A stretch of 64,000 nt of DNA from Halosegnis marinus. GTDB taxonomy: Archaea; Halobacteriota; Halobacteria; Halobacteriales; Haloarculaceae. Shown piece after piece: positions 1 through 64,000 of this stretch (positions within the stretch are counted from its first letter, which is position 1; the number at the start of each line of letters is the position of its first letter). The position numbers and the translations under genes are program-made. The stretch lies in assembly GCF_029338355.1 (NCBI RefSeq), contig NZ_CP119802.1, positions 434,001 through 498,000 on the forward strand. Reading direction: 5' to 3'. Below the pieces are notes generated by a model that was not told the origin of the DNA, ran no database searches, and saw nothing but the letters and a program-made list of their open reading frames with translations.

Positions 1-60
1 AGCGGCTTCGACGCCCGGAATCAGGGTTTCGGGCTCCCCGTTCCCCCGCACGCGCGCTAG
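1..60 (+). CDS. C-terminal tail of an upstream gene (partial)
   Basis: Frame 1 is open from the window edge to a TAG at 58-60 and would encode about 19 residues ending in PPHAR. The following TFB gene starts only 30 nt later without a clear TATA-like box, which would fit an upstream gene in the same orientation. Nothing in the short tail is recognisable, so this could equally be non-coding. Confidence 0.3.
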   Translation, partial: SGFDARNQGFGLPVPPHAR

Positions 61-90
61 CAACAGCAGCCACACCCTCGACCGGACCAC

Positions 91-1035
91 ATGACACGCA
101 TCTCACGACGGCAGGACGACCGCAACGTACAGAGCGACGACACCGAGGAGGAGGTCGACCCCGACAACCTCGTCCGCACCGCCAACGGCGAACTGATGGA
201 CGAGGAGTCCGGGCTCATCGTCGACGAGGACAACATCGACCGCGGGCCGGAGTGGCGCGCGTTCAACCACCAGGAGCAGCAGGAGAAGTCCCGCGTCGGC
301 GCGCCCACCACGCGCACGATGCACGACAAGGGCCTGACCACGAACATCGACTGGCAGGACAAGGACGCCTCCGGGCGCGCCATCTCCCAGGAGAAGCGCT
401 CGCAGATGCAGCGGCTCCGCACCTGGCAGGAGCGCATCCGCACCCAGGAGAACGGCGAGCGGAACCTCCAGTTCGCCCTGAGCGAGATCGACCGGATGGC
501 GAGCGCGCTGGGCGTACCCCGCTCCGTACGCGAGGTCGCCTCCGTCATCTACCGGCAGGCGCTCGACCGCGACCTGATTCGGGGGCGCTCCATCGAGGGC
601 GTCGCCACGGCCTCGCTCCACGCGGCGTGCCGACAGGAACACATCCCCCGCAGCCTCGACGACGTGACCGCCGTGTCCCGCGTCGAGCGCCGCGAGATCG
701 GCCGCACCTACCGCTACATCTCACAGCAGCTCCGACTCGCGCTCGAACCCGCGGACCCGAAGGAGTACATCCCCCAGCTCGCCTCCGAGCTGGAGGTGAG
801 CGACGAGATACAACAGGAGTCCGTCCGCATCGTCGAGGAGACGACGGCGCTCGGCCTCCACTCCGGCAAGTCGCCGTCCGGGTACGCCGCCGCGGCCATC
901 TACGCCGCCTCGCGCGTCGTCGGCCCGAAGCTCACGCAGCGGCGGGTCGCGGACGTGGCGGACGTCACCGTCGTCACCATCCGCAACCGCTACCAGGAGC
1001 AGATGGACGCGCTGGACGCCGAGATCGTCCACTGA
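91..1035 (+). CDS. tfb: Transcription initiation factor IIB (TFB), zinc ribbon lost
   Basis: Archaeal TFB, which bridges TBP-bound box A DNA and RNA polymerase. The 314-residue protein has the B-reader/linker (GPEWRAF at about 52-58, then KSRVGAPTT) and two cyclin-like repeats (about 115-205 and 215-305; RSIEGVATASLHAAC, GKSPSGYAAAAIYAAS, recognition-helix region VTIRNRYQEQ). It closely resembles the haloarchaeal class whose core reads ERNLQFALSEIDRMASALG. The oddity is at the N-terminus: where the family has CxxC...CxxC, this protein reads VDPDNLV...GELMDEESGL, and the only cysteine in the whole protein is C180. It probably cannot bind the ribbon zinc. Haloarchaea carry several TFBs, so this is likely one specialised paralogue. 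It is convergent with the ribosomal operon. Confidence 0.95.
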   Translation: MTRISRRQDDRNVQSDDTEEEVDPDNLVRTANGELMDEESGLIVDEDNIDRGPEWRAFNHQEQQEKSRVGAPTTRTMHDKGLTTNIDWQDKDASGRAISQEKRSQMQRLRTWQERIRTQENGERNLQFALSEIDRMASALGVPRSVREVASVIYRQALDRDLIRGRSIEGVATASLHAACRQEHIPRSLDDVTAVSRVERREIGRTYRYISQQLRLALEPADPKEYIPQLASELEVSDEIQQESVRIVEETTALGLHSGKSPSGYAAAAIYAASRVVGPKLTQRRVADVADVTVVTIRNRYQEQMDALDAEIVH

Positions 1036-1601
1036 GCCGCCCCCCTATTTTCAAGTAGTCCCCCCTCGACCGAAGCAGTAGCCGGACGGCGGTCGGCGTT
1101 GCCGTGTCAGGGACGGCGACTGACGTGTCGTTTGGCCCACTTACGTGGCGGCCGCAGCCGCGTGCCGTGCGCCCCTCGGGCGCGCGACGCGGCCGGCCGG
1201 CGGTCGCGGGACGGCCGTCGGCGGCGGTCGATTTCGATACCCGACGAGCCGCCGCTTTCGCCGGCGCGAACCGTCCGCCGGCCGCCCCGTAGGGTCACCG
1301 GGCCGTCCGGTCATCGACCCATACTGAACACCCCGGCGGCCCAACGGTCGGTGCCGGGGGCTTCTCCCTCGGCAGGGACGCACGGCCGGTCGCGCCGGGA
1401 CGTACCCCCTTCTCGGCCGGCGACCTCGTGTAGGACACCTCGTCCCGTCCCTCTCCGGACGTCGGGGGCGTTCGGACGTGTCGCCCTCTCGCGCACAGTA
1501 ATATGGATATACGCTTATACGGCACGGCGTGCGTGCCGGCGGCTCGGGAGGGTGTGGGTGGCGGAGCGAAAGAAAGGAACCGTCGGAGAGGTACCGGGAC
1601 G
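1036..1601. other. 566-bp gene-free interval between tfb and secY
   Basis: No frame here looks haloarchaeal: the open frames are arginine/proline-rich rather than acidic. The space is GC-rich and full of short dyads, with one AT-rich island at about 1497-1521 containing TATGGATATACGCTTATAC, which could serve as box A on either strand. Just after the secY stop the minus strand has a pyrimidine-rich run (CCTTTCTTTCG, about 1572-1582), consistent with an archaeal terminator. I found no tRNA and could not recognise SRP RNA or RNase P RNA. A small RNA transcribed leftward from the AT island is possible but unproven. Confidence 0.6.
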
Positions 1602-3080
1602 CTAGCCGCCGAACATCTGGCGCATCATCGGGTGCATCTCCATCAGCTGCTCCTCCGCGATCTCCTCGTACAGCTTGTACGTGATGGAGACGGTCAGCAG
1701 CAGCCCCGTGCCGGAGACCTGCCCGATGGTGCCGAGCAGGTTCGCGAGGACGGCGAGCGCGCCGACCAGCGCGCCGCCGATGACGGTCACCTGCGGGATG
1801 TAGCGTTCGAGCACCTTCTCGATGACGCCCGGCGACTGCCGGAAGCCGGGTATCTGCATCCCGGAGTTCTGGATCTGCTTCGCCGTCGACTCCGGCCCCA
1901 TACCGGTCGTCTCGACCCAGAAGACGGCGAAGATGGCGCCGCCGATGATCATGAACGTCAGGTCGACGGAGAGGCGCGCGAGCACCTGATACCACTCGTT
2001 GTTGCCGGCGAAGCCGGCGAACCACATCCAGTCCTGATAGGAGTAGATGGGCGCGAGGTAGTAGAACAGCCCGTCGACCGGGGTGGCCCCGGTCTCCGTG
2101 ACCTGGTACACCCCGAGCCACGCCGGCATCGACTCGCCCAGCTGGGCGTTGAGGATGCGGCCGAGGAACTGGACGTTCGCCTGCAGCGCGCGAACGAGGA
2201 TCATCGGCAGGACGGACGCGTAGATGAGCTTCACGGGGAAGCGGCCGCGCGCGCCCTTCACGCGGGCGTGCGATAGCGGTATCTCCACGCGGACGGACTC
2301 GGCGTAGACGACGACCACGAAGATGAGGACCGTCGTGAACAGGAACAGTATCTGTCCCTGTTCGAGCAGGAGGCTCTGGAGCCCCTGCGCGCCGAGCACC
2401 GGGCCGAGCTGGGTGTTCCCGACGATGATGTCGTACCAGCTGACGAAGAAGCCGCGGTTGCCCGTGATTCCCGGGACGGCGAAGAAGCCGCCGATGAGGC
2501 GCTGGCTGATACCGGCGATGATGAACAGGCCGATACCGGAGCCGACGCCCCACTTCGAGATGACCTCGTCCATGAACAGGATGAGGAGACCGCCGACGAA
2601 TATCTGGGCGAACATCAGCCACTGCAGGCCGCCGACGCCGATGCCGAGCGACTGGGCGACCGACGCGTCGGGCGTCAGGAAGCCGCCGGCGAACACCATC
2701 GGCAGGCCCGTCAGACACACCATCACGACCACCAGCAGCTTCTGGAGGCCCTGATACAGCACCTGGTCGCGCGGGTCGTTCGTGTCCAGCCCGAGCAGGT
2801 TCGCGCCGCCGAGCAGCTGGAGGACGATCGACGCCGTGACGATGGGGCCGATACCCAGCTGCAGAATGCTCCCCTGCTGTCCCGCGAGGATGGACCGGAA
2901 CTGGCCGAACGCGTCGCTCCCGCCGCCGAGACCGTAGATGGTCACGTTGGTCAGGAAGAAGTACAACACGAGGACGCCCGCCGTCCAGCCGAGCTTGCGA
3001 CGGAACGGGACGTGGCCCTCCGGTCGGGCCACGTTGGGCATCCGCGAGAGTACCGGTTCGGCGGTCTCCTTCCAGCTCAT
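1602..3080 (-). CDS. secY: Preprotein translocase subunit SecY
   Basis: Central channel of the Sec translocon in the cytoplasmic membrane, working with SecE and Sec61-beta. The 492-residue protein starts at MSWKETAEPVLSRMP, the usual archaeal SecY N-terminus. An upstream in-frame ATG would run through rpl15 and is rejected. About ten membrane segments are visible. The plug region follows TM1 (ILQLGIGPIVTASIVLQLL), and the cytoplasmic loop with SHARVKGARGRFPVKLIYAS matches the ribosome/SRP-receptor contact loop of the family. It is the last gene of the ribosomal operon, 1 nt after rpl15. In many haloarchaea adenylate kinase follows secY; here a non-coding gap and a convergent gene follow. Confidence 0.98.
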   Translation of the reverse strand: MSWKETAEPVLSRMPNVARPEGHVPFRRKLGWTAGVLVLYFFLTNVTIYGLGGGSDAFGQFRSILAGQQGSILQLGIGPIVTASIVLQLLGGANLLGLDTNDPRDQVLYQGLQKLLVVVMVCLTGLPMVFAGGFLTPDASVAQSLGIGVGGLQWLMFAQIFVGGLLILFMDEVISKWGVGSGIGLFIIAGISQRLIGGFFAVPGITGNRGFFVSWYDIIVGNTQLGPVLGAQGLQSLLLEQGQILFLFTTVLIFVVVVYAESVRVEIPLSHARVKGARGRFPVKLIYASVLPMILVRALQANVQFLGRILNAQLGESMPAWLGVYQVTETGATPVDGLFYYLAPIYSYQDWMWFAGFAGNNEWYQVLARLSVDLTFMIIGGAIFAVFWVETTGMGPESTAKQIQNSGMQIPGFRQSPGVIEKVLERYIPQVTVIGGALVGALAVLANLLGTIGQVSGTGLLLTVSITYKLYEEIAEEQLMEMHPMMRQMFGG

Positions 3081-3081
3081 T

Positions 3082-3579
3082 TTACTCCTCTGCGTCCTCG
3101 TCGTCCGTAGCTTCTTCGGCCTCCGCGGCCAGTTCCTCGCCCTTCTCGGAGAGGACGGCCTCACCGCCGGCGGCGTCGAGCGCCGCCTCGGCGTCGTCGG
3201 AGAACGCGTCCGCGGTGACGGTCAGGCTGTTGTGGACCTGGCCGCCGGCGAGCACCTTCACCGCGTCGACCTCGTGGCCGTCCTCGACGACGTCGCGCGC
3301 GTCGATGACGTAGCCGCCGTCGGTCTCCTCGGCGATACCGTCCTCGGCGTAGAGGACAGCGTCCTCGTCCAGCTTGCGGACGTTGATCGTCTCGACCTCG
3401 CGGTCGGTCTTCTGCGGGCGCTTGAAGCCGTGCTTGCCGCGCTTCGGGTAGAGCCCGCGCTCGTGCTTCTTCCGTCCCGCGCGCCCGCGACCGCCGCGGT
3501 GGCCGGCCCCGCGTCGCTTCTTGTGGGAGCCGCCGCCGTGCGTGCGCGAGCCGCGCTGTCGTCGTTTCTTGCTCGTCAT
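3082..3579 (-). CDS. rpl15: Ribosomal protein uL15
   Basis: Large-subunit protein uL15 (165 residues), made just before SecY as in other archaea. The basic N-terminus (MTSKKRRQRG, then THGGGSHKKRRGAGHRGGRG) is the rRNA-binding glycine/arginine tail of the family. The C-terminus is strongly acidic (ATDDEDAEE), a haloadaptation. Its ATG overlaps the stop of rpl30 (TAATG), so the two are translationally coupled. Confidence 0.98.
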   Translation of the reverse strand: MTSKKRRQRGSRTHGGGSHKKRRGAGHRGGRGRAGRKKHERGLYPKRGKHGFKRPQKTDREVETINVRKLDEDAVLYAEDGIAEETDGGYVIDARDVVEDGHEVDAVKVLAGGQVHNSLTVTADAFSDDAEAALDAAGGEAVLSEKGEELAAEAEEATDDEDAEE

Positions 3580-4043
3580 TATCGCATGTCGCGCAGGAGG
3601 TCGTCCATGGCCTCGGTCGGCTGCTTGCCGAGGGCCCCGCCCTCCTTCGCGGGGTGTTTGATACCGTCGTGGCCGCCGCGCGGCGGGTGGAGACGGAGCG
3701 TGGGCGAGAGACCCTGCTCGCGCAGCGTCGTCTCCTCGGCCACGATGGCCGCCGCCAGCGCGTCGATGTCGTCGTAGTCGGTGTTGGCCTCGACCCAGTC
3801 GTCGTCCACGTCCGCGTCGCCCTCCGCGGGCTCCGCGCGCTTCGCGATGAGTAGCTCGACCGTCTCGACCGACGGCTCGCCGTGGGCGACCCAGTCGTTC
3901 ACCTTCGTGATCATCCCGCGGTAGGTGTCCGTCTCGGGGACGAACACGAGGTGGTTCACCTTGTGGAGGTTCAGCATCGACAGCGTGTCGCGCACGGCGT
4001 GGCTCTGGTTCACCTCGCCGCGGAGCTGCACGACCGCCTCCAT
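3579..4043 (-). CDS. rpl30: Ribosomal protein uL30
   Basis: Archaeal uL30, 154 residues; longer than the bacterial form of about 60 residues, as is normal in archaea and eukaryotes. It begins [12 protein letters not shown], the conserved first beta-strand, followed by the NLHKVNHLVFVPET segment. I chose the ATG whose A is shared with the rps5 stop (TGATG); a GTG one codon earlier (ending at 4046) is an alternative. It lies within the spc-type part of the operon. Confidence 0.97.
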   Translation of the reverse strand: MEAVVQLRGEVNQSHAVRDTLSMLNLHKVNHLVFVPETDTYRGMITKVNDWVAHGEPSVETVELLIAKRAEPAEGDADVDDDWVEANTDYDDIDALAAAIVAEETTLREQGLSPTLRLHPPRGGHDGIKHPAKEGGALGKQPTEAMDDLLRDMR

Positions 4044-4678
4044 CACTCGATCACCTCGCGCTTCTCGAAGGCGCGCTGCGGGACGCGAGCCTCGCTCGTG
4101 GCGCGGAGCGCGTTGAACGTCGCCTTCGCGAAGTTGACCGTCGTGCGGGTGTTGCCCGACGAGCGGGTCCAGATGTCCTCGATGCCGGCGAGGTCGAGGA
4201 TGTTACGGACGGTCTCCCCGCCCGCGAGCCCCAGCCCGCGCGGCGCGGGACGGAGTTCGACCTCGACGGAGCCGGCCTTGCCGGTGGTGCGCAGCGCGAC
4301 CGTGTGGGCGCGCCCGCAGCCACACTCCCACGAGCCGCAGCCGCGGGAGACGTCGATGATGTTGAGCTTCGCGATCTCGATTGCCTTCTGGATGGCGCCG
4401 CCGACCTGGTCGTCGCGACCCTCGGCGTAGCCGACGAAGCCGTCGCGGTTGCCGACGGCGACGACACACCGGAACTTCACCCGGCGGCCGGAGTCGGTCA
4501 TGCGCTGGACCATGTTGATGTCCAGGACCTCGTCGTCCATGTCCGGGAGGAGCTGGTCGACGATCTGCGGCTCCTTGAGCGGCAGCCCGCTGTTCAGGGC
4601 CGTCCGCATGTCGGTTATCTCGCCCTCTACGACCTTTCGTCCGAGCCGCGTGCGCGGCTCCCAGCCTCCGTTACTCAT
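4043..4678 (-). CDS. rps5: Ribosomal protein uS5
   Basis: Small-subunit protein uS5 (211 residues), involved in decoding fidelity and mRNA helicase activity at the entry channel. It has the double-stranded RNA-binding fold ([20 protein letters not shown]) and the conserved [24 protein letters not shown] segment. The latter carries three cysteines typical of the archaeal form. It overlaps rpl18 by a few bases at its start and rpl30 at its stop. Confidence 0.98.
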
Positions 4679-5228
4679 TGTTCTCCAGTAGCTCGTCGCG
4701 CAGTTCGTCGAAGTGCGCGGGCAGTTCGGTGGCGTCGAAGTCGCCGCCGTAGAGTCCCTCGTCGAGCGACTCGGCGTACTCGGCGATGTGGGTCCCGCGC
4801 GTGCGGTCCCACTCGGCGAACACGTCGTCGTTGTGGGGGATCTCCAGGCCGGCGTCGATGGCGCCCTCCTGCACGGCGAACACCTTCGACCCGGGGGTCG
4901 CGGTGTTCAGGCCGATGTCGAGCACGGCCTCCTCGTAGCCCGCCTCGACGGCGCGCTGACCGAGCAGCAGCCCGGTGAGGTACGCCGCCGGGAGGTTCCC
5001 GGTCGGCGCGTCCCACCCGTTCTCGGGGAGGTCGTTCGACGTGGCGCTCGCCACGGTCTCGTCTCCGTTCGGTCCAGTCACGACCAGCTGCGCCCTGGTG
5101 TGCTGGTTGCTCTTTCGAGCGACCAGCCGGGGCTTCCCGGATTTCAGCAGGCGCAACCGCTGATGGTAGTTCGTCCGTGCCTCGCGGCGACGCCGCATCG
5201 GCACTTTGTAGCGTGGTCCGGTTGCCAT
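4671..5228 (-). CDS. rpl18: Ribosomal protein uL18
   Basis: uL18, the 5S rRNA-binding protein of the central protuberance, 185 residues. The start [20 protein letters not shown] matches the archaeal N-terminus; an open frame running 54 codons further upstream belongs to the rpl19e region and is rejected. RNA-contact residues lie in the [20 protein letters not shown] part. Neighbours are eL19 (2-nt gap) and uS5 (overlap). Confidence 0.97.
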
Positions 5229-5230
5229 TG

Positions 5231-5671
5231 TCAGTAGTTGTTCTCGATGTATCGGTTGAGGTCCGCGACGGAGTCGAACTCGCCGCCCGAGGCCTTGTCG
5301 TACAGGCTCCGGTACTCCGAGGGCTCGAGTTCGCCCTCGTCGCGCAGTTCCTTCAGGGTGGCCCGCTGGGCGCGGATCTTCGACTGCCACTCCTTCTTGT
5401 CGTTGCTGCGGCCGCCGGCCTTCCCCTTCCGGGAGCCGGCGCCCTTGCGGTGACCGTAGGCGCGCTTCTCGGCGCGCTTGCGGGCACGGCCGCGGGAGTT
5501 GGACTTCGCGTCCTTCGCGCGGATGGCGCCCTCGTCGACGAGGTCACGCACGTCCTCGCGCGTGATGGCGTCGGCGATGTCGGTCGTCCGCTCGGGGTCG
5601 AGCCAGACGCGGTTCTTCCCCACGTCGAGCACGTCCGCGGCGAGACGCCGCTGGGCCGTCAGGTCACTCAT
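5231..5671 (-). CDS. rpl19e: Ribosomal protein eL19
   Basis: Archaeal/eukaryotic large-subunit protein eL19, 146 residues. It starts [18 protein letters not shown] and contains the family signature NRVWLDPER and the basic [19 protein letters not shown] stretch that penetrates 23S rRNA. It has no bacterial counterpart, which marks the operon as archaeal. Its start overlaps the end of rpl32e by 8 bases. Confidence 0.97.
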
Positions 5672-6380
5672 CGTCCACCTCCACCTCGACGTAGGTGGGG
5701 TTCAGGACGCGAACGCCCTGCTCCTCCGCCTGGTCCTCGATGGACTCGCGCTTGCGCGCGCCCACCGTCGAGCCGATGCGGACCGCCTGGGTGTCGCCGT
5801 CGACGCCCTCGAGGTCGTCCGTGTTCTCGACACGGACCTCCTCGAAGCCCGACGGGTGCAGGCCGCGGGTCGCCGCGGGCTTGCGGTAGCCGGCCTCGAC
5901 CTTCGGGCCCTTCCCCTTGATGCCTTTCCGCTGCTTGGAGAGGCCGCCGCGCGGCTTGCGCCACGAGGTCGGGGTCCGCTTCTTCTTGTGGTAGTCCTGG
6001 CGGTTGAACTGGGGCGTCGAGACGCGCGAGCGCTGCGCGAGCAGGCGGCTCGTCTCCTCGTCCAGTTCGGGGGTCTTGTCGGCGTGGCCGCGGGGACGGA
6101 GTTCGGTCTCGACCTCCTCGGTCTCCTCCGGCTCCTCCGGCTCCTCGCTCTCGACCTCGGCGTCGGTCTCCTCGGAGACCTCCAGCCCGCCGACGTCGTT
6201 CTTGATACGCGCGGCGAGCGCGTTGCCGATGCCCTCGACGTCCGCCAGCTCCGACTGGGACGCGCGGCGGACGTCGTCCACCGTCTCGAAGCCCGCGCCC
6301 TCGAGGGCTGCGGCCTTCGCGTTCCCGACGCCGGAGATGTCGGTCAGTTCCGTGAGTTCCCGTTCGTCGTCTTCTGCCAT
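5664..6380 (-). CDS. rpl32e: Ribosomal protein eL32 with helix-hairpin-helix extension
   Basis: eL32, 238 residues, about 100 more than the core family. The C-terminal half (about 105-238) is the ribosomal domain ([21 protein letters not shown], then [21 protein letters not shown]). The N-terminal part has two helix-hairpin-helix units ([20 protein letters not shown] and [18 protein letters not shown]) joined by an acidic linker rich in EEPEE. The extension is known in haloarchaea and is probably an extra rRNA or DNA contact. Its ATG overlaps the rpl6 stop. Confidence 0.97.
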
Positions 6381-6919
6381 CAGGCGTCACCTCGGTTCGG
6401 TTTGCTGGTGATGTAGACGCCGTCCTGGAAGACGCGGGTGTCCTTCCCGGAGACGCGCGTCAGCTGCTCGATGTCCGCGGCCGTCTGGCCGACGTCCTCG
6501 ATGTTCGGCCCGGAGAGGGTCAGCTCCTCCCCGTCGACCGCGACCTCGGTGTCCCCGTGGATGGGGGCGCGCCGCGGGGCGCGCTCGCCGAGGAAGTTCT
6601 CGATGACGACCGCGCCGTCCTCGACGCCGACCTGCATCGGGAAGTGGGAGTAGAAGACCTCCATGCTGTACTCCCAGCCCTCGGTGACGCCGTATATCAT
6701 GTTGCTCACGTGGCTCTCGAAGGTGCCGACGGTGGCGCGCGTCTTCGCGTCGCTCTCGGGCGAGGCGATGACGACGCCGTCGTCCTCGACGGACACCGTC
6801 ACGTCCGGGTACCACAGTCGGCGCGTGACGCTGCCGTTCGGCCCCTCGACGGTGAGCTCGAGGTGGTCGACCTCGGCCGTCACGTCGTCGGGCACGTCGA
6901 TGGTTCGCTCAATAGACAT
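6380..6919 (-). CDS. rpl6: Ribosomal protein uL6
   Basis: uL6, 179 residues, a two-domain protein near the factor-binding site of the large subunit. It opens with [20 protein letters not shown]. The second repeat contains [21 protein letters not shown]-like sequence that matches archaeal uL6. It starts 11 nt inside rps8 and its stop overlaps rpl32e. Confidence 0.97.
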
Positions 6920-7301
6920 AGGCGATCACCTGTCCGCCGATGCCCTGTTCGCGGGCCTCGTAGTGGCTCATCACGCCGTGGCTGGTGGAGACGACGAGCG
7001 TCCCGTAGTCGCGGGCGGGGAGGAACCGCTTCTCCCACTTCTCGTACTCGTCGGCCGTCGCCGAGTAGCGCGGCTTCACCGTGCCGCAGGCGTTGATGGC
7101 GCCTTTCAGTTCGACCTCGAACGTGCCGGCCTTCCCGTCGTCGTCGAACTGGAAGGTGTCGACGTACCCGCGGTTCGCGAGCACTTCGAGCACGGAGCCG
7201 ATCTCGTTCGAGGCGGGCTTTACCGTGTGTGTCAGATGGCCCACGCCCTCGGCGTTGTCGATGCCGGAAAGCGCGCTGGCCAGTGGGTCGTTGTCCGCCA
7301 T
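6909..7301 (-). CDS. rps8: Ribosomal protein uS8
   Basis: uS8, 130 residues, a central-domain 16S rRNA binder. The start MADNDPLASALSGIDNAEG is the standard haloarchaeal one; further in-frame sequence upstream belongs to rps14. The C-terminal signature GTLVVSTSHGVMSHYEA is the conserved rRNA-contact loop. It follows rps14 by 2 nt. Confidence 0.97.
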   Translation of the reverse strand: MADNDPLASALSGIDNAEGVGHLTHTVKPASNEIGSVLEVLANRGYVDTFQFDDDGKAGTFEVELKGAINACGTVKPRYSATADEYEKWEKRFLPARDYGTLVVSTSHGVMSHYEAREQGIGGQVIAYVY

Positions 7302-7303
7302 TG

Positions 7304-7468
7304 TTAGCTGTACTTCTCGAAGCCCATGTCCCGAGCGATCTCGCGGAAGCACTGTCGGCACAGCCAGATGTCGTACTTGCCGACGAGCCCCTGCTTGCGC
7401 CCGCAACGCTGGCACTCGTGGAGCTGTCCCGTCGGGGACTGCTCCGTGGTTTCCTGTGATTCGCTCAT
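7304..7468 (-). CDS. rps14: Ribosomal protein uS14, zinc-binding type
   Basis: A 54-residue uS14, easily missed because of its size. Reverse-strand translation starts [10 protein letters not shown] and ends FEKYS. Four cysteines (C19, C22, C37, C40; CQRCG and CRQC) form the zinc site of the archaeal/eukaryotic form. It sits exactly between rpl5, whose TGA shares bases with its ATG, and rps8, the canonical place in archaeal spc operons. Confidence 0.97.
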
Positions 7469-7992
7469 TCTGTCACCTCCACGTCGAACTCGCTCTCGAG
7501 GAACGCGACCGCGTCCTCGGGGGTGAGTCGGTGGCTGCCGGGGATCTGCGTGCTCGCCTTGTCGCGCTTGTGCACCCGGTAGCCCGGGCGCACGAGGTTG
7601 ACCGTGACGTCCAGCCCGTAGATACCGATCTCCGGGTCGTACTCCTGGCTCGGGAACTCGGTGTGTTCGTCCACACCGAACGAGAAGTTCCCCGTCTCGT
7701 CGAACTGGGAGACGGCGATGTCCGCGAGCGGCAGCGCCGTCGCGAGGAACTCCTCGGCGAGGTCGCCGCGCAGCGTGACCTTCGCGCCGATGGGGTCGCC
7801 CTCACGGATGTTGAACTCCTGAATGGTGCGCTTGGCCGTGGTGCGAACGGGGGTCTGACCCGCCACCTCGGCGAGTATCTCCTCCGCGTTCGCCAGTTCT
7901 CGCCCGCCGCGGCCCACGCCCATGTGGACGACGACCTTCTCGACGGTCGGCGTGCGCATCTCGTGGAACCCCGCTTCGGTCTCGGAGCTCAT
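7465..7992 (-). CDS. rpl5: Ribosomal protein uL5
   Basis: uL5, 175 residues, which binds 5S rRNA with uL18. It has the family pattern [22 protein letters not shown] and [29 protein letters not shown]-like core (here [13 protein letters not shown]). The ATG overlaps the end of rps4e. No unusual features apart from the acidic composition. Confidence 0.97.
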
Positions 7993-8720
7993 TCGTCACC
8001 ACCTTCGTCGGCGTCGGACTCCGCGGAGTCCTCACCCGTGAAGTTCTCGTCGATGACGACGACGTACTCCTCGATGGTCTCGATGCGCCCGTCGTCGGAC
8101 TCGACGAGGACGTTGTTCGGCGAGGAGCTCGGCGTCACCTGTATCTCGTCGACGGTGCCGATCTCGCCGGCGTGCGTGCCGGCGACGGCGGTGACGAGCG
8201 CCCCCTCCTCGTACGGGAAGTGGGCGACGACGGACTTGTCGTCGTTCGAGACGACGACGGAGTCGCCGACGGTGATGTCCGCGTCGTCGGAGACGAGCGT
8301 CGAGCCGTCGTGGATGGTGAGCTGCGTCTCGCCGCCGGTGACCTGCCGCTTGCCGACGACCTTGCCGAGCCGCGAGTCGGCGGCGTCGGCGTCGATGGGC
8401 GTCAGCGAGAGGCGGCCGCCCTCGTCGGGGAAGACGCGGTAGAACTCCTCGCGCTCGGTGAACGCGACGATGTCGAACATCCCGATGGGACGCTCCTCGT
8501 CGCTGATGGCCTCGCCGTTGACCAGGACGGAGTCCTGGCCGAGCGCGTACCGTGCTTCCTTCTTCGAGTCGACGTAGCCGAGCACGTCGCGCAGGAGGAT
8601 GAGGAGGGGAACCCCCGCCTCGCCGTGCGGGCCCGCGCCCGCCTTGACCGTGAAGGTCTGCTCCTTGCGCTCGACCGGCCACGAGTTCGGTACCGAGAGT
8701 CGCTTCTGGTGTCGCGTCAT
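7989..8720 (-). CDS. rps4e: Ribosomal protein eS4
   Basis: Archaeal/eukaryotic eS4, 243 residues. N-terminal [20 protein letters not shown] is typical, followed by an S4-type RNA-binding domain ([19 protein letters not shown], about 45-110) and a C-terminal KOW-like segment ([14 protein letters not shown]). The tail is acidic. It lies between uL24 and uL5 with overlapping start and stop codons on both sides. Confidence 0.97.
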
Positions 8721-9073
8721 TCGTTATCCTCCTCTAAGCGCGCCTCGCGCCGCTCGTCCTCGAGGTTCAGGTCCGTGACGACGAGGTTCGACGCGTCGAG
8801 CGGGCGGGGAACCTCCTCCCCGTCCGCCTTCTCCAGCGTCACGTCCTCGACGTGAATCACGGCGTCGCGGAGGTCGACGTTCACCACGTCGCCCTCCTCG
8901 CCCGCGAAGTCGCCACGCTGGACCTCGACGGTGTCGCCCTCGTTGACACGGACGCTGCGCTGTCCGTACTCCTCGCGGAGGTCCTCCGAGAGGTGGGCAC
9001 GGACCTGCCGCTGCTTCTCGTGGAGCGGCGCGCGGCGCTGTCTGCTGCGTTGTTTGTCCGGTTGTCGGGTCAT
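8717..9073 (-). CDS. rpl24: Ribosomal protein uL24
   Basis: uL24, 118 residues, an early assembly protein of the large subunit near the exit tunnel. The KOW motif is clear ([20 protein letters not shown], about 42-61). The N-terminus is basic ([20 protein letters not shown]) and the C-terminus acidic. Overlaps rpl14 at its start and rps4e at its stop. Confidence 0.97.
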
Positions 9074-9468
9074 ACTATCATCGTCGCCGTGCTGGCGATG
9101 CTGCCGAAGCGTTCGGCGACCTCCCGCGCGATGGGACCTTTCAGCTCGGTCCCGCGGGGGTCCTCGTTCTCGTCAACGATGACGGCGGCGTTGTCCTCGA
9201 ACTTCAGCCGCGTGCCGTCCGGCCGGCGGACCGGCTTCCGCTGGCGGATGACGACGGCTTCGAGCACCTGACGCCGCATCTCCGGCGTCCCCTTCGTGAC
9301 CGACACGGTGATCTTGTCGCCGAGGCCGGCCTTGGGGTGTCTGTTCTTGGTTCCCGAGTAGCCCGAGACGGAGATGACCTTGAGCTGACGGGCACCCGTG
9401 TTGTCCGCGCACGTGATGAGCGAGCCCTTCTCGAGCCCCTGCGTCACGTCTGCGTTGAGTGCCTGCAT
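9070..9468 (-). CDS. rpl14: Ribosomal protein uL14
   Basis: uL14, 132 residues, at the subunit interface. It starts [20 protein letters not shown] and contains [14 protein letters not shown] and the [13 protein letters not shown] strand typical of archaeal uL14. The start codon overlaps the rps17 stop, and the stop overlaps rpl24. Confidence 0.98.
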
Positions 9469-9800
9469 CAGTCGTCACCCTCCGTCGGGACGCGCTCGAC
9501 GACCACGTGCGATTTGGTCTTCGAGAGCGGTCGGGTCTCTGCGATACGAACCGTGTCGCCGACCGAGAGGTCGAGACAGTCAGGGTGGTGCGCCGAAACG
9601 CGCGACCGGCGCTTCATATACCGGTCGTACTTCGGCACCTTGACGTCGTACTCCCGCTCGACGACGACGGTTTTGTCCATGTCGGTGGAGGCGACCTGCC
9701 CTTCCATCGTCTGTCCCCGCACGCTGAGCGTGCCGTGGAACGGACAGTTGGGGTCGGAGCAGCTCTCCTCCGGTTCCGATACGTTCAGTCCTAGCGCCAT
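9468..9800 (-). CDS. rps17: Ribosomal protein uS17
   Basis: uS17, 110 residues, an OB-fold 16S rRNA binder. The start region carries [17 protein letters not shown], the cysteine-containing extension of archaeal uS17. The core [20 protein letters not shown] follows. Its first codons overlap the end of the RNase P component 1 gene by 10 nt. Confidence 0.97.
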
Positions 9801-10066
9801 TTGCTTGGTGTCGTTGTTTCCGTCCGTCGGGCCGGTCGCGCGACGAGCCGTTCGCCATCGACGCGAACGCGCGTGTCATCGAGCGTGAAGCGGAACGTCG
9901 CGGCCGCCTTCGGGACCTGCTTCACCCGGTCGCCCGCCACGAGCAGCGTGTTCGTCGTCTCGTCGACGACCTCGCCGCTGATGCCGACCAGGTCGGCGTT
10001 CGGCGAGTCGACGACCTCCGTGCGGAGGCCGGCGAGTTCGTGTCGTGGCAGGGTTCGGGCGTTCAT
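9791..10066 (-). CDS. rnp1: RNase P protein component 1 (Rpp29/Pop4 homologue)
   Basis: Small Sm-like protein subunit of RNase P, which matures tRNA 5' ends. The 91-residue protein starts [20 protein letters not shown] and has the family core [17 protein letters not shown] with a later TFRFTL strand. The position between uL29 and uS17 is the conserved archaeal location, which strongly supports the call. An open frame continuing upstream overlaps rpl29 in another frame and is rejected. Confidence 0.96.
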
Positions 10067-10068
10067 GG

Positions 10069-10275
10069 TTACTCGTGGTCGCCTTCCTCGCGCTGGATCG
10101 TCTTGATCCGCGCGATGGTCCGGCGAAGCTCCTTGGTTCGCCCCGGGTTGTCCGGGGCACCGCCGGCCGCCTGAACGGCCTTCGCGTTGAGCAGTTCCGT
10201 GCGGAGCTCCTCGACCTCCTCCTCGCGCTCGGCGGGAGTCATGTCGCGGATCTCCTCGACGTGGACGATGGCCAT
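10069..10275 (-). CDS. rpl29: Ribosomal protein uL29
   Basis: uL29, 68 residues, two long helices near the exit tunnel. The sequence [20 protein letters not shown] and the [20 protein letters not shown] turn are archaeal. It is 2 nt upstream of the RNase P component gene, and its ATG overlaps the rps3 stop. Confidence 0.97.
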
Positions 10276-11234
10276 CAGTCGTCACCCTCCTCGTCGTCGG
10301 TCTCCTCGTCGCTCGCTTCCTCCTCGTCCATCTCGTCGAGCAGCTCCTCGGCTTCCGCCTCGGTCTCCTCGTCGAGGTCCTCGACCTCGGCCTCGAGGTC
10401 GTCGAGTTCCGCCTCGACGTCGTCGTCCGAGGGGGCGGTGGGCGCCGCGCCCTCCTCCGTCTCGATGTCGTCCTCGACGAGCTCCTCCTCGGCGAGGTCG
10501 ATGGACTCCTCGTCCAGCTCCGCCTCGTCCACGTCCTCGGCGTCCGCGGAGAGCTCGCCCTCGTCGAGCGCCTCGTCGGCCTCGGCGAGCAGCTCGTCCA
10601 CGTCGCCCTCGGCCTCCTCGACGAAGGCCTCGACGTCGGCGTCCTCCTTGATGTGGAAGTCGTCGGGCAGCTGGGCGTTCGGCGGGATGATCTTCACCTG
10701 CACGCCGATGGTACCGAGCTTCATCACGGCCGTCCCGACGCCCGAGTCGACGATCTCCTCGGCGGGTTCGCCGTTGTGCTTGACGTAGCCGCGGTTGAAC
10801 TTCTCCACGCGCGAGCGGGCGCCGGTGACCTTCCCCGAGAGGACGATCTCCGCGCCGAGCGCGCCGGCGTCCATGATGCGGTCGATGGTCGTGTGGCCCG
10901 CACGCCGGAAGTACCAACCCCGTTCGAGGGCGTTGGCCAGCCGGTCGGCGACGATCTGGGCGTTCAGGTCCGGCTCGTCCACCTCCTGGACGTCGATCTG
11001 CGGGTCGTCGAGGTCGAACTCCTCCTCGATCTGGGTGGTGAGCTTCCGGATGTTCTTCCCGCCCTTGCCGATGACCATGCCGGGCTTCTCTGCCTTGAGG
11101 ACGATCTGGGTCCCCATCGGCGTCTGCGCGAGCTCCATGCCGCCGTAGCCGGCACGCGCCAGCTCGTCGGCGAAGAACTCGTCTATCTGGGTCCGGCGCA
11201 TGCCGTTCTCGATGAACTGGTGTTCGTCTGCCAT
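10275..11234 (-). CDS. rps3: Ribosomal protein uS3 with long acidic tail
   Basis: uS3, 319 residues, at the mRNA entry tunnel. It has the KH domain ([21 protein letters not shown], about 52-73) and the C-terminal uS3 domain with [20 protein letters not shown]. From about residue 205 to the end the protein is an almost continuous run of Asp/Glu with Ala and Ser, roughly 110 residues. A tail of this kind is known in haloarchaeal uS3, but this one is long. It starts 1 nt downstream of rpl22. Confidence 0.97.
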
Positions 11235-11235
11235 G

Positions 11236-11694
11236 TTACGTTGCCTCCTCGATGACGATCTCCACGTCCACCTGCGGCGTGTTCCACGCGGACGCGCGAC
11301 CGAACGCGCGGGGCTTGCGGCCGGGGGACTCCCCGACCTTGTGGGCGGCGATGTGGATGATCTCCATCGCCTCGCCGTCGAAGCCCTGGTTGTCGGCGTT
11401 CGAGGTGACGTTCTCGAGGAGGTCGAGGAACGCCTTCGACGCCTTCTCCGGATACCGGCCGGCGTCCCAGCCCTCGATGTCGGAACGGTGGCCGACGCCC
11501 GAGTTGTGGGACTTGAACGGGACCGAGCGGTCGCCGTCTATCACAGCGTGCAGGTACTCGACGGCCTCGCCGACCGTCTTGCCCTTGATCTCGCGGGCGA
11601 TAGCCTTGCTGTGCTTGTGGCTCATGTGACGCTCCCGGAGCATGGCTTTCGCCGTCGTGTCCGGGTCCGCGTCGATGCTGTAGCTGATTCCCAT
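11236..11694 (-). CDS. rpl22: Ribosomal protein uL22
   Basis: uL22, 152 residues, whose hairpin lines the peptide exit tunnel. The start MGISYSIDADPDTTAKAM is the usual haloarchaeal one. The conserved end of the beta hairpin reads SPGRKPRAFGRASAWN. An in-frame open stretch upstream overlaps rps19 and is not used. It is 2 nt from rps19. Confidence 0.97.
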   Translation of the reverse strand: MGISYSIDADPDTTAKAMLRERHMSHKHSKAIAREIKGKTVGEAVEYLHAVIDGDRSVPFKSHNSGVGHRSDIEGWDAGRYPEKASKAFLDLLENVTSNADNQGFDGEAMEIIHIAAHKVGESPGRKPRAFGRASAWNTPQVDVEIVIEEAT

Positions 11695-11696
11695 CG

Positions 11697-12119
11697 TTAC
11701 TTGAGCGGGACGAACTTCGACGACCGGGTCGCCCCGATTCCGGCCTGTCCGTGTTCGACCGAGGTACGCGTAAGCACGAACTCGCCGAGGTAGTGCCCGA
11801 GCATCTCGGGTTCCACCTCGACGCGCTCGAACTCGTGCCCGTCGTAGACGGCGAAGGTGAGCCCCACGAACGCCGGCAGGACCGGCATGTCGCGGAGGTG
11901 CGTCCGGATGGGGTCGTTCGCCGTCCCCTCCGGCTCGCGCTCGCCCGCCGTCTCCACCAGCTTCTCTTGCTGGGCGGTCAGGCCGCGTCGGATACTTCGC
12001 CGCTGGCGCGCGGGGAGCAGTTCCGCTACCTCGTCGAGCTCCAGGTCGCGGAGCTCGTCGAGCGTGTGGCCGCGGTAGGTGAACTCGCCCTCCCGGCCGG
12101 TCTGGTAGTCCGTGCTCAT
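11697..12119 (-). CDS. rps19: Ribosomal protein uS19
   Basis: uS19, 140 residues, in the small-subunit head. It starts [20 protein letters not shown] and has the conserved [25 protein letters not shown]-type core (seen as [14 protein letters not shown]) and basic [10 protein letters not shown] segment. The start overlaps the rpl2 stop by 4 nt. Confidence 0.97.
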
Positions 12120-12853
12120 TTGTTCTTGTTACCTCCTTTACCGCCGCGGCCCGTGCGCCGCGACGCGATGTCGCCGACCTTCCGGCCCGGCGGAGCGTTC
12201 CGCGAGACGGACTTCGGCTTGCCGGGGTGCTGGCGGCCGCCGCCACCGAACGGGTGGTCGACGGCGTTCATCGCCACGCCGCGCACGTTGGGCCACTTGG
12301 TACCCCGCGCGCGCATCTTGTGGTGCTTGTTCCCGGCCTTCACGAACGGCTTCTCCGTCCGGCCGCCGCCCGCGACCGTCCCGATGGTCGCGCGGGCTTC
12401 CGGGCTGAGACGCCGCATCTCGCCCGAGGGCAGCTGGACGACCGCCGCGTTGCGGTCGTGGGTGAGAAGCGTCGCGTTGACGCCCGACGCGCGGGCGAAC
12501 TTCCCGCCGTCGCCGGGCTGACGCTCGACGTTACAGACGGGGACGCCCTCCGGAATCTCCGCGAGCGGGAGCGTGTTCCCGACCGCGATCTCGGCGGAGA
12601 CGCCCACCTGAATCGTGTCGCCGACGCCCACGCCCTCGGGGGCGAGGACGAGACGCTGGTCGCCGTCGTCGAACTCGATGGCCGCCACGGGCGCGCTGCG
12701 CGCGGGGTCGTGTTCGATGTCCACGACCGTGCCCGAGACGACGTCCGCGTCCTCGACGGTGCGGTGCGACAGGTCGGCCTTGTAGCGGTGCGACGGCGCC
12801 CGGAACGTGGGCGTGCCGCGGCCGCGGCGTTGTCCTTGGATTCGTCGTCCCAT
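12116..12853 (-). CDS. rpl2: Ribosomal protein uL2
   Basis: uL2, 245 residues, needed for subunit association and the peptidyl-transferase centre. N-terminal [20 protein letters not shown] and the C-terminal [20 protein letters not shown] loop with the essential histidine are both intact. It sits 2 nt from rpl23, as in other archaea. Confidence 0.98.
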
Positions 12854-12855
12854 TC

Positions 12856-13104
12856 TCAGAACACCCCGATGCGGGAGGCCACTTCCTGGGCGTCGTCGTC
12901 CTCGGAGAGGGTGACGACGGCCTTCTTGATTCCCTGCGGCGTGACCTGCGTGTTGACGCTCTCGACACCCACCTCGAAGCGGGTCTCGATGGCGTCGCGT
13001 ATCTCCGGCTTCGCCGCGTCCGTCTCGACGACGAACTGGAGCTTGTTCTCCATGTCCATGTCGTTCATCGCCTTCTCCGTGACGAGCGGGTAGCGGACCG
13101 TCAT
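12856..13104 (-). CDS. rpl23: Ribosomal protein uL23
   Basis: uL23, 82 residues, docking site for SRP at the tunnel exit. The start MTVRYPLVTEKAMNDMDMEN is typical; the upstream in-frame codons overlap rpl4 in another frame. The core NKLQFVVETDAAKPEIRDAI is clear. Its first 4 nt overlap the rpl4 stop. Confidence 0.97.
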   Translation of the reverse strand: MTVRYPLVTEKAMNDMDMENKLQFVVETDAAKPEIRDAIETRFEVGVESVNTQVTPQGIKKAVVTLSEDDDAQEVASRIGVF

Positions 13105-13847
13105 CGGTCGGCCACCTCCTCGACGGCGGACTCGGTCCACACGGTCAGGCGACCCGGATGGGTGCCCGGCGCGAGGTCCTCGGCGGAGACGTTCGCCGCG
13201 GTGGCGACGTCGACGCCCGCGAGGTTGCGGGCGGCCTTCGACGGCTCCTCGCTCGTGACGAAGAGGATGGACGTGGGCTCCTTGTGCTTGCGGCCGCGGG
13301 AGGTCCCGCGCCCGGCGCGAACCGACTTGCCCGCGTCGGCGCGCTCGACGTCGGCGTGGGCGCCGACGGCTTCGAGGAAGGAGACGACCTCCTTCGTCCG
13401 GAGCAGGTCCTCGAACTCGTCGCTCACGACGAGCGGGAGCGCGAGGTCCTCGTCGAACGCGTGGCCGCGCTCGGCGACGCGCTCGGCGTCCGTCGTGGCC
13501 GCGATGGCCGAGCGGACGGCGAGCTTTCGCTCCTTCGTGTTGATGTCGAGCGTGCGGTCCTTCTCCGCCTTCGGCGGGTGGGCCGGACGGCCCTTCACGG
13601 CCTGCGGGACCCGACGCCCCTGCCCGTCCTGGCGGGGAACGTGGGCCATCCCGCGACCCGAACCCATCGACTCGGCGGGCGTGCGGAGGCCGGCGAACTC
13701 GTCGGCCCCGTAGTCCTGTCGTCGGTTTGCCCGAGCGGCCTGAACGGCGCGCTTGATGAGGTCGGGCCGGTAGTCGGTGTCGAACACCGCCGGCAGGTCG
13801 ACCTCGCCCGCGTCCGAGCCGTCGAGGTTGCGTACTGTTGCCTTCAT
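13101..13847 (-). CDS. rpl4: Ribosomal protein uL4
   Basis: uL4 (archaeal L1e/L4 type), 248 residues, with an extended loop reaching into the exit tunnel (ESMGSGRGMAHVPRQDGQGR). It starts MKATVRNLDGSDAGEVDLP. A much longer open frame upstream overlaps rpl3 and is rejected. The ATG overlaps the rpl3 stop. Confidence 0.97.
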   Translation of the reverse strand: MKATVRNLDGSDAGEVDLPAVFDTDYRPDLIKRAVQAARANRRQDYGADEFAGLRTPAESMGSGRGMAHVPRQDGQGRRVPQAVKGRPAHPPKAEKDRTLDINTKERKLAVRSAIAATTDAERVAERGHAFDEDLALPLVVSDEFEDLLRTKEVVSFLEAVGAHADVERADAGKSVRAGRGTSRGRKHKEPTSILFVTSEEPSKAARNLAGVDVATAANVSAEDLAPGTHPGRLTVWTESAVEEVADR

Positions 13848-14854
13848 TATCCTTGGTTGGACGCCGTCGAGACGAAGCGCACCTCGGGGTCGAGGCGCGG
13901 CTGGTCGTTCGGTCGGACGGCGGGTCGCAGGCGGAGGACGCGCTTGTCCGGGCCCGGGAGCGAGCCCTTGACGAGCGCGTACGCGCCGTCGACTTCGCCG
14001 TAGTTGACGAAGCCGCCGTCGGGCGTGACCTCCTCGTCGCCCAGCGCCATGATGCGCTTGTTCAGCTCCGTGCGCTGGTGGTAGCCCGTCTGCCCCTGCT
14101 GGGGGACGGTCGAGCGCACGCGGGAGGGGTTCCACGGGCCGAGGTTGCCGATGCGTCGGCGCCACCCCTGCCGGGCGTGCTTGCCCTTCCGCTTCTGAAC
14201 GCCCCACCGCTTGACGGGGCCCTGCGTCCCCTTCCCCTTCGTGATGCCCGCGACGTCGGCGTACTCGCCGGCGCGGAACACGTCGGTCGCCTCGTGTGCC
14301 CCGCCCTCGTCGAGCAGGTCGAGCGCGAACTCGACGCGGTCCGCGACGGAACCGCCGCCGACGCGCGTCTCCATCACGTCGGGGTCCTTCTTCGGAACGC
14401 CCGACAGCTCACCCGGGAGGGTGTGCGTGATGACGCGCACGTCCGCGACCCGACCCTCGTCGAGCGCGGCGTGGACGTCGTCGGCGTCCGTGCTGTTCTG
14501 TTCGGGCGTCGACAGCGCGCGGCCGAGGTCCTCGTGGAGCTCGTCGCTCCACGTCTCGGTCAGCGGTCGAAGCCCGTACGGCGTGTCCTCGTAGACTCGA
14601 AGGGCGGCGGCCCGCATCGGCGGGGTCTCGACGACCGTGACGGGGACCGTCTCCTCCATCCCCTCGCGGGGCGAGTTGGGCTCGTCGTTGATCGTCACGA
14701 CGTGGGACATGCCGGCCTTGTAGCCGGCGAATCCCTGGAGCCCGGGCTGTCCGTCGTCGGCCGGCCAGCTGTTGAACCGCGGGACCTCGCTGGTCGCACG
14801 GATGCGGGGGCCGAAGCCCATCGAGCCTTTTCGTGGTCTGCTTGGTTGTGGCAT
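13847..14854 (-). CDS. rpl3: Ribosomal protein uL3
   Basis: uL3, 335 residues, first ribosomal protein of the operon and initiator of large-subunit assembly. It starts MPQPSRPRKGSMGFGPR and carries GFAGYKAGMSHVVTINDEP, the histidine-containing VKRWGVQKRKGKHARQG-type loop and GNLGPWNPSRVRSTVPQQGQ. It begins 7 nt after the stop of the upstream methyltransferase gene, so both probably share one transcript. Confidence 0.98.
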   Translation of the reverse strand: MPQPSRPRKGSMGFGPRIRATSEVPRFNSWPADDGQPGLQGFAGYKAGMSHVVTINDEPNSPREGMEETVPVTVVETPPMRAAALRVYEDTPYGLRPLTETWSDELHEDLGRALSTPEQNSTDADDVHAALDEGRVADVRVITHTLPGELSGVPKKDPDVMETRVGGGSVADRVEFALDLLDEGGAHEATDVFRAGEYADVAGITKGKGTQGPVKRWGVQKRKGKHARQGWRRRIGNLGPWNPSRVRSTVPQQGQTGYHQRTELNKRIMALGDEEVTPDGGFVNYGEVDGAYALVKGSLPGPDKRVLRLRPAVRPNDQPRLDPEVRFVSTASNQG

Positions 14855-14861
14855 TCTGGTC

Positions 14862-15743
14862 TCACTCCAGTGTGAGGGCGGCGAGGGTGGCGAACATCGC
14901 TTCCTCGGTTCGCACCACCTCGCTGCCTTGGTTCGGAACCGTGTTGAGCCAGAGGTCGAACCCCGCGCGGGGTTCGAAGTCGTCAGCGTCGTCGCGTGTG
15001 CCGGCGGACGCGGCTGCGTCCGACGGAACGGTCGCTTCGCCCGGCTCGACGCCGAGGATCTCCGGGAGCCCCCGTTCGGGGGACCCGAAGACCACGGTAA
15101 CGCCGGCGTGAACCCGCTCGACCAGCGAGTCGAGTCGGTCCACGGTGAGCGGCTCGCCGTAGCGCGAGGCGGCGATACGGACGCCTGCGTCCTCGCGGGC
15201 GAGCGCGGTAGCGAGGTCCTCGCGCGTCACCTGATACCCCGGCGGGGTGTCGTCGGTGAGACGCGCGCGGACCGGTTCTCGCGAAGTAACCCTGACTGTG
15301 ACGCGCTCTCCCTCCGCGGGCACCCGCATGGCGGGCGGCACCGGGAGCGAGACCGGGTGTTGCAGTCCGCAATTGACCCGAACGCGGTCGTCAGCTCCGA
15401 CCTCGGTCACGATTCCCTGTCTTAACGACCCCGAATCGTCCGATCCGGAGCCGGTCCGTGAGGCGACGCGGAGCGGCGGCAGGACGCCGACGTACTCCAG
15501 TTCGTCACGCCTCCCCCACGCCTCCTTTCGGAGGTACGGGGGCGTGGCCGCGTACCGCAGGACGGTATCGACGAACCCGTCGCCGAACCGACCCGTATCG
15601 CCCTCCCCGTCGGGGAAGACGACGAGCCGGTCCACCCGGAAGACGACCGCCGCGCGTGCGACGTAACCGAGTTTGCGAGTCGCCTCGCGTTTGTCTTCGG
15701 CTTCCCGGGTTAGAGACGACGGCACGAGTACGGTGCGTGTCAT
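14862..15743 (-). CDS. SPOUT-family RNA methyltransferase (DUF171/Methyltrn_RNA_3)
   Basis: Putative SAM-dependent RNA methyltransferase of the SPOUT superfamily, 293 residues, related to the archaeal/eukaryotic group often annotated as RNA uridine-N3 methyltransferase. The start MTRTVLVPSSLTREAEDKRE gives the first knot strand. A beta-barrel (OB-like) insert occupies about 90-170. The C-terminal knot shows VVFGSPERGLPEI and LNTVPNQGSEVVRTEEA, the loop expected to bind SAM. Head position of the ribosomal operon is conserved in haloarchaea and suggests an rRNA target. The precise nucleotide is not deducible. Confidence 0.85.
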   Translation of the reverse strand: MTRTVLVPSSLTREAEDKREATRKLGYVARAAVVFRVDRLVVFPDGEGDTGRFGDGFVDTVLRYAATPPYLRKEAWGRRDELEYVGVLPPLRVASRTGSGSDDSGSLRQGIVTEVGADDRVRVNCGLQHPVSLPVPPAMRVPAEGERVTVRVTSREPVRARLTDDTPPGYQVTREDLATALAREDAGVRIAASRYGEPLTVDRLDSLVERVHAGVTVVFGSPERGLPEILGVEPGEATVPSDAAASAGTRDDADDFEPRAGFDLWLNTVPNQGSEVVRTEEAMFATLAALTLE

Positions 15744-15779
15744 GCCGTGTCGCTTCCGTGTCCGCTCACTAGACTGTAG

Positions 15780-15810
15780 CGAGAATAACCGAACCCGCAC
15801 ATAAAAGTGA
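15780..15810 (-). promoter_or_regulatory. Promoter region of the ribosomal operon
   Basis: On the minus strand two TATA-like elements occur upstream of the methyltransferase start: CTTTTAT (15801-15807) and GGTTATTC (about 15783-15790). Either would give a short leader before the ATG at 15743. No other strong box A was noticed inside the operon, whose genes are mostly overlapping or within a few nucleotides of each other. Confidence 0.55.
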
Positions 15811-15821
15811 CGCGGTTCTAT

Positions 15822-15840
15822 CCCCCGGCTGCGGGGGTTT
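15822..15840. terminator. GC hairpin followed by T3 in the operon/tRNA-Gly spacer
   Basis: CCCCCG, a 4-nt loop and CGGGGG form a perfect 6-bp stem followed by TTT on the plus strand. No plus-strand gene lies directly upstream, so a terminator role is uncertain. It could instead be an operator or DNA structure next to the ribosomal operon promoter. Confidence 0.3.
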
Positions 15841-16023
15841 CACAGGGGTCTCGCGTGTGTTTCCGTCTCACACGGACGGGACGAGGTGCGGACTGTACTC
15901 CTTCGCGCGCACACGCGCAACGACGGCGGCGAATCGGCCCGCCCTCCGGGCTTTCTTTCGTCCTTCGGTTCCCCGATTCGGAAGCCTTTTACTTACCACC
16001 GTATTCGCATAGGATGCGAACGC

Positions 16024-16094
16024 GCACCGGTAGTGTAGTGGTATCACGTGACCTTGCCATGGTCACAACCCGAGTTCAAATCTCGGCCGGTGCA
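16024..16094 (+). tRNA. tRNA-Gly (anticodon GCC)
   Basis: A complete 71-nt cloverleaf: acceptor GCACCGG pairs with CCGGTGC, discriminator A at 16094, T-arm GAGTTCAAATCTC, and anticodon arm TGACC-TTGCCAT-GGTCA with anticodon GCC. CCA is not encoded. A TATA-like element (CCTTTTACTTA, about 15985-15995) lies about 30-40 nt upstream. No intron is needed. Confidence 0.97.
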
Positions 16095-16350
16095 CTTCCT
16101 CTCCGACGCCACATCCCGTAGCTCCCGCTCTTTCTCGCAACCCTCGACACGTCCGCACGGTTCCGACTCGTCCCGAGCCACCGAATCGGACGTTCGTGAA
16201 TCTAATTCCGTATTATCACCTTGAGGTAGCTAATGACTGCGCGGAAAACGGTTATGTACCGTCGCTTCCGCGCGTCGAACGTGAACACCGTCGCCCGAAC
16301 ACCGCCCGACCATGCGCCGCGCGCGCCGACCGCACCGCCGACCGAACCGG

Positions 16351-17184
16351 ATGACGCCTGACCTCGACCCGGCCGACCGGCCCGGGGGGCTGGTCACCGA
16401 CCCGGACGCGCTGGCCGACCTCGGCGCGTCGCTCGTCGGCTTCGTGGAGACCGCGGTCGCGGAGGCCGACGCCGAGCGCGCGGTGGTCGCGCTCGACGGC
16501 GGCGTCGAGTCGGCCGTCGTCGCGACGCTCGCGGCCGACGCGCTCGGTCCCGACCGCGTGACGGCGCTCGTGATGCCCGCCCACCTGAGCAGCGAGGCGC
16601 CGGCCCGGGACGCCGAGGCCGTCGCCGCCGGCCTCGGACTGGAGGCCGAGCGCGTCCACCTCGGGCCGATGCTCGCGGCGTTCCGGGAGGTGATGGGCGA
16701 AACCGGCGCGCCGGCGGACGACGTGGTCGCGGTGAGCAACGCGCTCTCGCGGTTCCGCATGGCCTGCGCCTACTACCTCGCGAACACCTCGAACGGCGTC
16801 GTGTTCGGGACGGCGACGCGCACCGACCGCCTGCTCGGGGCGGTCGCCAAACACGGCGACGTCGGGGCGGACTTCCTCCCGCTCGGCGACCGCTACTACA
16901 CGGAGGTCCGCGCGCTCGCGCACGAACTCGCGCTCCCCGACGCGGTCGTCGCGGGACCGCGCGGCGGCTTCGCCGTCGGGCCGACCGACGCCGAGACGCT
17001 CGGCGTCCCCGAGCGGACGCTGGACGAACTGCTCGTCGCGCTGGTGGACGCGGACCTGTCGCCCGCGGCGGCGGCGGAGCGGGCCGGCGTGTCCGTCGAG
17101 GCGGCGGAACGCGTCGCCTCGTGGCGCGCGGCGACCGCCCACAAGCGCCGCCTGCCGCCGACCCCGGCGACCTACGGCGGGTAG
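16351..17184 (+). CDS. NAD synthetase-like (NadE family) protein with altered PP-loop
   Basis: An adenine-nucleotide alpha-hydrolase fold protein of 277 residues resembling NH3-dependent NAD synthetase, which adenylates and amidates nicotinate adenine dinucleotide. Family landmarks are NALSRFRMACAYYLANTSNG, VVFGTATRTDRLLG and VAKHGDVGADFLPLGDRYYTEVRALA. The PP-loop, normally SGGxDS, reads DGGVES at 49-54. So a serine and the aspartate are replaced and catalysis may be altered. Start: an ATG at 16312 would add an arginine-rich leader unlike haloarchaeal proteins, so 16351 is preferred. The last 13 nt overlap the convergent YihY-type gene. A second, canonical NadE probably exists elsewhere. Confidence 0.75.
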   Translation: MTPDLDPADRPGGLVTDPDALADLGASLVGFVETAVAEADAERAVVALDGGVESAVVATLAADALGPDRVTALVMPAHLSSEAPARDAEAVAAGLGLEAERVHLGPMLAAFREVMGETGAPADDVVAVSNALSRFRMACAYYLANTSNGVVFGTATRTDRLLGAVAKHGDVGADFLPLGDRYYTEVRALAHELALPDAVVAGPRGGFAVGPTDAETLGVPERTLDELLVALVDADLSPAAAAERAGVSVEAAERVASWRAATAHKRRLPPTPATYGG

Positions 17185-18269
17185 TCCTCGTCCTCGTTCC
17201 CGTCCTCGCGCGCGTCGCGGACCCACGAGTCCCACCGGAGGACCACCTCGCCGCGCTCGCGGTCGCCGCCGAGCAGGGCCGGCCGCTCGACGGTGGAGAC
17301 GGCGACGCGCGCCTCGTCCGGCGCGGGAAGCGTCACCGTCTCGTCGCCGACCGTGACGGTGACCGTTCCTCCCGCGTCGAGCGCGGCGTCGAGGTCGCGC
17401 AGCGGCGCGACGAAGTCGGCGTCCTCGTGTCCGGGGTCGACCCCGCCCCACGCGATGTCGGGCACGTCCTCAGAGCGGCCCGAGAGGACGGCGTTGACGG
17501 CCGCGCCGAGCAGGAGGACGAAGCCCGTGAAGTAGAGCCACGTCACGAGCAGGACGATGACCCCGACGACGCCGTACTCGGTCTTCGAGGACACCTCGGC
17601 GTAGTACTGGAACCCCCGCCCGAGGACGGTCCAGCCGACGGCCGCGACCAGCGTCCCGGGCACCACCTCGCGGACGGTCACGTCCTCGTCGGGGAAGACG
17701 TAGTACATCGGGAGCAGGGCGACGGCCACCACGGCCACCGTCGCGAGCGCGCGGACGACCGCGCCGACGGCCCCGCTCCCGGGCAACACGAGAACGGCGT
17801 CGGCGACGGAGACCGCCGTGATTCCGAGGCCGACGGCGAGGAAGACGACGACCCCGTCGCGTATCTGGTCGAGGAAGGTGTTCGCCGCGGTGCTCTCGTA
17901 GATGTCGGAGAAGGCGGTGTCGAGCCCCCGGAAGATGCGCAGCGTCCCCCACACGAGCACGGCGAGCGAGACGGCCGACAGCCCGGCGTTCTCGGTGGCC
18001 GAGCGCGCCGCCCGCACCAACACGTCCACGTCCTGGCCCGTGAGATAGCCCGCCGCCGCGGTCAACACCTCCTCGGCGAGCCGTTCGCCGCCGACGCGGG
18101 AGAGCACGAGCAGGAGCAGCAGCAGGAAGGGGAGCAGCGAGACGAACGCGTGGTAGGCGACGGAGCCGGCCATGAACGACACGTTCTCCGCGCGCACCTC
18201 GCGCACGACGGCCGTGACCACCTCCTTCGTCCGGGTCGCGGCGCGGCGTCCCCTCGTCGTGGTCGACAT
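17172..18269 (-). CDS. YihY/UPF0761 family membrane protein
   Basis: Integral membrane protein of 365 residues, from the family once called ribonuclease BN although it is not a nuclease. The N-terminal ENVSFMAGSVAYHAFVSLLP motif is diagnostic. Around six membrane segments follow, and the pattern VWGTLRIFRGLDTAFSDIY matches the family. The last 90 residues are soluble and acidic (LRDLDAALDAGG, then GDETVTLPAPDEARVAV), a haloarchaeal addition. The role is unknown. Convergent 13-bp overlap with the NadE-like gene. Confidence 0.85.
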   Translation of the reverse strand: MSTTTRGRRAATRTKEVVTAVVREVRAENVSFMAGSVAYHAFVSLLPFLLLLLLVLSRVGGERLAEEVLTAAAGYLTGQDVDVLVRAARSATENAGLSAVSLAVLVWGTLRIFRGLDTAFSDIYESTAANTFLDQIRDGVVVFLAVGLGITAVSVADAVLVLPGSGAVGAVVRALATVAVVAVALLPMYYVFPDEDVTVREVVPGTLVAAVGWTVLGRGFQYYAEVSSKTEYGVVGVIVLLVTWLYFTGFVLLLGAAVNAVLSGRSEDVPDIAWGGVDPGHEDADFVAPLRDLDAALDAGGTVTVTVGDETVTLPAPDEARVAVSTVERPALLGGDRERGEVVLRWDSWVRDAREDGNEDEDYPP

Positions 18270-18300
18270 GCGCCGGGCTACACGCCCGGCCCGGAAAACG

Positions 18301-19149
18301 CTACGCGAACCACGCCCGGAGTTCGTCGGCGACGACGGCCGGGCGCTCGCGGTGGAGGAAGTGGCCGGCGTCGCGCACCCGGCCGACCCGGCACGTCTCG
18401 AACGCCTCGCCGGCGCGGTCGTACAGCTGCGTCCCGATACAGCGGTCGTCGGCCCCGGTGAGCAGCAGCGTCGGCGTCTCGAAGACGTGCCCCTCGGAGG
18501 GGTCCCGTATCCCGTTCGCCCGGACGCCCTCGACCGTCGCCGCCACCATGTCCCGGTAGTACGCGACGGCGTTCGCCGCGGTGTCGCCCTCCGCGAGCGT
18601 CCGCTTCACCCGCGCGACGTGGGCCTCGTCGTCGAACCCCGGCGACCACGACCCGTACAGCGCGTCCACGAGCGCGAAGTCGCGGGCGCGCAGGAGCCGA
18701 ACCGCGCCCGGCGCCTGGAACAGCCAGATGTACCACGACCGGAGGAACTGCGACGGATACGCGAAGAGCAGGGCGTCGAACCGCGGCGGAACGGCCATCG
18801 TCGCGGCCCGCTCCACGGTGTCGGAGCGGAGCGCCCCGTAGGCGGCGACCGCGCCCCAGTCGTGGCCGACGACGAAGCGCGTGTCGAGCGCCTCGGCCAG
18901 CGCGGCGGCGTCCCGGCCGATGGCCGCCGGCGAGTAGTCGTCGTCCGGCGACCCGCCCGTCGGCCCGTAGCCGCGCATGTACGGCGCGAGCAGTCGTACC
19001 CCGTCGAGTTCGGCCGCGAGGCGGTCGAACGTCCGCGGGTCGTCCGGGAAGCCGTGGAGACAGAGCCACGGCTCCCCCTCGCCGAACGCCCGCCCGACGA
19101 ACTCCCGCCCGTTCGCGGTCACGGCGAACCGCTCGCCCTCGGTGTCCAT
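18301..19149 (-). CDS. Alpha/beta-fold hydrolase
   Basis: A 282-residue alpha/beta hydrolase. Oxyanion-hole HGFPDD is at about 32-37. The nucleophile elbow VGHDWG (about 93-98) has aspartate in place of serine, the arrangement of epoxide hydrolases and haloalkane dehalogenases. The catalytic His is in DAGHFLHRERP near the C-terminus. Start MDTEGERFAVTANGREFVG lies about 24 nt from a TATA box shared with the divergent gene at 19201. Substrate unknown; epoxide hydrolase-like is the best guess. Confidence 0.85.
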   Translation of the reverse strand: MDTEGERFAVTANGREFVGRAFGEGEPWLCLHGFPDDPRTFDRLAAELDGVRLLAPYMRGYGPTGGSPDDDYSPAAIGRDAAALAEALDTRFVVGHDWGAVAAYGALRSDTVERAATMAVPPRFDALLFAYPSQFLRSWYIWLFQAPGAVRLLRARDFALVDALYGSWSPGFDDEAHVARVKRTLAEGDTAANAVAYYRDMVAATVEGVRANGIRDPSEGHVFETPTLLLTGADDRCIGTQLYDRAGEAFETCRVGRVRDAGHFLHRERPAVVADELRAWFA

Positions 19150-19170
19150 ACGCCCCCCTCGGGGGCCGGC

Positions 19171-19179
19171 GTTATATCG
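19171..19179. promoter_or_regulatory. Single TATA box between divergent genes
   Basis: The sequence TTATAT (19172-19177) is centred about 26 nt from the ATG of the plus-strand gene at 19201 and about 25 nt from the ATG of the minus-strand gene at 19149. Both genes would be leaderless. No second AT-rich element lies in the 51-bp spacer, so one box probably serves both directions. Confidence 0.6.
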
Positions 19180-19200
19180 GTGGAGGTCCGACTCGGGAAC

Positions 19201-19512
19201 ATGACAGTCGTCGCGATGCTGAGCGTCGCACCGGTTATCGAGGGGAGCATGGCGGGCGAGGTGGCGAAGGCCGTCGCCGCGCTCGACGACTTCGACGTGT
19301 CGTACGAGACGAACCCGATGGGGACCGTCATCGAGGCCGACACGATAGAGGAACTGATGGCCGCGGCGACGGCCGCACACACGGCCGTGGACGGCGACCG
19401 CGTCTCCACGTTCCTGAAGATAGACGACAAGCGGACGAAGACGACGACGGCCCGCGCGAAGGTGGACCGCGTCGAGGAGGAACTCGGGCGGGAGGCGCGC
19501 GGGGAGCGGTAG
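19201..19512 (+). CDS. MTH1187/YkoF-like thiamine-binding protein (UPF0045)
   Basis: Small ferredoxin-like fold protein of 103 residues. The opening VVAMLSVAPVIEGSMAGEVA and the motif YETNPMGTVIEADTIEELM are typical of the MTH1187 family, whose members bind thiamine or a related ligand and form tetramers. The C-terminus is a charged helix (KVDRVEEELGREARGER). It is followed 39 nt later by mch in the same direction. Whether it supports thiamine transport or storage is not shown here. Confidence 0.85.
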   Translation: MTVVAMLSVAPVIEGSMAGEVAKAVAALDDFDVSYETNPMGTVIEADTIEELMAAATAAHTAVDGDRVSTFLKIDDKRTKTTTARAKVDRVEEELGREARGER

Positions 19513-19551
19513 AACGGACACGCCTTTGGCCCCGCTCGGCCAAGCGCGGGT

Positions 19552-20484
19552 ATGGAGAGCCTCAATCGGATGGCGCTGGAGCTCGTCGACGAGGCGATGG
19601 ACTTCGCCGACGAGCTGGCGGTCGAGGCGTTCGAACTCGACAACGGGGGGACGGTGGTCGACTTCGGCGTCGGCACGCCCGGCGGCTACGAGGCCGGGAT
19701 GCTGCTCGCCGAGATACAGACCGGCGGCCTCGCCACGGTCCAGACCGAGTCCGGGGACGTCGAGGGCGCGCCGATTCCGCACGTGAGCCTGCACACCGAC
19801 CACCCCGCCCTCGCGCTGCTCTGCTCGCAGAAGGCCGGCTGGGAGGTCTCGACCGACTCCTTCGAGGGGCTCGGCTCCGGACCGGCCCGCGCGCTCGTCG
19901 CGGAGGAGGACGAGTTCCGGCGCATCGGCTACGCGGACGCCTTCGAGTTCGCCACGCTGTGTCTCGAAGCCGAGACGCTCCCCGACGAGTCCGTCGCCGA
20001 ACACGTCGCCGACATGACCGACCTCGACCCCTCGTCGGTGTTCCTCCCGACCTTCCGCACCGACTCGGTCACCGGGAGCGTCGCGCTCGCGGCCCGCGCC
20101 GGCGAGATGGCCGCCTTCCGGCTGACCGAACTCGGCTACGACCCGCTCGACATCCTCACGGTCCACGCAACCGCGCCGGCCGCACCCGTCGCCGGCGACT
20201 ACGAGACGGCCGTCGCGCGCACGAACGACGCGCTCGCCTACGGCGGGCGTGTCCACCTCACCGTCGACAGCGATTTCGACCGCTTCGACGAACTCCCCTC
20301 CACGGCCGGCGAGGAGTACGGCCGCCCCTTCGCCGACATCTTCGAGGCGGTCGACTGGGACTTCTACGAGGTGCCGACCGACGTGTTCGCGCCCGCGCAG
20401 GTGACGGTCGACGTGGTCGGGGGCGACACCCACGTCCTCGGGCGGACCGACGAGGCCCTGCTGGCGGAATCGTTCGGCCTGTGA
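19552..20484 (+). CDS. mch: Methenyltetrahydromethanopterin cyclohydrolase
   Basis: Mch, 310 residues, hydrolyses the methenyl bridge of tetrahydropterin one-carbon carriers. Family hallmarks include MESLNRMALELVDEAMD, DFGVGTPGGYEAGMLLAEI, the GLGSGPARAL loop and TVHATAPAAPVAGDYETAV near the active site. In haloarchaea, which do not make methane, it serves folate-type C1 metabolism for purine and glycine/serine interconversion. Its TGA shares bases with a GTG start of the next gene (GTGA), so the two are coupled. Confidence 0.95.
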   Translation: MESLNRMALELVDEAMDFADELAVEAFELDNGGTVVDFGVGTPGGYEAGMLLAEIQTGGLATVQTESGDVEGAPIPHVSLHTDHPALALLCSQKAGWEVSTDSFEGLGSGPARALVAEEDEFRRIGYADAFEFATLCLEAETLPDESVAEHVADMTDLDPSSVFLPTFRTDSVTGSVALAARAGEMAAFRLTELGYDPLDILTVHATAPAAPVAGDYETAVARTNDALAYGGRVHLTVDSDFDRFDELPSTAGEEYGRPFADIFEAVDWDFYEVPTDVFAPAQVTVDVVGGDTHVLGRTDEALLAESFGL

Positions 20485-20966
20485 GGTTCAAGGTCGTCCC
20501 GCCCGTGCCGGAGTCGCTCGACCGCGTCGAGGCGGTGTGGCGGGGCGTCCCCATCGTCCCCGACGCCGAGGAGTCCTGCTGTCGCCGGCTGATGCGCGAC
20601 GCCGACGTGCCGGCACAGGACACGGCCAAGGAGTGGCTCACCTTCTCGCGCGCGCTCGGCCTCGCGGAGGAGGGCCCGCGCGGCTACGCCCGCGTCCGCG
20701 ACGGCTACGACCCCGACGCCTTCCCCGCGCGCTTCCGCGAGGGCGTGTACGCGGCCGACGAGACCCTCGCCGTGCTCGCGGACGCCGACGAACCGCTCTC
20801 CCCCGATGAAGTGTTCGACCGCCTGCGCGACCGCGTGCCCGCGTGGGAGCGCGCGCGCAGCACCGACTGGCAGGACACGTGGCGCGAGCGCGTCGGCCGC
20901 ATCCTCGACTGGGCCGTCCTGCTCGGCCTCGCCGCGGAGCGCGACGGCGGCTACGTCCGAGCGTAG
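20481..20966 (+). CDS. Haloarchaeal conserved protein of unknown function, coupled to mch
   Basis: A 161-residue acidic soluble protein read from a GTG that overlaps the mch stop. It starts VRFKVVPPVPESLDRVEAVW and contains SCCRRLMRDADVPAQDTAKEW and a C-terminal helix WRERVGRILDWAVLLGLAAE that resembles a winged-helix-like region. I recognise no family. The tight coupling to mch suggests co-expression rather than proving a shared pathway. Confidence 0.75.
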   Translation: MRFKVVPPVPESLDRVEAVWRGVPIVPDAEESCCRRLMRDADVPAQDTAKEWLTFSRALGLAEEGPRGYARVRDGYDPDAFPARFREGVYAADETLAVLADADEPLSPDEVFDRLRDRVPAWERARSTDWQDTWRERVGRILDWAVLLGLAAERDGGYVRA

Positions 20967-21121
20967 ACCCGACCGACCGACCACGGGCGGGACTGAAAGG
21001 GGCGGCCGGGGCTTTCGAGGTGTCGTCGCCGCGAGCGGGTCCGTGGCGTGAGTGACCGGAAAGGGAGACGCACACGAACGGAGCGCGTCAACGTTTTGTA
21101 CGCCGACACGAACCCAACAGC

Positions 21122-21790
21122 GTGTACGAGACCGTCCTCTTCGACATCGACGACACGCTGTGCACCTACCGGCGGACGGCCGCCGCGGTGCTCGACGAGG
21201 CGTTCGGGACGGTCGGCGTGGAGCCGTACTTCGAGGCGAGCGCGTACCACGACCGCTACGCCGAGTTCGTGGACGACACCGAGGACATCGACGACCTGCG
21301 GCGGGAGTGTTTCGCGGCCATCAGCGCCGACGCGGGCCGCGACCCGGACCTCGGGCGCGCCGTCGCGGACGCGTTCGCGGCCGCCCGCGACCACTCGAAC
21401 GTGAAGCCGCTCCCCGGCGCGCTGGAGGCCGTGGAGGCGCTCTCCCGGGACCACCGGGTCGGCGTCGTGACGAACGGCGCGCCGGCGATGCAACGGGCGA
21501 AGCTCCGGGGGCTCGGACTCGCGGACGCCTTCGAGACGGTGGTCCACGCGGGCTACGACGCGCGCGCGAAGCCCCACCCGGAGCCGTTCGAGCGCGCGCT
21601 CGCGGCGCTGGACACGCCGGCCGAGTCGGCGATACACGTCGGCAACTCCCTCTCCTCGGACGTGGCCGGGGCACACGCCGCGGGCGTGGCCTCGGCGTGG
21701 CTCGACGCCGGCACGACGCCGGACCCGACCCCGACCTACACGCTGGGGTCGATGGCGGACCTGACGCGGCCGCCGTGGCGCTCCTACTGA
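21122..21790 (+). CDS. HAD-superfamily hydrolase (subfamily IA)
   Basis: A 222-residue HAD phosphatase-like protein. Motif I is LFDIDDTLC (D8xD10), motif II VVTNGAP, motif III with lysine in ARAKPHPEPF, and motif IV VGNSLSSDVAGA. An all-helical cap occupies about 15-95. The start is a GTG, and a TATA-like element (ACGTTTTGTAC, about 21090-21100) lies at the leaderless distance. The end overlaps the convergent M48 protease gene by 7 nt (CTACTGA). Substrate unknown. Confidence 0.88.
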   Translation: MYETVLFDIDDTLCTYRRTAAAVLDEAFGTVGVEPYFEASAYHDRYAEFVDDTEDIDDLRRECFAAISADAGRDPDLGRAVADAFAAARDHSNVKPLPGALEAVEALSRDHRVGVVTNGAPAMQRAKLRGLGLADAFETVVHAGYDARAKPHPEPFERALAALDTPAESAIHVGNSLSSDVAGAHAAGVASAWLDAGTTPDPTPTYTLGSMADLTRPPWRSY

Positions 21791-22731
21791 ATCGGTATCC
21801 GCCGTCCGCGCGCGCGGTCGGCCCGCTCGCGGAGCCGTTCGACGCGCGCCTCCATCGGCGGGTGGGTGGCGAGCAGGCGCGTGAGCGTCCCGCGCTCGTC
21901 GCCGTGGATGTACAGCGACGACAGCGGGCCGGAGGCGGCCGCCGCGCGCTCTATCTTCGAGAGCGCCGCGGCCAGCGCCGCGGGGTCGCCCGTCAGTTCG
22001 ACCGCCGTGTCGTCCGCCGCGAGTTCGCGGCGGCGCGAGTACGCCCGGAGGACGAGCGTCAGGGCGAAGAGGAGGACGACGGCGAGGCTCCCGACGGCGA
22101 CGCGGGCGCGGACGGTCGCGGTCCGGACGGCCTCGTAGCTCTCCCCGCGGACGAGCGCCAGCCCGCGGGCCGCCCCGGCCGCGAGCAGCATCGCGGGGAG
22201 GAAGACGAGGCCGAGCAGGCCGGCGACGGTCGAGACGAGGCTCGCGCCGAGCGTGCTCACGAGGCCGTCGCGGGCCTTCACGTGCGCGAGTTCGTGCGCG
22301 AGGATGCCGTCCACCTCGCGGGCCGAGAGCAGGCGGAAGAGGCTCGCGTCGAGGACGACGACGCCGTCCGAGGGGCCGCCGAGCGCGAGCGCGTTCGGCG
22401 CCTCCATCCGGGCGACACAGAGCGTCGGGCGGTCGATGCCGAGGTCGACCGAGAGTTCGTCGAGCCGGCGGTACAGCTCCGGGGCGCGCGCCGGGGAAAC
22501 CTCCTCCGCGCCGAGCGTCCGCAGGACGGCGGCCTGCCCGAGCGCGTAGGAGACGTAGCCGAACGCGACGGTGACGGCGAGAACGACGACGGCCGTCGTG
22601 ACGGGGTCGGGCCGCTGTCGCCACAGGAAGAGGAGGCCGCGCCACGCGAGCCACGCGCCCGCGGCGTAGAAGGCGACCGTGGCGAGGCCGGCGACGACCA
22701 TCGCCAACCGGGTCGCGAGGGACCGCTCCAT
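21784..22731 (-). CDS. M48-family (HtpX-like) membrane metalloprotease
   Basis: Zinc metalloprotease of 315 residues. The active site is HELAH at about 146-150, with the third ligand in SRRRELAADDTAVELTG. Two membrane segments lie N-terminal (about 8-35 and 43-66) and two after the active site (about 158-185 and 205-225). The last third is cytoplasmic and contains LATHPPMEARVERL, standard for HtpX. The family degrades misfolded membrane proteins. I took MERSLATRLAMVVAG as the start; longer in-frame sequence upstream overlaps the next gene. Confidence 0.92.
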   Translation of the reverse strand: MERSLATRLAMVVAGLATVAFYAAGAWLAWRGLLFLWRQRPDPVTTAVVVLAVTVAFGYVSYALGQAAVLRTLGAEEVSPARAPELYRRLDELSVDLGIDRPTLCVARMEAPNALALGGPSDGVVVLDASLFRLLSAREVDGILAHELAHVKARDGLVSTLGASLVSTVAGLLGLVFLPAMLLAAGAARGLALVRGESYEAVRTATVRARVAVGSLAVVLLFALTLVLRAYSRRRELAADDTAVELTGDPAALAAALSKIERAAAASGPLSSLYIHGDERGTLTRLLATHPPMEARVERLRERADRARGRRIPIQ

Positions 22732-22772
22732 GTGCGGGGGAGGCGCGGCGCGACGGAAAGGGTTCCGGGCGG

Positions 22773-24395
22773 CTACTCGTCGGGGACGCCAACGACGGTG
22801 CCGACGCCCTTCGACGACCCCTCGCGGAAGACGAACCGCTGACCCTCCTCGACGAGGTAGGGCCGGAACTTGAAGCGTATCGTCGCCCGGCCCGTATCCC
22901 CGGGCAACAGTTGGCCCGCGTCGGGGTGGAAGACGGCCGCCTCGCTCACCGTTTCGAGGTGGACGACCGGCTCGTAGCCGTCGTCGATGCGCGTCGGGTG
23001 GTTCAGCACCATCACCTCGGCCTCGAACTCGCGGACCGCGGTCGGTTCCGAGTCCCGGGGGACGAGCACCATCCCGCGCTCGATGTCGGCCTCCTTCACG
23101 CCCTTCAGCGCGATGCCGACGATGCGGCCCGCGCGCGCCTCGTCCACGCGGTGGTAGTGCATCTCGATGCTGCGGACCTCCACCTCGCGGAAGGTGCCGT
23201 CGGCGGTGGGGCCGAGCAGGAGTTCGTCGCCGGCCTCGACGGTGCCCGAGCGGACGGTGCCCGACGCGACGGCCCCGACGCCGGTCACCGAGTAGGTCCG
23301 GTCGATGTACATCGAGAAGTCGCCGGCCTCGCGGGCGGTCTTGGGAAGCCGCTCGAACAGTTCGTCCAGCACCGCGAGGCCGTCCATCGTGACGGCGCTC
23401 GTCGCGAGGACGGGGACGACCTGCTCGGAGATCTCCTCGATGGCGGCCTCGACGCCGTGGCGCGCGACGGGCAGCGGCGTCTTGTCGGCGTTGCGGAGCA
23501 GGCGCTCCACCTCGCGTTCCAACTCCGCGACGCGTTCGTCGGGGACCATGTCGGTCTTCGTGATGGCGACGACGGTGGGGAGTTCGGTGGCGAGCAGGAT
23601 ACCGAGGTGCTCGCGCGTGGTCTTGGTCGGGCCGTCGTCCGCGGCGACGACGAGCAGACCGTAGTCGAGTTTCTGCCCGACGAGGCCGCGAATCGTGGTG
23701 CGGAGCCACGGCTCGTGGCCCACCGTGTCCACGAACGACACCAGGCGTTTCGCCTCGCGGACCACCTCGGCGCGGTCGGACTTCCGGTCGGGGTTGTCCA
23801 TCCGCACGGGGCCGCCCTGCTCGTCGAAGCCGTACACGCCGTACGAGAGGTCGGCGGAGAGGCCCCGCTCCACCTCGTGGGGCTGGACGTCGAGGAACGA
23901 CCGGGTGCCGCCCTCGCCGTCGTCCGGCTGGCCGGTGACGAGCGAGCCGACGAGCGTCGACTTGCCGTGGTCGACGTGGCCCGCCGTCCCGACGACGATG
24001 TGGTCGTCGTCGGTGTCGAGCACCGCGCCCTCCTTCAGCGTCGCCACGCCGACGAGGCCCTCCTCGGAGTCGCCGCCGGCGGCGCGGGCGTTCCACGTCC
24101 CCACGTCGTCGATGTGCGCGCCGGCCTCCTCGGCGAGCAGGCTCAACACGTCCATCGTCTCGGAGAACTCCTCGGGGGGGATGCCGGCGACGCCGCCGTC
24201 GTCGGTGACCCCCACCACGTACGTCGCCTCGCCGTCGCCGGACAGCACCCGGTGGCGCAGTTGGGCGGCGAGCGACTCCAGGCGGCCGTCCGCGAGGTGC
24301 ACGTCCTTCGTCAAGCGCTCCTTGAACTCCACGCTGCCGCCCTCCTCCTCGCCCCGGCGCAGGGCGGAGTCGAGGACGGCGCGGTCCGCGCTCAT
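22773..24395 (-). CDS. GTPBP1-like translational GTPase
   Basis: An EF-Tu-type GTPase of 540 residues, matching the GTPBP1/GTPBP2 group. The P-loop GTAGHVDHGKST is at about 136-147, the G3 DTVGHEPW is present, and G4 is TKTD. After the G domain come EF-Tu domains 2 and 3 (FSMYIDRTYSVTGVGAVASGTV, RFKFRPYLVEEGQRFVFREG). The N-terminal 130 residues carry a separate alpha/beta unit (SVEFKERL...YVVGVTDDGGVAGIP). Animal GTPBP1 acts in translation rescue and RNA decay; the archaeal role is inferred only. Closely spaced (41 nt) upstream of the HtpX-like gene, possibly co-transcribed. Confidence 0.9.
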   Translation of the reverse strand: MSADRAVLDSALRRGEEEGGSVEFKERLTKDVHLADGRLESLAAQLRHRVLSGDGEATYVVGVTDDGGVAGIPPEEFSETMDVLSLLAEEAGAHIDDVGTWNARAAGGDSEEGLVGVATLKEGAVLDTDDDHIVVGTAGHVDHGKSTLVGSLVTGQPDDGEGGTRSFLDVQPHEVERGLSADLSYGVYGFDEQGGPVRMDNPDRKSDRAEVVREAKRLVSFVDTVGHEPWLRTTIRGLVGQKLDYGLLVVAADDGPTKTTREHLGILLATELPTVVAITKTDMVPDERVAELEREVERLLRNADKTPLPVARHGVEAAIEEISEQVVPVLATSAVTMDGLAVLDELFERLPKTAREAGDFSMYIDRTYSVTGVGAVASGTVRSGTVEAGDELLLGPTADGTFREVEVRSIEMHYHRVDEARAGRIVGIALKGVKEADIERGMVLVPRDSEPTAVREFEAEVMVLNHPTRIDDGYEPVVHLETVSEAAVFHPDAGQLLPGDTGRATIRFKFRPYLVEEGQRFVFREGSSKGVGTVVGVPDE

Positions 24396-24494
24396 GTGTG
24401 CGACGGTAACAACCGCCGGCGTAAAAGCCTTCCTCGGGCACGAACGTCGGGTAGGAGTGCTATACCCCCCGGGAGCGGTCCGTACCGCTCCCCA

Positions 24495-25385
24495 TCAGTC
24501 GGCGGTCGAGACGAGGTAGACGCCGCCGGCCATCACCGCTCCGCCCGCGAGGAACGCCGGGCCGACCGACTCGTCCAGGAGCGCGGCCCCGAGCGCGACC
24601 CCCACCACCGGCTGGGCGAAGAAGGCGACCGCCGTCGCGGAGGCGTCGGCCCGCTCCATCCCCTTGTACCAGAGGTACCACGCCGCGGCCGTGGAGACGA
24701 CGCCGAGGTAGCCGACGGCCGCGAGCAGCGCGGGCGTCCACGTCACCCGCGCGACCGAGGCGTCCCACAGGAGGTACTCCGCGAGCGCGCCCGCGCCGAA
24801 CAGCGGCACCGCGAGCGCCGTGGCGTACGTCGCGGCCTCCAGCGCCGAGTACTCGCGTATCAGCCGCTTGCCGAACGCCGTGTATCCGGCGAACGTCGCG
24901 GCCGCGACGACGAGCAGGGCGGGCCCGACGACGGCCCCGCCCGCGAGTTCGCCCGGCCCGTACTGCCCGGCGAGGACGAGCGCCGTCCCGACGAGCGCGA
25001 GGCCCGTCCCCGTGGCCTTCCGGGGGCCGAACCCCTCGCCGAGGACGGCGACGCCGAGCGCGACGGTGAACACGGGCGTGAGGACGGTGACGAGCGAGCC
25101 CTGTGCCGCCGTCGTGGCGTCGGTGCCGACGAACTGCGCCGACAGCGAGACGGCGAGGAGGACGGCGAGGGCGGCGAACCCGCGGACGTCACGCCGCGAG
25201 AAGTCGCGGGCCGGCTTGGTCGCGCGGACGACCGGGAGCAGGACCACCGCGCCCAGCGCCGCCCGGAGGAAGACGAGCGCGAGCGGCGGCACCGCCGAAA
25301 AACCCCACTTCGAGACGACGTACATCCCGCCCCAGATGGCGGCGGCGAGCAGCGGCGCGGCGAGCGGGTAGTCGCGGACGCGCAT
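24495..25385 (-). CDS. EamA/DMT-family transporter
   Basis: Ten-helix drug/metabolite transporter of 296 residues made of two EamA repeats. The first repeat begins LLAAAIWGGMYVVSKWGFS and the second is around GGAVVGPALLVVAAATFAGYTAFGK. The conserved end LLDESVGPAFLAGGAVMAGGVYLV fits the family. Substrate cannot be read from sequence; these proteins export amino acids, nucleosides or small metabolites. Confidence 0.9.
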   Translation of the reverse strand: MRVRDYPLAAPLLAAAIWGGMYVVSKWGFSAVPPLALVFLRAALGAVVLLPVVRATKPARDFSRRDVRGFAALAVLLAVSLSAQFVGTDATTAAQGSLVTVLTPVFTVALGVAVLGEGFGPRKATGTGLALVGTALVLAGQYGPGELAGGAVVGPALLVVAAATFAGYTAFGKRLIREYSALEAATYATALAVPLFGAGALAEYLLWDASVARVTWTPALLAAVGYLGVVSTAAAWYLWYKGMERADASATAVAFFAQPVVGVALGAALLDESVGPAFLAGGAVMAGGVYLVSTAD

Positions 25386-25435
25386 CTATCGGGCGGGGGG
25401 TCGCGGGCGGCTGAAAGGCGCCGGCCCGTCCATGG

Positions 25436-26152
25436 TCACGCGGTCGCGCGGTCGAGGGCTTCGAGGAAGCCGTCGGCGTAGCCCGCGTCGGTGACGTGGT
25501 CCGCGGCCGCGAGCGCGTGCTCGTCGGCGTTGGCGACGGCGTACGACTCCCCGGCGACGGCGAACATCTCCGCGTCGTTCTCGCTGTCGCCGACGGCGAG
25601 GAAGTCCGACGGCTCGTATCCCAGCGCCGCGGCCGCGCTCTCGAGGCCGGTGTCCTTGTCCACCGCCGGGTCCTTCACGTGGTAGGCGTAGCCGGTGTCG
25701 ACGACCTCCAGGCCGTGCTCGGCGGCGAGCGATTCGAGCGGGTCGAGCGGTCGGTCGCGCGCGACGGCCACCTCCGTCTCCCGCCAGTAGTTCACGAGGT
25801 CGGGCGTCCCCCACCCGAGGTCGTAGCCCGCCTCGCGGTAGGCCGCGGCCACGGCGTCGGCGGCGGTGCGGTCCCCGTTGTGGACGACGCCGTCGGACTC
25901 GCCCCCGCCGTAGGGGTCGTCGCCGGGGTCCGTCTCGCAGAGGACGACGCCGCCGTTCTCCGCGACGACGCGCTTCGGGAGGTCGATGAACTCACAGAGA
26001 CCGACGGGGAACGGGAACGCCTTCCCCGTGGCGACGACGACGGGGGCCTCGTCGGCGTAGGCGCGCAGGGCGTCGAACACGCGGGGGTCGATGCCCCGGT
26101 CGGGCTTCGGGCGGGTGAGGGTCCCGTCGATATCGACGGCGAGCGGTCGCAT
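25436..26152 (-). CDS. pgp: Phosphoglycolate phosphatase (archaeal HAD type IIB)
   Basis: A 238-residue HAD phosphatase close to the archaeal phosphoglycolate phosphatase family. Motif I AVDIDGTLTRPKPDRGI is at about 5-21, motif II VVATGKAFPF, motif III lysine in HVKDPAVDKDTGL, motif IV VGDSENDAEMF. The C2B cap sits between II and III. Predicted to dephosphorylate 2-phosphoglycolate, though the family overlaps with sucrose- and mannosyl-phosphatases. It ends about 50 nt from the EamA gene on the same strand. Confidence 0.88.
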   Translation of the reverse strand: MRPLAVDIDGTLTRPKPDRGIDPRVFDALRAYADEAPVVVATGKAFPFPVGLCEFIDLPKRVVAENGGVVLCETDPGDDPYGGGESDGVVHNGDRTAADAVAAAYREAGYDLGWGTPDLVNYWRETEVAVARDRPLDPLESLAAEHGLEVVDTGYAYHVKDPAVDKDTGLESAAAALGYEPSDFLAVGDSENDAEMFAVAGESYAVANADEHALAAADHVTDAGYADGFLEALDRATA

Positions 26153-26205
26153 ACACGGCCCTCGGGGGCGTCGGTTACAAGGTCGTCGGTCGCGGGAACG
26201 GCCCG

Positions 26206-26715
26206 TCAGTCGGTCAGTCGCTCGTAGGCCGCGGTGACCTCCTTGAACCGTTCCTCGTCGCCGCCGCGGTCCGGGTGGGTGTCCTTCACGCGCTCGCGGT
26301 AGGCCTCCCTGACCGAGGCCTCGTCGGCGCCGGGGTCGAGCCCGAGGGTCGCGTACGCCTCCTCCCGGGAGGGGCCGGACGGCGCGTTCGGGTCGATGCG
26401 CTGACCGCCGCGGGTGCGCTCGCCGGCGCGGGCCTGCCGGCCGGTCCGGGTGCGGGCGTCGCCGAACCGCGGCCCCGCGCCGAAGCCGCCGCGGTCGTCG
26501 GCCTCGCGCGCACGGCTCGCGGCCGCCGCCTGCTCGCGGATGCGTTCGCGCAGGCGGCCCGAGGCGTGCTGCCAGAACAGGTACGTCGCGCCCGCGAAGG
26601 GGACGGCCACGAGCAGGACGACCACGTCCCTGAAGACGGCCGCGAGGACGACGAGCAGCACGGTCATCCCCGCGAACACGCCGGCGAGCCCCACGACGAG
26701 CGGCGAGCGGTCCAC
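26206..26715 (-). CDS. Membrane-anchored J-domain protein
   Basis: 169 residues with two hydrophobic segments near the N-terminus (about 6-26 and 30-48), a charged linker, and a C-terminal J domain (about 117-169) with HPD at 147-149. It lacks the Gly/Phe and zinc domains of full DnaJ, so it probably recruits DnaK to the membrane. A C-terminal J domain after a membrane anchor is a recurring haloarchaeal design. It lies 53 nt upstream of pgp on the same strand. Confidence 0.88.
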   Translation of the reverse strand: MDRSPLVVGLAGVFAGMTVLLVVLAAVFRDVVVLLVAVPFAGATYLFWQHASGRLRERIREQAAAASRAREADDRGGFGAGPRFGDARTRTGRQARAGERTRGGQRIDPNAPSGPSREEAYATLGLDPGADEASVREAYRERVKDTHPDRGGDEERFKEVTAAYERLTD

Positions 26716-26789
26716 GGGCGCGGTACGTGCGCGGCCCCCGTAAGGCTCTCGCCCCGAGGCTTTTGCCCCGCGGCGTGGGATGGTGTCCT

Positions 26790-27002
26790 ATGAGCGTCTC
26801 CGGCGGCTGCGAGATCTGCGCGACCGGCGATGCGGCGTTCGGCTGTGACCGCTGCGGCAAGCTCGTCTGTGACGAGCACTACGACCGCGAGAGCGGCTGG
26901 TGTACGGAGTGTGCGGGCGAGCTCCGCAGGCCGCGCGACCGCACGGAACAGGACGAGGACGACGGCTTCGACGACGGCGTGGACACCTACCGGGTGGACT
27001 AA
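26790..27002 (+). CDS. Small eight-ligand zinc-finger protein
   Basis: 70 residues starting MSVSGGCEICATGD. Ligand candidates are C7/C10, C19/C22, C27/H30 and C38/C41, enough for two zinc ions in a cross-brace such as AN1 or B-box fingers. The C-terminus is an acidic tail. Function unknown; archaeal small zinc fingers often act in regulation or protein contact. It converges with pyrF and overlaps it by 4 nt. Confidence 0.8.
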   Translation: MSVSGGCEICATGDAAFGCDRCGKLVCDEHYDRESGWCTECAGELRRPRDRTEQDEDDGFDDGVDTYRVD

Positions 27003-27796
27003 CGGTACTCGTTCAGCCGCGTCTTCAGTCGCTTCGCGGCGTCGCCGGCCGCGCGGAAGTAGGCGCCCTCCTCGTCGGCGCCCTCGCCGGCGAAGAGGAT
27101 GCCGCGCGAGGAGTTCACGAGGCCGATGCCGTCCGCCAACCCGTGCTCGACGGCCGCCTCCGCGTCGCCGCCCTGCGCGCCGACGCCGGGGACGAGGAAG
27201 GGGAGGTCGGGCACCAGCTCGCGCACCTCCTCGAGTTCCTCGGGCGCGGTCGCGCCGACGACGAGGCCGACGTTGCCGTCGTCCCACTCGGCGGCGCGCT
27301 GGGCGACGTACTCGTAGAGCGTCTTGTCGTTGCCCACCGTGAGGTTCTGGAAGTCGCGCGCGCCGGGGTTCGAGGTGCGCGCGAGGACGAACACGCCCGC
27401 GCCCTCGCGGTCGAGGAACGGGCGGAGCGCGTCCTCGCCCAGATAGGGATTGACGGTGATGGCGTCCACGTCGTCCAGCACCTTCGCGTACTGGCGCGCG
27501 GTGTTGCCGATGTCCCCCCGTTTCGCGTCGAGCAGGACGGGGACGCCCTTGCCGTGGGCGTACGCGACCGTCTCGCGGAGCGCGCGCCAGCCGTCCGGGT
27601 CCTCGTAGAACGCCGCGTTCGGCTTGTAACAGGCCGCGTGCTCGTGGGTCGCGTCGATGACGCGACGGTTGAACGCCCACCGCGGCAGGTCGGCGTCGAG
27701 GAAGTCCGGCAGGCGGTCGAGGTCGGGGTCGAGCCCCACCGAGACGACGCTGTCGGTCGCGTCGATGCGGGCCGCGAGGTCCTCGAAGAACGTCAT
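26999..27796 (-). CDS. pyrF: Orotidine 5'-phosphate decarboxylase
   Basis: PyrF, last step of UMP synthesis, 265 residues, longer OMPdecase type as in haloarchaea. Catalytic DAKRGDIGNTARQYA matches the Lys-Asp array (DxKxxD), and phosphate-binding residues lie in LVPGVGAQGGD and GIGLVNSSRGILF. The start MTFFEDLAARIDATDSVVSV is preferred over a start 10 codons upstream. Convergent 4-nt overlap with the zinc-finger gene. Confidence 0.95.
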   Translation of the reverse strand: MTFFEDLAARIDATDSVVSVGLDPDLDRLPDFLDADLPRWAFNRRVIDATHEHAACYKPNAAFYEDPDGWRALRETVAYAHGKGVPVLLDAKRGDIGNTARQYAKVLDDVDAITVNPYLGEDALRPFLDREGAGVFVLARTSNPGARDFQNLTVGNDKTLYEYVAQRAAEWDDGNVGLVVGATAPEELEEVRELVPDLPFLVPGVGAQGGDAEAAVEHGLADGIGLVNSSRGILFAGEGADEEGAYFRAAGDAAKRLKTRLNEYR

Positions 27797-27873
27797 TACC
27801 GGCGGGTCGCCGTCGCCCCACAACAAGCTTCCGAGTCGGGCGAACTCAAGTCCCCCCGTCCCCTCGGGCGGGT

Positions 27874-28533
27874 ATGGACGTGCGCGCGGTGGCCTTCGAC
27901 CTCGACGAGACGCTGGCGACGGTGGTCCGCCCGCGCGCCGACCTCCTCGCGACGGCGACCGACCGCGCCGACGCCCCCGCGCTCTCGCGGGAGGAGTACC
28001 TCGACGCCCACGCCGAACACAGCGGCGCGGACACGCGCGAACCGGTGTTCGCGGCCCTGCTCGACGGCCGCGACACCGCGGCGACGCCGGCCGACGTCGC
28101 CGCGGCCTACCGCGAGGCCGTCACCGACGCGCTCGCTCCGGTCCCCGGCGCGCCCGCGCTGGTGGCGTCCCTCCGCGAGCGCTACCCCGTCGGCCTGCTC
28201 ACGGACGGCCCCGTCGCGACACAGGAGGACAAACTCGACCGGCTCGGCTGGCGGGCGCTGTTCGACGCGACGGTCGTCACCGGGTCGCTGCCCGAGCCGA
28301 AACCCGACGCGGGCGCGTTCCTCGCGCTCGCGGCGGCGCTGGGCGTCCCCGTCGAGTCCGTGGTGTACGTCGGCGACCACCCGGTCAACGACGTCGAGGG
28401 GGCGCGCGACGCCGGGATGGTTCCCGTGCAAGTCCTCTACGACGGCGGCCCCGACCCGCACCCCGACGCCGCGGCGACGGTCGAGCGGGACGCGCTGGCC
28501 GAGGCCCTCCCGACCGTGCTGGACGGGCTCTAG
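27874..28533 (+). CDS. HAD-superfamily hydrolase (second IA member)
   Basis: 219 residues. Motif I AFDLDETLATVV, motif II LLTDGPVA, motif III with lysine in PEPKPDAGAF, motif IV YVGDHPVNDVEGARD. The helical cap covers about 16-90. It resembles the HAD protein at 21.1 kb in length and architecture but the cap differs, so they are paralogues at most. Substrate unknown. Confidence 0.88.
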   Translation: MDVRAVAFDLDETLATVVRPRADLLATATDRADAPALSREEYLDAHAEHSGADTREPVFAALLDGRDTAATPADVAAAYREAVTDALAPVPGAPALVASLRERYPVGLLTDGPVATQEDKLDRLGWRALFDATVVTGSLPEPKPDAGAFLALAAALGVPVESVVYVGDHPVNDVEGARDAGMVPVQVLYDGGPDPHPDAAATVERDALAEALPTVLDGL

Positions 28534-28547
28534 ATGAGAAACGCCCG

Positions 28548-28937
28548 CTACTCGGGGGCGTCCAGCGATTCCACGACCGCGACGAACACGTCCGTCAGCC
28601 GCTTCACCTCGGCGCCGTCCTCGGCGAAGACGAGCGTCCGCGGCGGCTCGACCGCCTTCGGGCGGACGCGGAGACCGGCGTCCCCGCCGGCCGCGACCGC
28701 CGCCTCCACCCCGTGCGCGAACGCCGCGTGTATCCGGTCGGGGTGGACCGCGACCTCGGCGACGCGCTCCCCGTCGAGCGCGACCGCGTAGGCGTACGCG
28801 CCGAACTCGTCCGGCTCCACGTCGGGGTCGGCGTCGGCGACCGAGAGCCGGCCGAGCGGCCCGGAGTCGCGGCCGTGTATCTCCGAGGAGAGCAGTTCCG
28901 CGAGACGCCGGCCGTCCGTCGTCCGGTCCTCGACCAT
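28548..28937 (-). CDS. Conserved haloarchaeal protein, unknown function
   Basis: 129-residue acidic protein beginning MVEDRTTDGRRLAELLSSEI. It alternates short strands and helices (YAYAVALDGERVAEVAVHPDR) and shows no membrane segments or metal motifs. The TGA-ATG overlap with the upstream DUF2240-type gene suggests that the two are made together. No family recognised. Confidence 0.75.
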   Translation of the reverse strand: MVEDRTTDGRRLAELLSSEIHGRDSGPLGRLSVADADPDVEPDEFGAYAYAVALDGERVAEVAVHPDRIHAAFAHGVEAAVAAGGDAGLRVRPKAVEPPRTLVFAEDGAEVKRLTDVFVAVVESLDAPE

Positions 28938-29377
28938 CAGAGGTCGGCGAGGGCCGCGTCGGTTTCGGCCGCCACGTCGATGCCGCGGCGGCGGGCGTAC
29001 AGTATCGCGGCCGTCTCGATGGTGACCGCGAGGTCGGCCTGCAGGCGGTTGATGCCCGCGACGGCCTCCTGCTTCTCGACGCCGGCCTCGACGCAGGCGC
29101 CGAGCGTCTTCTCGAACACGGACCGTTGCTGGAGCACGGACTCGTCGGGGTGGAAGCCCTCGGGGACCGACACGCCGTCGGGGTCGAAGCCGGCGACGAG
29201 TTCGTCGCCCTCGCGGTCGAGCAGCCCCTCGCTCGCGGCCACGTCGACCAGCCGCTTCGCCTGGTCGGGGGAGAACCAGTCGCGGTCGAGCGAGAGGTCG
29301 ACGACGAAGCTGCTCTCGGCCATCCGGCGGCTCCCCGCGGCCCGGAAGGGGACGGCGACGGCGACGCGGAGGCTCAT
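28937..29377 (-). CDS. DUF2240 family protein
   Basis: 146 residues. The opening MSLRVAVAVPFRAAGSRRMA and the strongly conserved LSLDRDWFSPDQAKRLVDVA segment match the archaeal DUF2240 family. The fold looks like a winged helix (about 20-60) plus a helical C-terminus (GINRLQADLAVTIETAAILYARRRG). Function unknown. It sits divergently next to the eS8 gene and overlaps the downstream hypothetical by one base. Confidence 0.82.
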   Translation of the reverse strand: MSLRVAVAVPFRAAGSRRMAESSFVVDLSLDRDWFSPDQAKRLVDVAASEGLLDREGDELVAGFDPDGVSVPEGFHPDESVLQQRSVFEKTLGACVEAGVEKQEAVAGINRLQADLAVTIETAAILYARRRGIDVAAETDAALADL

Positions 29378-29478
29378 ACCGGGCCGGGGAGCGCCCGCGG
29401 CAAAGACCCATCGAACCCGGCGTTCGGTCGCCGAACCGAGTCGAACGATTCAAGTCCGCGAGCGGCGAGATTCGGGGT

Positions 29479-29856
29479 ATGAAGAGCCACGGACGTTCCA
29501 CGACGAAGCGGACCGGCGGGCGACGGCGACCGAACCACAAGAAGCGCAAGCACGAACTCGGCTCCTCGCCGACCGAGACCCGCGTCGGCGACCGGAAGCT
29601 GAAGGTCGTCGAGACGCGCGGCGGCACGCAGAAGATTCGCGCAATCCAGAACGACGTGGCGACGGTCGCGACCGGCGACGGCGAGACCGTCAGCGTCGAG
29701 ATCGAGAACGTCTCCGAGAACGAGGCGAACCCGAACTACGTCCGCCGGAACATCGTGACGAAGGGCGCCATCGTCGATACGCCCGAGGGGCGCGCCCGCG
29801 TCACCTCCCGCCCGGGCCAGGACGGGCAGATCAACGCCGTCCTCCTCGACGAGTAA
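29479..29856 (+). CDS. rps8e: Ribosomal protein eS8
   Basis: Archaeal/eukaryotic small-subunit protein eS8, 125 residues. It starts MKSHGRSTTKRTGGRRRPNH and has the conserved VSENEANPNYVRRNIVTKGA block. It is monocistronic here, away from the main ribosomal operon, as is common in archaea. Stop at 29854-29856 is followed by a T-rich stretch (CTTCTCTCCCGTTTTCCC), a likely terminator. Confidence 0.96.
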   Translation: MKSHGRSTTKRTGGRRRPNHKKRKHELGSSPTETRVGDRKLKVVETRGGTQKIRAIQNDVATVATGDGETVSVEIENVSENEANPNYVRRNIVTKGAIVDTPEGRARVTSRPGQDGQINAVLLDE

Positions 29857-29889
29857 CGCGGCTTCTCTCCCGTTTTCCCAGCCGAGCAG

Positions 29890-30885
29890 CTACGGCTTCG
29901 GCGCGGCCTTCTGGAGCGCCGTCTCGGCGATGTTGCCGCCGTAGTCGCCGGCCCGCGACAGCGAGTCGACGACGAGGCCGAGCAACTGCGCCTCCTGGGG
30001 GTCGAGGTCGAGCAGCAGCGCGTCCGTCTCGCGGACGAGCGCGTCCACGTCGTCGACGGATTGGCGGGCCTCGTTGGCGAGCCGGGTCGCCTCGTCGGAG
30101 TCCTCGGCCAGCATCGCGTCCATCGCGCGCTCGATGACGGCGACGGCCGCGTCGTGGAGCGACCGGAGTTCGTCGGCGACCGCCTCGGGGGGTGCGTCGA
30201 GCTCCTGGGCGTTCTGGGCGATCTTCGAGGCGTGGTCCGCGACCCGTTCGAGCTGGCGGGCACACGAGTGGTAGTCGAAGGCCGTCTCGCGGTCGAGGCC
30301 GACCTCCGCCGCGGTGGAGGGGTCGCGCAGGACGGAGCGGAACACCCGCGAGACCATGTAGTAGAGGCGGTTCACGTCGTCGTCGCGCTGGACCACGTCG
30401 GCCGCGAGGTCCGCGTCGTTCTCCACGAGCGCGTCCACGGCGTCGGCGAGCATCGTCGTCGCCACGAGCCGCATCCGCGTGACGGCGTTGTGGACGGACA
30501 GCTCCGAGGAGTCGAGCAGGTCCTGGAGCTGGACGTGTTCGCTCGTCTCGCCGATGACCTCCAGCCCGACGAGCCCCTGGGTCGCGTCGCGGATGGTCCG
30601 GCGCTGGCCGGCGCTGATGCGGGGCGCCTCCAGCGTGATGATGTCGAAGCCGCTGACGTACATCGTCATCACGGCGCGCGTGAGCTGGTCCCCCTCCAGG
30701 CCGGTGATGTCGAGGGTCCCCTCGACCTTCTCCTCGTCGCGGCGCGGGGTGAGAAGCAGGGCGTCGTCCTCGGGGTGGAACTCCACCACGCTCCCCCCGC
30801 TGACGCCGTTCGCCGTCGCCCAGTCCTTCGGGAGGCTCACGGTGTACGTCGACCCACCCGTCACCTGCACCTTTCGCGTCTCCAT
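29890..30885 (-). CDS. PhoU-type regulator with AbrB/SpoVT-like N-terminus
   Basis: 331 residues. Residues 1-45 form a swapped-hairpin AbrB-like domain (KVQVTGGSTYTVSLPKDWA), and two PhoU repeats of three helices follow (about 95-200 and 205-320; ARQLERVADHASKIAQNA, DSLSRAGDYGGNIAE). Archaeal proteins of this build are annotated as phosphate uptake regulators. The start METRKVQV lies 26 nt from a strong TATAAATT element. It is divergent from pstS, so it likely shares the operator-rich spacer and helps control the Pst transporter. Confidence 0.9.
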   Translation of the reverse strand: METRKVQVTGGSTYTVSLPKDWATANGVSGGSVVEFHPEDDALLLTPRRDEEKVEGTLDITGLEGDQLTRAVMTMYVSGFDIITLEAPRISAGQRRTIRDATQGLVGLEVIGETSEHVQLQDLLDSSELSVHNAVTRMRLVATTMLADAVDALVENDADLAADVVQRDDDVNRLYYMVSRVFRSVLRDPSTAAEVGLDRETAFDYHSCARQLERVADHASKIAQNAQELDAPPEAVADELRSLHDAAVAVIERAMDAMLAEDSDEATRLANEARQSVDDVDALVRETDALLLDLDPQEAQLLGLVVDSLSRAGDYGGNIAETALQKAAPKP

Positions 30886-30910
30886 ACCACAGGGTGGCAC
30901 CCGGGAAGAC

Positions 30911-30918
30911 TATAAATT
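30911..30918 (-). promoter_or_regulatory. Box A of the divergent PhoU regulator
   Basis: TATAAATT on the plus strand (AATTTATA on the minus strand) is centred about 29 nt upstream of the ATG at 30885, the standard position for a leaderless haloarchaeal transcript. Confidence 0.7.
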
Positions 30919-31053
30919 GCGGTGATTCTATATACTTGTTCGAGAGGACGGGTCCGGAGGGAGCGGAGCGCCGGGAATCGGCCCGCGAACACGGCTCACA
31001 GCCGGGAACACGACCGCAAAGCGGGTCGTCAGGACGGAGCCGTACCGCCCGCG

Positions 31054-31081
31054 TGACACGGTTTTCTCGCCGGCCGTGTCA
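31054..31081. promoter_or_regulatory. 8-bp inverted repeat in the phoU-pstS spacer
   Basis: TGACACGG (31054-31061) and CCGTGTCA (31074-31081) are perfect inverted copies with a 12-bp spacer, placing the half-sites two helical turns apart. Such geometry fits a dimeric DNA-binding protein. It lies 97 nt ahead of pstS. Confidence 0.5.
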
Positions 31082-31100
31082 TAGCGGTCCGGTTGAGAAC

Positions 31101-31154
31101 AGTTGCCTATATACAACTACTGTAAGTAAATAGCAATCATAGAAGGGTACTTAC
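31101..31154 (+). promoter_or_regulatory. pstS promoter with dyads around the TATA box
   Basis: TATATA (31108-31113) is flanked by AGTTG (31101-31105) and CAACT (31114-31118), a 5-bp inverted repeat. Further on, GTAAGTA (31122-31128) and TACTTAC (31148-31154) form a second perfect inverted pair 26 bp apart. A second AT-rich box lies near 31148. Phosphate-responsive haloarchaeal pst promoters have been described with two TATA boxes and a nearby cis element; the match here is by analogy. Confidence 0.5.
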
Positions 31155-31177
31155 TCGGGCTGGCCCCCTCCTCGGGT

Positions 31178-32164
31178 ATGGCAGACGAGACACCGTACTC
31201 GCGTCGTCAGTTCCTCGGAGCGACCGGCACGGCGGCGGGCGCGCTCGCGCTCGCCGGCTGTACTCAGACCACCGGCGGCGAGTCGGAGGGGCTCTCCGGC
31301 GACGTGGACATCGCGGGGTCCTCGACGGTGTTCCCGCTCGCGACCGCGTTCGGGGAGTCGTTCAGCGCCGACCACCCGGACGTGAACGTCAACGTCCAGT
31401 CCACCGGGTCGGGCGGCGGCTTCGCGAACTTCTTCTGTCCCGGCGAGACGGACTTCAACAACGCCTCGCGCCCCATCCAGCCCGAGGAGGAGGAGCAGTG
31501 CGCCTCGAACGGCGTCGAGCCGGTCGAACTGACCGTCGCGACCGACGCGGTCACCGTCGTCGTCAACAACGACAACGACTGGGCGACGGAGCTCACGGTC
31601 GAACAGCTCCGGGAGATATGGTCCGCGGAGTCGCCCCCGACGACGTGGAGCGACATCGACGGCTCGTGGCCGGACGAGGAGATAGAGCTGTTCGGTCCCT
31701 CGGACGCCTCGGGCACGTACGACTACTTCATCGAGGCGATACTCGGCGAGGAGGGGCCGGGCCACCGCCAGGACTACGCCGCGACGGAGCAGGACCGCAA
31801 CATCATTCAGGGCGTCGGCGGCTCGGAGTACGCCGTCGGCTACCTCGGCTTCGCGTACTACAGCCAGAACAGCGACGCCGTGACCGCGGTCGCCATCGAC
31901 GACGGCGACGGCCCGGTCGAGCCCTCGCTGGAGACGGCGAAGTCCGGCGAGTACACCCCGCTCGCGCGGCCGCTGTTCACCTACCCGAAGAAGTCCGCGC
32001 TCGCGGAGGAACACATCGCGGAGTTCGCGCGCTACTTCGTCGAGAACACGACGAACGAGGAGGTCGTCGCGAACGAGGTCGGCTACGTCCCGCTCTCGGA
32101 GGAGGAACAGGCCGAACAGATGGACGTCCTCGAGACCGCCATCGAGGAGGCGAGCGGCAACTGA
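31178..32164 (+). CDS. pstS: Phosphate ABC transporter substrate-binding protein (Tat lipoprotein)
   Basis: PstS, 328 residues, captures phosphate outside the membrane. The N-terminus has a twin-arginine motif (YSRRQFLGATG, RR at 9-10) and a lipobox LAGC with C28 as lipid anchor, so export is by Tat, as usual in haloarchaea. Phosphate-site motifs are IAGSSTVFPLA, STGSGGGF and GPSDASGTYDYF. First gene of pstSCAB-phoU. A T5 tract (32181-32185) after the stop may cause partial termination and so raise PstS relative to the channel. Confidence 0.96.
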   Translation: MADETPYSRRQFLGATGTAAGALALAGCTQTTGGESEGLSGDVDIAGSSTVFPLATAFGESFSADHPDVNVNVQSTGSGGGFANFFCPGETDFNNASRPIQPEEEEQCASNGVEPVELTVATDAVTVVVNNDNDWATELTVEQLREIWSAESPPTTWSDIDGSWPDEEIELFGPSDASGTYDYFIEAILGEEGPGHRQDYAATEQDRNIIQGVGGSEYAVGYLGFAYYSQNSDAVTAVAIDDGDGPVEPSLETAKSGEYTPLARPLFTYPKKSALAEEHIAEFARYFVENTTNEEVVANEVGYVPLSEEEQAEQMDVLETAIEEASGN

Positions 32165-32179
32165 GCCGTCGAACGAAGA

Positions 32180-32187
32180 GCTTTTTC
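32180..32187 (+). terminator. T-tract between pstS and pstC
   Basis: GAGCTTTTTCCC follows the pstS stop by about 15 nt. Archaeal termination needs only a U-run, so partial termination here is plausible. Transcription must continue or restart for pstCAB; a TATATA at about 32205-32210 is only about 7 nt from the pstC ATG. Confidence 0.3.
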
Positions 32188-32216
32188 CCACACCGTCGGA
32201 GGGCTATATAGCATAG

Positions 32217-33173
32217 ATGAGCACGGACGACTTCACGGACGACCTGACACGGAACACGGCGAACGCGCCCGAGGAGTTGGCCACGCGCGCCTTCTTCTTC
32301 GTCTGTGCCGCCCTGTCGATCATCACGACGGTCAGCATCGTCGTGCTGCTGGTGACGGAGGCCGCGAAGTTCTTCTCCGTCTCCGCCCCGCTGGTGGGGT
32401 TCCAGGGGGAGACCGTCGCGCTCCTCGACTTCGTCACCGGGACGACGTGGGAGATAAACAACAACGAGTTCGGCGTGCTCGCGCTCGTCTCCGCCACGGT
32501 GTTCGTCACCGTCGGGTCGGCCGTCATCGCGCTCCCGCTGGGCGTCGGGACGGCCATCTACCTCAGCGAGTACGCGACCCCGCGGGCGCGGTCCGTGCTC
32601 AAGCCCGCGCTGGAGATACTCGCGGGCGTCCCGACGGTCGTCTACGGCTTCTTCGCGCTCATCTACATCACGCCGGCCATCCAGTGGGTGTTCCCCGAGA
32701 CGGGGACGTTCAACATCGCCGCGGCGAGCGTCGTGGTCGGCATCATGATAATCCCGATGGTCGCCTCCATCAGCGAGGACGCCATGTCGGCCGTGCCGGA
32801 CGAACTCAGACAGGCCGGCTACGGGATGGGTGCGACGAAGTTCGACGTCTCGACCGGCATCGTCGTCCCCGCCGCGCTGTCGGGCATCGTCTCCTCGTTC
32901 ATCCTCGCGCTGTCGCGCGCCATCGGCGAGACGATGGCCGTGACGGTCGCCGCCGGCTCGCAGGCGGCCTTCCTCGACCCGGTGCCGAGCTCCTTCCTCG
33001 AAGGGGCGCTGCCGATGACCGCCGCCATGATCAAACTGCTGCTCAGCGACATCACGGGCGGGGGGCTCGCCTACCGGAGCCTCTTCGCCATCGGACTGAC
33101 CCTGTTCGTCATCACGCTCGCGATGAACGTGGTCAGCGACCTCGTCGCACAGCGCTACCGGGAGGAGTACTGA
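32217..33173 (+). CDS. pstC: Phosphate ABC transporter permease PstC
   Basis: 318-residue permease with an N-terminal TM1 (TRAFFFVCAALSIITTVSIV region), about six helices in all, and the EAA loop that contacts PstB (PDELRQAGYGMGATKFDVSTG ... ALSRAIGETMAV). A GGAGGG stretch lies about 14 nt before the ATG. It pairs with PstA to form the membrane channel. pstA follows after 1 nt. Confidence 0.95.
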   Translation: MSTDDFTDDLTRNTANAPEELATRAFFFVCAALSIITTVSIVVLLVTEAAKFFSVSAPLVGFQGETVALLDFVTGTTWEINNNEFGVLALVSATVFVTVGSAVIALPLGVGTAIYLSEYATPRARSVLKPALEILAGVPTVVYGFFALIYITPAIQWVFPETGTFNIAAASVVVGIMIIPMVASISEDAMSAVPDELRQAGYGMGATKFDVSTGIVVPAALSGIVSSFILALSRAIGETMAVTVAAGSQAAFLDPVPSSFLEGALPMTAAMIKLLLSDITGGGLAYRSLFAIGLTLFVITLAMNVVSDLVAQRYREEY

Positions 33174-33174
33174 G

Positions 33175-34818
33175 ATGGCGACCGACAGCGCCGTCGTGGA
33201 GGGGTTCGGCCGGGTCAGCCGCACCGCCGGAACCGTGTTCCGGTACCTGCTGTTGGCCGCGACGCTGTTCGGCCTGGTCGCGCTCACCGTCCTCCTCGTC
33301 TTCGTCTTCAACGACGCCGTCCAGCCGTTCACCGCCGACCCCGGCTGGCACCTCACCTACTTCCTCACGCTCGTCGTGCCGTCGCTCGCCGTCGGAGGCT
33401 ACCTGTTCGCGCGGAACCGCGCCGCGCTCCGGACCGGCCTGACGACCATCGGCCTCCTCGTCGTCTCGCTCATGTTCGCGGGCGGCGTCGGGATGATATT
33501 CGTCGACATCGTCTCGCCCATCGTCTGGTTCGCGTACGTCCTCGCGCTCGCGATACCCACGGCCGTCGTCTACGGCGTCCGGCGGGCGGGCCTCGACCTG
33601 CCCTTCGTCGCGCGGGTCGGCGGCGCCGTCCTGCTCTACTACCTCTCCCTGTTCGGCCTGCCGGGGCCGGTCGGGAGCCTCGCGGGCGTCCCGAGCGTCG
33701 TGCCGGGCGTCGCGGGACTGGTCCAGTCGATACCGGTGCTCCCGGTGGACTGGATGCTCCTGACCGTGGCGTTCGTGCTCCCGGCCGCGGCGCTCGTCGG
33801 GCGGTCCGCCCGGGGTCGGGCGGGCGGCCGCGCGGGACTCGTCGCGGGGGGCGCGGCGCTCGCCGCGGCCGTCGTCGCGGCCGTCGCCGGCCCGTTCGTC
33901 GGCGTCACCTCGGTGCCCGCCCTCGTGCTGGTCGTCGTGGTCGGCTTCCCGACCGCGACGTACGTCTCCGGCGTCGCGCGCGGCCCGGAACGGGCGGGCC
34001 TCCTCGTGCCGGGCGTGCTGGTCGGGGGCGCGCTCGCCGGGGCCGTCGCCGTCGAGGCGCTCGGCTTCGCCGGCCCCGCCTCGTGGGTGGACTGGCAGTT
34101 CCTCACCAGCGCGCACAGCAGTACCGCGGAGAACGCCGGGCTCTACCCCGCCATCGGCGGGTCCATCCTCCTGATGATAACCGTCGCCGTGCTGTCGTTC
34201 CCGCTCGGCGTCGGCGCGGCGGTGTACCTGGAGGAGTACGCGCCGGACAACCGCCTCACGCGGCTCATCGACGTGAACATCTCCAACCTCGCGGGCGTCC
34301 CCTCCGTCGTCTACGGCCTGCTCGGCCTCGGCGTCTTCATCCGCTACCTGGGGAGCCCGACCGGCACCGTCCTCGTCGGCGGCGCGACGCTCGCGCTGCT
34401 CATCCTCCCCATCGTCATTATCTCCTCGCGGGAGGCCATCCGCTCGGTTCCCAACGACGTCCGACAGGCCTCCTACGGGATGGGGGCGACCCGCTGGCAG
34501 ACGGTGAAGAACGTCGTCCTGCCGCGGGCGTTCCCGGGTATCCTCACGGGGACCATCCTCGCGCTCGGGCGGGCCATCGGCGAGACGGCCCCGCTCATCA
34601 TGATCGGCGCGCCCGACGTGCTGTTCTCGCTCCCGACCGACCTCTCCTCGAAGGTGTCGGCGATGCCGCTGCAGGTGTTCGCGTGGGCGAGCCTCTACGC
34701 CGGGCCGGACTTCTGGCAGAAGGCCGTCCCGGCCGGCGTCGTCGTCCTCGTGAGCGCGCTGCTCGCGATGAACTCGGTGGCCATCGCCCTCCGTAACAAG
34801 TACCAGCAGGACAACTGA
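33175..34818 (+). CDS. pstA: Phosphate ABC transporter permease PstA, extended form
   Basis: 547 residues, nearly twice the bacterial length of about 290. The C-terminal 250 residues are the permease domain ([20 protein letters not shown]-type pattern, EAA loop [20 protein letters not shown], then [16 protein letters not shown]). The first 300 residues add about eight membrane segments, including two blocks rich in Ala/Gly/Val ([20 protein letters not shown]). Haloarchaeal PstA proteins are often long like this. The extra part has no recognised role. Confidence 0.93.
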
Positions 34819-34820
34819 CC

Positions 34821-35675
34821 ATGACTGACGAGACACAGCAGACGGCCGACCCGCGCAGCGAGGAACCGATAGTCGAGACGGACGTGAGCGAGAGCGTCGC
34901 GGGGACGGGGCGCGGCGGCCCCACCCGCACCGTCGTCGAGGCGCGCGACGTGGACGTCTACTACAACGACGTGCAGGCCCTCGACGGCATCTCGCTCGCC
35001 ATCCCCGAGAACCGCGTCACCGCGATGATCGGTCCCTCGGGGTGCGGCAAGTCCACCTTCCTGCGGTGTATCAACCGGATGAACGACCTCATCGACGCCG
35101 CGCGCGTCGAGGGGGAACTCCGCATCCGCGGGAAGAACGTCTACGACGACGACGTGGACCCCGTCGCGCTCCGCCGGCGGGTCGGTATGGTGTTCCAGAA
35201 GCCGAACCCCTTCCCGAAGTCCATCTACGACAACGTCGCCTACGGGCTGGAGATACAGGACAAGGAGGGCGACTACGACGAGATCGTCGAGGAGTCGCTC
35301 AAGCGGGCCGCGCTGTGGGACGAGGTGAAGGACAAGCTCCACACCTCCGGGCTCGACCTCTCCGGGGGCCAACAACAGCGGCTCTGCATCGCGCGGGCCA
35401 TCGCCACCGACCCGGAGGTCCTGCTGATGGACGAGCCGGCCAGCGCGCTCGACCCCGTCGCCACCTCGAAAATAGAAGACCTCATCGACGACCTCGCCGG
35501 CGAGTACACGGTCGTCATCGTCACGCACAACATGCAGCAGGCCGCGCGCATCTCCGACAAGACCGCGGTGTTCCTGACCGGCGGCGAACTCGTCGAGTTC
35601 GACGACACCGAGACGGTGTTCCAGAACCCGAGTTCGCAGCGCGTCGAGGACTACATCACCGGGAAGTTCGGGTGA
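34821..35675 (+). CDS. pstB: Phosphate ABC transporter ATPase PstB
   Basis: 284 residues. Walker [10 protein letters not shown] at 71-79, Q-loop FQKPNPFP, signature LSGGQQQ at 180-186, Walker [12 protein letters not shown] at 201-211 and H-loop VTHNMQQA are all intact. The first 35 residues are an acidic haloarchaeal extension before the ABC core. It drives phosphate import through PstCA and is the last transporter gene before phoU. Confidence 0.97.
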
Positions 35676-35704
35676 GGGGTATATAGTCGGCTCGTGAGGT
35701 ATGG

Positions 35705-35721
35705 TGTGAGGAATATTCACA
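35705..35721. promoter_or_regulatory. Dyad upstream of phoU
   Basis: TGTGA (35705-35709) and TCACA (35717-35721) flank GGAATAT. A TATATA (35685-35690) precedes it and an AAAGGTTCTTG stretch lies about 27-35 nt before the phoU ATG. The 88-bp pstB-phoU gap thus looks like an independent, regulated promoter for phoU. Confidence 0.4.
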
Positions 35722-35763
35722 TCCCCAAAGGTTCTTGCGGGGCGACGGTGTCTCCCCGGTAAG

Positions 35764-36444
35764 ATGGCACGAAAGGGGTATCAGGAGAAGCTCGCGGCGC
35801 TGCGCGAGGACGTCCTCTACATGAGCGAGGTCGTCCTCGACCGGCTCCGTACCGGGCTGTCCGCGCTGGAGGAGAAGGACGACGACCTCGCGTGGGAGGT
35901 CATCGAGGGCGACGACGAGGTGAACGAACTGTACCTCGAACTGGAGAGCGACTGTATCGACCTGCTGAGCCTCCAGCAGCCCGTGGCGGGGGACCTGCGC
36001 TTCATCGCGGCGTCGTTCAAGATAATCACCGACCTCGAACGGGTCGGCGACCTCGCCACCAACCTCGGCGACTACACCCTCGACGCCGAACAGGAGCGCT
36101 ACCCGGACGTGGACATCCAGGCCATCGGCGACGCCGTCATCGAGGCCATCGAGGAGGCGATGGCCGCCTACGAGACGAAGGACACGGACGCCTGCTTCGC
36201 CATCGCCGACCACGACGACGACATCGACGCCATGTGCGAGCGCGCCTCCACCACCGTCGTGCGCGAACTCATCGAGACGGAGATAGACGACGACACGACG
36301 GAGTCGGAGATAGAGGACCTGATGGCCGACGTGTCGCGGTTCCTGCTCACGGTGCGCGACCTCGAACGCGTGGGCGACCACGCGGTCAACATCGCCGGCC
36401 GGACCCTCTACATGGTCGAGTCCGACGACGCGCTCATCTACTGA
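35764..36444 (+). CDS. phoU: Phosphate signalling protein PhoU
   Basis: 226 residues, two repeats of the PhoU three-helix bundle. Each repeat has the metal/binding motif: ITDLERVGDLATNLGDY (about 81-97) and VRDLERVGDHAVNIAGR (about 198-214). Typical bacterial-type PhoU that restrains the Pst transporter and phosphate signalling. The stop overlaps the convergent small membrane protein gene by 7 nt. Confidence 0.95.
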   Translation: MARKGYQEKLAALREDVLYMSEVVLDRLRTGLSALEEKDDDLAWEVIEGDDEVNELYLELESDCIDLLSLQQPVAGDLRFIAASFKIITDLERVGDLATNLGDYTLDAEQERYPDVDIQAIGDAVIEAIEEAMAAYETKDTDACFAIADHDDDIDAMCERASTTVVRELIETEIDDDTTESEIEDLMADVSRFLLTVRDLERVGDHAVNIAGRTLYMVESDDALIY

Positions 36445-36770
36445 AGTTCGGCCGCCCGGTCCGCCGCTGCCGCCTCGTCCTCGCACCGCTCGCGGAGCGT
36501 CCCCGACTCGGTCTCCACCACCAGCGTCGCGACCGACGACCGGAGCCACAGCGCCAGCCCGACGCCCGACGCCAGGAACAGCAGGACGCCGAGCGGGAAC
36601 ACCGTCGGGAACGGGACGCCCGCGGCGACGGCGCCCGTCGGGACGAGGACGCCGAGCAACAGCGAGGCGAGGCCGCCGACGAGCGGGCGGACGTCGCGGC
36701 CGGTCTCGACGCGGACCGACCGCACCGTCTCGCGCGCGACCGTCTCGCCGCCGACCGTCACCTCAGTCAT
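36438..36770 (-). CDS. Small two-helix membrane protein
   Basis: 110 residues, starting MTEVTVGGETVARETVRSVR. Two hydrophobic stretches (about 28-52 and 56-76) follow a short strand-rich segment, and the tail (TLVVETESGTLRERCEDEAA) could pack back on the membrane. The pattern slightly resembles the DUF6232 family, but I cannot confirm that. It follows the potassium-channel gene on the same strand with an 8-nt overlap. Confidence 0.7.
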   Translation of the reverse strand: MTEVTVGGETVARETVRSVRVETGRDVRPLVGGLASLLLGVLVPTGAVAAGVPFPTVFPLGVLLFLASGVGLALWLRSSVATLVVETESGTLRERCEDEAAAADRAAELQ

Positions 36771-37968
36771 TCTCCAGCCGTTCCTCGTCGGGCACGTCGA
36801 GTATCATCTCGGCGATGGACTCCATGTCGCCCGTGCCGAGCGCGCTCTGGACGAGCAGGTGGCCGCCGATGACGGCCGGGGAGATGACGGTGTCGGCGCC
36901 CGCCCGGCGGAGCTTCTTGGCGTTCTCCCGCTCCGTGGCGGCGGCGACGATGTTTATCTCGGGGTTGAGTTCCCGCGCCGTGAGCACGGCGAGCGCGTCC
37001 TGTGCGTCGTCGTCGGTCGCGGCGACGAGCGCGCGGGCCCGCTCGATGCCGACGCGGAGCAGCGGCTCCTCGTCCGACGGGTCCGCGGTTATCACCTCGA
37101 TGTCGCGCTCGCGCATCTGTTGGGCCCGCTCGGGCGAGCGCGTGACGACGACGTACTGCGGCCCCCCGGCCGTCTCCGCCAGTTCTTCGATGACCGGTTC
37201 CGTGAGGTCGGAGACCCCGACCACGATGACGTGGTCCTCCAGCAGGTCGAGTGTCGAGTCGTTCATGGTTCCGAGCGCTTGTGCGAGCCGCGCCTCGATG
37301 GCCGGCGTCAGCAGCGTCCCCAGCGCCACACCGAAGGAGGCGACGCCGAGCAGCAGGACCGACATGGTGAACAGCCGCGCCTGCGCCGAGGCCGGGGCCG
37401 GGTAGACGTCGCCGTACCCCACCGTCGAGGAGGTGACGAGCGTGAAGTAGAACGCGTCCGTCACCGTGGCGACGTTCGTGAACTCCTCGCGGAGCACGTA
37501 CGTCCCGATGGTCCCGTACGCCTGCGTGCCGATGATGGCCGCCAGCGCGGCGAGCTGGGTCGTCGAGAGGTCGAAGTCGCGGTCGAACACACCGCGGTTG
37601 AGGAGCACCGTCGGCAGCGACAGCACCGACAGCACCACCAGCGGGTACGAGTAGGCGCTGGTCTGGGCGAGGCCCTGCAGGGCCGTGACGGGCAACAGCA
37701 GGACCGTGAGGTACCACGCCCCGCGGAGCCGTCGCCGGAGGCCGTAGGCGGCCCCGAGCATCAGGAAGCCGGTGAGCGCGCCGGTGAAGCCCGCGGTCCG
37801 CTGGACGAGTTCGGGGACGAAGGGCGCGAGCAGTCCGGAGATGTCCGTCGTTCCGATGTTGACGATGCCGGTGACGACCGACAGCAGCGCGACGGCGGCC
37901 GGGAGCCACATCGCCGCGCGGACTCCGAGCACGCGCGCGAGCCGACGCCGTCGCCCGTCCTCGCTCAT
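36763..37968 (-). CDS. Two-pore-helix potassium channel with TrkA-N domain
   Basis: 401 residues. After several N-terminal membrane helices (about 20-155), an ion-channel unit has the selectivity filter STVGYGDVYPAP (TVGYGD at 182-187) between two helices. A TrkA-N/RCK domain follows from about 240 (DHVIVVGVSDLTEPVIEEL). The glycine-rich nucleotide loop is less canonical here (VGVSDL rather than GxGxxG). Predicted K+ channel gated by ligand binding to the RCK domain. MSEDGRRRRLARVLG is taken as start. Confidence 0.9.
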   Translation of the reverse strand: MSEDGRRRRLARVLGVRAAMWLPAAVALLSVVTGIVNIGTTDISGLLAPFVPELVQRTAGFTGALTGFLMLGAAYGLRRRLRGAWYLTVLLLPVTALQGLAQTSAYSYPLVVLSVLSLPTVLLNRGVFDRDFDLSTTQLAALAAIIGTQAYGTIGTYVLREEFTNVATVTDAFYFTLVTSSTVGYGDVYPAPASAQARLFTMSVLLLGVASFGVALGTLLTPAIEARLAQALGTMNDSTLDLLEDHVIVVGVSDLTEPVIEELAETAGGPQYVVVTRSPERAQQMRERDIEVITADPSDEEPLLRVGIERARALVAATDDDAQDALAVLTARELNPEINIVAAATERENAKKLRRAGADTVISPAVIGGHLLVQSALGTGDMESIAEMILDVPDEERLEND

Positions 37969-38041
37969 ACGCGGAACCGACCGTCGGGCCCGGCATAAGC
38001 CGTCCGGTAGCTGTATATCCTCCCCGCCTGTTGCCCGGACA

Positions 38042-39253
38042 ATGGCACCCCTTCCCGTCGAGATACTCCAGGGGATATACCTCGGCGTTCTCACCGGCAT
38101 CCTCCCGGCACTCGTCGCGTGGGCGATGGGATTCGCGTTCAAGTACGTCACCGGGGTTTCCATCCCCGGGTTCGGTGTGGTCGTGATGGCGCTCGCGCTC
38201 GCGGGCGTCAACGGCGGCCTGCTCGCGCTCACCGACGAGAACATCCTCGACTCCGCGACCGGTCCCGTCATCGTCACCGCCATCGTCGTCGTGTTGATGC
38301 TGTCGCTGTACGCCCACGCGAAGGGCGACGCGATGGGCGCGGCGTTCCCGAAACGGCTCTCGCTGTCGGCGCTGCGCGAGCGCACCCTCTCGGCGGACGT
38401 GGTCGAGCGCGTCGGCGGGCGCGGTCGGGCCCGCGTCACCGTCGTCGGCGAGGTCGCCGACATGGAGGGGTACCCGCCGCTCACCGAGGAGATACGCAAG
38501 GGCATCAAGGAGGGCGAGTGGCGCTTCCCGGCGGAACTCCCGGTCGGCGAACTCGAAACCCGGTTCGCGGAGCGGCTCCGCACCGAGTTCGACCTGACCG
38601 ACGTGTCCGTGGCCCTCGACGAGCGCGCGAACGCGACGGTCGCGGCCGCGCCGCCGCTGTCGGGGCTCTCGAAGCGCATCCCCGCCGGGAAGCGCGCCGT
38701 CTCAGTCGAGACGCTCGTCCCGACGGGGCTCGCGCGCGGCGACCTCGTGACCGTCACGGCCGGCGAGGCGACCGTCGAGGGGACGGTCGTGAGCGCGCGC
38801 TCCGGGGCGGGGTCGGAGAAGCCGGCCGCCGCCACCGACGGCGGTGAGGACGCGACCGAGCCGGCACCCGCACCCGCCACGACGACCGGCGGGGAGGGGC
38901 GGGTGACGGTGGCCGTCGCGCGGGCGGACGCTCCCGTGCTCCTCGGGACCGACCGCGCTCGCGTCGTCGTCCGGGCACGCGGCACGCACCGCGAGTACGA
39001 ACTCGTCTCGCTGCTGCGGCGCGCCGGCAAGCGGTTCAGGAAGGTCACCGTCGGCGAGGACGGCGCGCTGACGGGCCGAACCCTCGGCGACGCCTCCCTG
39101 CGCGAGGAGTACGGCGTCGCGGTGCTCGCGGTACGCCGACCCGACGGCTGGACGCTCGCGCCGCGGGGCGACACGACGCTGACCGCGGGCGACGAGCTGT
39201 TCACGGTCGGGTCGCGGGACGCGCTCGACCGTCTCGCGGGGGTGACGGCGTGA
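38042..39253 (+). CDS. Membrane protein with TrkA-C (RCK C) domains, paralogue 1
   Basis: 403 residues. Three hydrophobic segments lie at about 7-30, 36-60 and 70-92. A cytoplasmic region contains GEVADMEGYPPLTEEIRKGI and a C-terminal TrkA-C-type module (VTVGEDGALTGRTLGDASLR, then GDTTLTAGDELFTVGSRDAL). In haloarchaea such proteins are annotated as potassium transporter TrkA-like. A proline/threonine-rich linker is at about 265-290. The TGA overlaps the GTG start of the next gene, a clear paralogue. Confidence 0.82.
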   Translation: MAPLPVEILQGIYLGVLTGILPALVAWAMGFAFKYVTGVSIPGFGVVVMALALAGVNGGLLALTDENILDSATGPVIVTAIVVVLMLSLYAHAKGDAMGAAFPKRLSLSALRERTLSADVVERVGGRGRARVTVVGEVADMEGYPPLTEEIRKGIKEGEWRFPAELPVGELETRFAERLRTEFDLTDVSVALDERANATVAAAPPLSGLSKRIPAGKRAVSVETLVPTGLARGDLVTVTAGEATVEGTVVSARSGAGSEKPAAATDGGEDATEPAPAPATTTGGEGRVTVAVARADAPVLLGTDRARVVVRARGTHREYELVSLLRRAGKRFRKVTVGEDGALTGRTLGDASLREEYGVAVLAVRRPDGWTLAPRGDTTLTAGDELFTVGSRDALDRLAGVTA

Positions 39254-40416
39254 CCCAAGCCGTCGAGCTGCTGGGACGGGTCGTGGCCAACGCCGTCACC
39301 GTCGCCGGGCTGAGCCTCCTCTCGGGGCTGCTCGCGACCCTCCTCGGCGTCGTCCACCGCTGGTACGCCCGCGCGACGGTTCCCGCGGGGCTGTCCGTCC
39401 TCGTCGGCCTGACTGCGGTCGTTCTCGTGTTGAACGTCGAGTCGGCGCTCGGGACGCTCATCACCGGAGCGACGAACGGTTCGAGCCCCGGAACCGTGTT
39501 CGACACGGGCGTCATCGTCGTGAACACGACCGTTCTCGCGGCGAGCGCCGTCGCCGCCGCGGCCGGGGGTCGCCTCGGCGACCAGCTCGGCGAATCGACG
39601 TTCGCGCTGACGGGGTCCGGCGCGGTGGACGTGGACGTCTCCGCGGTCGTGCAGGCCGTCGGGCGCGTCATCACCGTCGACCTCCCAGAGGAGATCGGCG
39701 ACATCGAGGGGTACGACCCCGTCGCGCCGGGCGTCAAGGAGACGCTCGCGGGCGAGACGCTCGTCTTCCCGCGCCGGCTCACGGTGGACGAGCTCCGCGA
39801 CCGCGTCGCCGCGCGGCTCCGCACCGACTACGGCGTCGGTCGGGTCGACGTCGACGTCGAGGCCGACGGCACCGTCGCGTACCTCGCCGTCGGTTCCCGC
39901 GAGTCCGGAATCGGACCGACGCTTCCCCCGGAGAGCTGTGCGGTCGCGGTGCGCGCGGACCCCGCTCACGCCGCCAGCGCCGGGGACCTCGTACAGGTGT
40001 ACCGGACGGGCGCGGACGGCCCGGAGCGGGTCGCCCTCGCGGAACTGCGCGGGACGGCGGGCGACGTGGCGACGCTGGCGGTCGACACCGCCGACGCGGA
40101 CGCGCTCGCCGCCGAGGAGCGCTACCGGCTGGCGACGCTCCCGGTCGAACCCCGCTCGGACCGCGAGTTCGCGTCGCTGTTGCGCGCGGCCGACGAGACG
40201 ATGGGCGTCGTCACGCTCGCCGAGGGGAGCGACCTCGTCGGCACGCCCGTCGGCGCGGTCGACGCCGCGGTCGTGGCGGTCCGCGGTCACGGCGGACTCG
40301 AACCCATCCCGTCGCGGTCGCGCGTGCTCGCCGCCGGCGACGACCTCTACGTCATCGCCGCGCCGAGCCGGCTTCGGCGGCTCGACGCGGCGGCGGGCGC
40401 GAGCGACAGCGACTAA
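39250..40416 (+). CDS. Membrane protein with TrkA-C domains, paralogue 2
   Basis: 388 residues from a GTG coupled to the previous stop. Three hydrophobic segments at about 8-33, 45-62 and 87-107. The cytoplasmic half parallels the upstream protein (GDIEGYDPVAPGVKETLAG; then VVTLAEGSDLVGTPVGAVDA and SRSRVLAAGDDLYVIAAPS). The pair probably works as a heteromer that senses nucleotide or ion state for K+ flux. No ion-conduction pore is evident in either. Confidence 0.82.
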   Translation: MTQAVELLGRVVANAVTVAGLSLLSGLLATLLGVVHRWYARATVPAGLSVLVGLTAVVLVLNVESALGTLITGATNGSSPGTVFDTGVIVVNTTVLAASAVAAAAGGRLGDQLGESTFALTGSGAVDVDVSAVVQAVGRVITVDLPEEIGDIEGYDPVAPGVKETLAGETLVFPRRLTVDELRDRVAARLRTDYGVGRVDVDVEADGTVAYLAVGSRESGIGPTLPPESCAVAVRADPAHAASAGDLVQVYRTGADGPERVALAELRGTAGDVATLAVDTADADALAAEERYRLATLPVEPRSDREFASLLRAADETMGVVTLAEGSDLVGTPVGAVDAAVVAVRGHGGLEPIPSRSRVLAAGDDLYVIAAPSRLRRLDAAAGASDSD

Positions 40417-40439
40417 TCCCGTCCGCGCTATCGACCGGT

Positions 40440-40775
40440 ATGGCCGACGAGCCCATCGACCCGAGCGACATCGGCGAGGCGGACGCCCCGCCGGTCGAGG
40501 AGGCGCCCTACAAGCTGGTGTTCGAGGCGAACAAGTGCATCGCGGCGGGCAAGTGTGCCGAGGTCTCCGCGAACTGGGAGATGGACCTCTCGACGGGCAT
40601 CGCGAAGCCGCTCACGTACTTCTTCGACGAGTCGGAACTCGACCACAACCTCCGCGCGGCGGAGGTCTGCCCCGCGAAGAAGGACCGCGGCGTCATCCAC
40701 GTCGTGGACCGGCGGACGAACGAGGAGATAGCCCCCGACCCCGAGGGGGACGGCACGCTCTCCGTGGACTGGTAG
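40440..40775 (+). CDS. Ferredoxin, probable [3Fe-4S] type
   Basis: 111 residues. The only cysteines are C33, C39 and C77 in NKCIAAGKC and EVCPAKK, giving the CX5C...CP spacing used by single-cluster [3Fe-4S] ferredoxins. An acidic 25-residue leader precedes the fold. It is not the plant-type [2Fe-2S] ferredoxin that dominates in haloarchaea. The redox partner is unknown; neighbours give no clear enzyme. Confidence 0.82.
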   Translation: MADEPIDPSDIGEADAPPVEEAPYKLVFEANKCIAAGKCAEVSANWEMDLSTGIAKPLTYFFDESELDHNLRAAEVCPAKKDRGVIHVVDRRTNEEIAPDPEGDGTLSVDW

Positions 40776-40930
40776 GCGAACAGGCGGTTCGTCGCCCGGC
40801 CCAACCCGTGAACCGCGCTCCCGCCTCGGCGGGTCGGGGCCGCGTTCAGCGCATCCCCGGGCCTGGCCGCGCCATCGCACTTGAACCCGACCGTAACCCC
40901 TTTTCACCGTGGGCGGGGAGTGACGGACGC

Positions 40931-41015
40931 GCGGGGATGGCCGAGTCAGGCCAAAGGCGGCGGACTTAAGATCCGCTCTCGTAGGAGTACGTGGGTTCGA
41001 ATCCCTCTCCCCGCA
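40931..41015 (+). tRNA. tRNA-Leu (anticodon TAA)
   Basis: 85-nt class II tRNA. Acceptor GCGGGGA pairs with TCCCCGC, discriminator A at 41015; anticodon arm GCGGA-CTTAAGA-TCCGC gives anticodon TAA; a variable arm of about a dozen bases (TCTCGTAGGAGTA) is present; T-arm GGGTTCGAATCCC. CCA is not encoded. It reads the rare UUA codon in this GC-rich genome. CCCTTTTCACC at about 40898-40908 may be box A. Confidence 0.96.
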
Positions 41016-41060
41016 TCCGCCGACGAGCGGCTTTTCCGCTCGGGGCCCGTTCTCCCGGCA

Positions 41061-41558
41061 ATGACACTCCCCGACAGCGCCGAGCGGGCCTTCGACGCCC
41101 ACGAGGCGTTCGTACGCGACGCCGACGGCTACGAACTGACGACGACGCGGTTCGACGGCCGCGTCACGGCCGAGGAGACCGAAGAGTGGGCACACCGCTA
41201 CACGCTCTCCGTGCGCGCGCCGATGCTCTCGGCCGCGGTCGAGGGCGAGGTCGGCCCGGACCTCGAATCCGGCTGGTTCGACACCTTCGCGCTCCGCCTG
41301 GAGGACGCGCCCGGCGCGGTCCGCGAGTCGGTCGAACTGGAGACGCTGGACGTGCGCCGGGAGGCCGGGCACGCGGTCGCCGAGTTCGTCTTCGAGTGGG
41401 GGAACGCCGACCGCGCGCCCGCCGTGGCGAAGGCGCTCGGCGAGTACGTCGAGGGGACGTACATGGAGGGCGTCGTCCCCGGGTTCGACTACCGCGAGCC
41501 GGTAGCGTCGATGCTCTCGACGGCGAGTCAAGGGGAGGGAACGGGGACGCCGCTGTAG
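41061..41558 (+). CDS. DUF5813-like haloarchaeal protein
   Basis: 165 residues starting MTLPDSAERAFDAHEAFVRD. The segment YELTTTRFDGRVTAEETEEW and later RYTLSVRAPMLSAAVEGEVG are what I associate with the haloarchaea-only DUF5813 family. No membrane or metal motifs. Function unknown. It follows tRNA-Leu by 45 nt and may share its transcript. Confidence 0.7.
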   Translation: MTLPDSAERAFDAHEAFVRDADGYELTTTRFDGRVTAEETEEWAHRYTLSVRAPMLSAAVEGEVGPDLESGWFDTFALRLEDAPGAVRESVELETLDVRREAGHAVAEFVFEWGNADRAPAVAKALGEYVEGTYMEGVVPGFDYREPVASMLSTASQGEGTGTPL

Positions 41559-41573
41559 CGGCGCGGGGGAGGG

Positions 41574-41807
41574 TTACTCCATCGCGACGTAGGTGTGGGT
41601 GTCCTCGACGCCGTCGAGGTTCCGCACCGTCGTCGCGGCTATCTCGCGCACCTCGGCCGGCGACTCGACCCGGACCTTGGCGATGAGGTCCACGTCGCCG
41701 GCCACGATGTGGACGCTCTCGACGCCCTCGACGGCCGCCACCTCGTCGCGGAGCCGGTCGGCGTCGCCCGTGTGCGCTTTCACCATCACGTAGGCGAGGA
41801 CGCTCAC
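41574..41807 (-). CDS. Stand-alone Lrp/AsnC RAM-domain protein (1)
   Basis: 77 residues consisting only of the ligand-binding RAM domain of Lrp/AsnC proteins (MSVLAYVMVKAHTGDADRLR, then VESVHIVAGDVDLIAKVRVE and TYVAME). There is no helix-turn-helix, so it is not a DNA binder by itself. RAM domains bind amino acids and form rings. Its start overlaps the end of the TrkA-N gene by 4 nt, so it likely modulates that partner. Confidence 0.9.
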   Translation of the reverse strand: MSVLAYVMVKAHTGDADRLRDEVAAVEGVESVHIVAGDVDLIAKVRVESPAEVREIAATTVRNLDGVEDTHTYVAME

Positions 41808-42493
41808 GCCGCATCACCCGCGAGCGCGGCGTGTGCGTGCTCGCCGACGACGATACGGCGCACGTCGGCGAGGCGGTCGAAGTCCACGAGCGCGACCAGC
41901 CGGTCGCCCGTCTCCAGCGAGTGGTCCTCGTCGGGGAGGCCGAACTCCGCGCCCGCCTTGCCGAACGCGAGGAGCCGGCAGTCCGCCGGCAGTTCCAGCT
42001 CGGAGAGGCTGTAGCCGTGCATCGGCGACTCGTCCGTGACGGTGAGTTCGACCACCTGGAGGTGGTGGGCCACGTCGGCGATGGCACGGATGGAGCCGCC
42101 GAGAAGCGCGTTCTTGGCGACGATGGCGCCGAGCCGTTCGGGGTACACCACCTCGTCCACGTCCGTCGCGTACGCCCGGAGGACCTCCTCGTGGGACTCC
42201 GAGGTGGCCCGCAACACGGTCCGGCAGCCGTGCCCCTTGGCTATCATGCAGGCGAGGACGTTCACCTCGAACGACCCCGAGAGCGCCGCGAGGCCGTCGG
42301 CGTCGGCCAGCCCCGCCTCCAGCAGGGTGGCCTCGTCGGAGCCGTCGCCCTCGACCACGTCCACCCCCTCGTCGCGGAGCCGGTCCACCGTCGTCCGGTT
42401 CGGCTCGACGAGCGTCACCGTGTGGCCCTCCTCGCGAACCACCCGGGCGGTCCGCATCCCGACCCGACCAGCACCCACGATAACAAACCTCAT
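41804..42493 (-). CDS. TrkA-type potassium uptake regulator
   Basis: 229 residues: a TrkA-N Rossmann domain with intact dinucleotide motif (VIVGAGRVGMRTARVV, GxGxxG at 7-12; acidic E at the end of strand 2 in LVEPNRT) and a TrkA-C domain from about 145 (VVELTVTDESPMHGYSLSEL). Regulatory subunit that binds NAD(H) or ATP and gates a Trk/Ktr channel. A start at MRFVIVGAG is certain. It is divergent from a second RAM-domain gene 80 bp away. Confidence 0.92.
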   Translation of the reverse strand: MRFVIVGAGRVGMRTARVVREEGHTVTLVEPNRTTVDRLRDEGVDVVEGDGSDEATLLEAGLADADGLAALSGSFEVNVLACMIAKGHGCRTVLRATSESHEEVLRAYATDVDEVVYPERLGAIVAKNALLGGSIRAIADVAHHLQVVELTVTDESPMHGYSLSELELPADCRLLAFGKAGAEFGLPDEDHSLETGDRLVALVDFDRLADVRRIVVGEHAHAALAGDAA

Positions 42494-42573
42494 GGTACGC
42501 CGTACGACGGAGGAGGACAAAGGGCTTACCCCGGCGGGGGAAGGCTTTTCTCCGGGTGCGGCGACTGGTGTGT

Positions 42574-42804
42574 ATGGTGCGAGCATATGTCATGGTCGAT
42601 GCGGGAGCGAGCGACGCGGCGTCGCTGCTCGACGACGTGCTCGCCGTCGCCCACGTGGTCGAGGCCCACATCGTGGCCGGCGAGTACGACGTCATCGCGG
42701 AGGTGGAGGCCGAGGAGGTGAGCGACGTGATGGCGACGGTCGCGACGAACGTCCGCGCCGTCGACGGCGTCGCGGACACGCGAACGTACGTCTGTCTGGA
42801 GTAG
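42574..42804 (+). CDS. Stand-alone Lrp/AsnC RAM-domain protein (2)
   Basis: 76 residues, similar to the RAM protein at 41.6 kb (MVRAYVMVDAGASDAASLLD; HIVAGEYDVIAEVEAEEV; ADTRTYVCLE). Again no DNA-binding domain. It is transcribed away from the TrkA-N gene, with AAGGCTTTTC about 27-36 nt before its ATG as box A. Together the two RAM genes bracket TrkA. Confidence 0.88.
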   Translation: MVRAYVMVDAGASDAASLLDDVLAVAHVVEAHIVAGEYDVIAEVEAEEVSDVMATVATNVRAVDGVADTRTYVCLE

Positions 42805-42846
42805 TCGAAAGGGAGTTGCGGCCGCGGCCGCCAGTCGGTCGTAGGG

Positions 42847-43392
42847 ATGCGCGGAATCGATGACGACGAGGAGGTCGAGCGGGCGCTCCGGTATCTGGTG
42901 GACTCGTTCGAGTCCTCGGGGGACAACCCGAAGCCGGTGATACTGCACAGTACGCGGGTGGGGATGGACCTCTACGACAGGGGGTACGGGACCCGCGTCG
43001 TCGTCTCCGGCTTCCTCCACGACCTGCTGGAGGACACGGCCGTGACCGGCGACGACGTCCGGTCGGCGTTCGGCGCTGACGTCGCGGAAACCGTGGAGGC
43101 CGTCAGTTTCGACGAGGGCATCGACGACTACCTGGAGCGACACTACGACATCTACCGGCGGTGCTTCGAGACGGGGAGGGGCGCGGTCCTCGTCAAGGCC
43201 GCGGACGTGCTGGACAACAGCGAGTACTACGGCCTCGGCGACTCGGCCGAGTTGGGGCGGAACCAGGTCGAGAAGATGACCTACTTCGTCGAGAACTCGG
43301 AGCCGTACATCGGGGACGAGGACATCCATCGGGAACTCGCCGAGGCGCTCCCGACCGTGAGGGAACGGGTGGCCGAGCGGAACGGGAACTGA
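42847..43392 (+). CDS. HD-domain hydrolase, RelA/SpoT (MESH1)-like
   Basis: 181 residues. Metal-site motifs are H34 (VILHSTRVGMD), HD at 58-59 followed by LLEDT, and a later VLVKAADVLDNSEYY. The last matches the KxADxxxN element of RelA/SpoT hydrolase domains. The synthetase domain is absent. Candidate substrates are (p)ppGpp or another nucleotide. It follows the second RAM gene by 42 nt. Canonical stringent signalling is not established in haloarchaea, so substrate is open. Confidence 0.8.
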   Translation: MRGIDDDEEVERALRYLVDSFESSGDNPKPVILHSTRVGMDLYDRGYGTRVVVSGFLHDLLEDTAVTGDDVRSAFGADVAETVEAVSFDEGIDDYLERHYDIYRRCFETGRGAVLVKAADVLDNSEYYGLGDSAELGRNQVEKMTYFVENSEPYIGDEDIHRELAEALPTVRERVAERNGN

Positions 43393-43419
43393 GGCCCGGG
43401 TCGTGCCGAAGCGGCGTCG

Positions 43420-44463
43420 CTACCGCTCGACGCCCTCGATGCCGTGTCGCTCCGCGTGGTCGCGGAGCCACGCCCGCTGCGTTTCGAGGCGCGGCGGCGT
43501 CTCGGCGTACACGTGGTCGAACACCTCGTCGAGGTCCGGCTCCGGGGTGTCCTCGGCGGCGGCGACGGCCGCGTCGAGTTCCCGTTTCGCGTCCGCCTCC
43601 AGTTCGGAGCGGGTCGCGCCGTCCACGACGCGCTCGGCGACGAGGTACTCCTCGAATCGGTCCAGCGGGTCGCGGGTGCGCCACTCGGGGTAGTCGGCGC
43701 GCTCCTCGTACCGGCTGGGGTCGTCGCTCGTGGTGTGGGGGCCGAGCCGGTAGGTGAGCGCCTCCACGAGGACGGGGTCGCCCGCGCGGACGGAGTCGAG
43801 CGCCCCGCCGACGGTTTCGAGAACGGCGAGCGGGTCCATCCCGTCCACCTGCACGCCCTCGAAGCCGTACGCGTCGGCCTTCGCGGCGATGGAGGCGGCC
43901 CGGGTCTGTTTCTCGCGGGGGAGGGAGATAGCCCACCCGTTGTTCTCACAGAGGAACAGACACGGCGCGTCGAAGACGCCCGCGAAGTTCAGTCCCTCGT
44001 GGAAGTCCCCCTCCGAGGTCGCCCCGTCGCCGAAGTAGGCGACGGCGGCCCGGTCGCCGTCGTCGCGCTGCATCGCCATCGCCGCGCCCGCGGCGTGGGG
44101 TATCTGCGTGGCGATGGGGACCGCCTGCGGGAAGTTCGGCACGTCGTGGTCGGAGCCGTACTCGTCGTGGCCCCGGCGGAACCGGAGGATGTCGGCCATC
44201 GGGACGCCGCGCGCGATCTGCATCGCGTTCGAGCGGTAGGTGGGGAAGAGCCAGTCGTCGTCGCGCATGGCGTGTGCGGCCGCGACTTGGGTGGCTTCGC
44301 CGCCGCGGAACGGGGGATAGCCGGACATCCACCCGCGGCGCTGGAGGGCCAGCGCCCGCTCGTCGAAGGCGCGAGCCCGTACCATCCCCTCGAAGAGGGC
44401 GCGCGCGGTCGCCCCGTCGAACGGCGTCTCCGACAGCGAACGCTCGCCGATGACCCGGTGCAT
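43420..44463 (-). CDS. Thiamine-dependent 2-oxoacid dehydrogenase E1 alpha subunit (orphan)
   Basis: 347 residues with the ThDP motif GDGATSEGDFHEGLNFAG...CENN (GDG 145-147, NN 174-175), plus phosphorylation-loop region TYRLGPHTTSDDPSRYEE. It resembles E1-alpha of pyruvate or branched-chain 2-oxoacid dehydrogenases. E1-beta, E2 and E3 are not next to it. Haloarchaea have several such complexes of unclear substrate and mainly use 2-oxoacid:ferredoxin oxidoreductases. It may pair with a subunit encoded elsewhere. Confidence 0.88.
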   Translation of the reverse strand: MHRVIGERSLSETPFDGATARALFEGMVRARAFDERALALQRRGWMSGYPPFRGGEATQVAAAHAMRDDDWLFPTYRSNAMQIARGVPMADILRFRRGHDEYGSDHDVPNFPQAVPIATQIPHAAGAAMAMQRDDGDRAAVAYFGDGATSEGDFHEGLNFAGVFDAPCLFLCENNGWAISLPREKQTRAASIAAKADAYGFEGVQVDGMDPLAVLETVGGALDSVRAGDPVLVEALTYRLGPHTTSDDPSRYEERADYPEWRTRDPLDRFEEYLVAERVVDGATRSELEADAKRELDAAVAAAEDTPEPDLDEVFDHVYAETPPRLETQRAWLRDHAERHGIEGVER

Positions 44464-44494
44464 ACCCGTCGTGCCGCCGGCCCGGTGAAAGCGG

Positions 44495-44695
44495 TTACGC
44501 TCCCTCCACGACGACGGCCCGCGACCCGCAGAACAGACACGAGTCGCCGTGTCGCAGCGCGACCAGTTGGCGACCGCAGTCGAGACAGTGGCACAGTTCG
44601 CGGTCGCCCGCGGCGAGTTCGGCGGCTATCGCCTCCGTCCGCGGCGGTATCATCCGGTCGGGCCGGCGCAGGTCCGGCTCGCGTTCGTCGGGCAC
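44495..44695 (-). CDS. Small zinc-ribbon protein
   Basis: 66 residues from a GTG that lies 24-28 nt downstream of a TATA-like CTTAC (minus strand, about 44718-44724); a second GTG 12 codons upstream is the alternative. Two knuckles, CLDC (37-40) and CLFC (53-56), can bind one zinc. The N-terminus is a charged helix (RTEAIAAELAAGDRELCH). Family not recognised. It lies 31 nt upstream of the E1-alpha gene and may be co-transcribed with it. Confidence 0.7.
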   Translation of the reverse strand: MPDEREPDLRRPDRMIPPRTEAIAAELAAGDRELCHCLDCGRQLVALRHGDSCLFCGSRAVVVEGA

Positions 44696-44781
44696 GCTCC
44701 CCCCTGCGCGAACCGTGGGTAAGAGTGTCACGGTGCCGGCAGCCGCCGAACGCTTAACCCCCGACCGGCGGTCGCTCGGGC

Positions 44782-45885
44782 ATGGACGACCCCTTCCCGC
44801 CGCGACACCGGACGGCGACGGTCCGCGACGCCGGAACCGGCATCGACACCGAGGCCGTGCGCGAGGCGGTCGCGACCGCGCGGGCCGGCGCGACGACCCC
44901 CGACGACGTGGCGTACGACCACGCGACCGAACACCACTGGGACGGCGACCCGCCCGAACACGCGGGCGCGCTCGGCCCGTTCCCCGACCGCCGCGGCGAG
45001 CAGAACGGCGTCGTGTTCCACCGCGGGGAACTCGTCGCCGAGTGGGGCGACACGACGCGCGTCGACCACTGCTTCAGCGTCGCCAAGTCCTTCCTCTCGC
45101 TTCTGGCGGGCGTCGCGAGCGACCGCGGCCTCGTGGACGTGACCGACCCCGTCGGCGAGTACGTCGAGGACGGGGGCTTCGAGGGGCACAACGCCGCGGT
45201 GACGTGGGAACACCTCCTGCAGGGGACGAGCGAGTGGGAGGGGACGCTGTTCGGCAAGCCCGACAGCGTGGACCGGAACCGGCCCGTGGGCCGCGACGCC
45301 GACGCGGTGGGCGACCGCGGCGTCCGCGACCTGCGCGACCCGGGCACCTACTGGGAGTACAACGACGTGCGCATCAACCGCCTCGCGCTCGCGCTGTTGC
45401 GCCTGTGGGGCGAACCGCTCCCCGAGGTGCTGGCCCGCGAGGTGCTGGGCCCGGTCGGCGCGTCCGGGGCGTGGTCGTGGCACGGCTACCGCAACTCCAC
45501 GGTCGAGGTCGAGGGGCGCGCGATGGAGTCCGTCTCCGGCGGCGGCCACTGGGGCGGCGGCCTCTGGTCCAGCACGCGGAACCTCGCGCGCGTCGGCCTC
45601 CTGCTCGCGAACGACGGCGCGTGGGGCGGCCGGCAGGTCGTCTCGGCGTCGTGGCTCGACCGCGCGACGACGCCCTGCGACGTCGAACCCGGCTACGGCT
45701 ACCTGTTCTGGCTCAACACGGACGGGGAACGGTTCCCGGGGACCCCGGAGTCCGCCTTCGCGGCGCTCGGCTACGGGTCGAACCAGGTGTGGATAGACCC
45801 GGAGGACGACCTCGTGGTCGTGTTGCGGTGGGTCGAGAGCGAGGCGGCGAACGAGGTGTACCGGACGCTTTCGGACGCGGTTTAG
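44782..45885 (+). CDS. Beta-lactamase-fold serine hydrolase
   Basis: 367 residues. The SxxK motif is SVAK (99-102), followed by a tyrosine motif EYNDVRIN (Y193). A glycine-rich segment SGGGHWGGGLWSS and YGYLFWLNTDG follow. It resembles class C beta-lactamase/esterase proteins. No signal peptide is visible, so it is probably cytoplasmic. Substrate unknown; an ester or D-amino-acid amide is possible. The stop overlaps the convergent ychF by 4 nt. Confidence 0.85.
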   Translation: MDDPFPPRHRTATVRDAGTGIDTEAVREAVATARAGATTPDDVAYDHATEHHWDGDPPEHAGALGPFPDRRGEQNGVVFHRGELVAEWGDTTRVDHCFSVAKSFLSLLAGVASDRGLVDVTDPVGEYVEDGGFEGHNAAVTWEHLLQGTSEWEGTLFGKPDSVDRNRPVGRDADAVGDRGVRDLRDPGTYWEYNDVRINRLALALLRLWGEPLPEVLAREVLGPVGASGAWSWHGYRNSTVEVEGRAMESVSGGGHWGGGLWSSTRNLARVGLLLANDGAWGGRQVVSASWLDRATTPCDVEPGYGYLFWLNTDGERFPGTPESAFAALGYGSNQVWIDPEDDLVVVLRWVESEAANEVYRTLSDAV

Positions 45886-47072
45886 GCGGTCGTTATCAGT
45901 TCGACCACGTCGCGGTCGTCGAGTTCGTGGTCGCCGCCGACCTGCCGGCCGGTCCGGCAGTCGATGCCGTGGAGCAGGCCGTCGCCGATGGTGGAGTGGA
46001 TGTGGTACGCGAAGTCCGAGGTGGTCGCGCCCTCGGGGAGGAGGAAGCAGTCGCGGAAGCGACCCTCCTCGTCGCCCTTCCCGTTCGCGCTGCCCGGGAA
46101 GACGGGGACGACGCCCAGCACGTCGAACAGGGCCGTCTCGATGGCACCCTGCACGCCCGTGCCGCCGTACTCGGCCACGAAGTCCTCGATGTCGGCGAGG
46201 CCCGCGGCCTGCTCGTCGGACACGTCGCCGGTGACCTCGAAGCCGTCCGCGCCGGGCGTGTAGTCCACGACGCCGGCCTCGTCGGCGTTCTTGAGCGCCT
46301 TCTCGGCGTGCGCGCTCGCCGCGACGAAGGTGAGGTGGTCGTAGTCGGAGTCGTTCGTGATCTCGTCCCAGTTCGCCCTCGCCTCGGGCGTGTCCATCTT
46401 GTTCGCCGCGATGAGGATGGGCTTCGTCTCCTTGCGTATCTCGCGGGCGAGTTCGACGGCGTCGTCGTCGTCCCACGTCTCGGGGTCGAGCGAGAGGTCA
46501 CACCGGAGCACGAGCCGCTTTATCTCGTCCTTGTTCGTGCGGAACGCGGACATCTGCTCGGCGAGGACGACCTCGATGTCGGTGTTCTCCTTGTCGTAGG
46601 CGTCGGCGTACTTGTCGAGGCCCTTCTCCAGGATGCCGAGGTACCACTGGTCGAGTTCCTCCTCCAGGAAGTCGATGTCCTCGCGGGGGTCGTGGCCCTC
46701 CGTCGGCTCCCCCTCGGCGTCGGTGGTACCCGAGAAGTCCACGACGTGGACGAACGCGTCCGCCCCGTTCAGGTCGGTGAGGAACTGGTTCCCGAGCCCC
46801 TTCCCCTCGTGCGCGCCGGGGATGAGGCCGGCCACGTCCACGAGCTTGACGGGGACGAACCGGGTGCCGTCGTCGCAGTAGCCGACGTTCGGGGTACACT
46901 CCGTGTCGAACTCCGGGGCGGCACACTCGACGCGGACGTACGCCTCGCCCACGGAGGGGTCGATGGTCGTGAACGGGTACGCGCCCTCGGGCACGTCGTT
47001 CATCGTCGCGGCGTTGAAGAACGTCGACTTGCCCACGGAGGGCTTGCCGACGAGACCGATGGTGTAGCTCAT
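45882..47072 (-). CDS. ychF: YchF/OLA1-type P-loop ATPase
   Basis: 396 residues of the universal YchF/OLA1 family, which binds the ribosome and hydrolyses ATP. P-loop GLVGKPSVGKST at 6-17, Switch region DVAGLIPGAHEGKGLGNQFL, NKMD G4 motif, and a C-terminal TGS domain ending in DRDVVELITTA. The archaeal-type C-terminus reads SDFAYHIHSTIGDGLLHGID. Start MSYTIGLVG; an in-frame leader upstream is rejected. Confidence 0.96.
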   Translation of the reverse strand: MSYTIGLVGKPSVGKSTFFNAATMNDVPEGAYPFTTIDPSVGEAYVRVECAAPEFDTECTPNVGYCDDGTRFVPVKLVDVAGLIPGAHEGKGLGNQFLTDLNGADAFVHVVDFSGTTDAEGEPTEGHDPREDIDFLEEELDQWYLGILEKGLDKYADAYDKENTDIEVVLAEQMSAFRTNKDEIKRLVLRCDLSLDPETWDDDDAVELAREIRKETKPILIAANKMDTPEARANWDEITNDSDYDHLTFVAASAHAEKALKNADEAGVVDYTPGADGFEVTGDVSDEQAAGLADIEDFVAEYGGTGVQGAIETALFDVLGVVPVFPGSANGKGDEEGRFRDCFLLPEGATTSDFAYHIHSTIGDGLLHGIDCRTGRQVGGDHELDDRDVVELITTA

Positions 47073-47191
47073 TGACGGATGGGGGTCTCTCGCCCGTTTC
47101 AGGGTTTCCACCCGCGGGCGCACCGCCACGCGATACCGTACCACGGCGCGGCCACCCCAACAGTCAGGGAGGGGGAACGAGACGGGCCGGT

Positions 47192-48031
47192 ATGCTCGCC
47201 GAGCAGTTCGTGGACCTCGTGGGGCCGAACCCCGTCGTGCAGGCGCTCGTCGCGGGGGTCGTCATCGCCCTGTTCAACACCGCCGGGGCGCTCGTCGTTC
47301 TCGTCTGGCGCGACCCCTCCGAGCGCGGCCTCGACACGGCGCTCGGCTTCGCCGCCGGGGTGATGCTGTCGGCGTCGTTCACGAGCCTCCTGTTGCCCGG
47401 CATCGACATCGCTTCGGAGGCCGACTACCCCGCGGTCGGCCTCGGCGGCGTGGAACTCGTCGGCATCGTTCCGGTTCTCGTCGGCTTCGCGCTCGGCGTC
47501 GCCGTCCTCGACCGCGCGGACGACTGGGTGCCGGGCGTGCAGGCCGTCGTCACGGGTCGCGGCGTCGACGCCGCGGACGCCCGCTTCTCGGCGCTCGTCC
47601 TCTTCATCGTCGCCATCACGCTCCACAACATGCCGGAGGGACTGGCCGTCGGCGTCGGCTTCGGCTCCGGCGACGTGGGGCGGGGGCTGGCGCTGATGCT
47701 CGCCATCGGCGTCCAGAACGTCCCCGAGGGGCTCGCGGTGTCCGTCGCCGCGGTCAACGCGGGGCTCGGAAGTCGCTTCTACGCCGGCGTCGCCGGCATC
47801 CGCGCGGGACTCGTGGAGATACCGCTCACCGTGTTCGGCGCGGCCGTCGTCGCCGTGGCCGCGCCCGCCGTCCCCTACGCGATGGGCTTCGCGGCGGGCG
47901 GGATGCTGTTCGTCATCTTCCACGAGATCGTGCCGCAGACGCACGCCCGCGGGAACGAACACGAGGCGACCGTCGGCCTGATGGTCGGTCTCGTCGTGAT
48001 GCTCGCGCTCGACGTGCTGCTCGCGGCCTAG
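47192..48031 (+). CDS. ZIP-family divalent metal transporter
   Basis: 279 residues, about eight membrane helices. The metal-site signatures are in helices 4 and 5: ITLHNMPEGLAVGVGFGSG and GVQNVPEGLAVSV. A third site lies in FHEIVPQTH. Predicted import of zinc or related metal. It is divergent from ychF (119 bp apart) and converges with the next gene, overlapping by CTAG. Confidence 0.92.
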   Translation: MLAEQFVDLVGPNPVVQALVAGVVIALFNTAGALVVLVWRDPSERGLDTALGFAAGVMLSASFTSLLLPGIDIASEADYPAVGLGGVELVGIVPVLVGFALGVAVLDRADDWVPGVQAVVTGRGVDAADARFSALVLFIVAITLHNMPEGLAVGVGFGSGDVGRGLALMLAIGVQNVPEGLAVSVAAVNAGLGSRFYAGVAGIRAGLVEIPLTVFGAAVVAVAAPAVPYAMGFAAGGMLFVIFHEIVPQTHARGNEHEATVGLMVGLVVMLALDVLLAA

Positions 48032-48396
48032 CCGGACGCCGCCCCGAAGCCGACGAACCGCGAGGCGACCTCCTCCTTCGCGAGCAGGACCTCCGAGAGC
48101 GTCGGGGGGTTGCGGATGCCCGCGGCGTCGAGCGTCGCCTCCGGGACGGCGAGCGTCCGCTCGGGAACGCCCTCCGCGCCGTGGACGGGGAGGTGGGCCG
48201 TCCCGACCTTCATCACCAGCGGGTAGTCGAGCCGCTCTACCCCCTCGCCGTCGGCGTAGAGCTGCTCGTTCACGGTCTCGTGGTCGTCCCGGCACATCAC
48301 CACCCGGTCCCCGTCGGTCGGCTCCACGTAGAGCCGCCCGAGGTAGTAGCCGCTGGAGAACTGTTCGAACATCGTGTCCGGTAGTGTGTGAGACAT
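48028..48396 (-). CDS. DUF5802-like haloarchaeal protein
   Basis: 122 residues from MSHTLPDTMFEQF; a shorter form from MFEQFSSGYYLGRLYVEP (start at 48372) and a slightly longer one (48402) are possible. The segment FSSGYYLGRLYVEPTDGDR and the C-terminal PTLSEVLLAKEEVASRFVGF are what I associate with DUF5802. Function unknown. Its promoter is in a striking inverted-repeat region (48404-48429). Confidence 0.75.
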   Translation of the reverse strand: MSHTLPDTMFEQFSSGYYLGRLYVEPTDGDRVVMCRDDHETVNEQLYADGEGVERLDYPLVMKVGTAHLPVHGAEGVPERTLAVPEATLDAAGIRNPPTLSEVLLAKEEVASRFVGFGAASG

Positions 48397-48403
48397 ACCC
48401 ACA

Positions 48404-48429
48404 CATAAGCGTTGGCCGGGACGCTTATG
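48404..48429. promoter_or_regulatory. Perfect 9-bp inverted repeat containing TATA-like cores
   Basis: CATAAGCGT (48404-48412) and ACGCTTATG (48421-48429) are exact inverted copies around an 8-bp spacer, with centres 17 bp apart. Each arm contains a CTTATG/CATAAG core that resembles box A. It lies just upstream of the DUF5802-like gene and 142 bp before the secreted repeat protein. Confidence 0.55.
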
Positions 48430-48535
48430 CGGACCCGCTATCAGTCGCCGCCGCCCCCGTCCAACGACCCGTTAAGCCGAGGATTCGCGGGACGGAACGT
48501 CGATGAACGGTTTGAAACGACGGAACGGCTCTCAC

Positions 48536-48543
48536 TATTTATA
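48536..48543 (+). promoter_or_regulatory. Box A of the secreted repeat protein gene
   Basis: TATTTATA is 28-35 nt upstream of the ATG at 48571, in a short AT-rich patch within GC-rich DNA. A near-leaderless start is expected. Confidence 0.7.
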
Positions 48544-48570
48544 GGTGTAAGGGGGTTAGAGGGGAACAGA

Positions 48571-49455
48571 ATGACCGACCGACCCGTCGTCGTGGTGGTG
48601 GTGGTCGCGCTCGCGCTGCTCGGGGCGGTGGCCCCGGCGGTCGCGGTCCCGACCGGCGACGCCGCCGGGAGCGCGTCCGGCGCGGCGCAGGCGGCCAACA
48701 ACACCACGAACTCCACCGGCCTCGGGGCCTCCATCTCCGGGTTCATGCAGACCAGCGCGGCCAGCGCCGAGGGCGAGGTCGACGACGAGGTGTTCCGCGG
48801 CCGGTTCGCGAACGCCTCGAACGAGACGCGCCGCGCCCTCGTCGAGCAACGCGGCGACGAGCTGGTCGAACGGCTCGAACGGCTCCGCGCGCAGCGCGCC
48901 GAGCTACTGAACGGCTCGGACGACCTCACCGTCGGCGAGCGGGCCCGTGCTGCCCGGCTGCTGACCGAGATACGCTCGCTGCGGACCGCTATCAACACCA
49001 CCGACGCGGCGGCCGCCGAGGTCGGCGTGAACGCGACGCGGCTGGCCGAACTCCGCGAGAACGCGAGCGAACTCGACGGCCCCGAGGTGGCCGAACTCGC
49101 CCGCGGGCTGGCCGGACGCGGCCCGCCGGCCGACCGGGGGCCCGACCGCGACGGCAACACGACCGACACCGACGATGACGGTCCCGGCGGGAGCGGTGAG
49201 GACGCCCGGGGAAACGGGAACGGGCGGGGGAACGGCTCCGCGACCCCCGGTAACGGTACCGACGGCGACCGCGGAAACAACAGCGAGCGCGGCAACGACG
49301 GCGACCGCGGAAACAACAGCGAGCGCGGCAACGACGGCGACCGCGGAAACAACAGCGAGCGCGGCGACGGCGGCGTGACCGGCACCCCGATAGCCACACC
49401 GACACCTACCCCCACGGCGACGCCCACGCCGACCGACGCCGAGGGCGGCGACTGA
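48571..49455 (+). CDS. Secreted sequon-rich repeat protein
   Basis: 294 residues. A Sec-type signal sequence (VVVVVVVALALLGAVAPAVA, cleavage about 25-27) is followed by a helical region with coiled-coil character (about 70-180; ELVERLERLRAQRAELLNGS). Then come a 12-residue tandem repeat with three copies and a Thr/Pro-rich tail. About 15 N-X-S/T sequons suggest heavy N-glycosylation. There is no membrane anchor or sortase-like signal at the C-terminus, which ends in DAEGGD. Unknown function; possibly an extracellular stalk or filament-associated protein. Next gene is an ArsR-type regulator. Confidence 0.82.
   Translation: MTDRPVVVVVVVALALLGAVAPAVAVPTGDAAGSASGAAQAANNTTNSTGLGASISGFMQTSAASAEGEVDDEVFRGRFANASNETRRALVEQRGDELVERLERLRAQRAELLNGSDDLTVGERARAARLLTEIRSLRTAINTTDAAAAEVGVNATRLAELRENASELDGPEVAELARGLAGRGPPADRGPDRDGNTTDTDDDGPGGSGEDARGNGNGRGNGSATPGNGTDGDRGNNSERGNDGDRGNNSERGNDGDRGNNSERGDGGVTGTPIATPTPTPTATPTPTDAEGGD
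49261..49368 (+). repeat. Three tandem 36-bp repeats
   Basis: Three consecutive 36-bp units at 49261-49296, 49297-49332 and 49333-49368. The first two are identical and the third differs by one base. They encode 12-residue units with GDRGNNSERGN, each bearing one NNS sequon. The near-identity at DNA level points to recent slippage expansion. Confidence 0.9.
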
Positions 49456-49482
49456 CGCGCGGGCGTTCCGCGGGACGAGCGC

Positions 49483-49488
49483 TTATAT
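49483..49488 (+). promoter_or_regulatory. Box A of the ArsR-type gene
   Basis: TTATAT, 25-30 nt before the ATG at 49513, the leaderless spacing seen elsewhere in this window. Confidence 0.65.
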
Positions 49489-49512
49489 TCGGTGAGGGCT
49501 AACGTCAGGTGA

Positions 49513-50178
49513 ATGGACTCCGCCGAGCTGCTCGACCTGCTGGGGAACGAGAACCGGCGGCGTATCCTCCGGCTGCTCGCGCGCAAGCCGTGTTACGTCA
49601 CCGAGATCTCCGAGTACCTCGGGGTGAGTCCCAAGGCGGTCATCGACCACCTGCGGAAGCTGGAGGAGGCGGGGCTCGTGGAGTCGCGCGTCGACGACCA
49701 GCGGCGGAAGTACTTCTCCATCGCGCGGAACCTCCGGCTGGAGGTGAACGTCTCGCCGTACGCCTTCGGCACGAAGTCGGCGTATCCGGCCTCGCGCTCG
49801 CTCGACATGACCGGCTGTCGCTACCTCTCGCTCCACCTCGAACGCGAGTCCGAACCCGGCACGGAGCGCGGCGACGACCTCTCCGCGCTCGCGGGCGAAC
49901 TGGAGCGGCTGGAGACGCTGGAGAACGAGCTCTCGATGGCCCAGCGGTGGGTACAGGGCCGGCTCACGGACGTGATGGACGACATCTCGGAGCGGTTCGG
50001 GGAGGCCGACGGCCGCTTCTACGCCGAGGTGCTGTCGGCGCTCGCCAACGGCACGACCACGACGGAGGGCATCGCCCGGCGCGTCGACGCCAGCCCCGAG
50101 ATGGTGGCCGACGCGCTCGCGAGCCTCGAAGACCTCGGCGTGGTCGCGCGGAGCGGGGGCGGCTGGCGGCTCGACTAG
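49513..50178 (+). CDS. ArsR-family winged-helix regulator with second C-terminal HTH
   Basis: 221 residues. The first winged helix (about 3-70; GNENRRRILRLLARKPCYVTEI, YLGVSPKAVIDHLRKLEEAG) is followed by a dimerisation/sensor region. A second helix-turn-helix closes the protein (about 175-218; GTTTTEGIARRVDASPEMVADALASLEDLG). No ArsR metal-binding CVC motif is visible. It starts 57 nt after the secreted repeat protein, whose gene it may regulate. Convergent CTAG overlap with the next gene. Confidence 0.87.
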   Translation: MDSAELLDLLGNENRRRILRLLARKPCYVTEISEYLGVSPKAVIDHLRKLEEAGLVESRVDDQRRKYFSIARNLRLEVNVSPYAFGTKSAYPASRSLDMTGCRYLSLHLERESEPGTERGDDLSALAGELERLETLENELSMAQRWVQGRLTDVMDDISERFGEADGRFYAEVLSALANGTTTTEGIARRVDASPEMVADALASLEDLGVVARSGGGWRLD

Positions 50179-50630
50179 AGGTCGCGGGTCAGCCCAGCAC
50201 GGAGGTCCCGCCCGAAGTAGTGCCCGAGCAGCGCCGCGAGCAGCCCCGCGCCGGCGCCGGCCGCCGCGACGGGAATCCCGACGTTCCCGACGACGGAGAC
50301 GAGGAAGAACTGCGTGAGCGCCGCGACGGTCACGACGGCGGTGCCCGCCAGCGCGGTTTCGAGGTAGGCGCGCTTCGCGCGGACGAGCCCCAGCGCGAAC
50401 GCGCCCACGAAGACGCCCGCGACGGTGGCGACGCTCCCCGGGAGGAACGGGACGAGGCCGACCGCGGCGCTCGCCACCACGCTGAGCAGCAGCGCGACGA
50501 GGAACGCGCGAAGCGAGAACGGCGAGCGGAGCCGCGAGCGGACGCCCGAGAGCCGGCCGCCCCCGTCGGACGACTCGGTTGCCTCCTCGCGGTCGTCCCG
50601 CTCGGCGAGCAGTTCGTCGGTCGCTGACAT
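50175..50630 (-). CDS. Membrane protein with four helices, unknown function
   Basis: 151 residues starting MSATDELLAERDDREEATES, a charged cytoplasmic leader of about 45 residues. Four hydrophobic segments follow (about 47-68, 72-90, 96-118 and 122-142; LRAFLVALLLSVVASAAVGLV, PFLPGSVATVAGVFVGAFAL). The glycine-rich pattern recalls DUF456-type proteins but no family is secure. The upstream in-frame extension is arginine-rich and rejected. Confidence 0.75.
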   Translation of the reverse strand: MSATDELLAERDDREEATESSDGGGRLSGVRSRLRSPFSLRAFLVALLLSVVASAAVGLVPFLPGSVATVAGVFVGAFALGLVRAKRAYLETALAGTAVVTVAALTQFFLVSVVGNVGIPVAAAGAGAGLLAALLGHYFGRDLRAGLTRDL

Positions 50631-50667
50631 ACCCCCGGTTGTCGCCCGACGGGTAACGGCTTTTCGC

Positions 50668-50862
50668 TCAGCGGTCCTCGCCCGGCGCGACGACGGCGGC
50701 CTCCCCATCCGCCTCGGCCGCCGGCGTCTCCTCCTCCAGCGCGTCCAGTAGGTCGATAGCCGATTCCACGTTCCGTTCCGCGCGCTCGTTCTCCGTGAAC
50801 TCCGTCGCGTCCGAGAGAAGCCGCCGTGCCGCGCGGATGACCCCGTCGTGCCCCCTGCTCAT
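50668..50862 (-). CDS. Small acidic protein, unknown function
   Basis: 64 residues: MSRGHDGVIRAARRLLSDAT, then a helix (NERAERNVESAIDLLDALEE) and an acidic tail. A TTTTATGA element (about 50884-50891, minus strand) sits about 25 nt before the ATG, supporting a real leaderless gene. No family recognised. It is divergent from gatD. Confidence 0.65.
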   Translation of the reverse strand: MSRGHDGVIRAARRLLSDATEFTENERAERNVESAIDLLDALEEETPAAEADGEAAVVAPGEDR

Positions 50863-50955
50863 AGGAGTAGGTGTTACCGCGGTATCATAAAAGGTATCCA
50901 TGACCGGAGCGCCGACACGGGTGGATTGAAGTCCGCCGACCGGGTAGCGCCGGGC

Positions 50956-52218
50956 ATGAACGCAGGAGACCGGGTCCGCGTCGCCCGCGGCGGCGTCACC
51001 CACGAGGGCGTGTTGATGCCCTCGACGACCGAGACACACCTCGTCGTCAAGCTCGACGGGGGGTACAACGTCGGCGTCGCCCGCGCCGAGGCCGACGCGG
51101 AGGTACTGGAGACGGACGCGTACGCCGTCGGCGACGGAACCGACGAGGAGGACGGGTCGGAGGTGGCCTTCGACGACGACCTCCCGACCGTCTCGCTCAT
51201 CTCGACTGGGGGAACCATCGCCTCCACCGTCGATTACCGCACCGGCGCGGTGACGGCGCAGTTCGACGCCGAGGACGTGCTCCGGGCCGTCCCGGACCTC
51301 GCCGGGCGCGCGAACTACCGGGGCCGCGTCGTCGCCAACATCCTCTCGGAGAACATGGACACCGGCGTCTGGCGCGACCTCGCGGCGGCCGTCCGCGAGG
51401 AGATAGAAGCGGGCGCCGACGGCGTCGTCGTCATGCACGGGACGGACACGATGCAGTACACCGCGAGCGCGCTCTCCTTCATGCTCGACACGCCCGTCCC
51501 GGTCGTGTTCACGGGGAGCCAGCGCTCCGCCGACCGCCCCTCCTCCGACAACGTGATGAACGCCGTGTGTGCTGTCGAGGCCGCGACGGCCGATGCCGCC
51601 GAGGTGATGGTGTGTATGCACGCCACGGAGTCCGACGACGTCTGCGCACTCCACCGCGGCACCCGGGTCCGCAAGAACCACACCTCCCGGCGGAACGCCT
51701 TCGAGACGGTCGGCGGCGAGCCGATGGGCACGGTGGACTACGCGGCCGCGAGCGCCGGCGAGGAGTGCGTGACCTTCGCGGGCGACTACACCCCGCGCGG
51801 CGAGCGCGACCTCGCCGTCGCCCCGGACCTGAACGAGTCGGTCCAGCTGCTGAAGTTCACGCCGGGGATGGACCCGGCGCGGCTGGAGGCGCTGTCCGGG
51901 CTCGACGGCCTCGTCATCGAGGGGACGGGACTGGGCCACGTCCACACCGACCTCATCCCGACGCTCGCCGAGATGGTCGAGGACGGGACGGTCGTCGCCA
52001 TGTCGTCGGCGTGTATCGAGGGCCGGGTCTGCGACCGGGTGTACGACACCGGGCGCGACCTGCTCGACGCCGGCGTCGTGGAGGCCGAGGACACCCTCCC
52101 GGAGACGGCCTACGTGAAGCTGATGTGGGCGCTCGCGAACCGCGACGACCCCGCGGCGGCGATGAGCGAGGGCCTCGCGGGCGAGGCGACGGCGCGCTCG
52201 ACCCCGTGGCAGGCATGA
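50956..52218 (+). CDS. gatD: Glu-tRNA(Gln) amidotransferase subunit D
   Basis: 420 residues, archaeal-specific GatD that supplies ammonia to GatE for making Gln-tRNA(Gln). An N-terminal SH3-like domain (about 1-70) leads into an L-asparaginase-like domain. Its active-site threonines lie in LISTGGTIAST (about 81-91) and VMHGTDTMQYT (HGTD at 161-164). The lysine of the active site is near TRVRKNHTS. Coupled by ATGA overlap to the following acetyltransferase. Confidence 0.96.
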   Translation: MNAGDRVRVARGGVTHEGVLMPSTTETHLVVKLDGGYNVGVARAEADAEVLETDAYAVGDGTDEEDGSEVAFDDDLPTVSLISTGGTIASTVDYRTGAVTAQFDAEDVLRAVPDLAGRANYRGRVVANILSENMDTGVWRDLAAAVREEIEAGADGVVVMHGTDTMQYTASALSFMLDTPVPVVFTGSQRSADRPSSDNVMNAVCAVEAATADAAEVMVCMHATESDDVCALHRGTRVRKNHTSRRNAFETVGGEPMGTVDYAAASAGEECVTFAGDYTPRGERDLAVAPDLNESVQLLKFTPGMDPARLEALSGLDGLVIEGTGLGHVHTDLIPTLAEMVEDGTVVAMSSACIEGRVCDRVYDTGRDLLDAGVVEAEDTLPETAYVKLMWALANRDDPAAAMSEGLAGEATARSTPWQA

Positions 52219-53096
52219 AGGTCCGCCCCGCCACCCACGACGACTACGACGCGGTCGCCGCGTTCACGGAGAACACGTGGCCCGACCGCGACGGCGGCGA
52301 CTACATCCCCCGCATCTACCACGACTGGATAGAGAACGACGACGCCGAGACGTTCGTGCTCGACGACGGCGAGGACCTCGCGGGCATCGCGCAGGGCGTC
52401 ATGCTGTCGCCACACGAGGGGTGGGCACAGGGGATGCGCGTCAACCCCGACTACCGCGGCGAGGGCGTCTCGCCGCTGCTCTCGGAGGCGATATTCGACT
52501 GGTGTCGCGAGCACGGCGCGACCGTCTGCCGGAACATGGTGTTCTCGTGGAACGGCGCGGGGCTCGGACAGTCGCGCGCCACCGGCTTCGACCCCGCCGC
52601 GGAGTTCCGGTGGATGCTCCCCGACCCCGACCCGACGGCCGAGGCCGGCCTCGACGTGCGCAACGACCCGGACGCCGCGTGGTCGTGCTTCCACCGGAGC
52701 GACGCGAACGCGGCGCTGCGGGGGCTCACGCTCGACCTGGACGAGAGCTACGCCGTCGCGGAACTCACCCGCGAACGGCTCCACCGCGCCGCGGCCGAAC
52801 AGCGCGTCTTCGCCGTCGGCGACGGCGACGGGACGCGGGCGATGTCGTACCGCACCCGGACGGGCGAGCGCGACGAGGAGACGTACGCCGAGTACGGGGT
52901 CGCGGCGTGGGCCGACACCGAGGCGCTCCGCTCGCTCGTCGCCGCGCTCCGCCGCGACGCCGCCGACCTCGGGGCGGACGCGACCCGCGTCTACATCCCC
53001 GAGACGGCCCGCCACGTCAGCGACGCGGCGTACGTCCGCGCGGGCATCTACGACGACCCCGACTTCCTCCTGGAGGCCGACCTGACCGGGCGCTAG
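52215..53096 (+). CDS. GNAT-family N-acetyltransferase
   Basis: 293 residues. The GNAT acetyl-CoA site is MRVNPDYRGEGVSPLLSEAIF (motif A, R-x-x-G-x-G/A form). The second half (about 150-293) is another GNAT-like fold without a clear motif A (ELTRERLHRAAAEQRVFAVG). Double-GNAT proteins of this sort occur widely in haloarchaea. Its start overlaps gatD by 4 nt. Substrate unknown. CTAG overlap with the convergent samp1. Confidence 0.87.
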   Translation: MKVRPATHDDYDAVAAFTENTWPDRDGGDYIPRIYHDWIENDDAETFVLDDGEDLAGIAQGVMLSPHEGWAQGMRVNPDYRGEGVSPLLSEAIFDWCREHGATVCRNMVFSWNGAGLGQSRATGFDPAAEFRWMLPDPDPTAEAGLDVRNDPDAAWSCFHRSDANAALRGLTLDLDESYAVAELTRERLHRAAAEQRVFAVGDGDGTRAMSYRTRTGERDEETYAEYGVAAWADTEALRSLVAALRRDAADLGADATRVYIPETARHVSDAAYVRAGIYDDPDFLLEADLTGR

Positions 53097-53371
53097 CCGC
53101 CCGAGACCGGGGGGAACAGCGCCAGCGTGTCGCCCTCCTCCAGCCGGGTCTCGAACCCGTCACCGTCCGCGAACGGACTCGTGTCGTTGCGGAGCATCCG
53201 GATGTGCTCGCGCAGGTCGCCCGACTCGTCGACCGTCTCGTCGCGGAGCTCGGGGTGTGCATCGAGCAGGGCGTCGAACGCGTCGCGGACCGTGTCGCCC
53301 GCGCCCGCGTCCACCTCGACCTCCTTCGTCCCCGCCGTCTCCGCGAGGTTGGCGAACAGCTTCCACTTCAC
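53093..53371 (-). CDS. samp1: Ubiquitin-like small archaeal modifier protein (SAMP1/MoaD type)
   Basis: 92 residues with the beta-grasp fold (MKWKLFANLAETAGTKEVEV) and the required C-terminal di-glycine (ALFPPVSGG). In Haloferax such proteins are conjugated to lysines by a UbaA/E1-like enzyme and also carry sulfur for molybdopterin. A box A candidate (CCCTAAGCC, about 53392-53400) lies at the leaderless distance. The stop converges on the GNAT gene. Confidence 0.92.
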   Translation of the reverse strand: MKWKLFANLAETAGTKEVEVDAGAGDTVRDAFDALLDAHPELRDETVDESGDLREHIRMLRNDTSPFADGDGFETRLEEGDTLALFPPVSGG

Positions 53372-53460
53372 ACCCCGACGAGCGGGCCGGCGGGCTTAGG
53401 GGTTGCGTCGCCGTCACGCGCGACCCGAAGGCCCTTGCCGGCGACGGGGGACTCCCCGGC

Positions 53461-53538
53461 GTGACCGACCCCGTCCCCGCCGCGCTCGCCGCGTGGCTGG
53501 AGCAGGGGGGCGAACGGCGGCTGGCGGCCGTCGAGTAG
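53461..53538 (+). CDS. Possible 25-residue microprotein
   Basis: A GTG-started frame encoding about 25 residues (VTDPVPAALAAWLEQGGERR, then LAAVE). The sequence AAGGCCCTTGCC lies 24-30 nt upstream, resembling the box A context of many leaderless genes here. The peptide has an acidic-amphipathic helix look. It could equally be chance. It ends 4 nt before the convergent ahb gene. Confidence 0.3.
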   Translation: MTDPVPAALAAWLEQGGERRLAAVE

Positions 53539-53542
53539 TCCC

Positions 53543-54577
53543 CTACTCCCCGACGATGTCGTCGTACTGCGCGCCCGTCTGTTTCAGCGTCGCGGTCGAG
53601 CGGAGGCGCTCGTGGTCGAAGGAGAGGTGGTCGGCGGCGAGTTCGTCGATGACGGCCTCGACGGCGGCCTCCTCGCGGCCGTGGACCATCGTGAACATGT
53701 TGTACGGCCAGTCCTGCTCGGGCCGGCGCGGCCGGTGGTAACAGAGGGTGACGTAGGGGAGCGACCCGACGGCCTCGCCGCGCGCGTCGAGTTCGTCGTC
53801 GGGCACGTCCCACACGACCATGCAGTTGGCGTCGAACCCCGTGACGACGTGGTTGACGACACAGCCGACGCGCTTGATACAGCCGTCGGCGAGCAGGCGC
53901 TCGACGGCCGCGAGCACCTCGGTCACGTCGGCGTCGAGCGCGTCGGCGACGTCCCGGTACGGCGTCGCCGAGAGCGGGAAGCCGTCCTGTATCTCGAGGA
54001 GGAGCCGACGGTCGAGGTCGGAGAGGTCCGCGGAGGCGTCCTCGGAGATGCGGGTCGCGGAGACCTCGGTTTCGGTCAGCGACTCCCGGGCGAACCGGTC
54101 CTCGTTGACGACGGGGAACTCCAGGTCGATGTAGTAGTCGGTCAGCATCGGGAGGTTCAACACCGCACAGCCGGTTCGGGCCTCGATGTCGGCGAGGATC
54201 TCGTCGCGACGCTCGCGCGACCCGGCGGTGACGACGAACCACATGTTCCACTCGTGGTCGCGCCGGTAGTTGTGGTTCACCTGCCGGTAGCCGTTGATCA
54301 CCTCGGCTATCTCGTCGAAGCGGTCCTCGGGCGCCTTCACGGCCGCGAGCGTCGAGGAGCCGATGACGGGCGGATTGAGCACCGCGCCGAACCGCCGGAA
54401 GACGCCGCGCTCGCGCAGCCGACGGACGCGCTCGACGGCCTCGTCTTCCTCGATGCCGAGGGCCTCGGCCACGATACGGAAGGGGCGTTCGGCGACCGGG
54501 AAGTCGCTCTGGTACTCGTCAACGAGGACGGCGTCCACGTCGTCGAGCGACGCGCGCCAGTCGGCCTGCAGGCTCAT
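53543..54577 (-). CDS. Siroheme decarboxylase, AhbA-AhbB fusion
   Basis: 344 residues made of two homologous Lrp/AsnC-like halves (about 10-165 and 180-344), each an HTH plus RAM-type domain. The first carries RRFGAVLNPPVIG and VNHNYRRDHEWNMWF; the second carries KRVGCVVNHVVTGFDANCMV, LCYHRPRRPEQDWPYNMFTM. These are signatures of AhbA and AhbB, which convert siroheme to didecarboxysiroheme in the alternative haem pathway. The two subunits are usually separate proteins that form a heterodimer. The same architecture is often mis-annotated as a transcription regulator. Confidence 0.85.
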   Translation of the reverse strand: MSLQADWRASLDDVDAVLVDEYQSDFPVAERPFRIVAEALGIEEDEAVERVRRLRERGVFRRFGAVLNPPVIGSSTLAAVKAPEDRFDEIAEVINGYRQVNHNYRRDHEWNMWFVVTAGSRERRDEILADIEARTGCAVLNLPMLTDYYIDLEFPVVNEDRFARESLTETEVSATRISEDASADLSDLDRRLLLEIQDGFPLSATPYRDVADALDADVTEVLAAVERLLADGCIKRVGCVVNHVVTGFDANCMVVWDVPDDELDARGEAVGSLPYVTLCYHRPRRPEQDWPYNMFTMVHGREEAAVEAVIDELAADHLSFDHERLRSTATLKQTGAQYDDIVGE

Positions 54578-54690
54578 TGGCTCGCGTAGGCGCGGCGCAC
54601 ATACCCCGTTTTCGGTTCCGTGAGCGGTCGCGGGGCTGGGGAGCGGTCGCGAGCGAACGAGAAGCGGGCGCGGGAGAACGGGAGGACGGC

Positions 54691-55167
54691 TCAGTCGAGC
54701 GACGCGACCGCGTCGAGCAGTTCCTCGTAGTCGGGCTCGACGGTCGGGTCCTCGGTGGTCCACGTGTAGCGGACCTGCCCGTCGGTGTCCACGACGAAGA
54801 CGGCGCGGTTCGCGACGCCGTAGAGGCCGAGGTCCTCGATGTCGATTTCCAGGCCGTACGCGCGGATGGCGTCGCCGGCCATGTCGCTCACGAGGTCGAA
54901 GGAGAGGTCGTACTCCTCGCGGAAGGCGTTGAGCGAGAACGCCGAGTCGGCGCTGACGCCGAGCAGGCGGACGCCCGCGTCCGCGAAGGCGTCGGCGTGT
55001 TCCTCCAGCGCGACCATCTCGTTCGAACAGGGGGGCGTGAACGCGCCGGGGAAGAAGGCGAGGACGACGGGACCGTCGCCGAGCGCCCCCGCGAGGGAGA
55101 ACTCGCCCACGTCGCCGTCGGCTATCGTCGCGTCGAACGTCGGGGCGTCGTCGCCGGTGGATACCAT
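54691..55167 (-). CDS. Peroxiredoxin (1-Cys, AhpC/TSA family)
   Basis: 158 residues. The active site PGAFTPPCSNEM has the peroxidatic C47 with T44 and the conserved arginine later on (VANRAVFVVD). There is no second cysteine anywhere in the protein, so it must be reduced by an external thiol. Detoxifies peroxides in the cytoplasm. Lies on the minus strand, 113 nt upstream of the siroheme decarboxylase gene. Confidence 0.92.
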   Translation of the reverse strand: MVSTGDDAPTFDATIADGDVGEFSLAGALGDGPVVLAFFPGAFTPPCSNEMVALEEHADAFADAGVRLLGVSADSAFSLNAFREEYDLSFDLVSDMAGDAIRAYGLEIDIEDLGLYGVANRAVFVVDTDGQVRYTWTTEDPTVEPDYEELLDAVASLD

Positions 55168-55235
55168 GGCTCCGACGAGGGGCGCGAGGGGTAAAAAGGA
55201 CCGAATAACCCCACAGGAATCGCGTTACCGTGCGG

Positions 55236-55739
55236 TTACCGGAGCGCGCGGCCGAACACCGTCATCTCGACGCCGGCGACGACGAACGGCTCGTGGACCG
55301 GGGACCAGCCCGTCGCCTCGTAGAACGCCTTGGCGCCGTCGTTGTCCCGTTCCGTGGTGAGTACCGCCGTCCCCCGCTTGACGCCGTCGAGGACGGCGTC
55401 GGTCAGTCGCGTCCCCAGCCCGCACCGGCGCGCGCCGTCCGCGACGGCCAGTTCCACCAGCTCGAAGGCGTCCCGCAGCCACTCCGCGGCGAGCGCGTCG
55501 GGGAGTGCCCCCCGGAGCCGCTCGTGGTACTCGCCGCCGAGCTTCGAGTCGTGGCCGTACGCGAGGCCGACGACCCGCCCCCCGTCGTCGAGGGCGACGA
55601 CCCCGCGGTAGCCGTCGTGGTCGGCGTGGTCGCGAAACCGGGGGCCGGCGCTGTCCGGCCGCTCGCCGTGGACGGCCTCGTACAGGTCGAGGGCCGCGCG
55701 GAAGTGGGGGGTATCGGGCGCGAGCGGCAGGAGCTCCAT
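55236..55739 (-). CDS. GNAT-family N-acetyltransferase
   Basis: 167 residues. Motif A appears as VADGARRCGLGTRLTDAVLD and motif B as NDGAKAFYEATGWSP. It starts MELLPLAPDTPHFRAALDLY; the much longer in-frame stretch upstream overlaps the next gene. Single-domain acetyltransferase of unknown substrate, divergent from the TrpD-like gene. Confidence 0.85.
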   Translation of the reverse strand: MELLPLAPDTPHFRAALDLYEAVHGERPDSAGPRFRDHADHDGYRGVVALDDGGRVVGLAYGHDSKLGGEYHERLRGALPDALAAEWLRDAFELVELAVADGARRCGLGTRLTDAVLDGVKRGTAVLTTERDNDGAKAFYEATGWSPVHEPFVVAGVEMTVFGRALR

Positions 55740-55851
55740 GGCCCGACCGACGCCGGCCACACGGATGAAGGGCACGTGCCACGCTCTTAGTGTGCGCCCG
55801 GGAGCGGCGGGAAGCCGACGGCTTTTCCTCCCGCGCGCCCCGAGCGCCGGT

Positions 55852-56916
55852 ATGGCAGAAGCGACCGAACGCGACGGGGAGTGGCCGCTGAAACGGCTGA
55901 TGACGGAGGTCGTCGGCTCCGGACACAAGTCGGCCGACGACATGACACGGGCACAGGCGGCGGAGGCGTTCCGGCGCATCCTCGACGGGGAGCCGGACCA
56001 CACGACGCTGGGGGCGTTCTGGCTCGCCAACCGCTGGAAGCGCAACACGCCGGAGGAACTCGGCGCGTACGTGGACACGATGGCCGCGGACACGGAGCCG
56101 TCCGCCCCGGCGTGTGACCCGGTGGACTGCGGCGCGAACTACGACGGGAAGGGCCGCACCGCGATTCTGGGGGTCGCCGCGGGGCTCGTCGCCGCCGCCG
56201 CGGGGACGCCCGTCGTCGTCCACTCGGGCGACCGCGTCCCGACCCAGAAGCAGGACGCCTACAAGCACGTGCTGGACGAACTCGGCGTCCGCACGGAACT
56301 CGCCCCCGAGGAGTCGGCGGCGATGACCGACGACGTCGGCTTCGGCTTCTACTACCGGCCGAACTTCGCGCCGACCGTCGAGGCGCTCCACGACCGCCGC
56401 GACATGATGGGCGTGCGCACGTTCGTCAACACCATCGAGACGCTCGCCAACCCCGCGAACGCCTCGACGCACCTCGGCTCCTTCTACCACCTCCCCTACG
56501 CCGTTCGCATCATCGAGACGTTCCAGGCGGCGGAGACGGCCGCCGTCGACCGCGTCCTGATGTTCCAGGGGATGGAGGGGTACGACGACGTGCGGCCCGG
56601 TTCCACCACCGTCGCCGAGTGGTCCGAGGGCGGCGAGGTCGAGGACTTCACGGTCGAGACGCCCGAACTCGGGATGGCGTTCGACGAGGCCGCGCTCGGC
56701 GTCGAGGACGTGGCCGGCGAGTCGGCCGAGATAACTGAGGCCGTGCTCTCCGGCCAGCGGACGGGCGACTTCGCCGACGCCGTGGCCGTCAACGCCGCGC
56801 TCCGCATCTACGCGGGCGAGGACGCCGACAGCATCGAGGAGGGTATCGAGATCGCCCGCGAGACCATCGAGTCGGGCGAGGCGGCCGAGGCGCTCGCGGC
56901 GCTGCGCGACTTCTGA
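55852..56916 (+). CDS. TrpD-like (glycosyltransferase family 3) protein
   Basis: 354 residues resembling anthranilate phosphoribosyltransferase. The N-terminal helical domain ([33 protein letters not shown]) and the alpha/beta domain are present. However the phosphate loop, usually GTGGD, reads [12 protein letters not shown] (about 93-104). Downstream [22 protein letters not shown] (in part) and the [14 protein letters not shown] region fit the TrpD2-like group. A true Trp-biosynthetic role is doubtful, since no other trp gene is near. Confidence 0.8.
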
Positions 56917-56917
56917 G

Positions 56918-59110
56918 TCAGTCGTCCGAGTCGTCGCCGTCGTCCATCGGCGTGGCCGTCTCGGTCGGCATCGGCGTTGCCGTTTCCCCGCCGTCGAGCG
57001 CCGCGAGCGCCCGCTCGGCCGTCGTGTCGGCGGTGGCGACGCGGTCGAGCAGGAGGTCCGTGACCCCCTCGGAGAAGCGGTCCTCCTCGCGCAGGAACGC
57101 CCGGACCCGGGCGAGGCGGTCGCGGAGCGCACGCAGTTCCTCGCGGGCGCGGTCGTCCTCGTCCGCGCGGGCGGCCTCGGCGGCGCGCTCGGCGTCGCGG
57201 AGCGCGGCGTCCACCTTCGCGGCGACGCTCTCGCGCCCGGTGTCCTCCTCGGCCTCGAACTCGCGGGCCAGGCGCGCCGACTCCGCGAGGTAGTCGACGA
57301 GGTAGGCGGCGAGGCTCGCCGGCCCCGTCCCCGCGGACTCGATGCTCACCTCCTCGTCGCCCTCGGGTTCGACGCGGTAGGCCCCCAGATTGCCGTCCTC
57401 GTCCTCGACCTCCAGCGAGTAGCGGCCCTCGCGGTGGAGGTAGAGCGCGAAGTCGCCGTCGACGGGCGGCCGAGCGTCGAACACCGCCCCGGCGAAGTCG
57501 TCGGTGGCGCGGACCCGCGCGAGGTCCGTGTCCGGCGACACCCGCACGCGCGTCGCCTCCTCGCGCCGGACGACCGGGAGCCGTCCCTCGACGCCGGCGC
57601 GGGTGTCGCCCTCGACGGTGAACCGCTCGGAGCGGGGCGCGTAGCCCGCGGCGTTCGTCGTGAGGCGGTGCTCGCGCTCCTCGACGCCGACGAAGCCGAC
57701 GACGCCGTTCGCCGTCGGCACGGCCGCCGGGTCCTCGCTCTCCAGCAGACAGACGGCCTCGCCCGTCGCCCCGGCGAAGGAGACGGTCGCGCGCGAGCGG
57801 ACGGCGTCGTCGGAGCCGTCGGCCCCCCGGAGCGTGCCCTCGGCTCCGGCCGCGAGTTCCTCGACGGCACCGAACACGCGCGCGCCGAGGCCCCGCTGGA
57901 TGTCGAGGCCGTAGCGGTCGGCGAGTGCGGCGCGGTGGGCGCCGTCCGTCACATCCGAGACGGGGTCGGTGAAGCGGGGCTGGTCCCACGGCGTCCCCGC
58001 CGTGGTGATGTGGCTCGCGAAGCGGTCCTCCACGAAGCCGGGAATCGCGAACTCGAAGCTCAACTGCGGGCCGACGAAGCGGTCGATGTCGGTGAGGTCG
58101 GCGACCTCGGCGAGCGCGTAGGCGGCCTCGCTCTCGGTCCCGCTCTCCCCGAAGGTGAACGTCGTCCCGTGTTCGCGCGTCGGCAGGTCGCCCGGCGGAC
58201 GGGCGAGGTCCGCGAGGTCACGGACCGTGACCGACTCGTCGACGAACGCCTCGCGCGGCACGGACACGTCGGGGTGGTCGTACAGCGGCACGCCGTCGAG
58301 TTCCGGCATCACGAACGGGAGCCGCCCGCCCTCGTCGCGGGGGAGGCCGTAGGCGAGCGGGAGCGCCTCGACGGCGTCCGCGACGCTGACGGCGGCGTTC
58401 GTCACGTCGGCGGTGAGGTCCGCGAGCGCGGTGCGCTGGAACGTCGTCTCCTCCTCGTTCACCGTCGTCGCCGAGGAGTGCGACCCCACCTCCGAGAGCA
58501 CGGCCACGGTGTCGCCGTCGCCGGGGTCGAGGAACTCGTTGTTCGGCACCTTCCGCGAGTGGGAACTGGCCGACAGCAGGACGGGTTCGGGGTCGCTCGC
58601 GGTTCCACCGCTCGCGCTTTCGGGCGTCCCGCCCCGCTCGACGCCCACGTCCACGAACACCTGGAGGAGTTCCCAGTCGTGCCAGTGGAAGTTCACCGTG
58701 AACTGGTCGAACGCGTAGTACATCCAGTACTGCACGGCGACGAGCGCGGGCGTCACCTCCACGACGTTGTAGAAGACGGTCGGGGCCGGGGGGTCGCCCG
58801 CGTCGAGGTAGTCGCCCGAGTAGCCGTTCAGGGCGGCGAACCCGTCCACCACGCGCTCGCCGTCCCGGTCGCGGACGTACGAACGCGGGTCGGTGGGGAA
58901 CCACTTCTCGTAGCGGCCGAAGTGGAGGTCCGGGGCGAACCGCTCGGCGAGCGCCCGCTCGTCGTACTCGCCGGCCTCGGCGGCGACGGGGCCGTCGTCG
59001 CCGCCGCCGTCGAGGAACGTCGCGCCGATGACGCCCGCGCCGGCCAGCGCCGCGACGCCGCCGCCCGCGAGCAGCCCCCGGCGCGACAGCTCGGCACGCT
59101 CGTCGGTCAT
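56918..59110 (-). CDS. Tat-exported HWHDWE protein (Vps62/NPP1-like) with helical C-terminus
   Basis: 730 residues. The N-terminus has a Tat-type motif [10 protein letters not shown] (RR 10-11) and hydrophobic helix. A domain at about 50-260 carries [45 protein letters not shown] (HWHDWE at 142-147, here split for length) and [14 protein letters not shown]. It resembles Vps62/NPP1-type proteins whose GHRHDWE motif binds metal. Middle and C-terminal parts include carboxypeptidase-like beta repeats ([20 protein letters not shown]) and about 110 residues of coiled coil, then a Thr/Pro/Asp tail. Possibly a surface metal-dependent protein; function unknown. Confidence 0.75.
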
Positions 59111-59201
59111 CGTCCGTCGTTCGGACGGGGGTGGGTAATCGTTTGTGGCTCTCGCGGCCCGTGCCGCCGGATACAAGCCGGCGGCCCGCGAACGCCGCGC
59201 C

Positions 59202-59768
59202 ATGAGCGAACTCGGCCGCCGCGCCGTCCACGCCTCCGGGGCCGTCGTCCCGCTCGCGTACGTGGCGGACGTGGCGACGTGGGGCGAGGTCCGGCTCGTC
59301 GCGACGGCCGGTCTCGCGCTCGCGCTCCTGCTGGAGGCGCTCCGGCTGCTGGCCGGGTTCGACCACGCCCTCTACGACCGGCTGACCCGCGAGTACGAGC
59401 AGGAGAACCTCGCGGGCTACGCGCTGTACGCACTGTCCGGGACCGCCGTGCTGTGGCTCACCGAGCCCGCCGTGGGAGTCCCGGCCGTCTTGATGCTCGC
59501 GCTCGGCGACCCCGTCTCGGGGCTGTTGTCCTCGGGCGAACTCCGCGCCGTGAAGCCGCCGCGCGTGCTCGTCGGGATGTTCGTCGTCTGTACGGCGCTC
59601 GCGCTCCCGTTCGTCCCGCCCGTCGCCGCCGTCGCGGGCGCGCTCGGGGCGACCGTCGCCGACGGCGTGAAGCCCCAGCCGTTCGGCTACGTTATCGACG
59701 ACAACCTCACGATTTCGCCCCTCGCCGCGGGGGCGATGCTGGCCGCGCTCGCGCTCCTCGGGGCGTGA
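59202..59768 (+). CDS. Dolichol kinase/cytidylyltransferase-like membrane protein
   Basis: 188 residues with about six membrane helices. [20 protein letters not shown] near the start, and [20 protein letters not shown], are the usual marks of the SEC59/VTE5-like group that phosphorylates polyprenols or phytol. The pattern D-P-(V/A)-x-G is the CTP-site region. Likely lipid-carrier phosphorylation for N-glycosylation, but specificity is inferred. Next gene starts 38 nt downstream. Confidence 0.78.
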
Positions 59769-59806
59769 ACGGCACGCTTTTCCGGCGGACGCCCGGATTC
59801 GCGGGC

Positions 59807-60352
59807 ATGGCAGAGAACCGCGACCCCACGGACCGGAACAACCCGACCGCGACCGTCCACACCAACTTCGGCGACATCGAGATCGAGCTGTTCGAGGACC
59901 GCGCGCCGAACACGGTCGGCAACTTCGTCGGCCTCGCCACCGGCGGCAAGGAGTGGACCGACCCCGACTCCGGCGAGACGGTGACGAACGAGCCGCTGTA
60001 CGAGGACGTCATCTTCCACCGCGTCATCGAGGGGTTCATGATCCAGGGCGGGGACCCGACCGGGACGGGCCGCGGCGGCCCCGGCTACCAGTTCGACGAC
60101 GAGTTCCACGACGACCTGACCCACGACGGCGCGGGCATCCTCTCGATGGCCAACTCCGGGCCGAACACCAACGGCTCGCAGTTCTTCATCACGCTGGACG
60201 CGACGCCGCACCTCGACGGCAAACACGCCGTCTTCGGCCAGGTCATCGACGGGATGGACGTGGTCGAGGAGATCGGCTCGCTCCCGACCGACCGGCAGGA
60301 CAAGCCGCGCGAGGAGGCCGTCATCGAGTCCATCGACGTCGAGTACCACTGA
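59807..60352 (+). CDS. Cyclophilin-type peptidyl-prolyl isomerase
   Basis: 181 residues. Cyclophilin core: [27 protein letters not shown] (catalytic R and F-x-x-Q-G), [25 protein letters not shown]. Full length, no signal peptide. It catalyses cis/trans prolyl isomerisation in the cytoplasm. A TATA-like CGCTTTTCC (about 59775-59783) lies at the leaderless spacing. Confidence 0.95.
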
Positions 60353-60415
60353 GGCGCCCCGGCTAGACCGACGCGGCTCGAAAAGGGTTATGCGGCCGCG
60401 TCCCCGACTCGGGGT

Positions 60416-60934
60416 ATGGACCTCCGGGTCATCGGCGTCCTGCTGTTGATTCCGCTGCTCGACGCCATGCTGCTCGCCGTGCTCGCGACGACGCTCCCGC
60501 TGACGTGGATCGTCGCGCTCGTCGTGCTGACGGCGCTCGTCGGCATGCTCCTCGTGCGCGCCGAGGGGCGCCACACCCTCTCGCGCATCCAACGCAAGGC
60601 CGCGAGCGGCGACCTCCCGACGGACGAACTGATAGACGGCGCGCTGCTGCTCGTGGCCGGCGCGATGTTCCTCACGCCCGGGCTCGTCACGGACTTCGTC
60701 GCGCTGCTGCTGGCGCTCCCGCCGACGCGCTACCCGATCCGCCTCGGCGTGAAGCGGTTCGTCGTCACCCCCTACGTGGACGCCAAGACGGGCGGGTTCG
60801 CGTCCGGCAACGTCTACGTCGGCGGCTTCCCGAACGACGGGGGCGACGACGTCGACGGCGACACCGTCGACGTCGGCCCCGACGGCTACCGCACCGTGGA
60901 CGACGACGAGCGCGGCCAGCCGGGCGACTCCTGA
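60416..60934 (+). CDS. FxsA-family membrane protein
   Basis: 172 residues. Helices at about 5-24 and 28-48, then DELIDGALLLVAGAMFLTPG and LVTDFVALLLALPPTR, which match the FxsA family (cytoplasmic-membrane protein of unknown role, first linked to F-plasmid exclusion of phage T7). The C-terminal 60 residues are an acidic, glycine-rich tail. It precedes tRNA-Ile by 100 nt. Confidence 0.88.
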   Translation: MDLRVIGVLLLIPLLDAMLLAVLATTLPLTWIVALVVLTALVGMLLVRAEGRHTLSRIQRKAASGDLPTDELIDGALLLVAGAMFLTPGLVTDFVALLLALPPTRYPIRLGVKRFVVTPYVDAKTGGFASGNVYVGGFPNDGGDDVDGDTVDVGPDGYRTVDDDERGQPGDS

Positions 60935-61034
60935 CCCCCGCGTCGGACCGCCCGCGGGCGACCGCGTCGGCCTCGCGTCCCCCGAAACGAAACCGTTAAA
61001 CAAACCACGGCGATACGTGAGGATGCGCTGACCT

Positions 61035-61109
61035 GGGCCAATAGCTCAGCCAGGTATGAGCGCTCGGCTGATAACCGGGAGGCCCTCGGTTCAAATCCGA
61101 GTTGGCCCA
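61035..61109 (+). tRNA. tRNA-Ile (anticodon GAT)
   Basis: 75-nt cloverleaf: acceptor GGGCCAA with TTGGCCC, discriminator A at 61109; D-arm AGCTCAGCCAGGTATGAGC; anticodon arm CTCGG-CTGATAA-CCGGG, anticodon GAT; T-arm CTCGGTTCAAATCCGAG. No intron; CCA not encoded. A CGTTAAACAA element about 37 nt upstream (60990-61000) may be box A. Confidence 0.97.
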
Positions 61110-61193
61110 TCCAATCCGTCGTGGCCGACGGCGCGGGCCTCCCCAGCCACCTCAACTCCGACGATACTACCCTTCGAGCGACGGCTTTTCGAG

Positions 61194-61358
61194 CTACCCG
61201 AGCTTCGAGCTTCCGAGGAGGTTCCCCTCGTTCACCGCGAAGATCGCGATGCCGCCGATGAGGAGCCACGCCAGCCCCGCCAGCGCCGAGTACTGCCACC
61301 AGATGAGGGCGGCGGGAACCGTCGACAGCACGAGCGCCGTCAGGTCGCGCGTGTCCAT
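61194..61358 (-). CDS. Small two-helix membrane protein
   Basis: 54 residues: MDTRDLTALVLSTVPAALIW begins a first helix, with a second in LAWLLIGGIAIFAVNEGNLL. The end is short and polar (GSSKLG). Leader codons upstream of this ATG are not used because GACGGCTTTT-like box A spacing fits 61358 (CTTTTCCGACG on the minus strand). Haloarchaeal small membrane proteins of this type are common and uncharacterised. Confidence 0.68.
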   Translation of the reverse strand: MDTRDLTALVLSTVPAALIWWQYSALAGLAWLLIGGIAIFAVNEGNLLGSSKLG

Positions 61359-61641
61359 ACCGGGATATCGACTCGCCGTCGGAAAAGACGCTCGCACGAA
61401 CGGCGACCCGGAACGTCACGCTCGTCACAGTCCCCCGACGGGCGAGTAATAACCAACGCGTAAGTACCGTGGCCCGATACGGAGTAACGGAATCCTGATC
61501 CGTCGCGCTACCAGGGCGTCTGCTCGGGCCGCGTCGGCAGGTAGGGTTGCTTAACCCAGCCACCCGTCCACGTACTACTCCGACGAGGCGCGGCCTCGGA
61601 CACGTCCCCGAACGCCGAGTCGCACGACCGTTCTCCCGGCG
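61359..61641. other. 283-bp spacer with a folded tRNA-like element
   Basis: No convincing gene. It contains the structured element at 61471-61530 (separate entry), a short hairpin GGGTTGCTTAACCC (about 61543-61556) and an AT-rich AATAAC (about 61448-61453) that may be a promoter. Confidence 0.5.
61471..61530. ncRNA. Candidate small structured RNA, tRNA-like
   Basis: GGCCCGA (61471-61477) pairs perfectly with TCGGGCC (61524-61530), like an acceptor stem. Between them an arm ACGGA-loop of 7-TCCGT (61487-61503) has the geometry of an anticodon arm. A second arm GCGC-7-nt loop-GCGT (about 61505-61519) follows. On the minus strand that arm contains CTGGTAGCGC, typical of D-arms, but no T-arm is present. 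A box A-like AATAAC lies about 20-25 nt upstream on the plus strand. It could be a tRNA remnant, a small RNA or chance. Confidence 0.35.
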
Positions 61642-62175
61642 TCACTCCCCGCCGACGACCGTCGACACCGCGTTGGCGATGCCGCCGGCGCCCGTGGGGA
61701 GCCGAACGACGGTGTCCTCGCCCGTCGAGAGGACGCGCACCTCGACGTGGCCGTCCTCGGTGCGGAGGGCGTCGGAGGCGAGATACATCCCCGAGGGAAC
61801 GAGGACGAGCGCGGCGAGGCCGAGGACGAGGCCGAAGCCGTCGGGCAGGAGCGGGCCGAGGACGCCCCCGGCGACGGCGGCGTAGCCGAGTAGGACGCCG
61901 ACGGCCGCGAACAGCCCGCCGAGGCCGGCCTGTCCCCACTCGGGGTCGGGTTCGGGACGGGTGCGGATGCGCGCGCCGAGCACGTGGGGGCTGGCGAGCA
62001 TCACCGACTCCACGTCGGTCGCCTCGCGGCCGTCGACGCCGTGTTCGGACGCGCGGACGAGACGCCGGTCGGTGACGACGGTGACGCGGCCCTCGTCGGT
62101 GCGGACGGCGCGCGGTTCCTCGCCGGTGGCGAGGTGTGGCTCGACCAGGTCGCGGGCCGATTCGCCGGGGGGCAT
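61642..62175 (-). CDS. Membrane protein with split PH-like domain
   Basis: 177 residues. A strand-rich N-terminal domain (EEPRAVRTDEGRVTVVTDRR ... SVMLASPHVLGARIRTRPEP) resembles bacterial PH domains. It is interrupted by a two-helix membrane hairpin (about 82-130), after which the strands resume (GHVEVRVLSTGEDTVVRLPT). Starts MPPGESARDLVEPHLATGEE; in-frame sequence upstream is not used. Function unknown. Confidence 0.72.
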   Translation of the reverse strand: MPPGESARDLVEPHLATGEEPRAVRTDEGRVTVVTDRRLVRASEHGVDGREATDVESVMLASPHVLGARIRTRPEPDPEWGQAGLGGLFAAVGVLLGYAAVAGGVLGPLLPDGFGLVLGLAALVLVPSGMYLASDALRTEDGHVEVRVLSTGEDTVVRLPTGAGGIANAVSTVVGGE

Positions 62176-62228
62176 ACCCACGACGCACGCCACCCCGGCC
62201 GATAAAGCGCCGGGGCCTCGCCGGTCCC

Positions 62229-63434
62229 TCAGAACCCTTCTTGCAAGTACGGCGTAGTCGCGGGAAACAGCGCGTCCAGCTGGGCGACGGTCCCGTCGTC
62301 GGCGTCGAGTTCGCCCCCGACGGCGAGGTCGGCGGCCGACCGGTAGCCGACGACGAGCTGCGAGAACGGCCCGATACCGAGCGTCGCGTCTGCCCCGTCG
62401 GGGTCGGCGGCGGTCCGTTCGACGGTCGCGCGGCCGCCGGCGACGGCGAGGTCGTAGGTGCCCGTCACCTCGTCGAGGAGGGGGTCCACGAGGCCGAGCG
62501 CGAGCGAGCTGTCCGTCGGGTAGTCGAGCGCGTCGAGAGTCGCGGGCACGTCCACCAGCCGGGCCATCGGGCCGGGGTTCAGTTCGCAGTCGAGTTCCGC
62601 CGGGTCCGCGACCATGTCGTGAAGCGGGCAGTCGACGGCCGTGCGGAAGCGCACCGTCCCGACCTGCGAGTCGTGGTCGGCGAGGAAGCCGAGCAGGTGG
62701 CGGAACGCCTCGCGGTCGGCCGCGGCGTGGTTCGCGCGCGCCTCGAACGTCCGGTCGCCCCAGTCGCCCTCGATGCGGTAGGCGACGTAGGCGCGGGGCT
62801 CGCCGTCGTCGTCGCGCCACAGGTAGACGTAGGGGTCGGAGTCCCAGCCGCGGAGCTGTCGTTCGCGCCACCACGCCTCCGAGCGGTCGAGCGAGAGAGG
62901 CCGGTCCTCGGTCGCGGCCCGGTGAACGGCGTCGAGGTCGGCCCACGCGTCGGGATCGACCCGCTCCCACGTGCCGCCGGTCGCGGCCGCCGACCGGAGC
63001 GCCGAGGGCTCACACGACCACGCCAGGTAGCGGCTCGTCGTCGCCCAGCCGAACTGCGCGTAGAACGGGTGCTTGAACGGCCACAGCGCCGACAGCGGCG
63101 TCCCAGTGTCGCGGTACTCGCGGCACAGCTCGCGGAGCATCTCGCCGACGTACCCCTTCCGGCGGTGTTCGGGCGGCGTGGCGACCGTCGAAACCCCGCC
63201 CATCGGCAGGGTCGCGCCGCGCAGGCGCGTCTCGAACGGGTACGACGAACACAGCGTCAGCGGCTCGTCGCCGTCGGCCGGGTAGAGCCCGCGCCGGATT
63301 CGGGGCGGGTCCGGCCGGTCGTCGTCCAGGTCCACCTCCGGCCCGCGGTCGGGGGCGAACGCGTACTGGACGTAGTCGGCGAACAGCTCGTCGCCGGCCT
63401 CGTCGTCGGGGAGGGGGCGGAACTCGGTGTCCAT
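62229..63434 (-). CDS. Eis-like N-acetyltransferase
   Basis: 401 residues with the layout of Eis proteins: N-terminal GNAT domain (motif A PPEHRRKGYVGEMLRELCRE, about 86-105), a second GNAT-like domain, and a C-terminal SCP2-like domain (about 295-400; GTYDLAVAGGRATVERTAAD). The ends GGVSTVATPPEHRRKG and YAQFGWATTSRYLAW match the family. Actinobacterial Eis modifies aminoglycosides; here the substrate is unknown. Confidence 0.87.
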   Translation of the reverse strand: MDTEFRPLPDDEAGDELFADYVQYAFAPDRGPEVDLDDDRPDPPRIRRGLYPADGDEPLTLCSSYPFETRLRGATLPMGGVSTVATPPEHRRKGYVGEMLRELCREYRDTGTPLSALWPFKHPFYAQFGWATTSRYLAWSCEPSALRSAAATGGTWERVDPDAWADLDAVHRAATEDRPLSLDRSEAWWRERQLRGWDSDPYVYLWRDDDGEPRAYVAYRIEGDWGDRTFEARANHAAADREAFRHLLGFLADHDSQVGTVRFRTAVDCPLHDMVADPAELDCELNPGPMARLVDVPATLDALDYPTDSSLALGLVDPLLDEVTGTYDLAVAGGRATVERTAADPDGADATLGIGPFSQLVVGYRSAADLAVGGELDADDGTVAQLDALFPATTPYLQEGF

Positions 63435-63533
63435 GCCGCCCCGTGCGCCGTCGGGGGATAAATCGCCGTCGGACCCGTGCCACGACCCGCCACGGAACGG
63501 AGGATTGACGCGGCTCGACCCCCAAGTCGGGGT

Positions 63534-63743
63534 ATGACAGCGACGCTCGACCGGCTCCCCTCGTGGGCGAAGGCCGTCTCGGTGCTGGCGACCGCGGTCG
63601 TGCTCGCGGGCGTGGGCGACTTCCTGCTCTCGCAGGCGGGCTACACCGGCCTCGGCGCGCTCGTGTGGGCGCTCGGCTACGGCGGGGCCGTCGTCGCGGT
63701 GTGGGCAATCTGGTTCCGCGGCCAGGAGTTCGACCCCGACTGA
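63534..63743 (+). CDS. Small membrane protein
   Basis: 69 residues with two helices (about 13-33 and 41-61; VSVLATAVVLAGVGDFLLSQ, GALVWALGYGGAVVAVWAIW) and a short acidic end. Haloarchaeal; function unknown. The next gene starts 48 nt downstream in the same direction. Confidence 0.68.
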   Translation: MTATLDRLPSWAKAVSVLATAVVLAGVGDFLLSQAGYTGLGALVWALGYGGAVVAVWAIWFRGQEFDPD

Positions 63744-63758
63744 GGGCGAACGGAAGCG

Positions 63759-63767
63759 TTAAGAAAA
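63759..63767 (+). promoter_or_regulatory. Box A of the last gene
   Basis: TTAAGAAAA is 25-33 nt before the ATG at 63792, the only AT-rich patch in the spacer. Confidence 0.6.
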
Positions 63768-63791
63768 CTACGACGCGAGTACCGAACAAGG

Positions 63792-64000
63792 ATGTTCGCT
63801 CTTCCGCTCCAGGTCGTCGACAACTTCCTGCTCCAGTTCGACGCGGGGCAGGTCATCCTCGCGCTGTTCGTCCTCTCGACGCTGGCGGCGCTTCCGCTGA
63901 AGTCGCTGAAGATCGTCGGCCTGAACGCCATCGTCTTCGGGCTGATATTCATGCTGACGCCCGGGTCGCTCGCGCCGATCCACTTCCGCTTCCTCGGCAT
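63792..64000 (+). CDS. Membrane protein, 3' end outside the window (partial)
   Basis: The first 69 residues are visible: MFALPLQVVDNFLLQFDAGQ leads into a helix (VILALFVLSTLAALPL) and a second (IVGLNAIVFGLIFMLTPGSL). The frame stays open to the window edge. This looks like a small haloarchaeal membrane protein family of unknown role. The stop is not seen. Confidence 0.7.
   Translation, partial: MFALPLQVVDNFLLQFDAGQVILALFVLSTLAALPLKSLKIVGLNAIVFGLIFMLTPGSLAPIHFRFLG

Follow-up and report, generated by a model that had tools for sequence, protein, structure and literature searches.

A haloarchaeal TFB paralogue whose conserved N-terminal ribbon has lost all four zinc-binding cysteines

The zinc site of the B-ribbon counts as a structural hallmark of TFB and TFIIB. 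Ribosomal proteins provide C+ and C- pairs, paralogues with and without zinc cysteines, which have been tied to zinc starvation in bacteria, and a role as competitor, repressor or trans co-factor has been described for divergent TFBs such as TFB3 of Sulfolobus. The zinc ribbon of Haloferax TFE-alpha is degenerate and its partner TFE-beta is without an Fe-S cluster, and a working complex still forms (PMC5861453). One cysteine is left in this TFE-alpha, which still binds zinc weakly, and the same study mentions a trend to reduced cysteine content (PMC5861453). Our literature search found no published description of TFB ribbons without cysteines, and such ribbons are apparently undescribed so far.

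We examined a TFB gene of this kind in the 2.8 Mb genome of the haloarchaeon Halosegnis marinus (G000), within a window of 64,000 nucleotides; positions are counted from the first letter of the window unless a contig is given. The first-pass annotation, made from the letters of the sequence, had claimed a TFB paralogue with all ribbon cysteines gone and a single cysteine, C180. The open reading frame, the domain matches and the alignments bear this out: the gene starts with ATG and encodes an intact product of 314 amino acids, of which C180 is the sole cysteine. The features are as follows.

91..1035, forward strand: TFB paralogue without zinc-ribbon cysteines, stop codon included (open reading frame call, PF00382, PRK00423, lone cysteine C180).
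154..264, forward strand: cysteine-less B-ribbon, residues 22-58 (VDPDNLVRTANGELMDEESGLIVDEDNIDRGPEWRAF), from alignments; AlphaFold2 strands at 27-29, 35-37 and 43-44.
157..168, forward strand: first former knuckle, D23-P-D-N26, replacing CPEC (D23 in 55/55 and D, E or N26 in 55/55 cysteine-less sequences).
199..210, forward strand: second former knuckle, D37-E-E-S40, replacing CxxC, from column counts; H37 and T40 in most Haloferacaceae.
265..444, forward strand: B-reader and B-linker, for the most part conserved, with the clade-specific changes K111T and K119Q.
457..738, forward strand: first cyclin repeat, with about 80-85% identity among TFBs of its own clade; codon for C180 at 628-630.
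745..1008, forward strand: second cyclin repeat, which contains the BRE-reading helix-turn-helix and is diverged, at 50-60% identity.
961..972, forward strand: clade-specific Q291D and E294V, just before V295 and R298 in the recognition helix (residue register to human TFIIB taken from profile comparison).
1602..3164, reverse strand: secY, convergent neighbour, an arrangement conserved in Halosegnis and Halorarius.
G000:C1:432491-433909 and beyond, outside the window: trkA-trkH-trkH, upstream of the TFB gene, a conserved arrangement.

Outside the ribbon, the protein has the expected traits of a TFB. The TFIIB cyclin repeat model PF00382 matches in two stretches with 145 bits, both repeats being strong, and the curated archaeal TFB model (NCBIfam PRK00423/NF001658) scores 390.2 bits, above its cut-off of 384. 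A fold search that covered the cyclin core only found 1d3u_B with a Z-score of 24.1, and the B-reader and B-linker motif SRVGAP...HDKGLTT.IDW...RLR.WQERIRT is conserved relative to the canonical profile. The trait it lacks is the two CxxC pairs of the N-terminal zinc ribbon, with none of the four cysteines present, and the ribbon model PF08271 matches only the C-terminal half (residues 41-58), with a score of 18 bits, which is below its 29-bit cut-off. Weak PF08271 matches also lie elsewhere in this genome, at C1:922874-922978 (L007) and 371827-371907 (L008), one of them with an internal stop.

A sequencing error, a frameshift or a wrong start could in principle hide the CxxC pairs, and we consider this extremely improbable. 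The frame 5' of the ATG is open for 10 codons only (QQQPHPRPDH), and an earlier start would therefore bring back no CxxC pair. The clade as a whole shares the loss, as the first-pass annotation had proposed checking: the six orthologues, from four further Halosegnis genomes and two Halorarius (L010-L015), are 80-87% identical to the window TFB and all cysteine-less, and since these were read independently a sequencing error is excluded; more than 80 further TFBs also lack the cysteines. Sequencing error, upstream start and orthologues with cysteines, the three points on which the claim could have fallen, were thus each examined, and none undid the cysteine loss. Within Halosegnis and Halorarius, dN/dS of the TFB orthologues is 0.06-0.26, and pN is 0.03-0.10 for the ribbon versus 0.02-0.15 for the rest of the protein, the ribbon evolving no faster in most comparisons. 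The cysteine-less TFB of this clade, ribbon included, is therefore under purifying selection and not a product of chance; it is a real, conserved zinc-less variant.

The residues that took the place of the cysteines are themselves conserved. In alignment with a canonical TFB of the same genome (L004), cysteine columns C23, C26, C41 and C44 correspond to D23, N26, D37 and S40, and the window TFB carries the motif common to the cysteine-less group, D-P-x-[DEN]-L-x-R-T-x-[DN]-G-E-L-[IM]-[HD]-E-[EP]-[TS]-G. Across 55 cysteine-less sequences, D23, T30 and E38 are each present in 55 and R29 in 53; position 37 is H in 48 and D in 7, and position 40 is T in 53 and S in 2. In canonical ribbons all these residues are missing or vary. 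These substitutions raise the alternative that a metal is still bound at the old cysteine positions by D23, D/E/N26, H/D37 and T/S40, with low affinity or as another divalent ion. Potential ligands do stand at three or four of the positions (D23 55/55, D/E/N26 55/55, H37 48/55 or D37 7/55), and Haloferax TFE-alpha binds zinc weakly with a single cysteine (PMC5861453). However, the window clade has D in place of H37, N26 is a poor ligand and T/S40 is not a usual zinc ligand, and we regard retained metal binding as unlikely.

The predicted structure of the ribbon is similar with and without cysteines. AlphaFold2, which the first-pass annotation had called for, gives the same three strands for the window TFB (55-sequence alignment) and for the canonical paralogue L004 (37 sequences), offset by four residues that its first knuckle lacks in the window TFB; the claim that the strand pattern is kept thus held up. 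In the ribbon core, pLDDT is 74-79 for the window TFB versus 71-74 for L004, values to be read in light of the insensitivity of AlphaFold2 to the loss of metal ligands. Profile comparison also still finds the solved Pyrococcus TFIIB ribbon, 1pft, with an E-value of 8e-6. Acidic residues (D+E) make up 39.5% of the cysteine-less ribbon versus 29.5% of canonical ribbons, which is consistent with the acid-stabilised ribbon that had been proposed.

By score, a ribbon-profile search placed the cysteine-less type in 124 of the 135 sampled Haloferacaceae genomes, in 21 of 23 genera. We calibrated the cut-off on sequences that were read: at about 70 bits or more, all of these lacked ribbon cysteines; the next match below it, from Natronomonas (G292, 69.6 bits), is a canonical four-cysteine ribbon. 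Among the matches listed from a 393-genome sample of the phylum, none fell outside the haloarchaeal order. In the genomes read with flanks, the conserved block ppa-padR-DUF7108-RNase H-TFB-Nre holds a cysteine-less TFB in Haloferax, Halorubrum, Halogranum, Halobium, Haloquadratum, Halobellus and others, and the same block, or its left half, carries a canonical four-cysteine TFB in Halorientalis, Salinibaculum, Halorhabdus and Natrinema. The Nre-linked TFB is likewise canonical in genomes of families f5 and f6, in Halorarius litoreus and in one Haloferacaceae genome (G195). Because other families and G195 have a four-cysteine TFB at the same Nre-linked locus, the Haloferacaceae protein is the positional orthologue of a canonical TFB, converted in place. 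The cysteine-less ribbon is thus a family-wide character of Haloferacaceae at the native TFB locus and not a peculiarity of the window gene. Replacement of the canonical TFB at its own locus argues that the cysteine-less protein would still do the job; it is the strongest sign of a functional cysteine-less ribbon and bears on the class, the window copy being a separate paralogue. Sporadic cysteine-less TFBs also occur off the Nre locus, in Natronococcus amylolyticus (L141) and as a second copy in Halogranum (L128), so this ribbon type also spreads as extra paralogues.

The window copy is itself an additional paralogue of this sort, distinct from the Nre-linked Haloferacaceae TFB and inserted between trkA and secY. 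In its genome no TFB lies within 1.5 kb of Nre, so that the window copy is not at the native locus, and its position between trkA/trkH and secY is conserved in Halosegnis and Halorarius; in a Natronomonas-type genome (G056), secY adjoins trkA with no TFB between them. One genome placed in the same genus (G003) is without an orthologue of the window TFB and has a rearranged site. At the level of the clade the gene can thus be dispensed with, as this absence and the 11 of the 135 sampled Haloferacaceae genomes without the ribbon type show. Besides, G003 has two secY matches (82% and 72%; L303 at C13:102876 and L316 at C2:4772), which may reflect contamination of a metagenome assembly or a real second copy.

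The window TFB also differs from other TFBs in the part that reads the promoter. V295 and R298 of the recognition helix presumably contact the BRE, by equivalence with V283 and R286 of human TFIIB. Since E294V lies just before this Val/Arg pair and divergence extends over the entire second cyclin repeat, the window TFB likely has a changed promoter preference, and these clade-specific changes in the BRE-reading helix lend support to the earlier suggestion of a specialised factor. They would also suit a protein whose ribbon no longer recruits RNA polymerase and which sits on TBP-promoter complexes as a competitor, repressor or trans co-factor: the window TFB has lost the residues on which folding of the canonical ribbon depends, the linker and helix-turn-helix carry clade-specific changes, and the paralogue is absent from G003. 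However, a dead ribbon would not be expected to be under purifying selection and to gain new invariant residues, nor to replace a canonical TFB at the native Haloferacaceae locus, and the reader and linker are intact although a repressor would not need a B-reader. We therefore find such a role rather improbable.

The history of the cysteine-less TFBs is not one of simple descent. Core trees, with the ribbon left out, do not group them all (8 changes on a careful tree), and a single clade by protein core has an AU p of 0.03, so that a single origin by vertical descent was rejected for the core. In the TFB of G056 (L209, G056:C1:2354600-2356200), the ribbon is 75% identical to the cysteine-less ribbons of Halohasta, and the core matches canonical relatives within its own family at 87-93% identity and is most like the canonical Natronomonas/Halosegnis TFB. 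This TFB is a mosaic, which suggests that ribbons were exchanged or that gene conversion took place. Together with the ribbon motif held in common, it favors transfer of a ribbon module over repeated independent losses within this first cysteine-less kind. The window clade groups with a second Haloferacaceae cysteine-less subclade with moderate support (86/91), and the two have in common K111T, K119Q, K201R, I248V, L257H, Q291D, E294V and I305M. A second kind of cysteine-less TFB, with the ribbon LVYDEQHGEWVDPETGE, occurs in 15 of 391 genomes, Haloferax-like ones and a few others. It makes up a single clade elsewhere in the TFB tree (SH-aLRT 99); being separate by core, it represents an independent loss, and loss of all the cysteines thus occurred at least twice. 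Loci of this second kind include L344, L345, L362, L366, L368 and L370-L373 (G142:C12:24677, G173:C3:75274 and others).

Repeated loss could also mean that at high salt the zinc site is not needed and that the cysteines drifted away, with no adaptive meaning, in a general haloarchaeal cysteine depletion. TFE-alpha has lost one of its four ribbon cysteines in the window genome and three in Haloferax-like and Haloplanus-like genomes, TFB itself has lost its cysteines at least twice, and a trend to reduced cysteine content has been reported (PMC5861453). Yet drift should leave intermediates, and ribbon cysteine counts among about 160 distinct TFBs are all-or-none, four or zero and never one to three. 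Moreover, the window genome keeps several other TFBs with all four cysteines. The TFE-alpha ribbon of the window genome (L289, G000:C1:2058798-2059040) and those of other Halosegnis and Halorarius (L277, L279-L281, L284, L290, L291) keep three of four cysteines, the fourth being D, and one ribbon cysteine is left in Haloferax-like G142 and Haloplanus-like G145. Halorubrum and Natronococcus combine a cysteine-less TFB with a four-cysteine TFE-alpha, so the two losses are not coupled, and a one-to-one link between them was rejected. Drift is compatible with the mechanics of a zinc-free ribbon and differs only on why it arose; as the whole explanation we hold it to be possible but doubtful.

Taken together, we favor, with a probability of roughly two in three, the reading that the window TFB is a working, alternative initiation factor with a B-ribbon able to fold, and to dock on RNA polymerase, in the absence of zinc. 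Two observations count against it: the clade can dispense with the gene, and the several four-cysteine TFBs of the window genome argue that there is no general pressure against zinc. In place of the zinc site there would be a metal-free network of hydrogen bonds and salt bridges (invariant D23, R29-T30 and E38, with H/D37 and T/S40) on the retained three-stranded scaffold, probably stabilised by salt and by an acidic make-up suited to a cytoplasm with molar KCl. Binding of TBP and BRE, the reader and the linker would operate as they do in other TFBs. On this reading the ribbon type arose when a canonical TFB was converted in place in Haloferacaceae, and it was later shuffled between TFB cores. 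The Halosegnis/Halorarius copy would then be a paralogue related to the second Haloferacaceae subclade that settled between trkA and secY, where, its BRE-reading helix changed, it probably serves its own promoter subset.

An advantage under zinc or redox stress is conceivable as well. Two Haloferax-like genomes have, of TfbB/D/F-type TFBs, one cysteine-less and one canonical. In H. volcanii, tfb1 (HVO_1052) and tfb2 (HVO_1676) both increase as proteins under hypochlorite (PMC10294847), both decrease under iron starvation (PMC11349517), and tfb2 is heat-induced (PMC2121645). Since both rise under hypochlorite, expression does not tell which of the two would be the cysteine-less one, and this response is only a lead for the redox idea. 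Still more tentative, at somewhat less than even odds, is the broader proposal that the metal-free B-ribbon of one TFB recruits RNA polymerase family-wide and that zinc-free TFBs are a distinct class that evolved twice and is retained for promoters or conditions in which zinc or thiols fail. If a metal-free ribbon does recruit the polymerase, the zinc site of TFIIB-type factors would be dispensable, raising the questions of whether zinc is needed for recruitment or only for folding the ribbon at low salt, and of how work is divided among the many haloarchaeal TFBs. A natural, family-wide loss at the native locus, with four-cysteine paralogues in the same cell, provides a ready-made test in genetically tractable haloarchaea.

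Compared with known systems, the cysteine-less TFB is nearest in build to the canonical haloarchaeal TFBs of the TfbB/D/F-like clade (L004 and the Nre-linked TFBs of Halorientalis and Natrinema), with which it shares about 69-72% identity, domain order, B-reader, B-linker and cyclin repeats, and, for its Haloferacaceae relatives, the locus. It differs from them in the change of four cysteines to acidic or polar residues, in the new invariant R-T and E-x-T/S-G and, in the window clade, in Q291D and E294V. The second cysteine-less kind of Haloferax-like genomes (EDLVYDEQHGEWVDPETGEVVRE) has likewise lost all four cysteines and has GE-x-V-[DN]-x-E-T-G at the second knuckle, although its ribbon sequence is otherwise different and its core belongs to a separate TFB clade. 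The C+ and C- ribosomal proteins offer the same contrast between paralogues with and without zinc cysteines, the tie to zinc starvation belonging to the bacterial ones. Finally, TFE-alpha/beta of Haloferax volcanii (PMC5861453) is, like the cysteine-less TFB, a haloarchaeal basal initiation factor with lost metal ligands, and it still works, although it is another protein and its TFE-alpha retains one cysteine and weak zinc binding.

Follow-up and report, generated by a model that had tools for sequence, protein, structure and literature searches.

What could join a gene for a TrkA-type RCK protein to two small ligand-binding proteins encoded on either side of it? The question is raised by the genome of Halosegnis marinus (2.81 Mb), in which we analyzed a stretch of 64,000 nucleotides (C1:434001-498000, the window). 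Here, an orphan single-RCK TrkA gene lies between two genes for stand-alone RAM domains of the Lrp/AsnC type, which we call RAM1 and RAM2 (Table 1). A first-pass annotation of the sequence had placed the three genes in this way, had called both RAM proteins HTH-less, and had noted that they resemble each other, and our analysis agreed on all three points. RAM1 and TrkA share 4 nt (41804-41807), and RAM2 is divergent from TrkA, with an 80-bp gap between the two. A longer TrkA reading frame, extending to 42586, is also present; we set the start at the methionine of MRFVI by comparison with relatives. PF01037 was the sole Pfam match of either small protein (57.3 bits at residues 7-77 of 77 in RAM1 and 42.6 bits at residues 12-76 of 76 in RAM2; cutoff, 25), the RAM domain filled nearly all of each, and no HTH was found by Pfam in these chains of 76 to 77 aa. 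TrkA matched PF02254 (TrkA_N) with 98.8 bits and PF02080 (TrkA_C) with 42 bits, as well as general NAD-binding families more weakly. RAM1 and RAM2 were identical at 39 of 75 residues (52%; E = 3e-20), and they were the only short RAM-only proteins among the seven PF01037 matches of the genome. Four of the other five frames have an N-terminal HTH-like part, as judged by eye, and the fifth, L007, is ambiguous.

Table 1. Features of the TrkA locus in the H. marinus window (positions are those of the window).
Feature	Coordinates	Strand	Description
RAM1	41574..41807	-	77 aa, GTG start; stand-alone Lrp/AsnC RAM domain without HTH
TrkA	41804..42493	-	229 aa; orphan single-RCK protein (TrkA_N + TrkA_C)
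Divergent intergenic region TrkA/RAM2	42494..42573		80 bp, from sequence
RAM2	42574..42804	+	76 aa; stand-alone RAM without HTH, paralog of RAM1

TrkA orthologs (E ≤ 1e-72) were found in 254 of 322 Halobacteria genomes, representing 70 of 80 genera. In a class sample of 59 Halobacteria genomes, where a TrkA of at least 56% identity counted as an ortholog and a RAM match was accepted at E ≤ 1e-6, an orthologous TrkA was present in 47 genomes (a hand count of the listing) and a RAM match in 48; in one of the 47, G034, TrkA lies at a contig end and RAM1 is broken. Both were present in 45 genomes, TrkA alone in 2 (G014 and G044), RAM alone in 3 (G001, G007, and G021), and neither in 9 (Fisher p = 8.6e-7, phylogeny ignored). 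Adjacency was assessed in a larger collection of 263 loci, part of them chosen for missing TrkA, of which 245 had an ortholog; removal of identical TrkA stretches left 216 distinct TrkA loci. RAM1 lies directly downstream of TrkA on the same strand in 203 of these, and 180 have RAM2 no more than 1.5 kb upstream, divergent in 165 and on the same strand in 15. None of the 216 had RAM2 this close to TrkA while lacking RAM1. Among 80 named loci, which are the best 80 of 303 relatives, RAM1 follows TrkA in 75 (L108 being a partial match) and RAM2 is present in 64, once at a distance of 2.3 kb (L121). The two sets overlap and were drawn from the best TrkA matches, the wider one from among the matches listed, with distant copies under-represented. 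The first-pass annotation had suggested conservation of the trio in other genomes as a check and had named RAM genes that do not co-occur with TrkA in relatives as the outcome that would speak against it. We found the genes to co-occur and usually to be adjacent.

Since RAM1 and RAM2 accompany TrkA at so many of the 216 loci, the arrangement is not a chance neighborhood, and we read the trio as a class-wide haloarchaeal sensing module. The differing genes that flank the trio from genome to genome are the only support for a neighborhood without functional meaning, a reading that the conservation of RAM1 across the loci and of TrkA across the genera refutes and to which we assign a negligible probability. 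That the RAM1, RAM2, and TrkA genes form one functional module is, in our judgment, very probable. To look outside Halobacteria, we searched a phylum sample of 60 genomes, 15 of which gave RCK matches with E ≤ 1e-25; of these 15, six belong to the same order (G000 to G005, G001 with only 1.4e-35), and the other nine, related at the phylum level only, reached 5.7e-32 at best, far below the ortholog level.

Several neighboring genes of the window were rejected as parts of the module, as they are rare near the TrkA of relatives: by tblastn (E ≤ 1e-8), the downstream HD-domain gene was found at none of 80 relative loci, the Kch gene at three, and two genes for TrkA_C membrane proteins at two each. 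DUF5813 occurs near the module in 52 of the 80 loci and is a neighbor rather than an operon member, because it lies on the strand opposite to TrkA in 49 of the 52. The HD-domain gene (42847-43392) comes right after RAM2, and its product has a weak RelA/SpoT-like N-terminal similarity. The region 36763-40416 holds the Kch-type channel gene, with TrkA_N, on the reverse strand and two overlapping genes on the forward strand (38042-39253 and 39250-40416) whose products end in TrkA_C. A family of 403-aa three-pass proteins with TrkA_C (HVO_2617) is described among composite genes (PMC5992828); judged by the accessible part of that source, it is like the genes at 38042-40416 by length and architecture only.

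The linkage has exceptions, and they limit what may be said of the coupling between RAM and TrkA, which the annotation had proposed: co-occurrence stands, whereas obligate dependence does not, as 13 of the 216 distinct loci have TrkA without either RAM gene and two lineages have RAM without TrkA. In G001 and G007, the space between the head-to-head genes RAM2 and RAM1 holds no TrkA, and the pair lies next to DUF5813-like, thymidylate-kinase-like, and epimerase-like genes, as near trio loci (by eye). G152 has kept RAM1 together with a second RAM-like gene, 36% identical to RAM1, and no TrkA match was found there at E ≤ 1e-20. In these lineages, therefore, RAM either works independently of this TrkA or has another RCK partner. 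In G152, a gene for a CBS-domain transporter of divalent cations of the MgtE type (L293:1858-2892) lies directly before RAM1, in TrkA's place, and the second RAM-like gene lies beyond it. RAM2 is distant in G041, G032, and G045, where the adjacency of TrkA and RAM1 is still kept. TrkA and RAM are both missing from g11 and g26, from two members of the same genus as H. marinus (G282 and G368), and from G120; for the last-named groups, the absence of RAM was scored with RAM1 as the only query at E ≤ 1e-5, and G125 was left out of this renewed search. Joint absence supports a single module but is weaker evidence than it looks, because clustered genes can vanish in one deletion. A small protein ("fam33"), for which no Pfam match was found, is encoded near TrkA at six RAM-less loci (L060, L066, L082, L098, L175, and L216); it was ruled out as a RAM substitute, being common to 55 of the 59 Halobacteria genomes.

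The junction between TrkA and RAM1 is tight. The RAM1 start codon was located by script at 159 of the 203 junctions, with 44 left unmeasured, and in 149 of the 159, the TrkA stop and this start overlap by at most 4 nt or are at most 3 nt apart, a gap of 1 nt being found in 70 and of 2 nt in 55. One of the outlying junctions measures 60 nt, and nine have meaningless far-upstream starts. The near-zero spacing points to translational coupling of RAM1 with TrkA. On the other side of TrkA, the divergent intergenic region must presumably hold the promoters of both TrkA and RAM2.

About 10 to 25 nt 5′ of the RAM2 start, many relatives carry either TACCACAC or a palindrome with imperfect symmetry, for instance, GTGTGATA-GTG-TACCACAC (examples are L195, L273, and L036). 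On either strand, TACCACAC occurs in 47 of 154 TrkA/RAM2 intergenic regions of relatives versus 0.2 in shuffles, and other words are also over-represented in this region. At least one arm of a loosely defined palindrome is present in 81 of 180 RAM2-upstream regions, and both arms are present in 3. The element also accompanies the detached RAM2 of L156 (start near 4418); it is absent from the TrkA-less loci L150 and L151 and from the H. marinus window, which also lacks the other over-represented words. In four genomes, the loose pattern occurs at two to four places each, the RAM2 place counted in. A regulon was rejected in view of these few places per genome; one place apart from that of RAM2, L304, was inspected and had no obvious link. 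Might the element be a locus-private operator of a regulator? We pose this as a question, with the element as a candidate.

The two RAM proteins appear to have a long common history. Both RAM proteins are encoded at 179 loci, and we built a tree from 46 of these, the RAM proteins of G001, G021, and G152 (leaving out the second RAM-like protein of G152), and five outside sequences, namely, E. coli Lrp as the root, three other PDB RAM sequences, and one Lrp protein of H. marinus. In the rooted tree, RAM1 and RAM2 together formed a clade with a support of 0.94, RAM1 one with 0.82, and RAM2 one with a weak 0.45, and the RAM proteins of G021 fell outside the joint clade. By their sequences, RAM1 and RAM2 are thus an ancient paralogous pair that goes back to an old duplication. 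In the GDxD loop, which we take to participate in ligand binding by the RAM domain, G37, D38, and D40 of RAM1 are invariant in all 202 aligned sequences, and RAM2 has G36 in 179 of 180 and D39 in 180 of 180. At another alignment column, RAM1 has K44 in 182 of 202 and RAM2 has E43 in 180 of 180, a charge contrast that would suit RAM1-RAM2 pairing. The G021 proteins also carry E at this column and, as they fall outside the joint clade, E may be the older state. Most likely, RAM1 and RAM2, lacking DNA-binding domains, would assemble into oligomers, possibly hetero-oligomers, that bind a small metabolite.

The best PDB match of RAM2 was 2e1a, a stand-alone RAM protein of 75 aa (E = 3.1e-7), and 2zbc was matched by both RAM1 and RAM2. 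We take 2e1a to be DM1 of Pyrococcus horikoshii and 2zbc to be STS042 of Sulfolobus tokodaii. Both are RAM domains of about 75 to 80 aa without HTH, like the proteins described here. However, the accessible part of PMC2995911 mentions no RCK neighborhood for them, whereas here two old paralogs flank an RCK gene throughout the class. Stand-alone RAM proteins have been known with an unclear role and with one mixed octamer formed in vitro, the DM1-FL11 heterooctamer of P. horikoshii (PMC2995911). This precedent suggests that the RAM proteins may instead serve transcription by joining mixed oligomers with HTH-bearing Lrp regulators, the TrkA gene being merely co-regulated. The H. marinus genome does encode further Lrp proteins whose N-terminal parts look HTH-like, and RAM proteins outlast TrkA in some lineages. 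Such a role leaves unexplained, however, the class-wide adjacency of RAM and TrkA, the junction of a few nucleotides, and the joint loss of all three genes in several groups, and we regard it as unlikely, if well worth keeping in mind.

As for TrkA itself, its GxGxxG loop is conserved nearly without exception (G7 in 215 of 216 sequences and G9 and G12 in all 216), as is the acidic residue that ends strand 2 (E/D30, 216 of 216). Besides receiving the ligand state of its neighbor, TrkA would also read an adenine nucleotide or NAD(H). Its best solved matches by sequence were the TrkA 4j9u (E = 1.4e-30), TM1088B (3l4b, 4.1e-20), and the KtrA 7zp9 (4e-17), with which it shares the TrkA_N + TrkA_C architecture and the nucleotide loop. 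TrkH-linked TrkA, on the other hand, is a double RCK protein, whereas the TrkA of the module is a single RCK unit and in H. marinus has no TrkH/KtrB membrane partner gene beside it. Both TrkH matches of this genome (C1:429373-432310), about 43 kb from the module, adjoin a different TrkA that has two RCK units. Genes around the 80 loci were called with a simple program of our own, and when the printed starts of their products were inspected by eye, no TrkH-like or other transporter family was seen among the 30 commonest neighbor families. Of the potassium uptake that the annotation had ascribed to this TrkA, the sequence kinship with Trk/Ktr proteins holds, but the TrkH genes of the genome lie beside the other TrkA; a potassium role is suggested by family resemblance only. 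Another single-RCK TrkA of the orphan kind, with 47% identity, is L011 (G000:C1:1596111-1596761); no RAM-only gene adjoins it, the PF01037 matches of the genome lying elsewhere, and its flanking genes are presumably DapA-like and diphthamide-ligase-like (names by eye). Second TrkA copies of 38 to 49% identity occur in 40 of the 59 sampled genomes (hand count).

The lack of a conspicuous TrkH-like family near the 80 loci (by eye) and the position of the TrkH genes in H. marinus would also suit a TrkA that works as a soluble nucleotide-sensing ring and forms, with its RAM partner, a two-input sensor for a target outside transport. The closest solved relatives are, however, Trk/Ktr subunits, with 4j9u foremost, and an RCK subunit can regulate a transporter whose gene is not nearby; we hold a target outside transport to be improbable. 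In the mechanism that we prefer, TrkA would tune a transporter or channel for cations whose gene lies at another place in the genome.

Contact between RAM and TrkA was approached by covariation and by a structure model. Mean-field DCA was run on 202 TrkA-RAM1 pairs (306 columns), 180 TrkA-RAM2 pairs, and 179 RAM1-RAM2 pairs. Inter-protein pairs in the top 50 numbered 14 versus 19.4 expected for TrkA-RAM1 (Meff 46.3), 14 versus 19.3 for TrkA-RAM2 (Meff 50.3), and 18 versus 26.5 for RAM1-RAM2 (Meff 56.5), the alignments being too shallow in each case. The single top pair was inter-protein in all three low-depth runs, and the top inter-protein pairs of both TrkA runs share the hub columns TrkA 98, 185, and 32, which looks phylogenetic. 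For AlphaFold2, we used the natural read-through of L094 (TrkA, the stop read as Gly, and RAM1), with 36 rows, three of them including RAM1. The model, a single 1:1 chain in which homo-oligomers are impossible, had a mean pLDDT of 77.3 and a pTM of 0.52; with only three RAM1 rows, it gave no confident docking of RAM1, and junction residues 219-229 had a pLDDT below 50, so that it weighs little for or against contact. That no contact signal emerged from the shallow DCA or from this read-through model is in keeping with RAM proteins and TrkA that serve the same response (osmotic, K+, or nitrogen balance) and do not touch, co-regulation maintaining the cluster, as is the fact that each part can be absent singly. 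Matched production of TrkA and RAM1 is nevertheless favored by their near-zero spacing and by their adjacency where RAM2 is distant, and we give this parallel arrangement a low, though real, probability.

In the preferred mechanism, RAM1, probably coupled translationally to TrkA, would pass the ligand state of the RAM oligomer on to TrkA. It builds on the observed linkage, the near-zero spacing, the old duplication, the conserved ligand and nucleotide loops, and the joint absences; we infer the translational coupling, the hetero-oligomer, the ligand class, the RAM-TrkA contact, and the transporter target. Taken as a whole, with direct contact included, we advance it tentatively, as a reading that falls somewhat short of an even chance. 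We count in its favor, by analogy, the fusions of RAM with TrkA_C reported from haloarchaea (PMC4236453, PMC8229911). These Trh2-type Lrp proteins likewise join an Lrp RAM-type regulator with an RCK_C domain, and K+/NAD+ sensing has been proposed for them, with the RAM domain of Trh2 considered likely nonfunctional (PMC4236453). As described in the accessible parts of these papers, however, the Trh2 type is an HTH transcription factor in one chain, whereas the module consists of separate genes without HTH and with a full RCK; no member of the trio combines HTH, RAM, and TrkA_C. Haloferax mediterranei has two ligand-binding-only Lrp proteins, WP_004059676.1 and WP_004059678.1, which are like RAM1 and RAM2 in this respect but for which the accessible part of PMC8229911 mentions neither the neighborhood nor an intervening TrkA. 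Their accessions, being two apart, may fit the same trio. In Haloferax mucosum (L124), the trio is present. The annotation had known of no description of the wiring. The idea was anticipated in part by Trh2, which links RAM to TrkA_C within one chain (PMC4236453, PMC8229911), and a description of the trio was not found in the literature searched, mostly without subscription papers. Within that literature, the separate trio is new, and stand-alone RAM proteins and RAM-TrkA_C fusions were already known.

The near-fixed, class-wide RCK neighborhood gives haloarchaeal RAM proteins a concrete and testable partner. Some haloarchaea have genetic tools. An RCK regulator that responded to a metabolite would be important for the balance between salt and metabolism in these organisms, because haloarchaea hold molar potassium (PMC5992828). 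In its most specific form, which we think rather unlikely, a hetero-ring of RAM1 and RAM2 docked on the RCK ring would make a two-input gate, for metabolite and nucleotide, on a cation transporter. If true, this gate would be a post-translational link from metabolite pools to the potassium balance of the salt-in strategy, and it would give stand-alone RAM proteins their first defined job.
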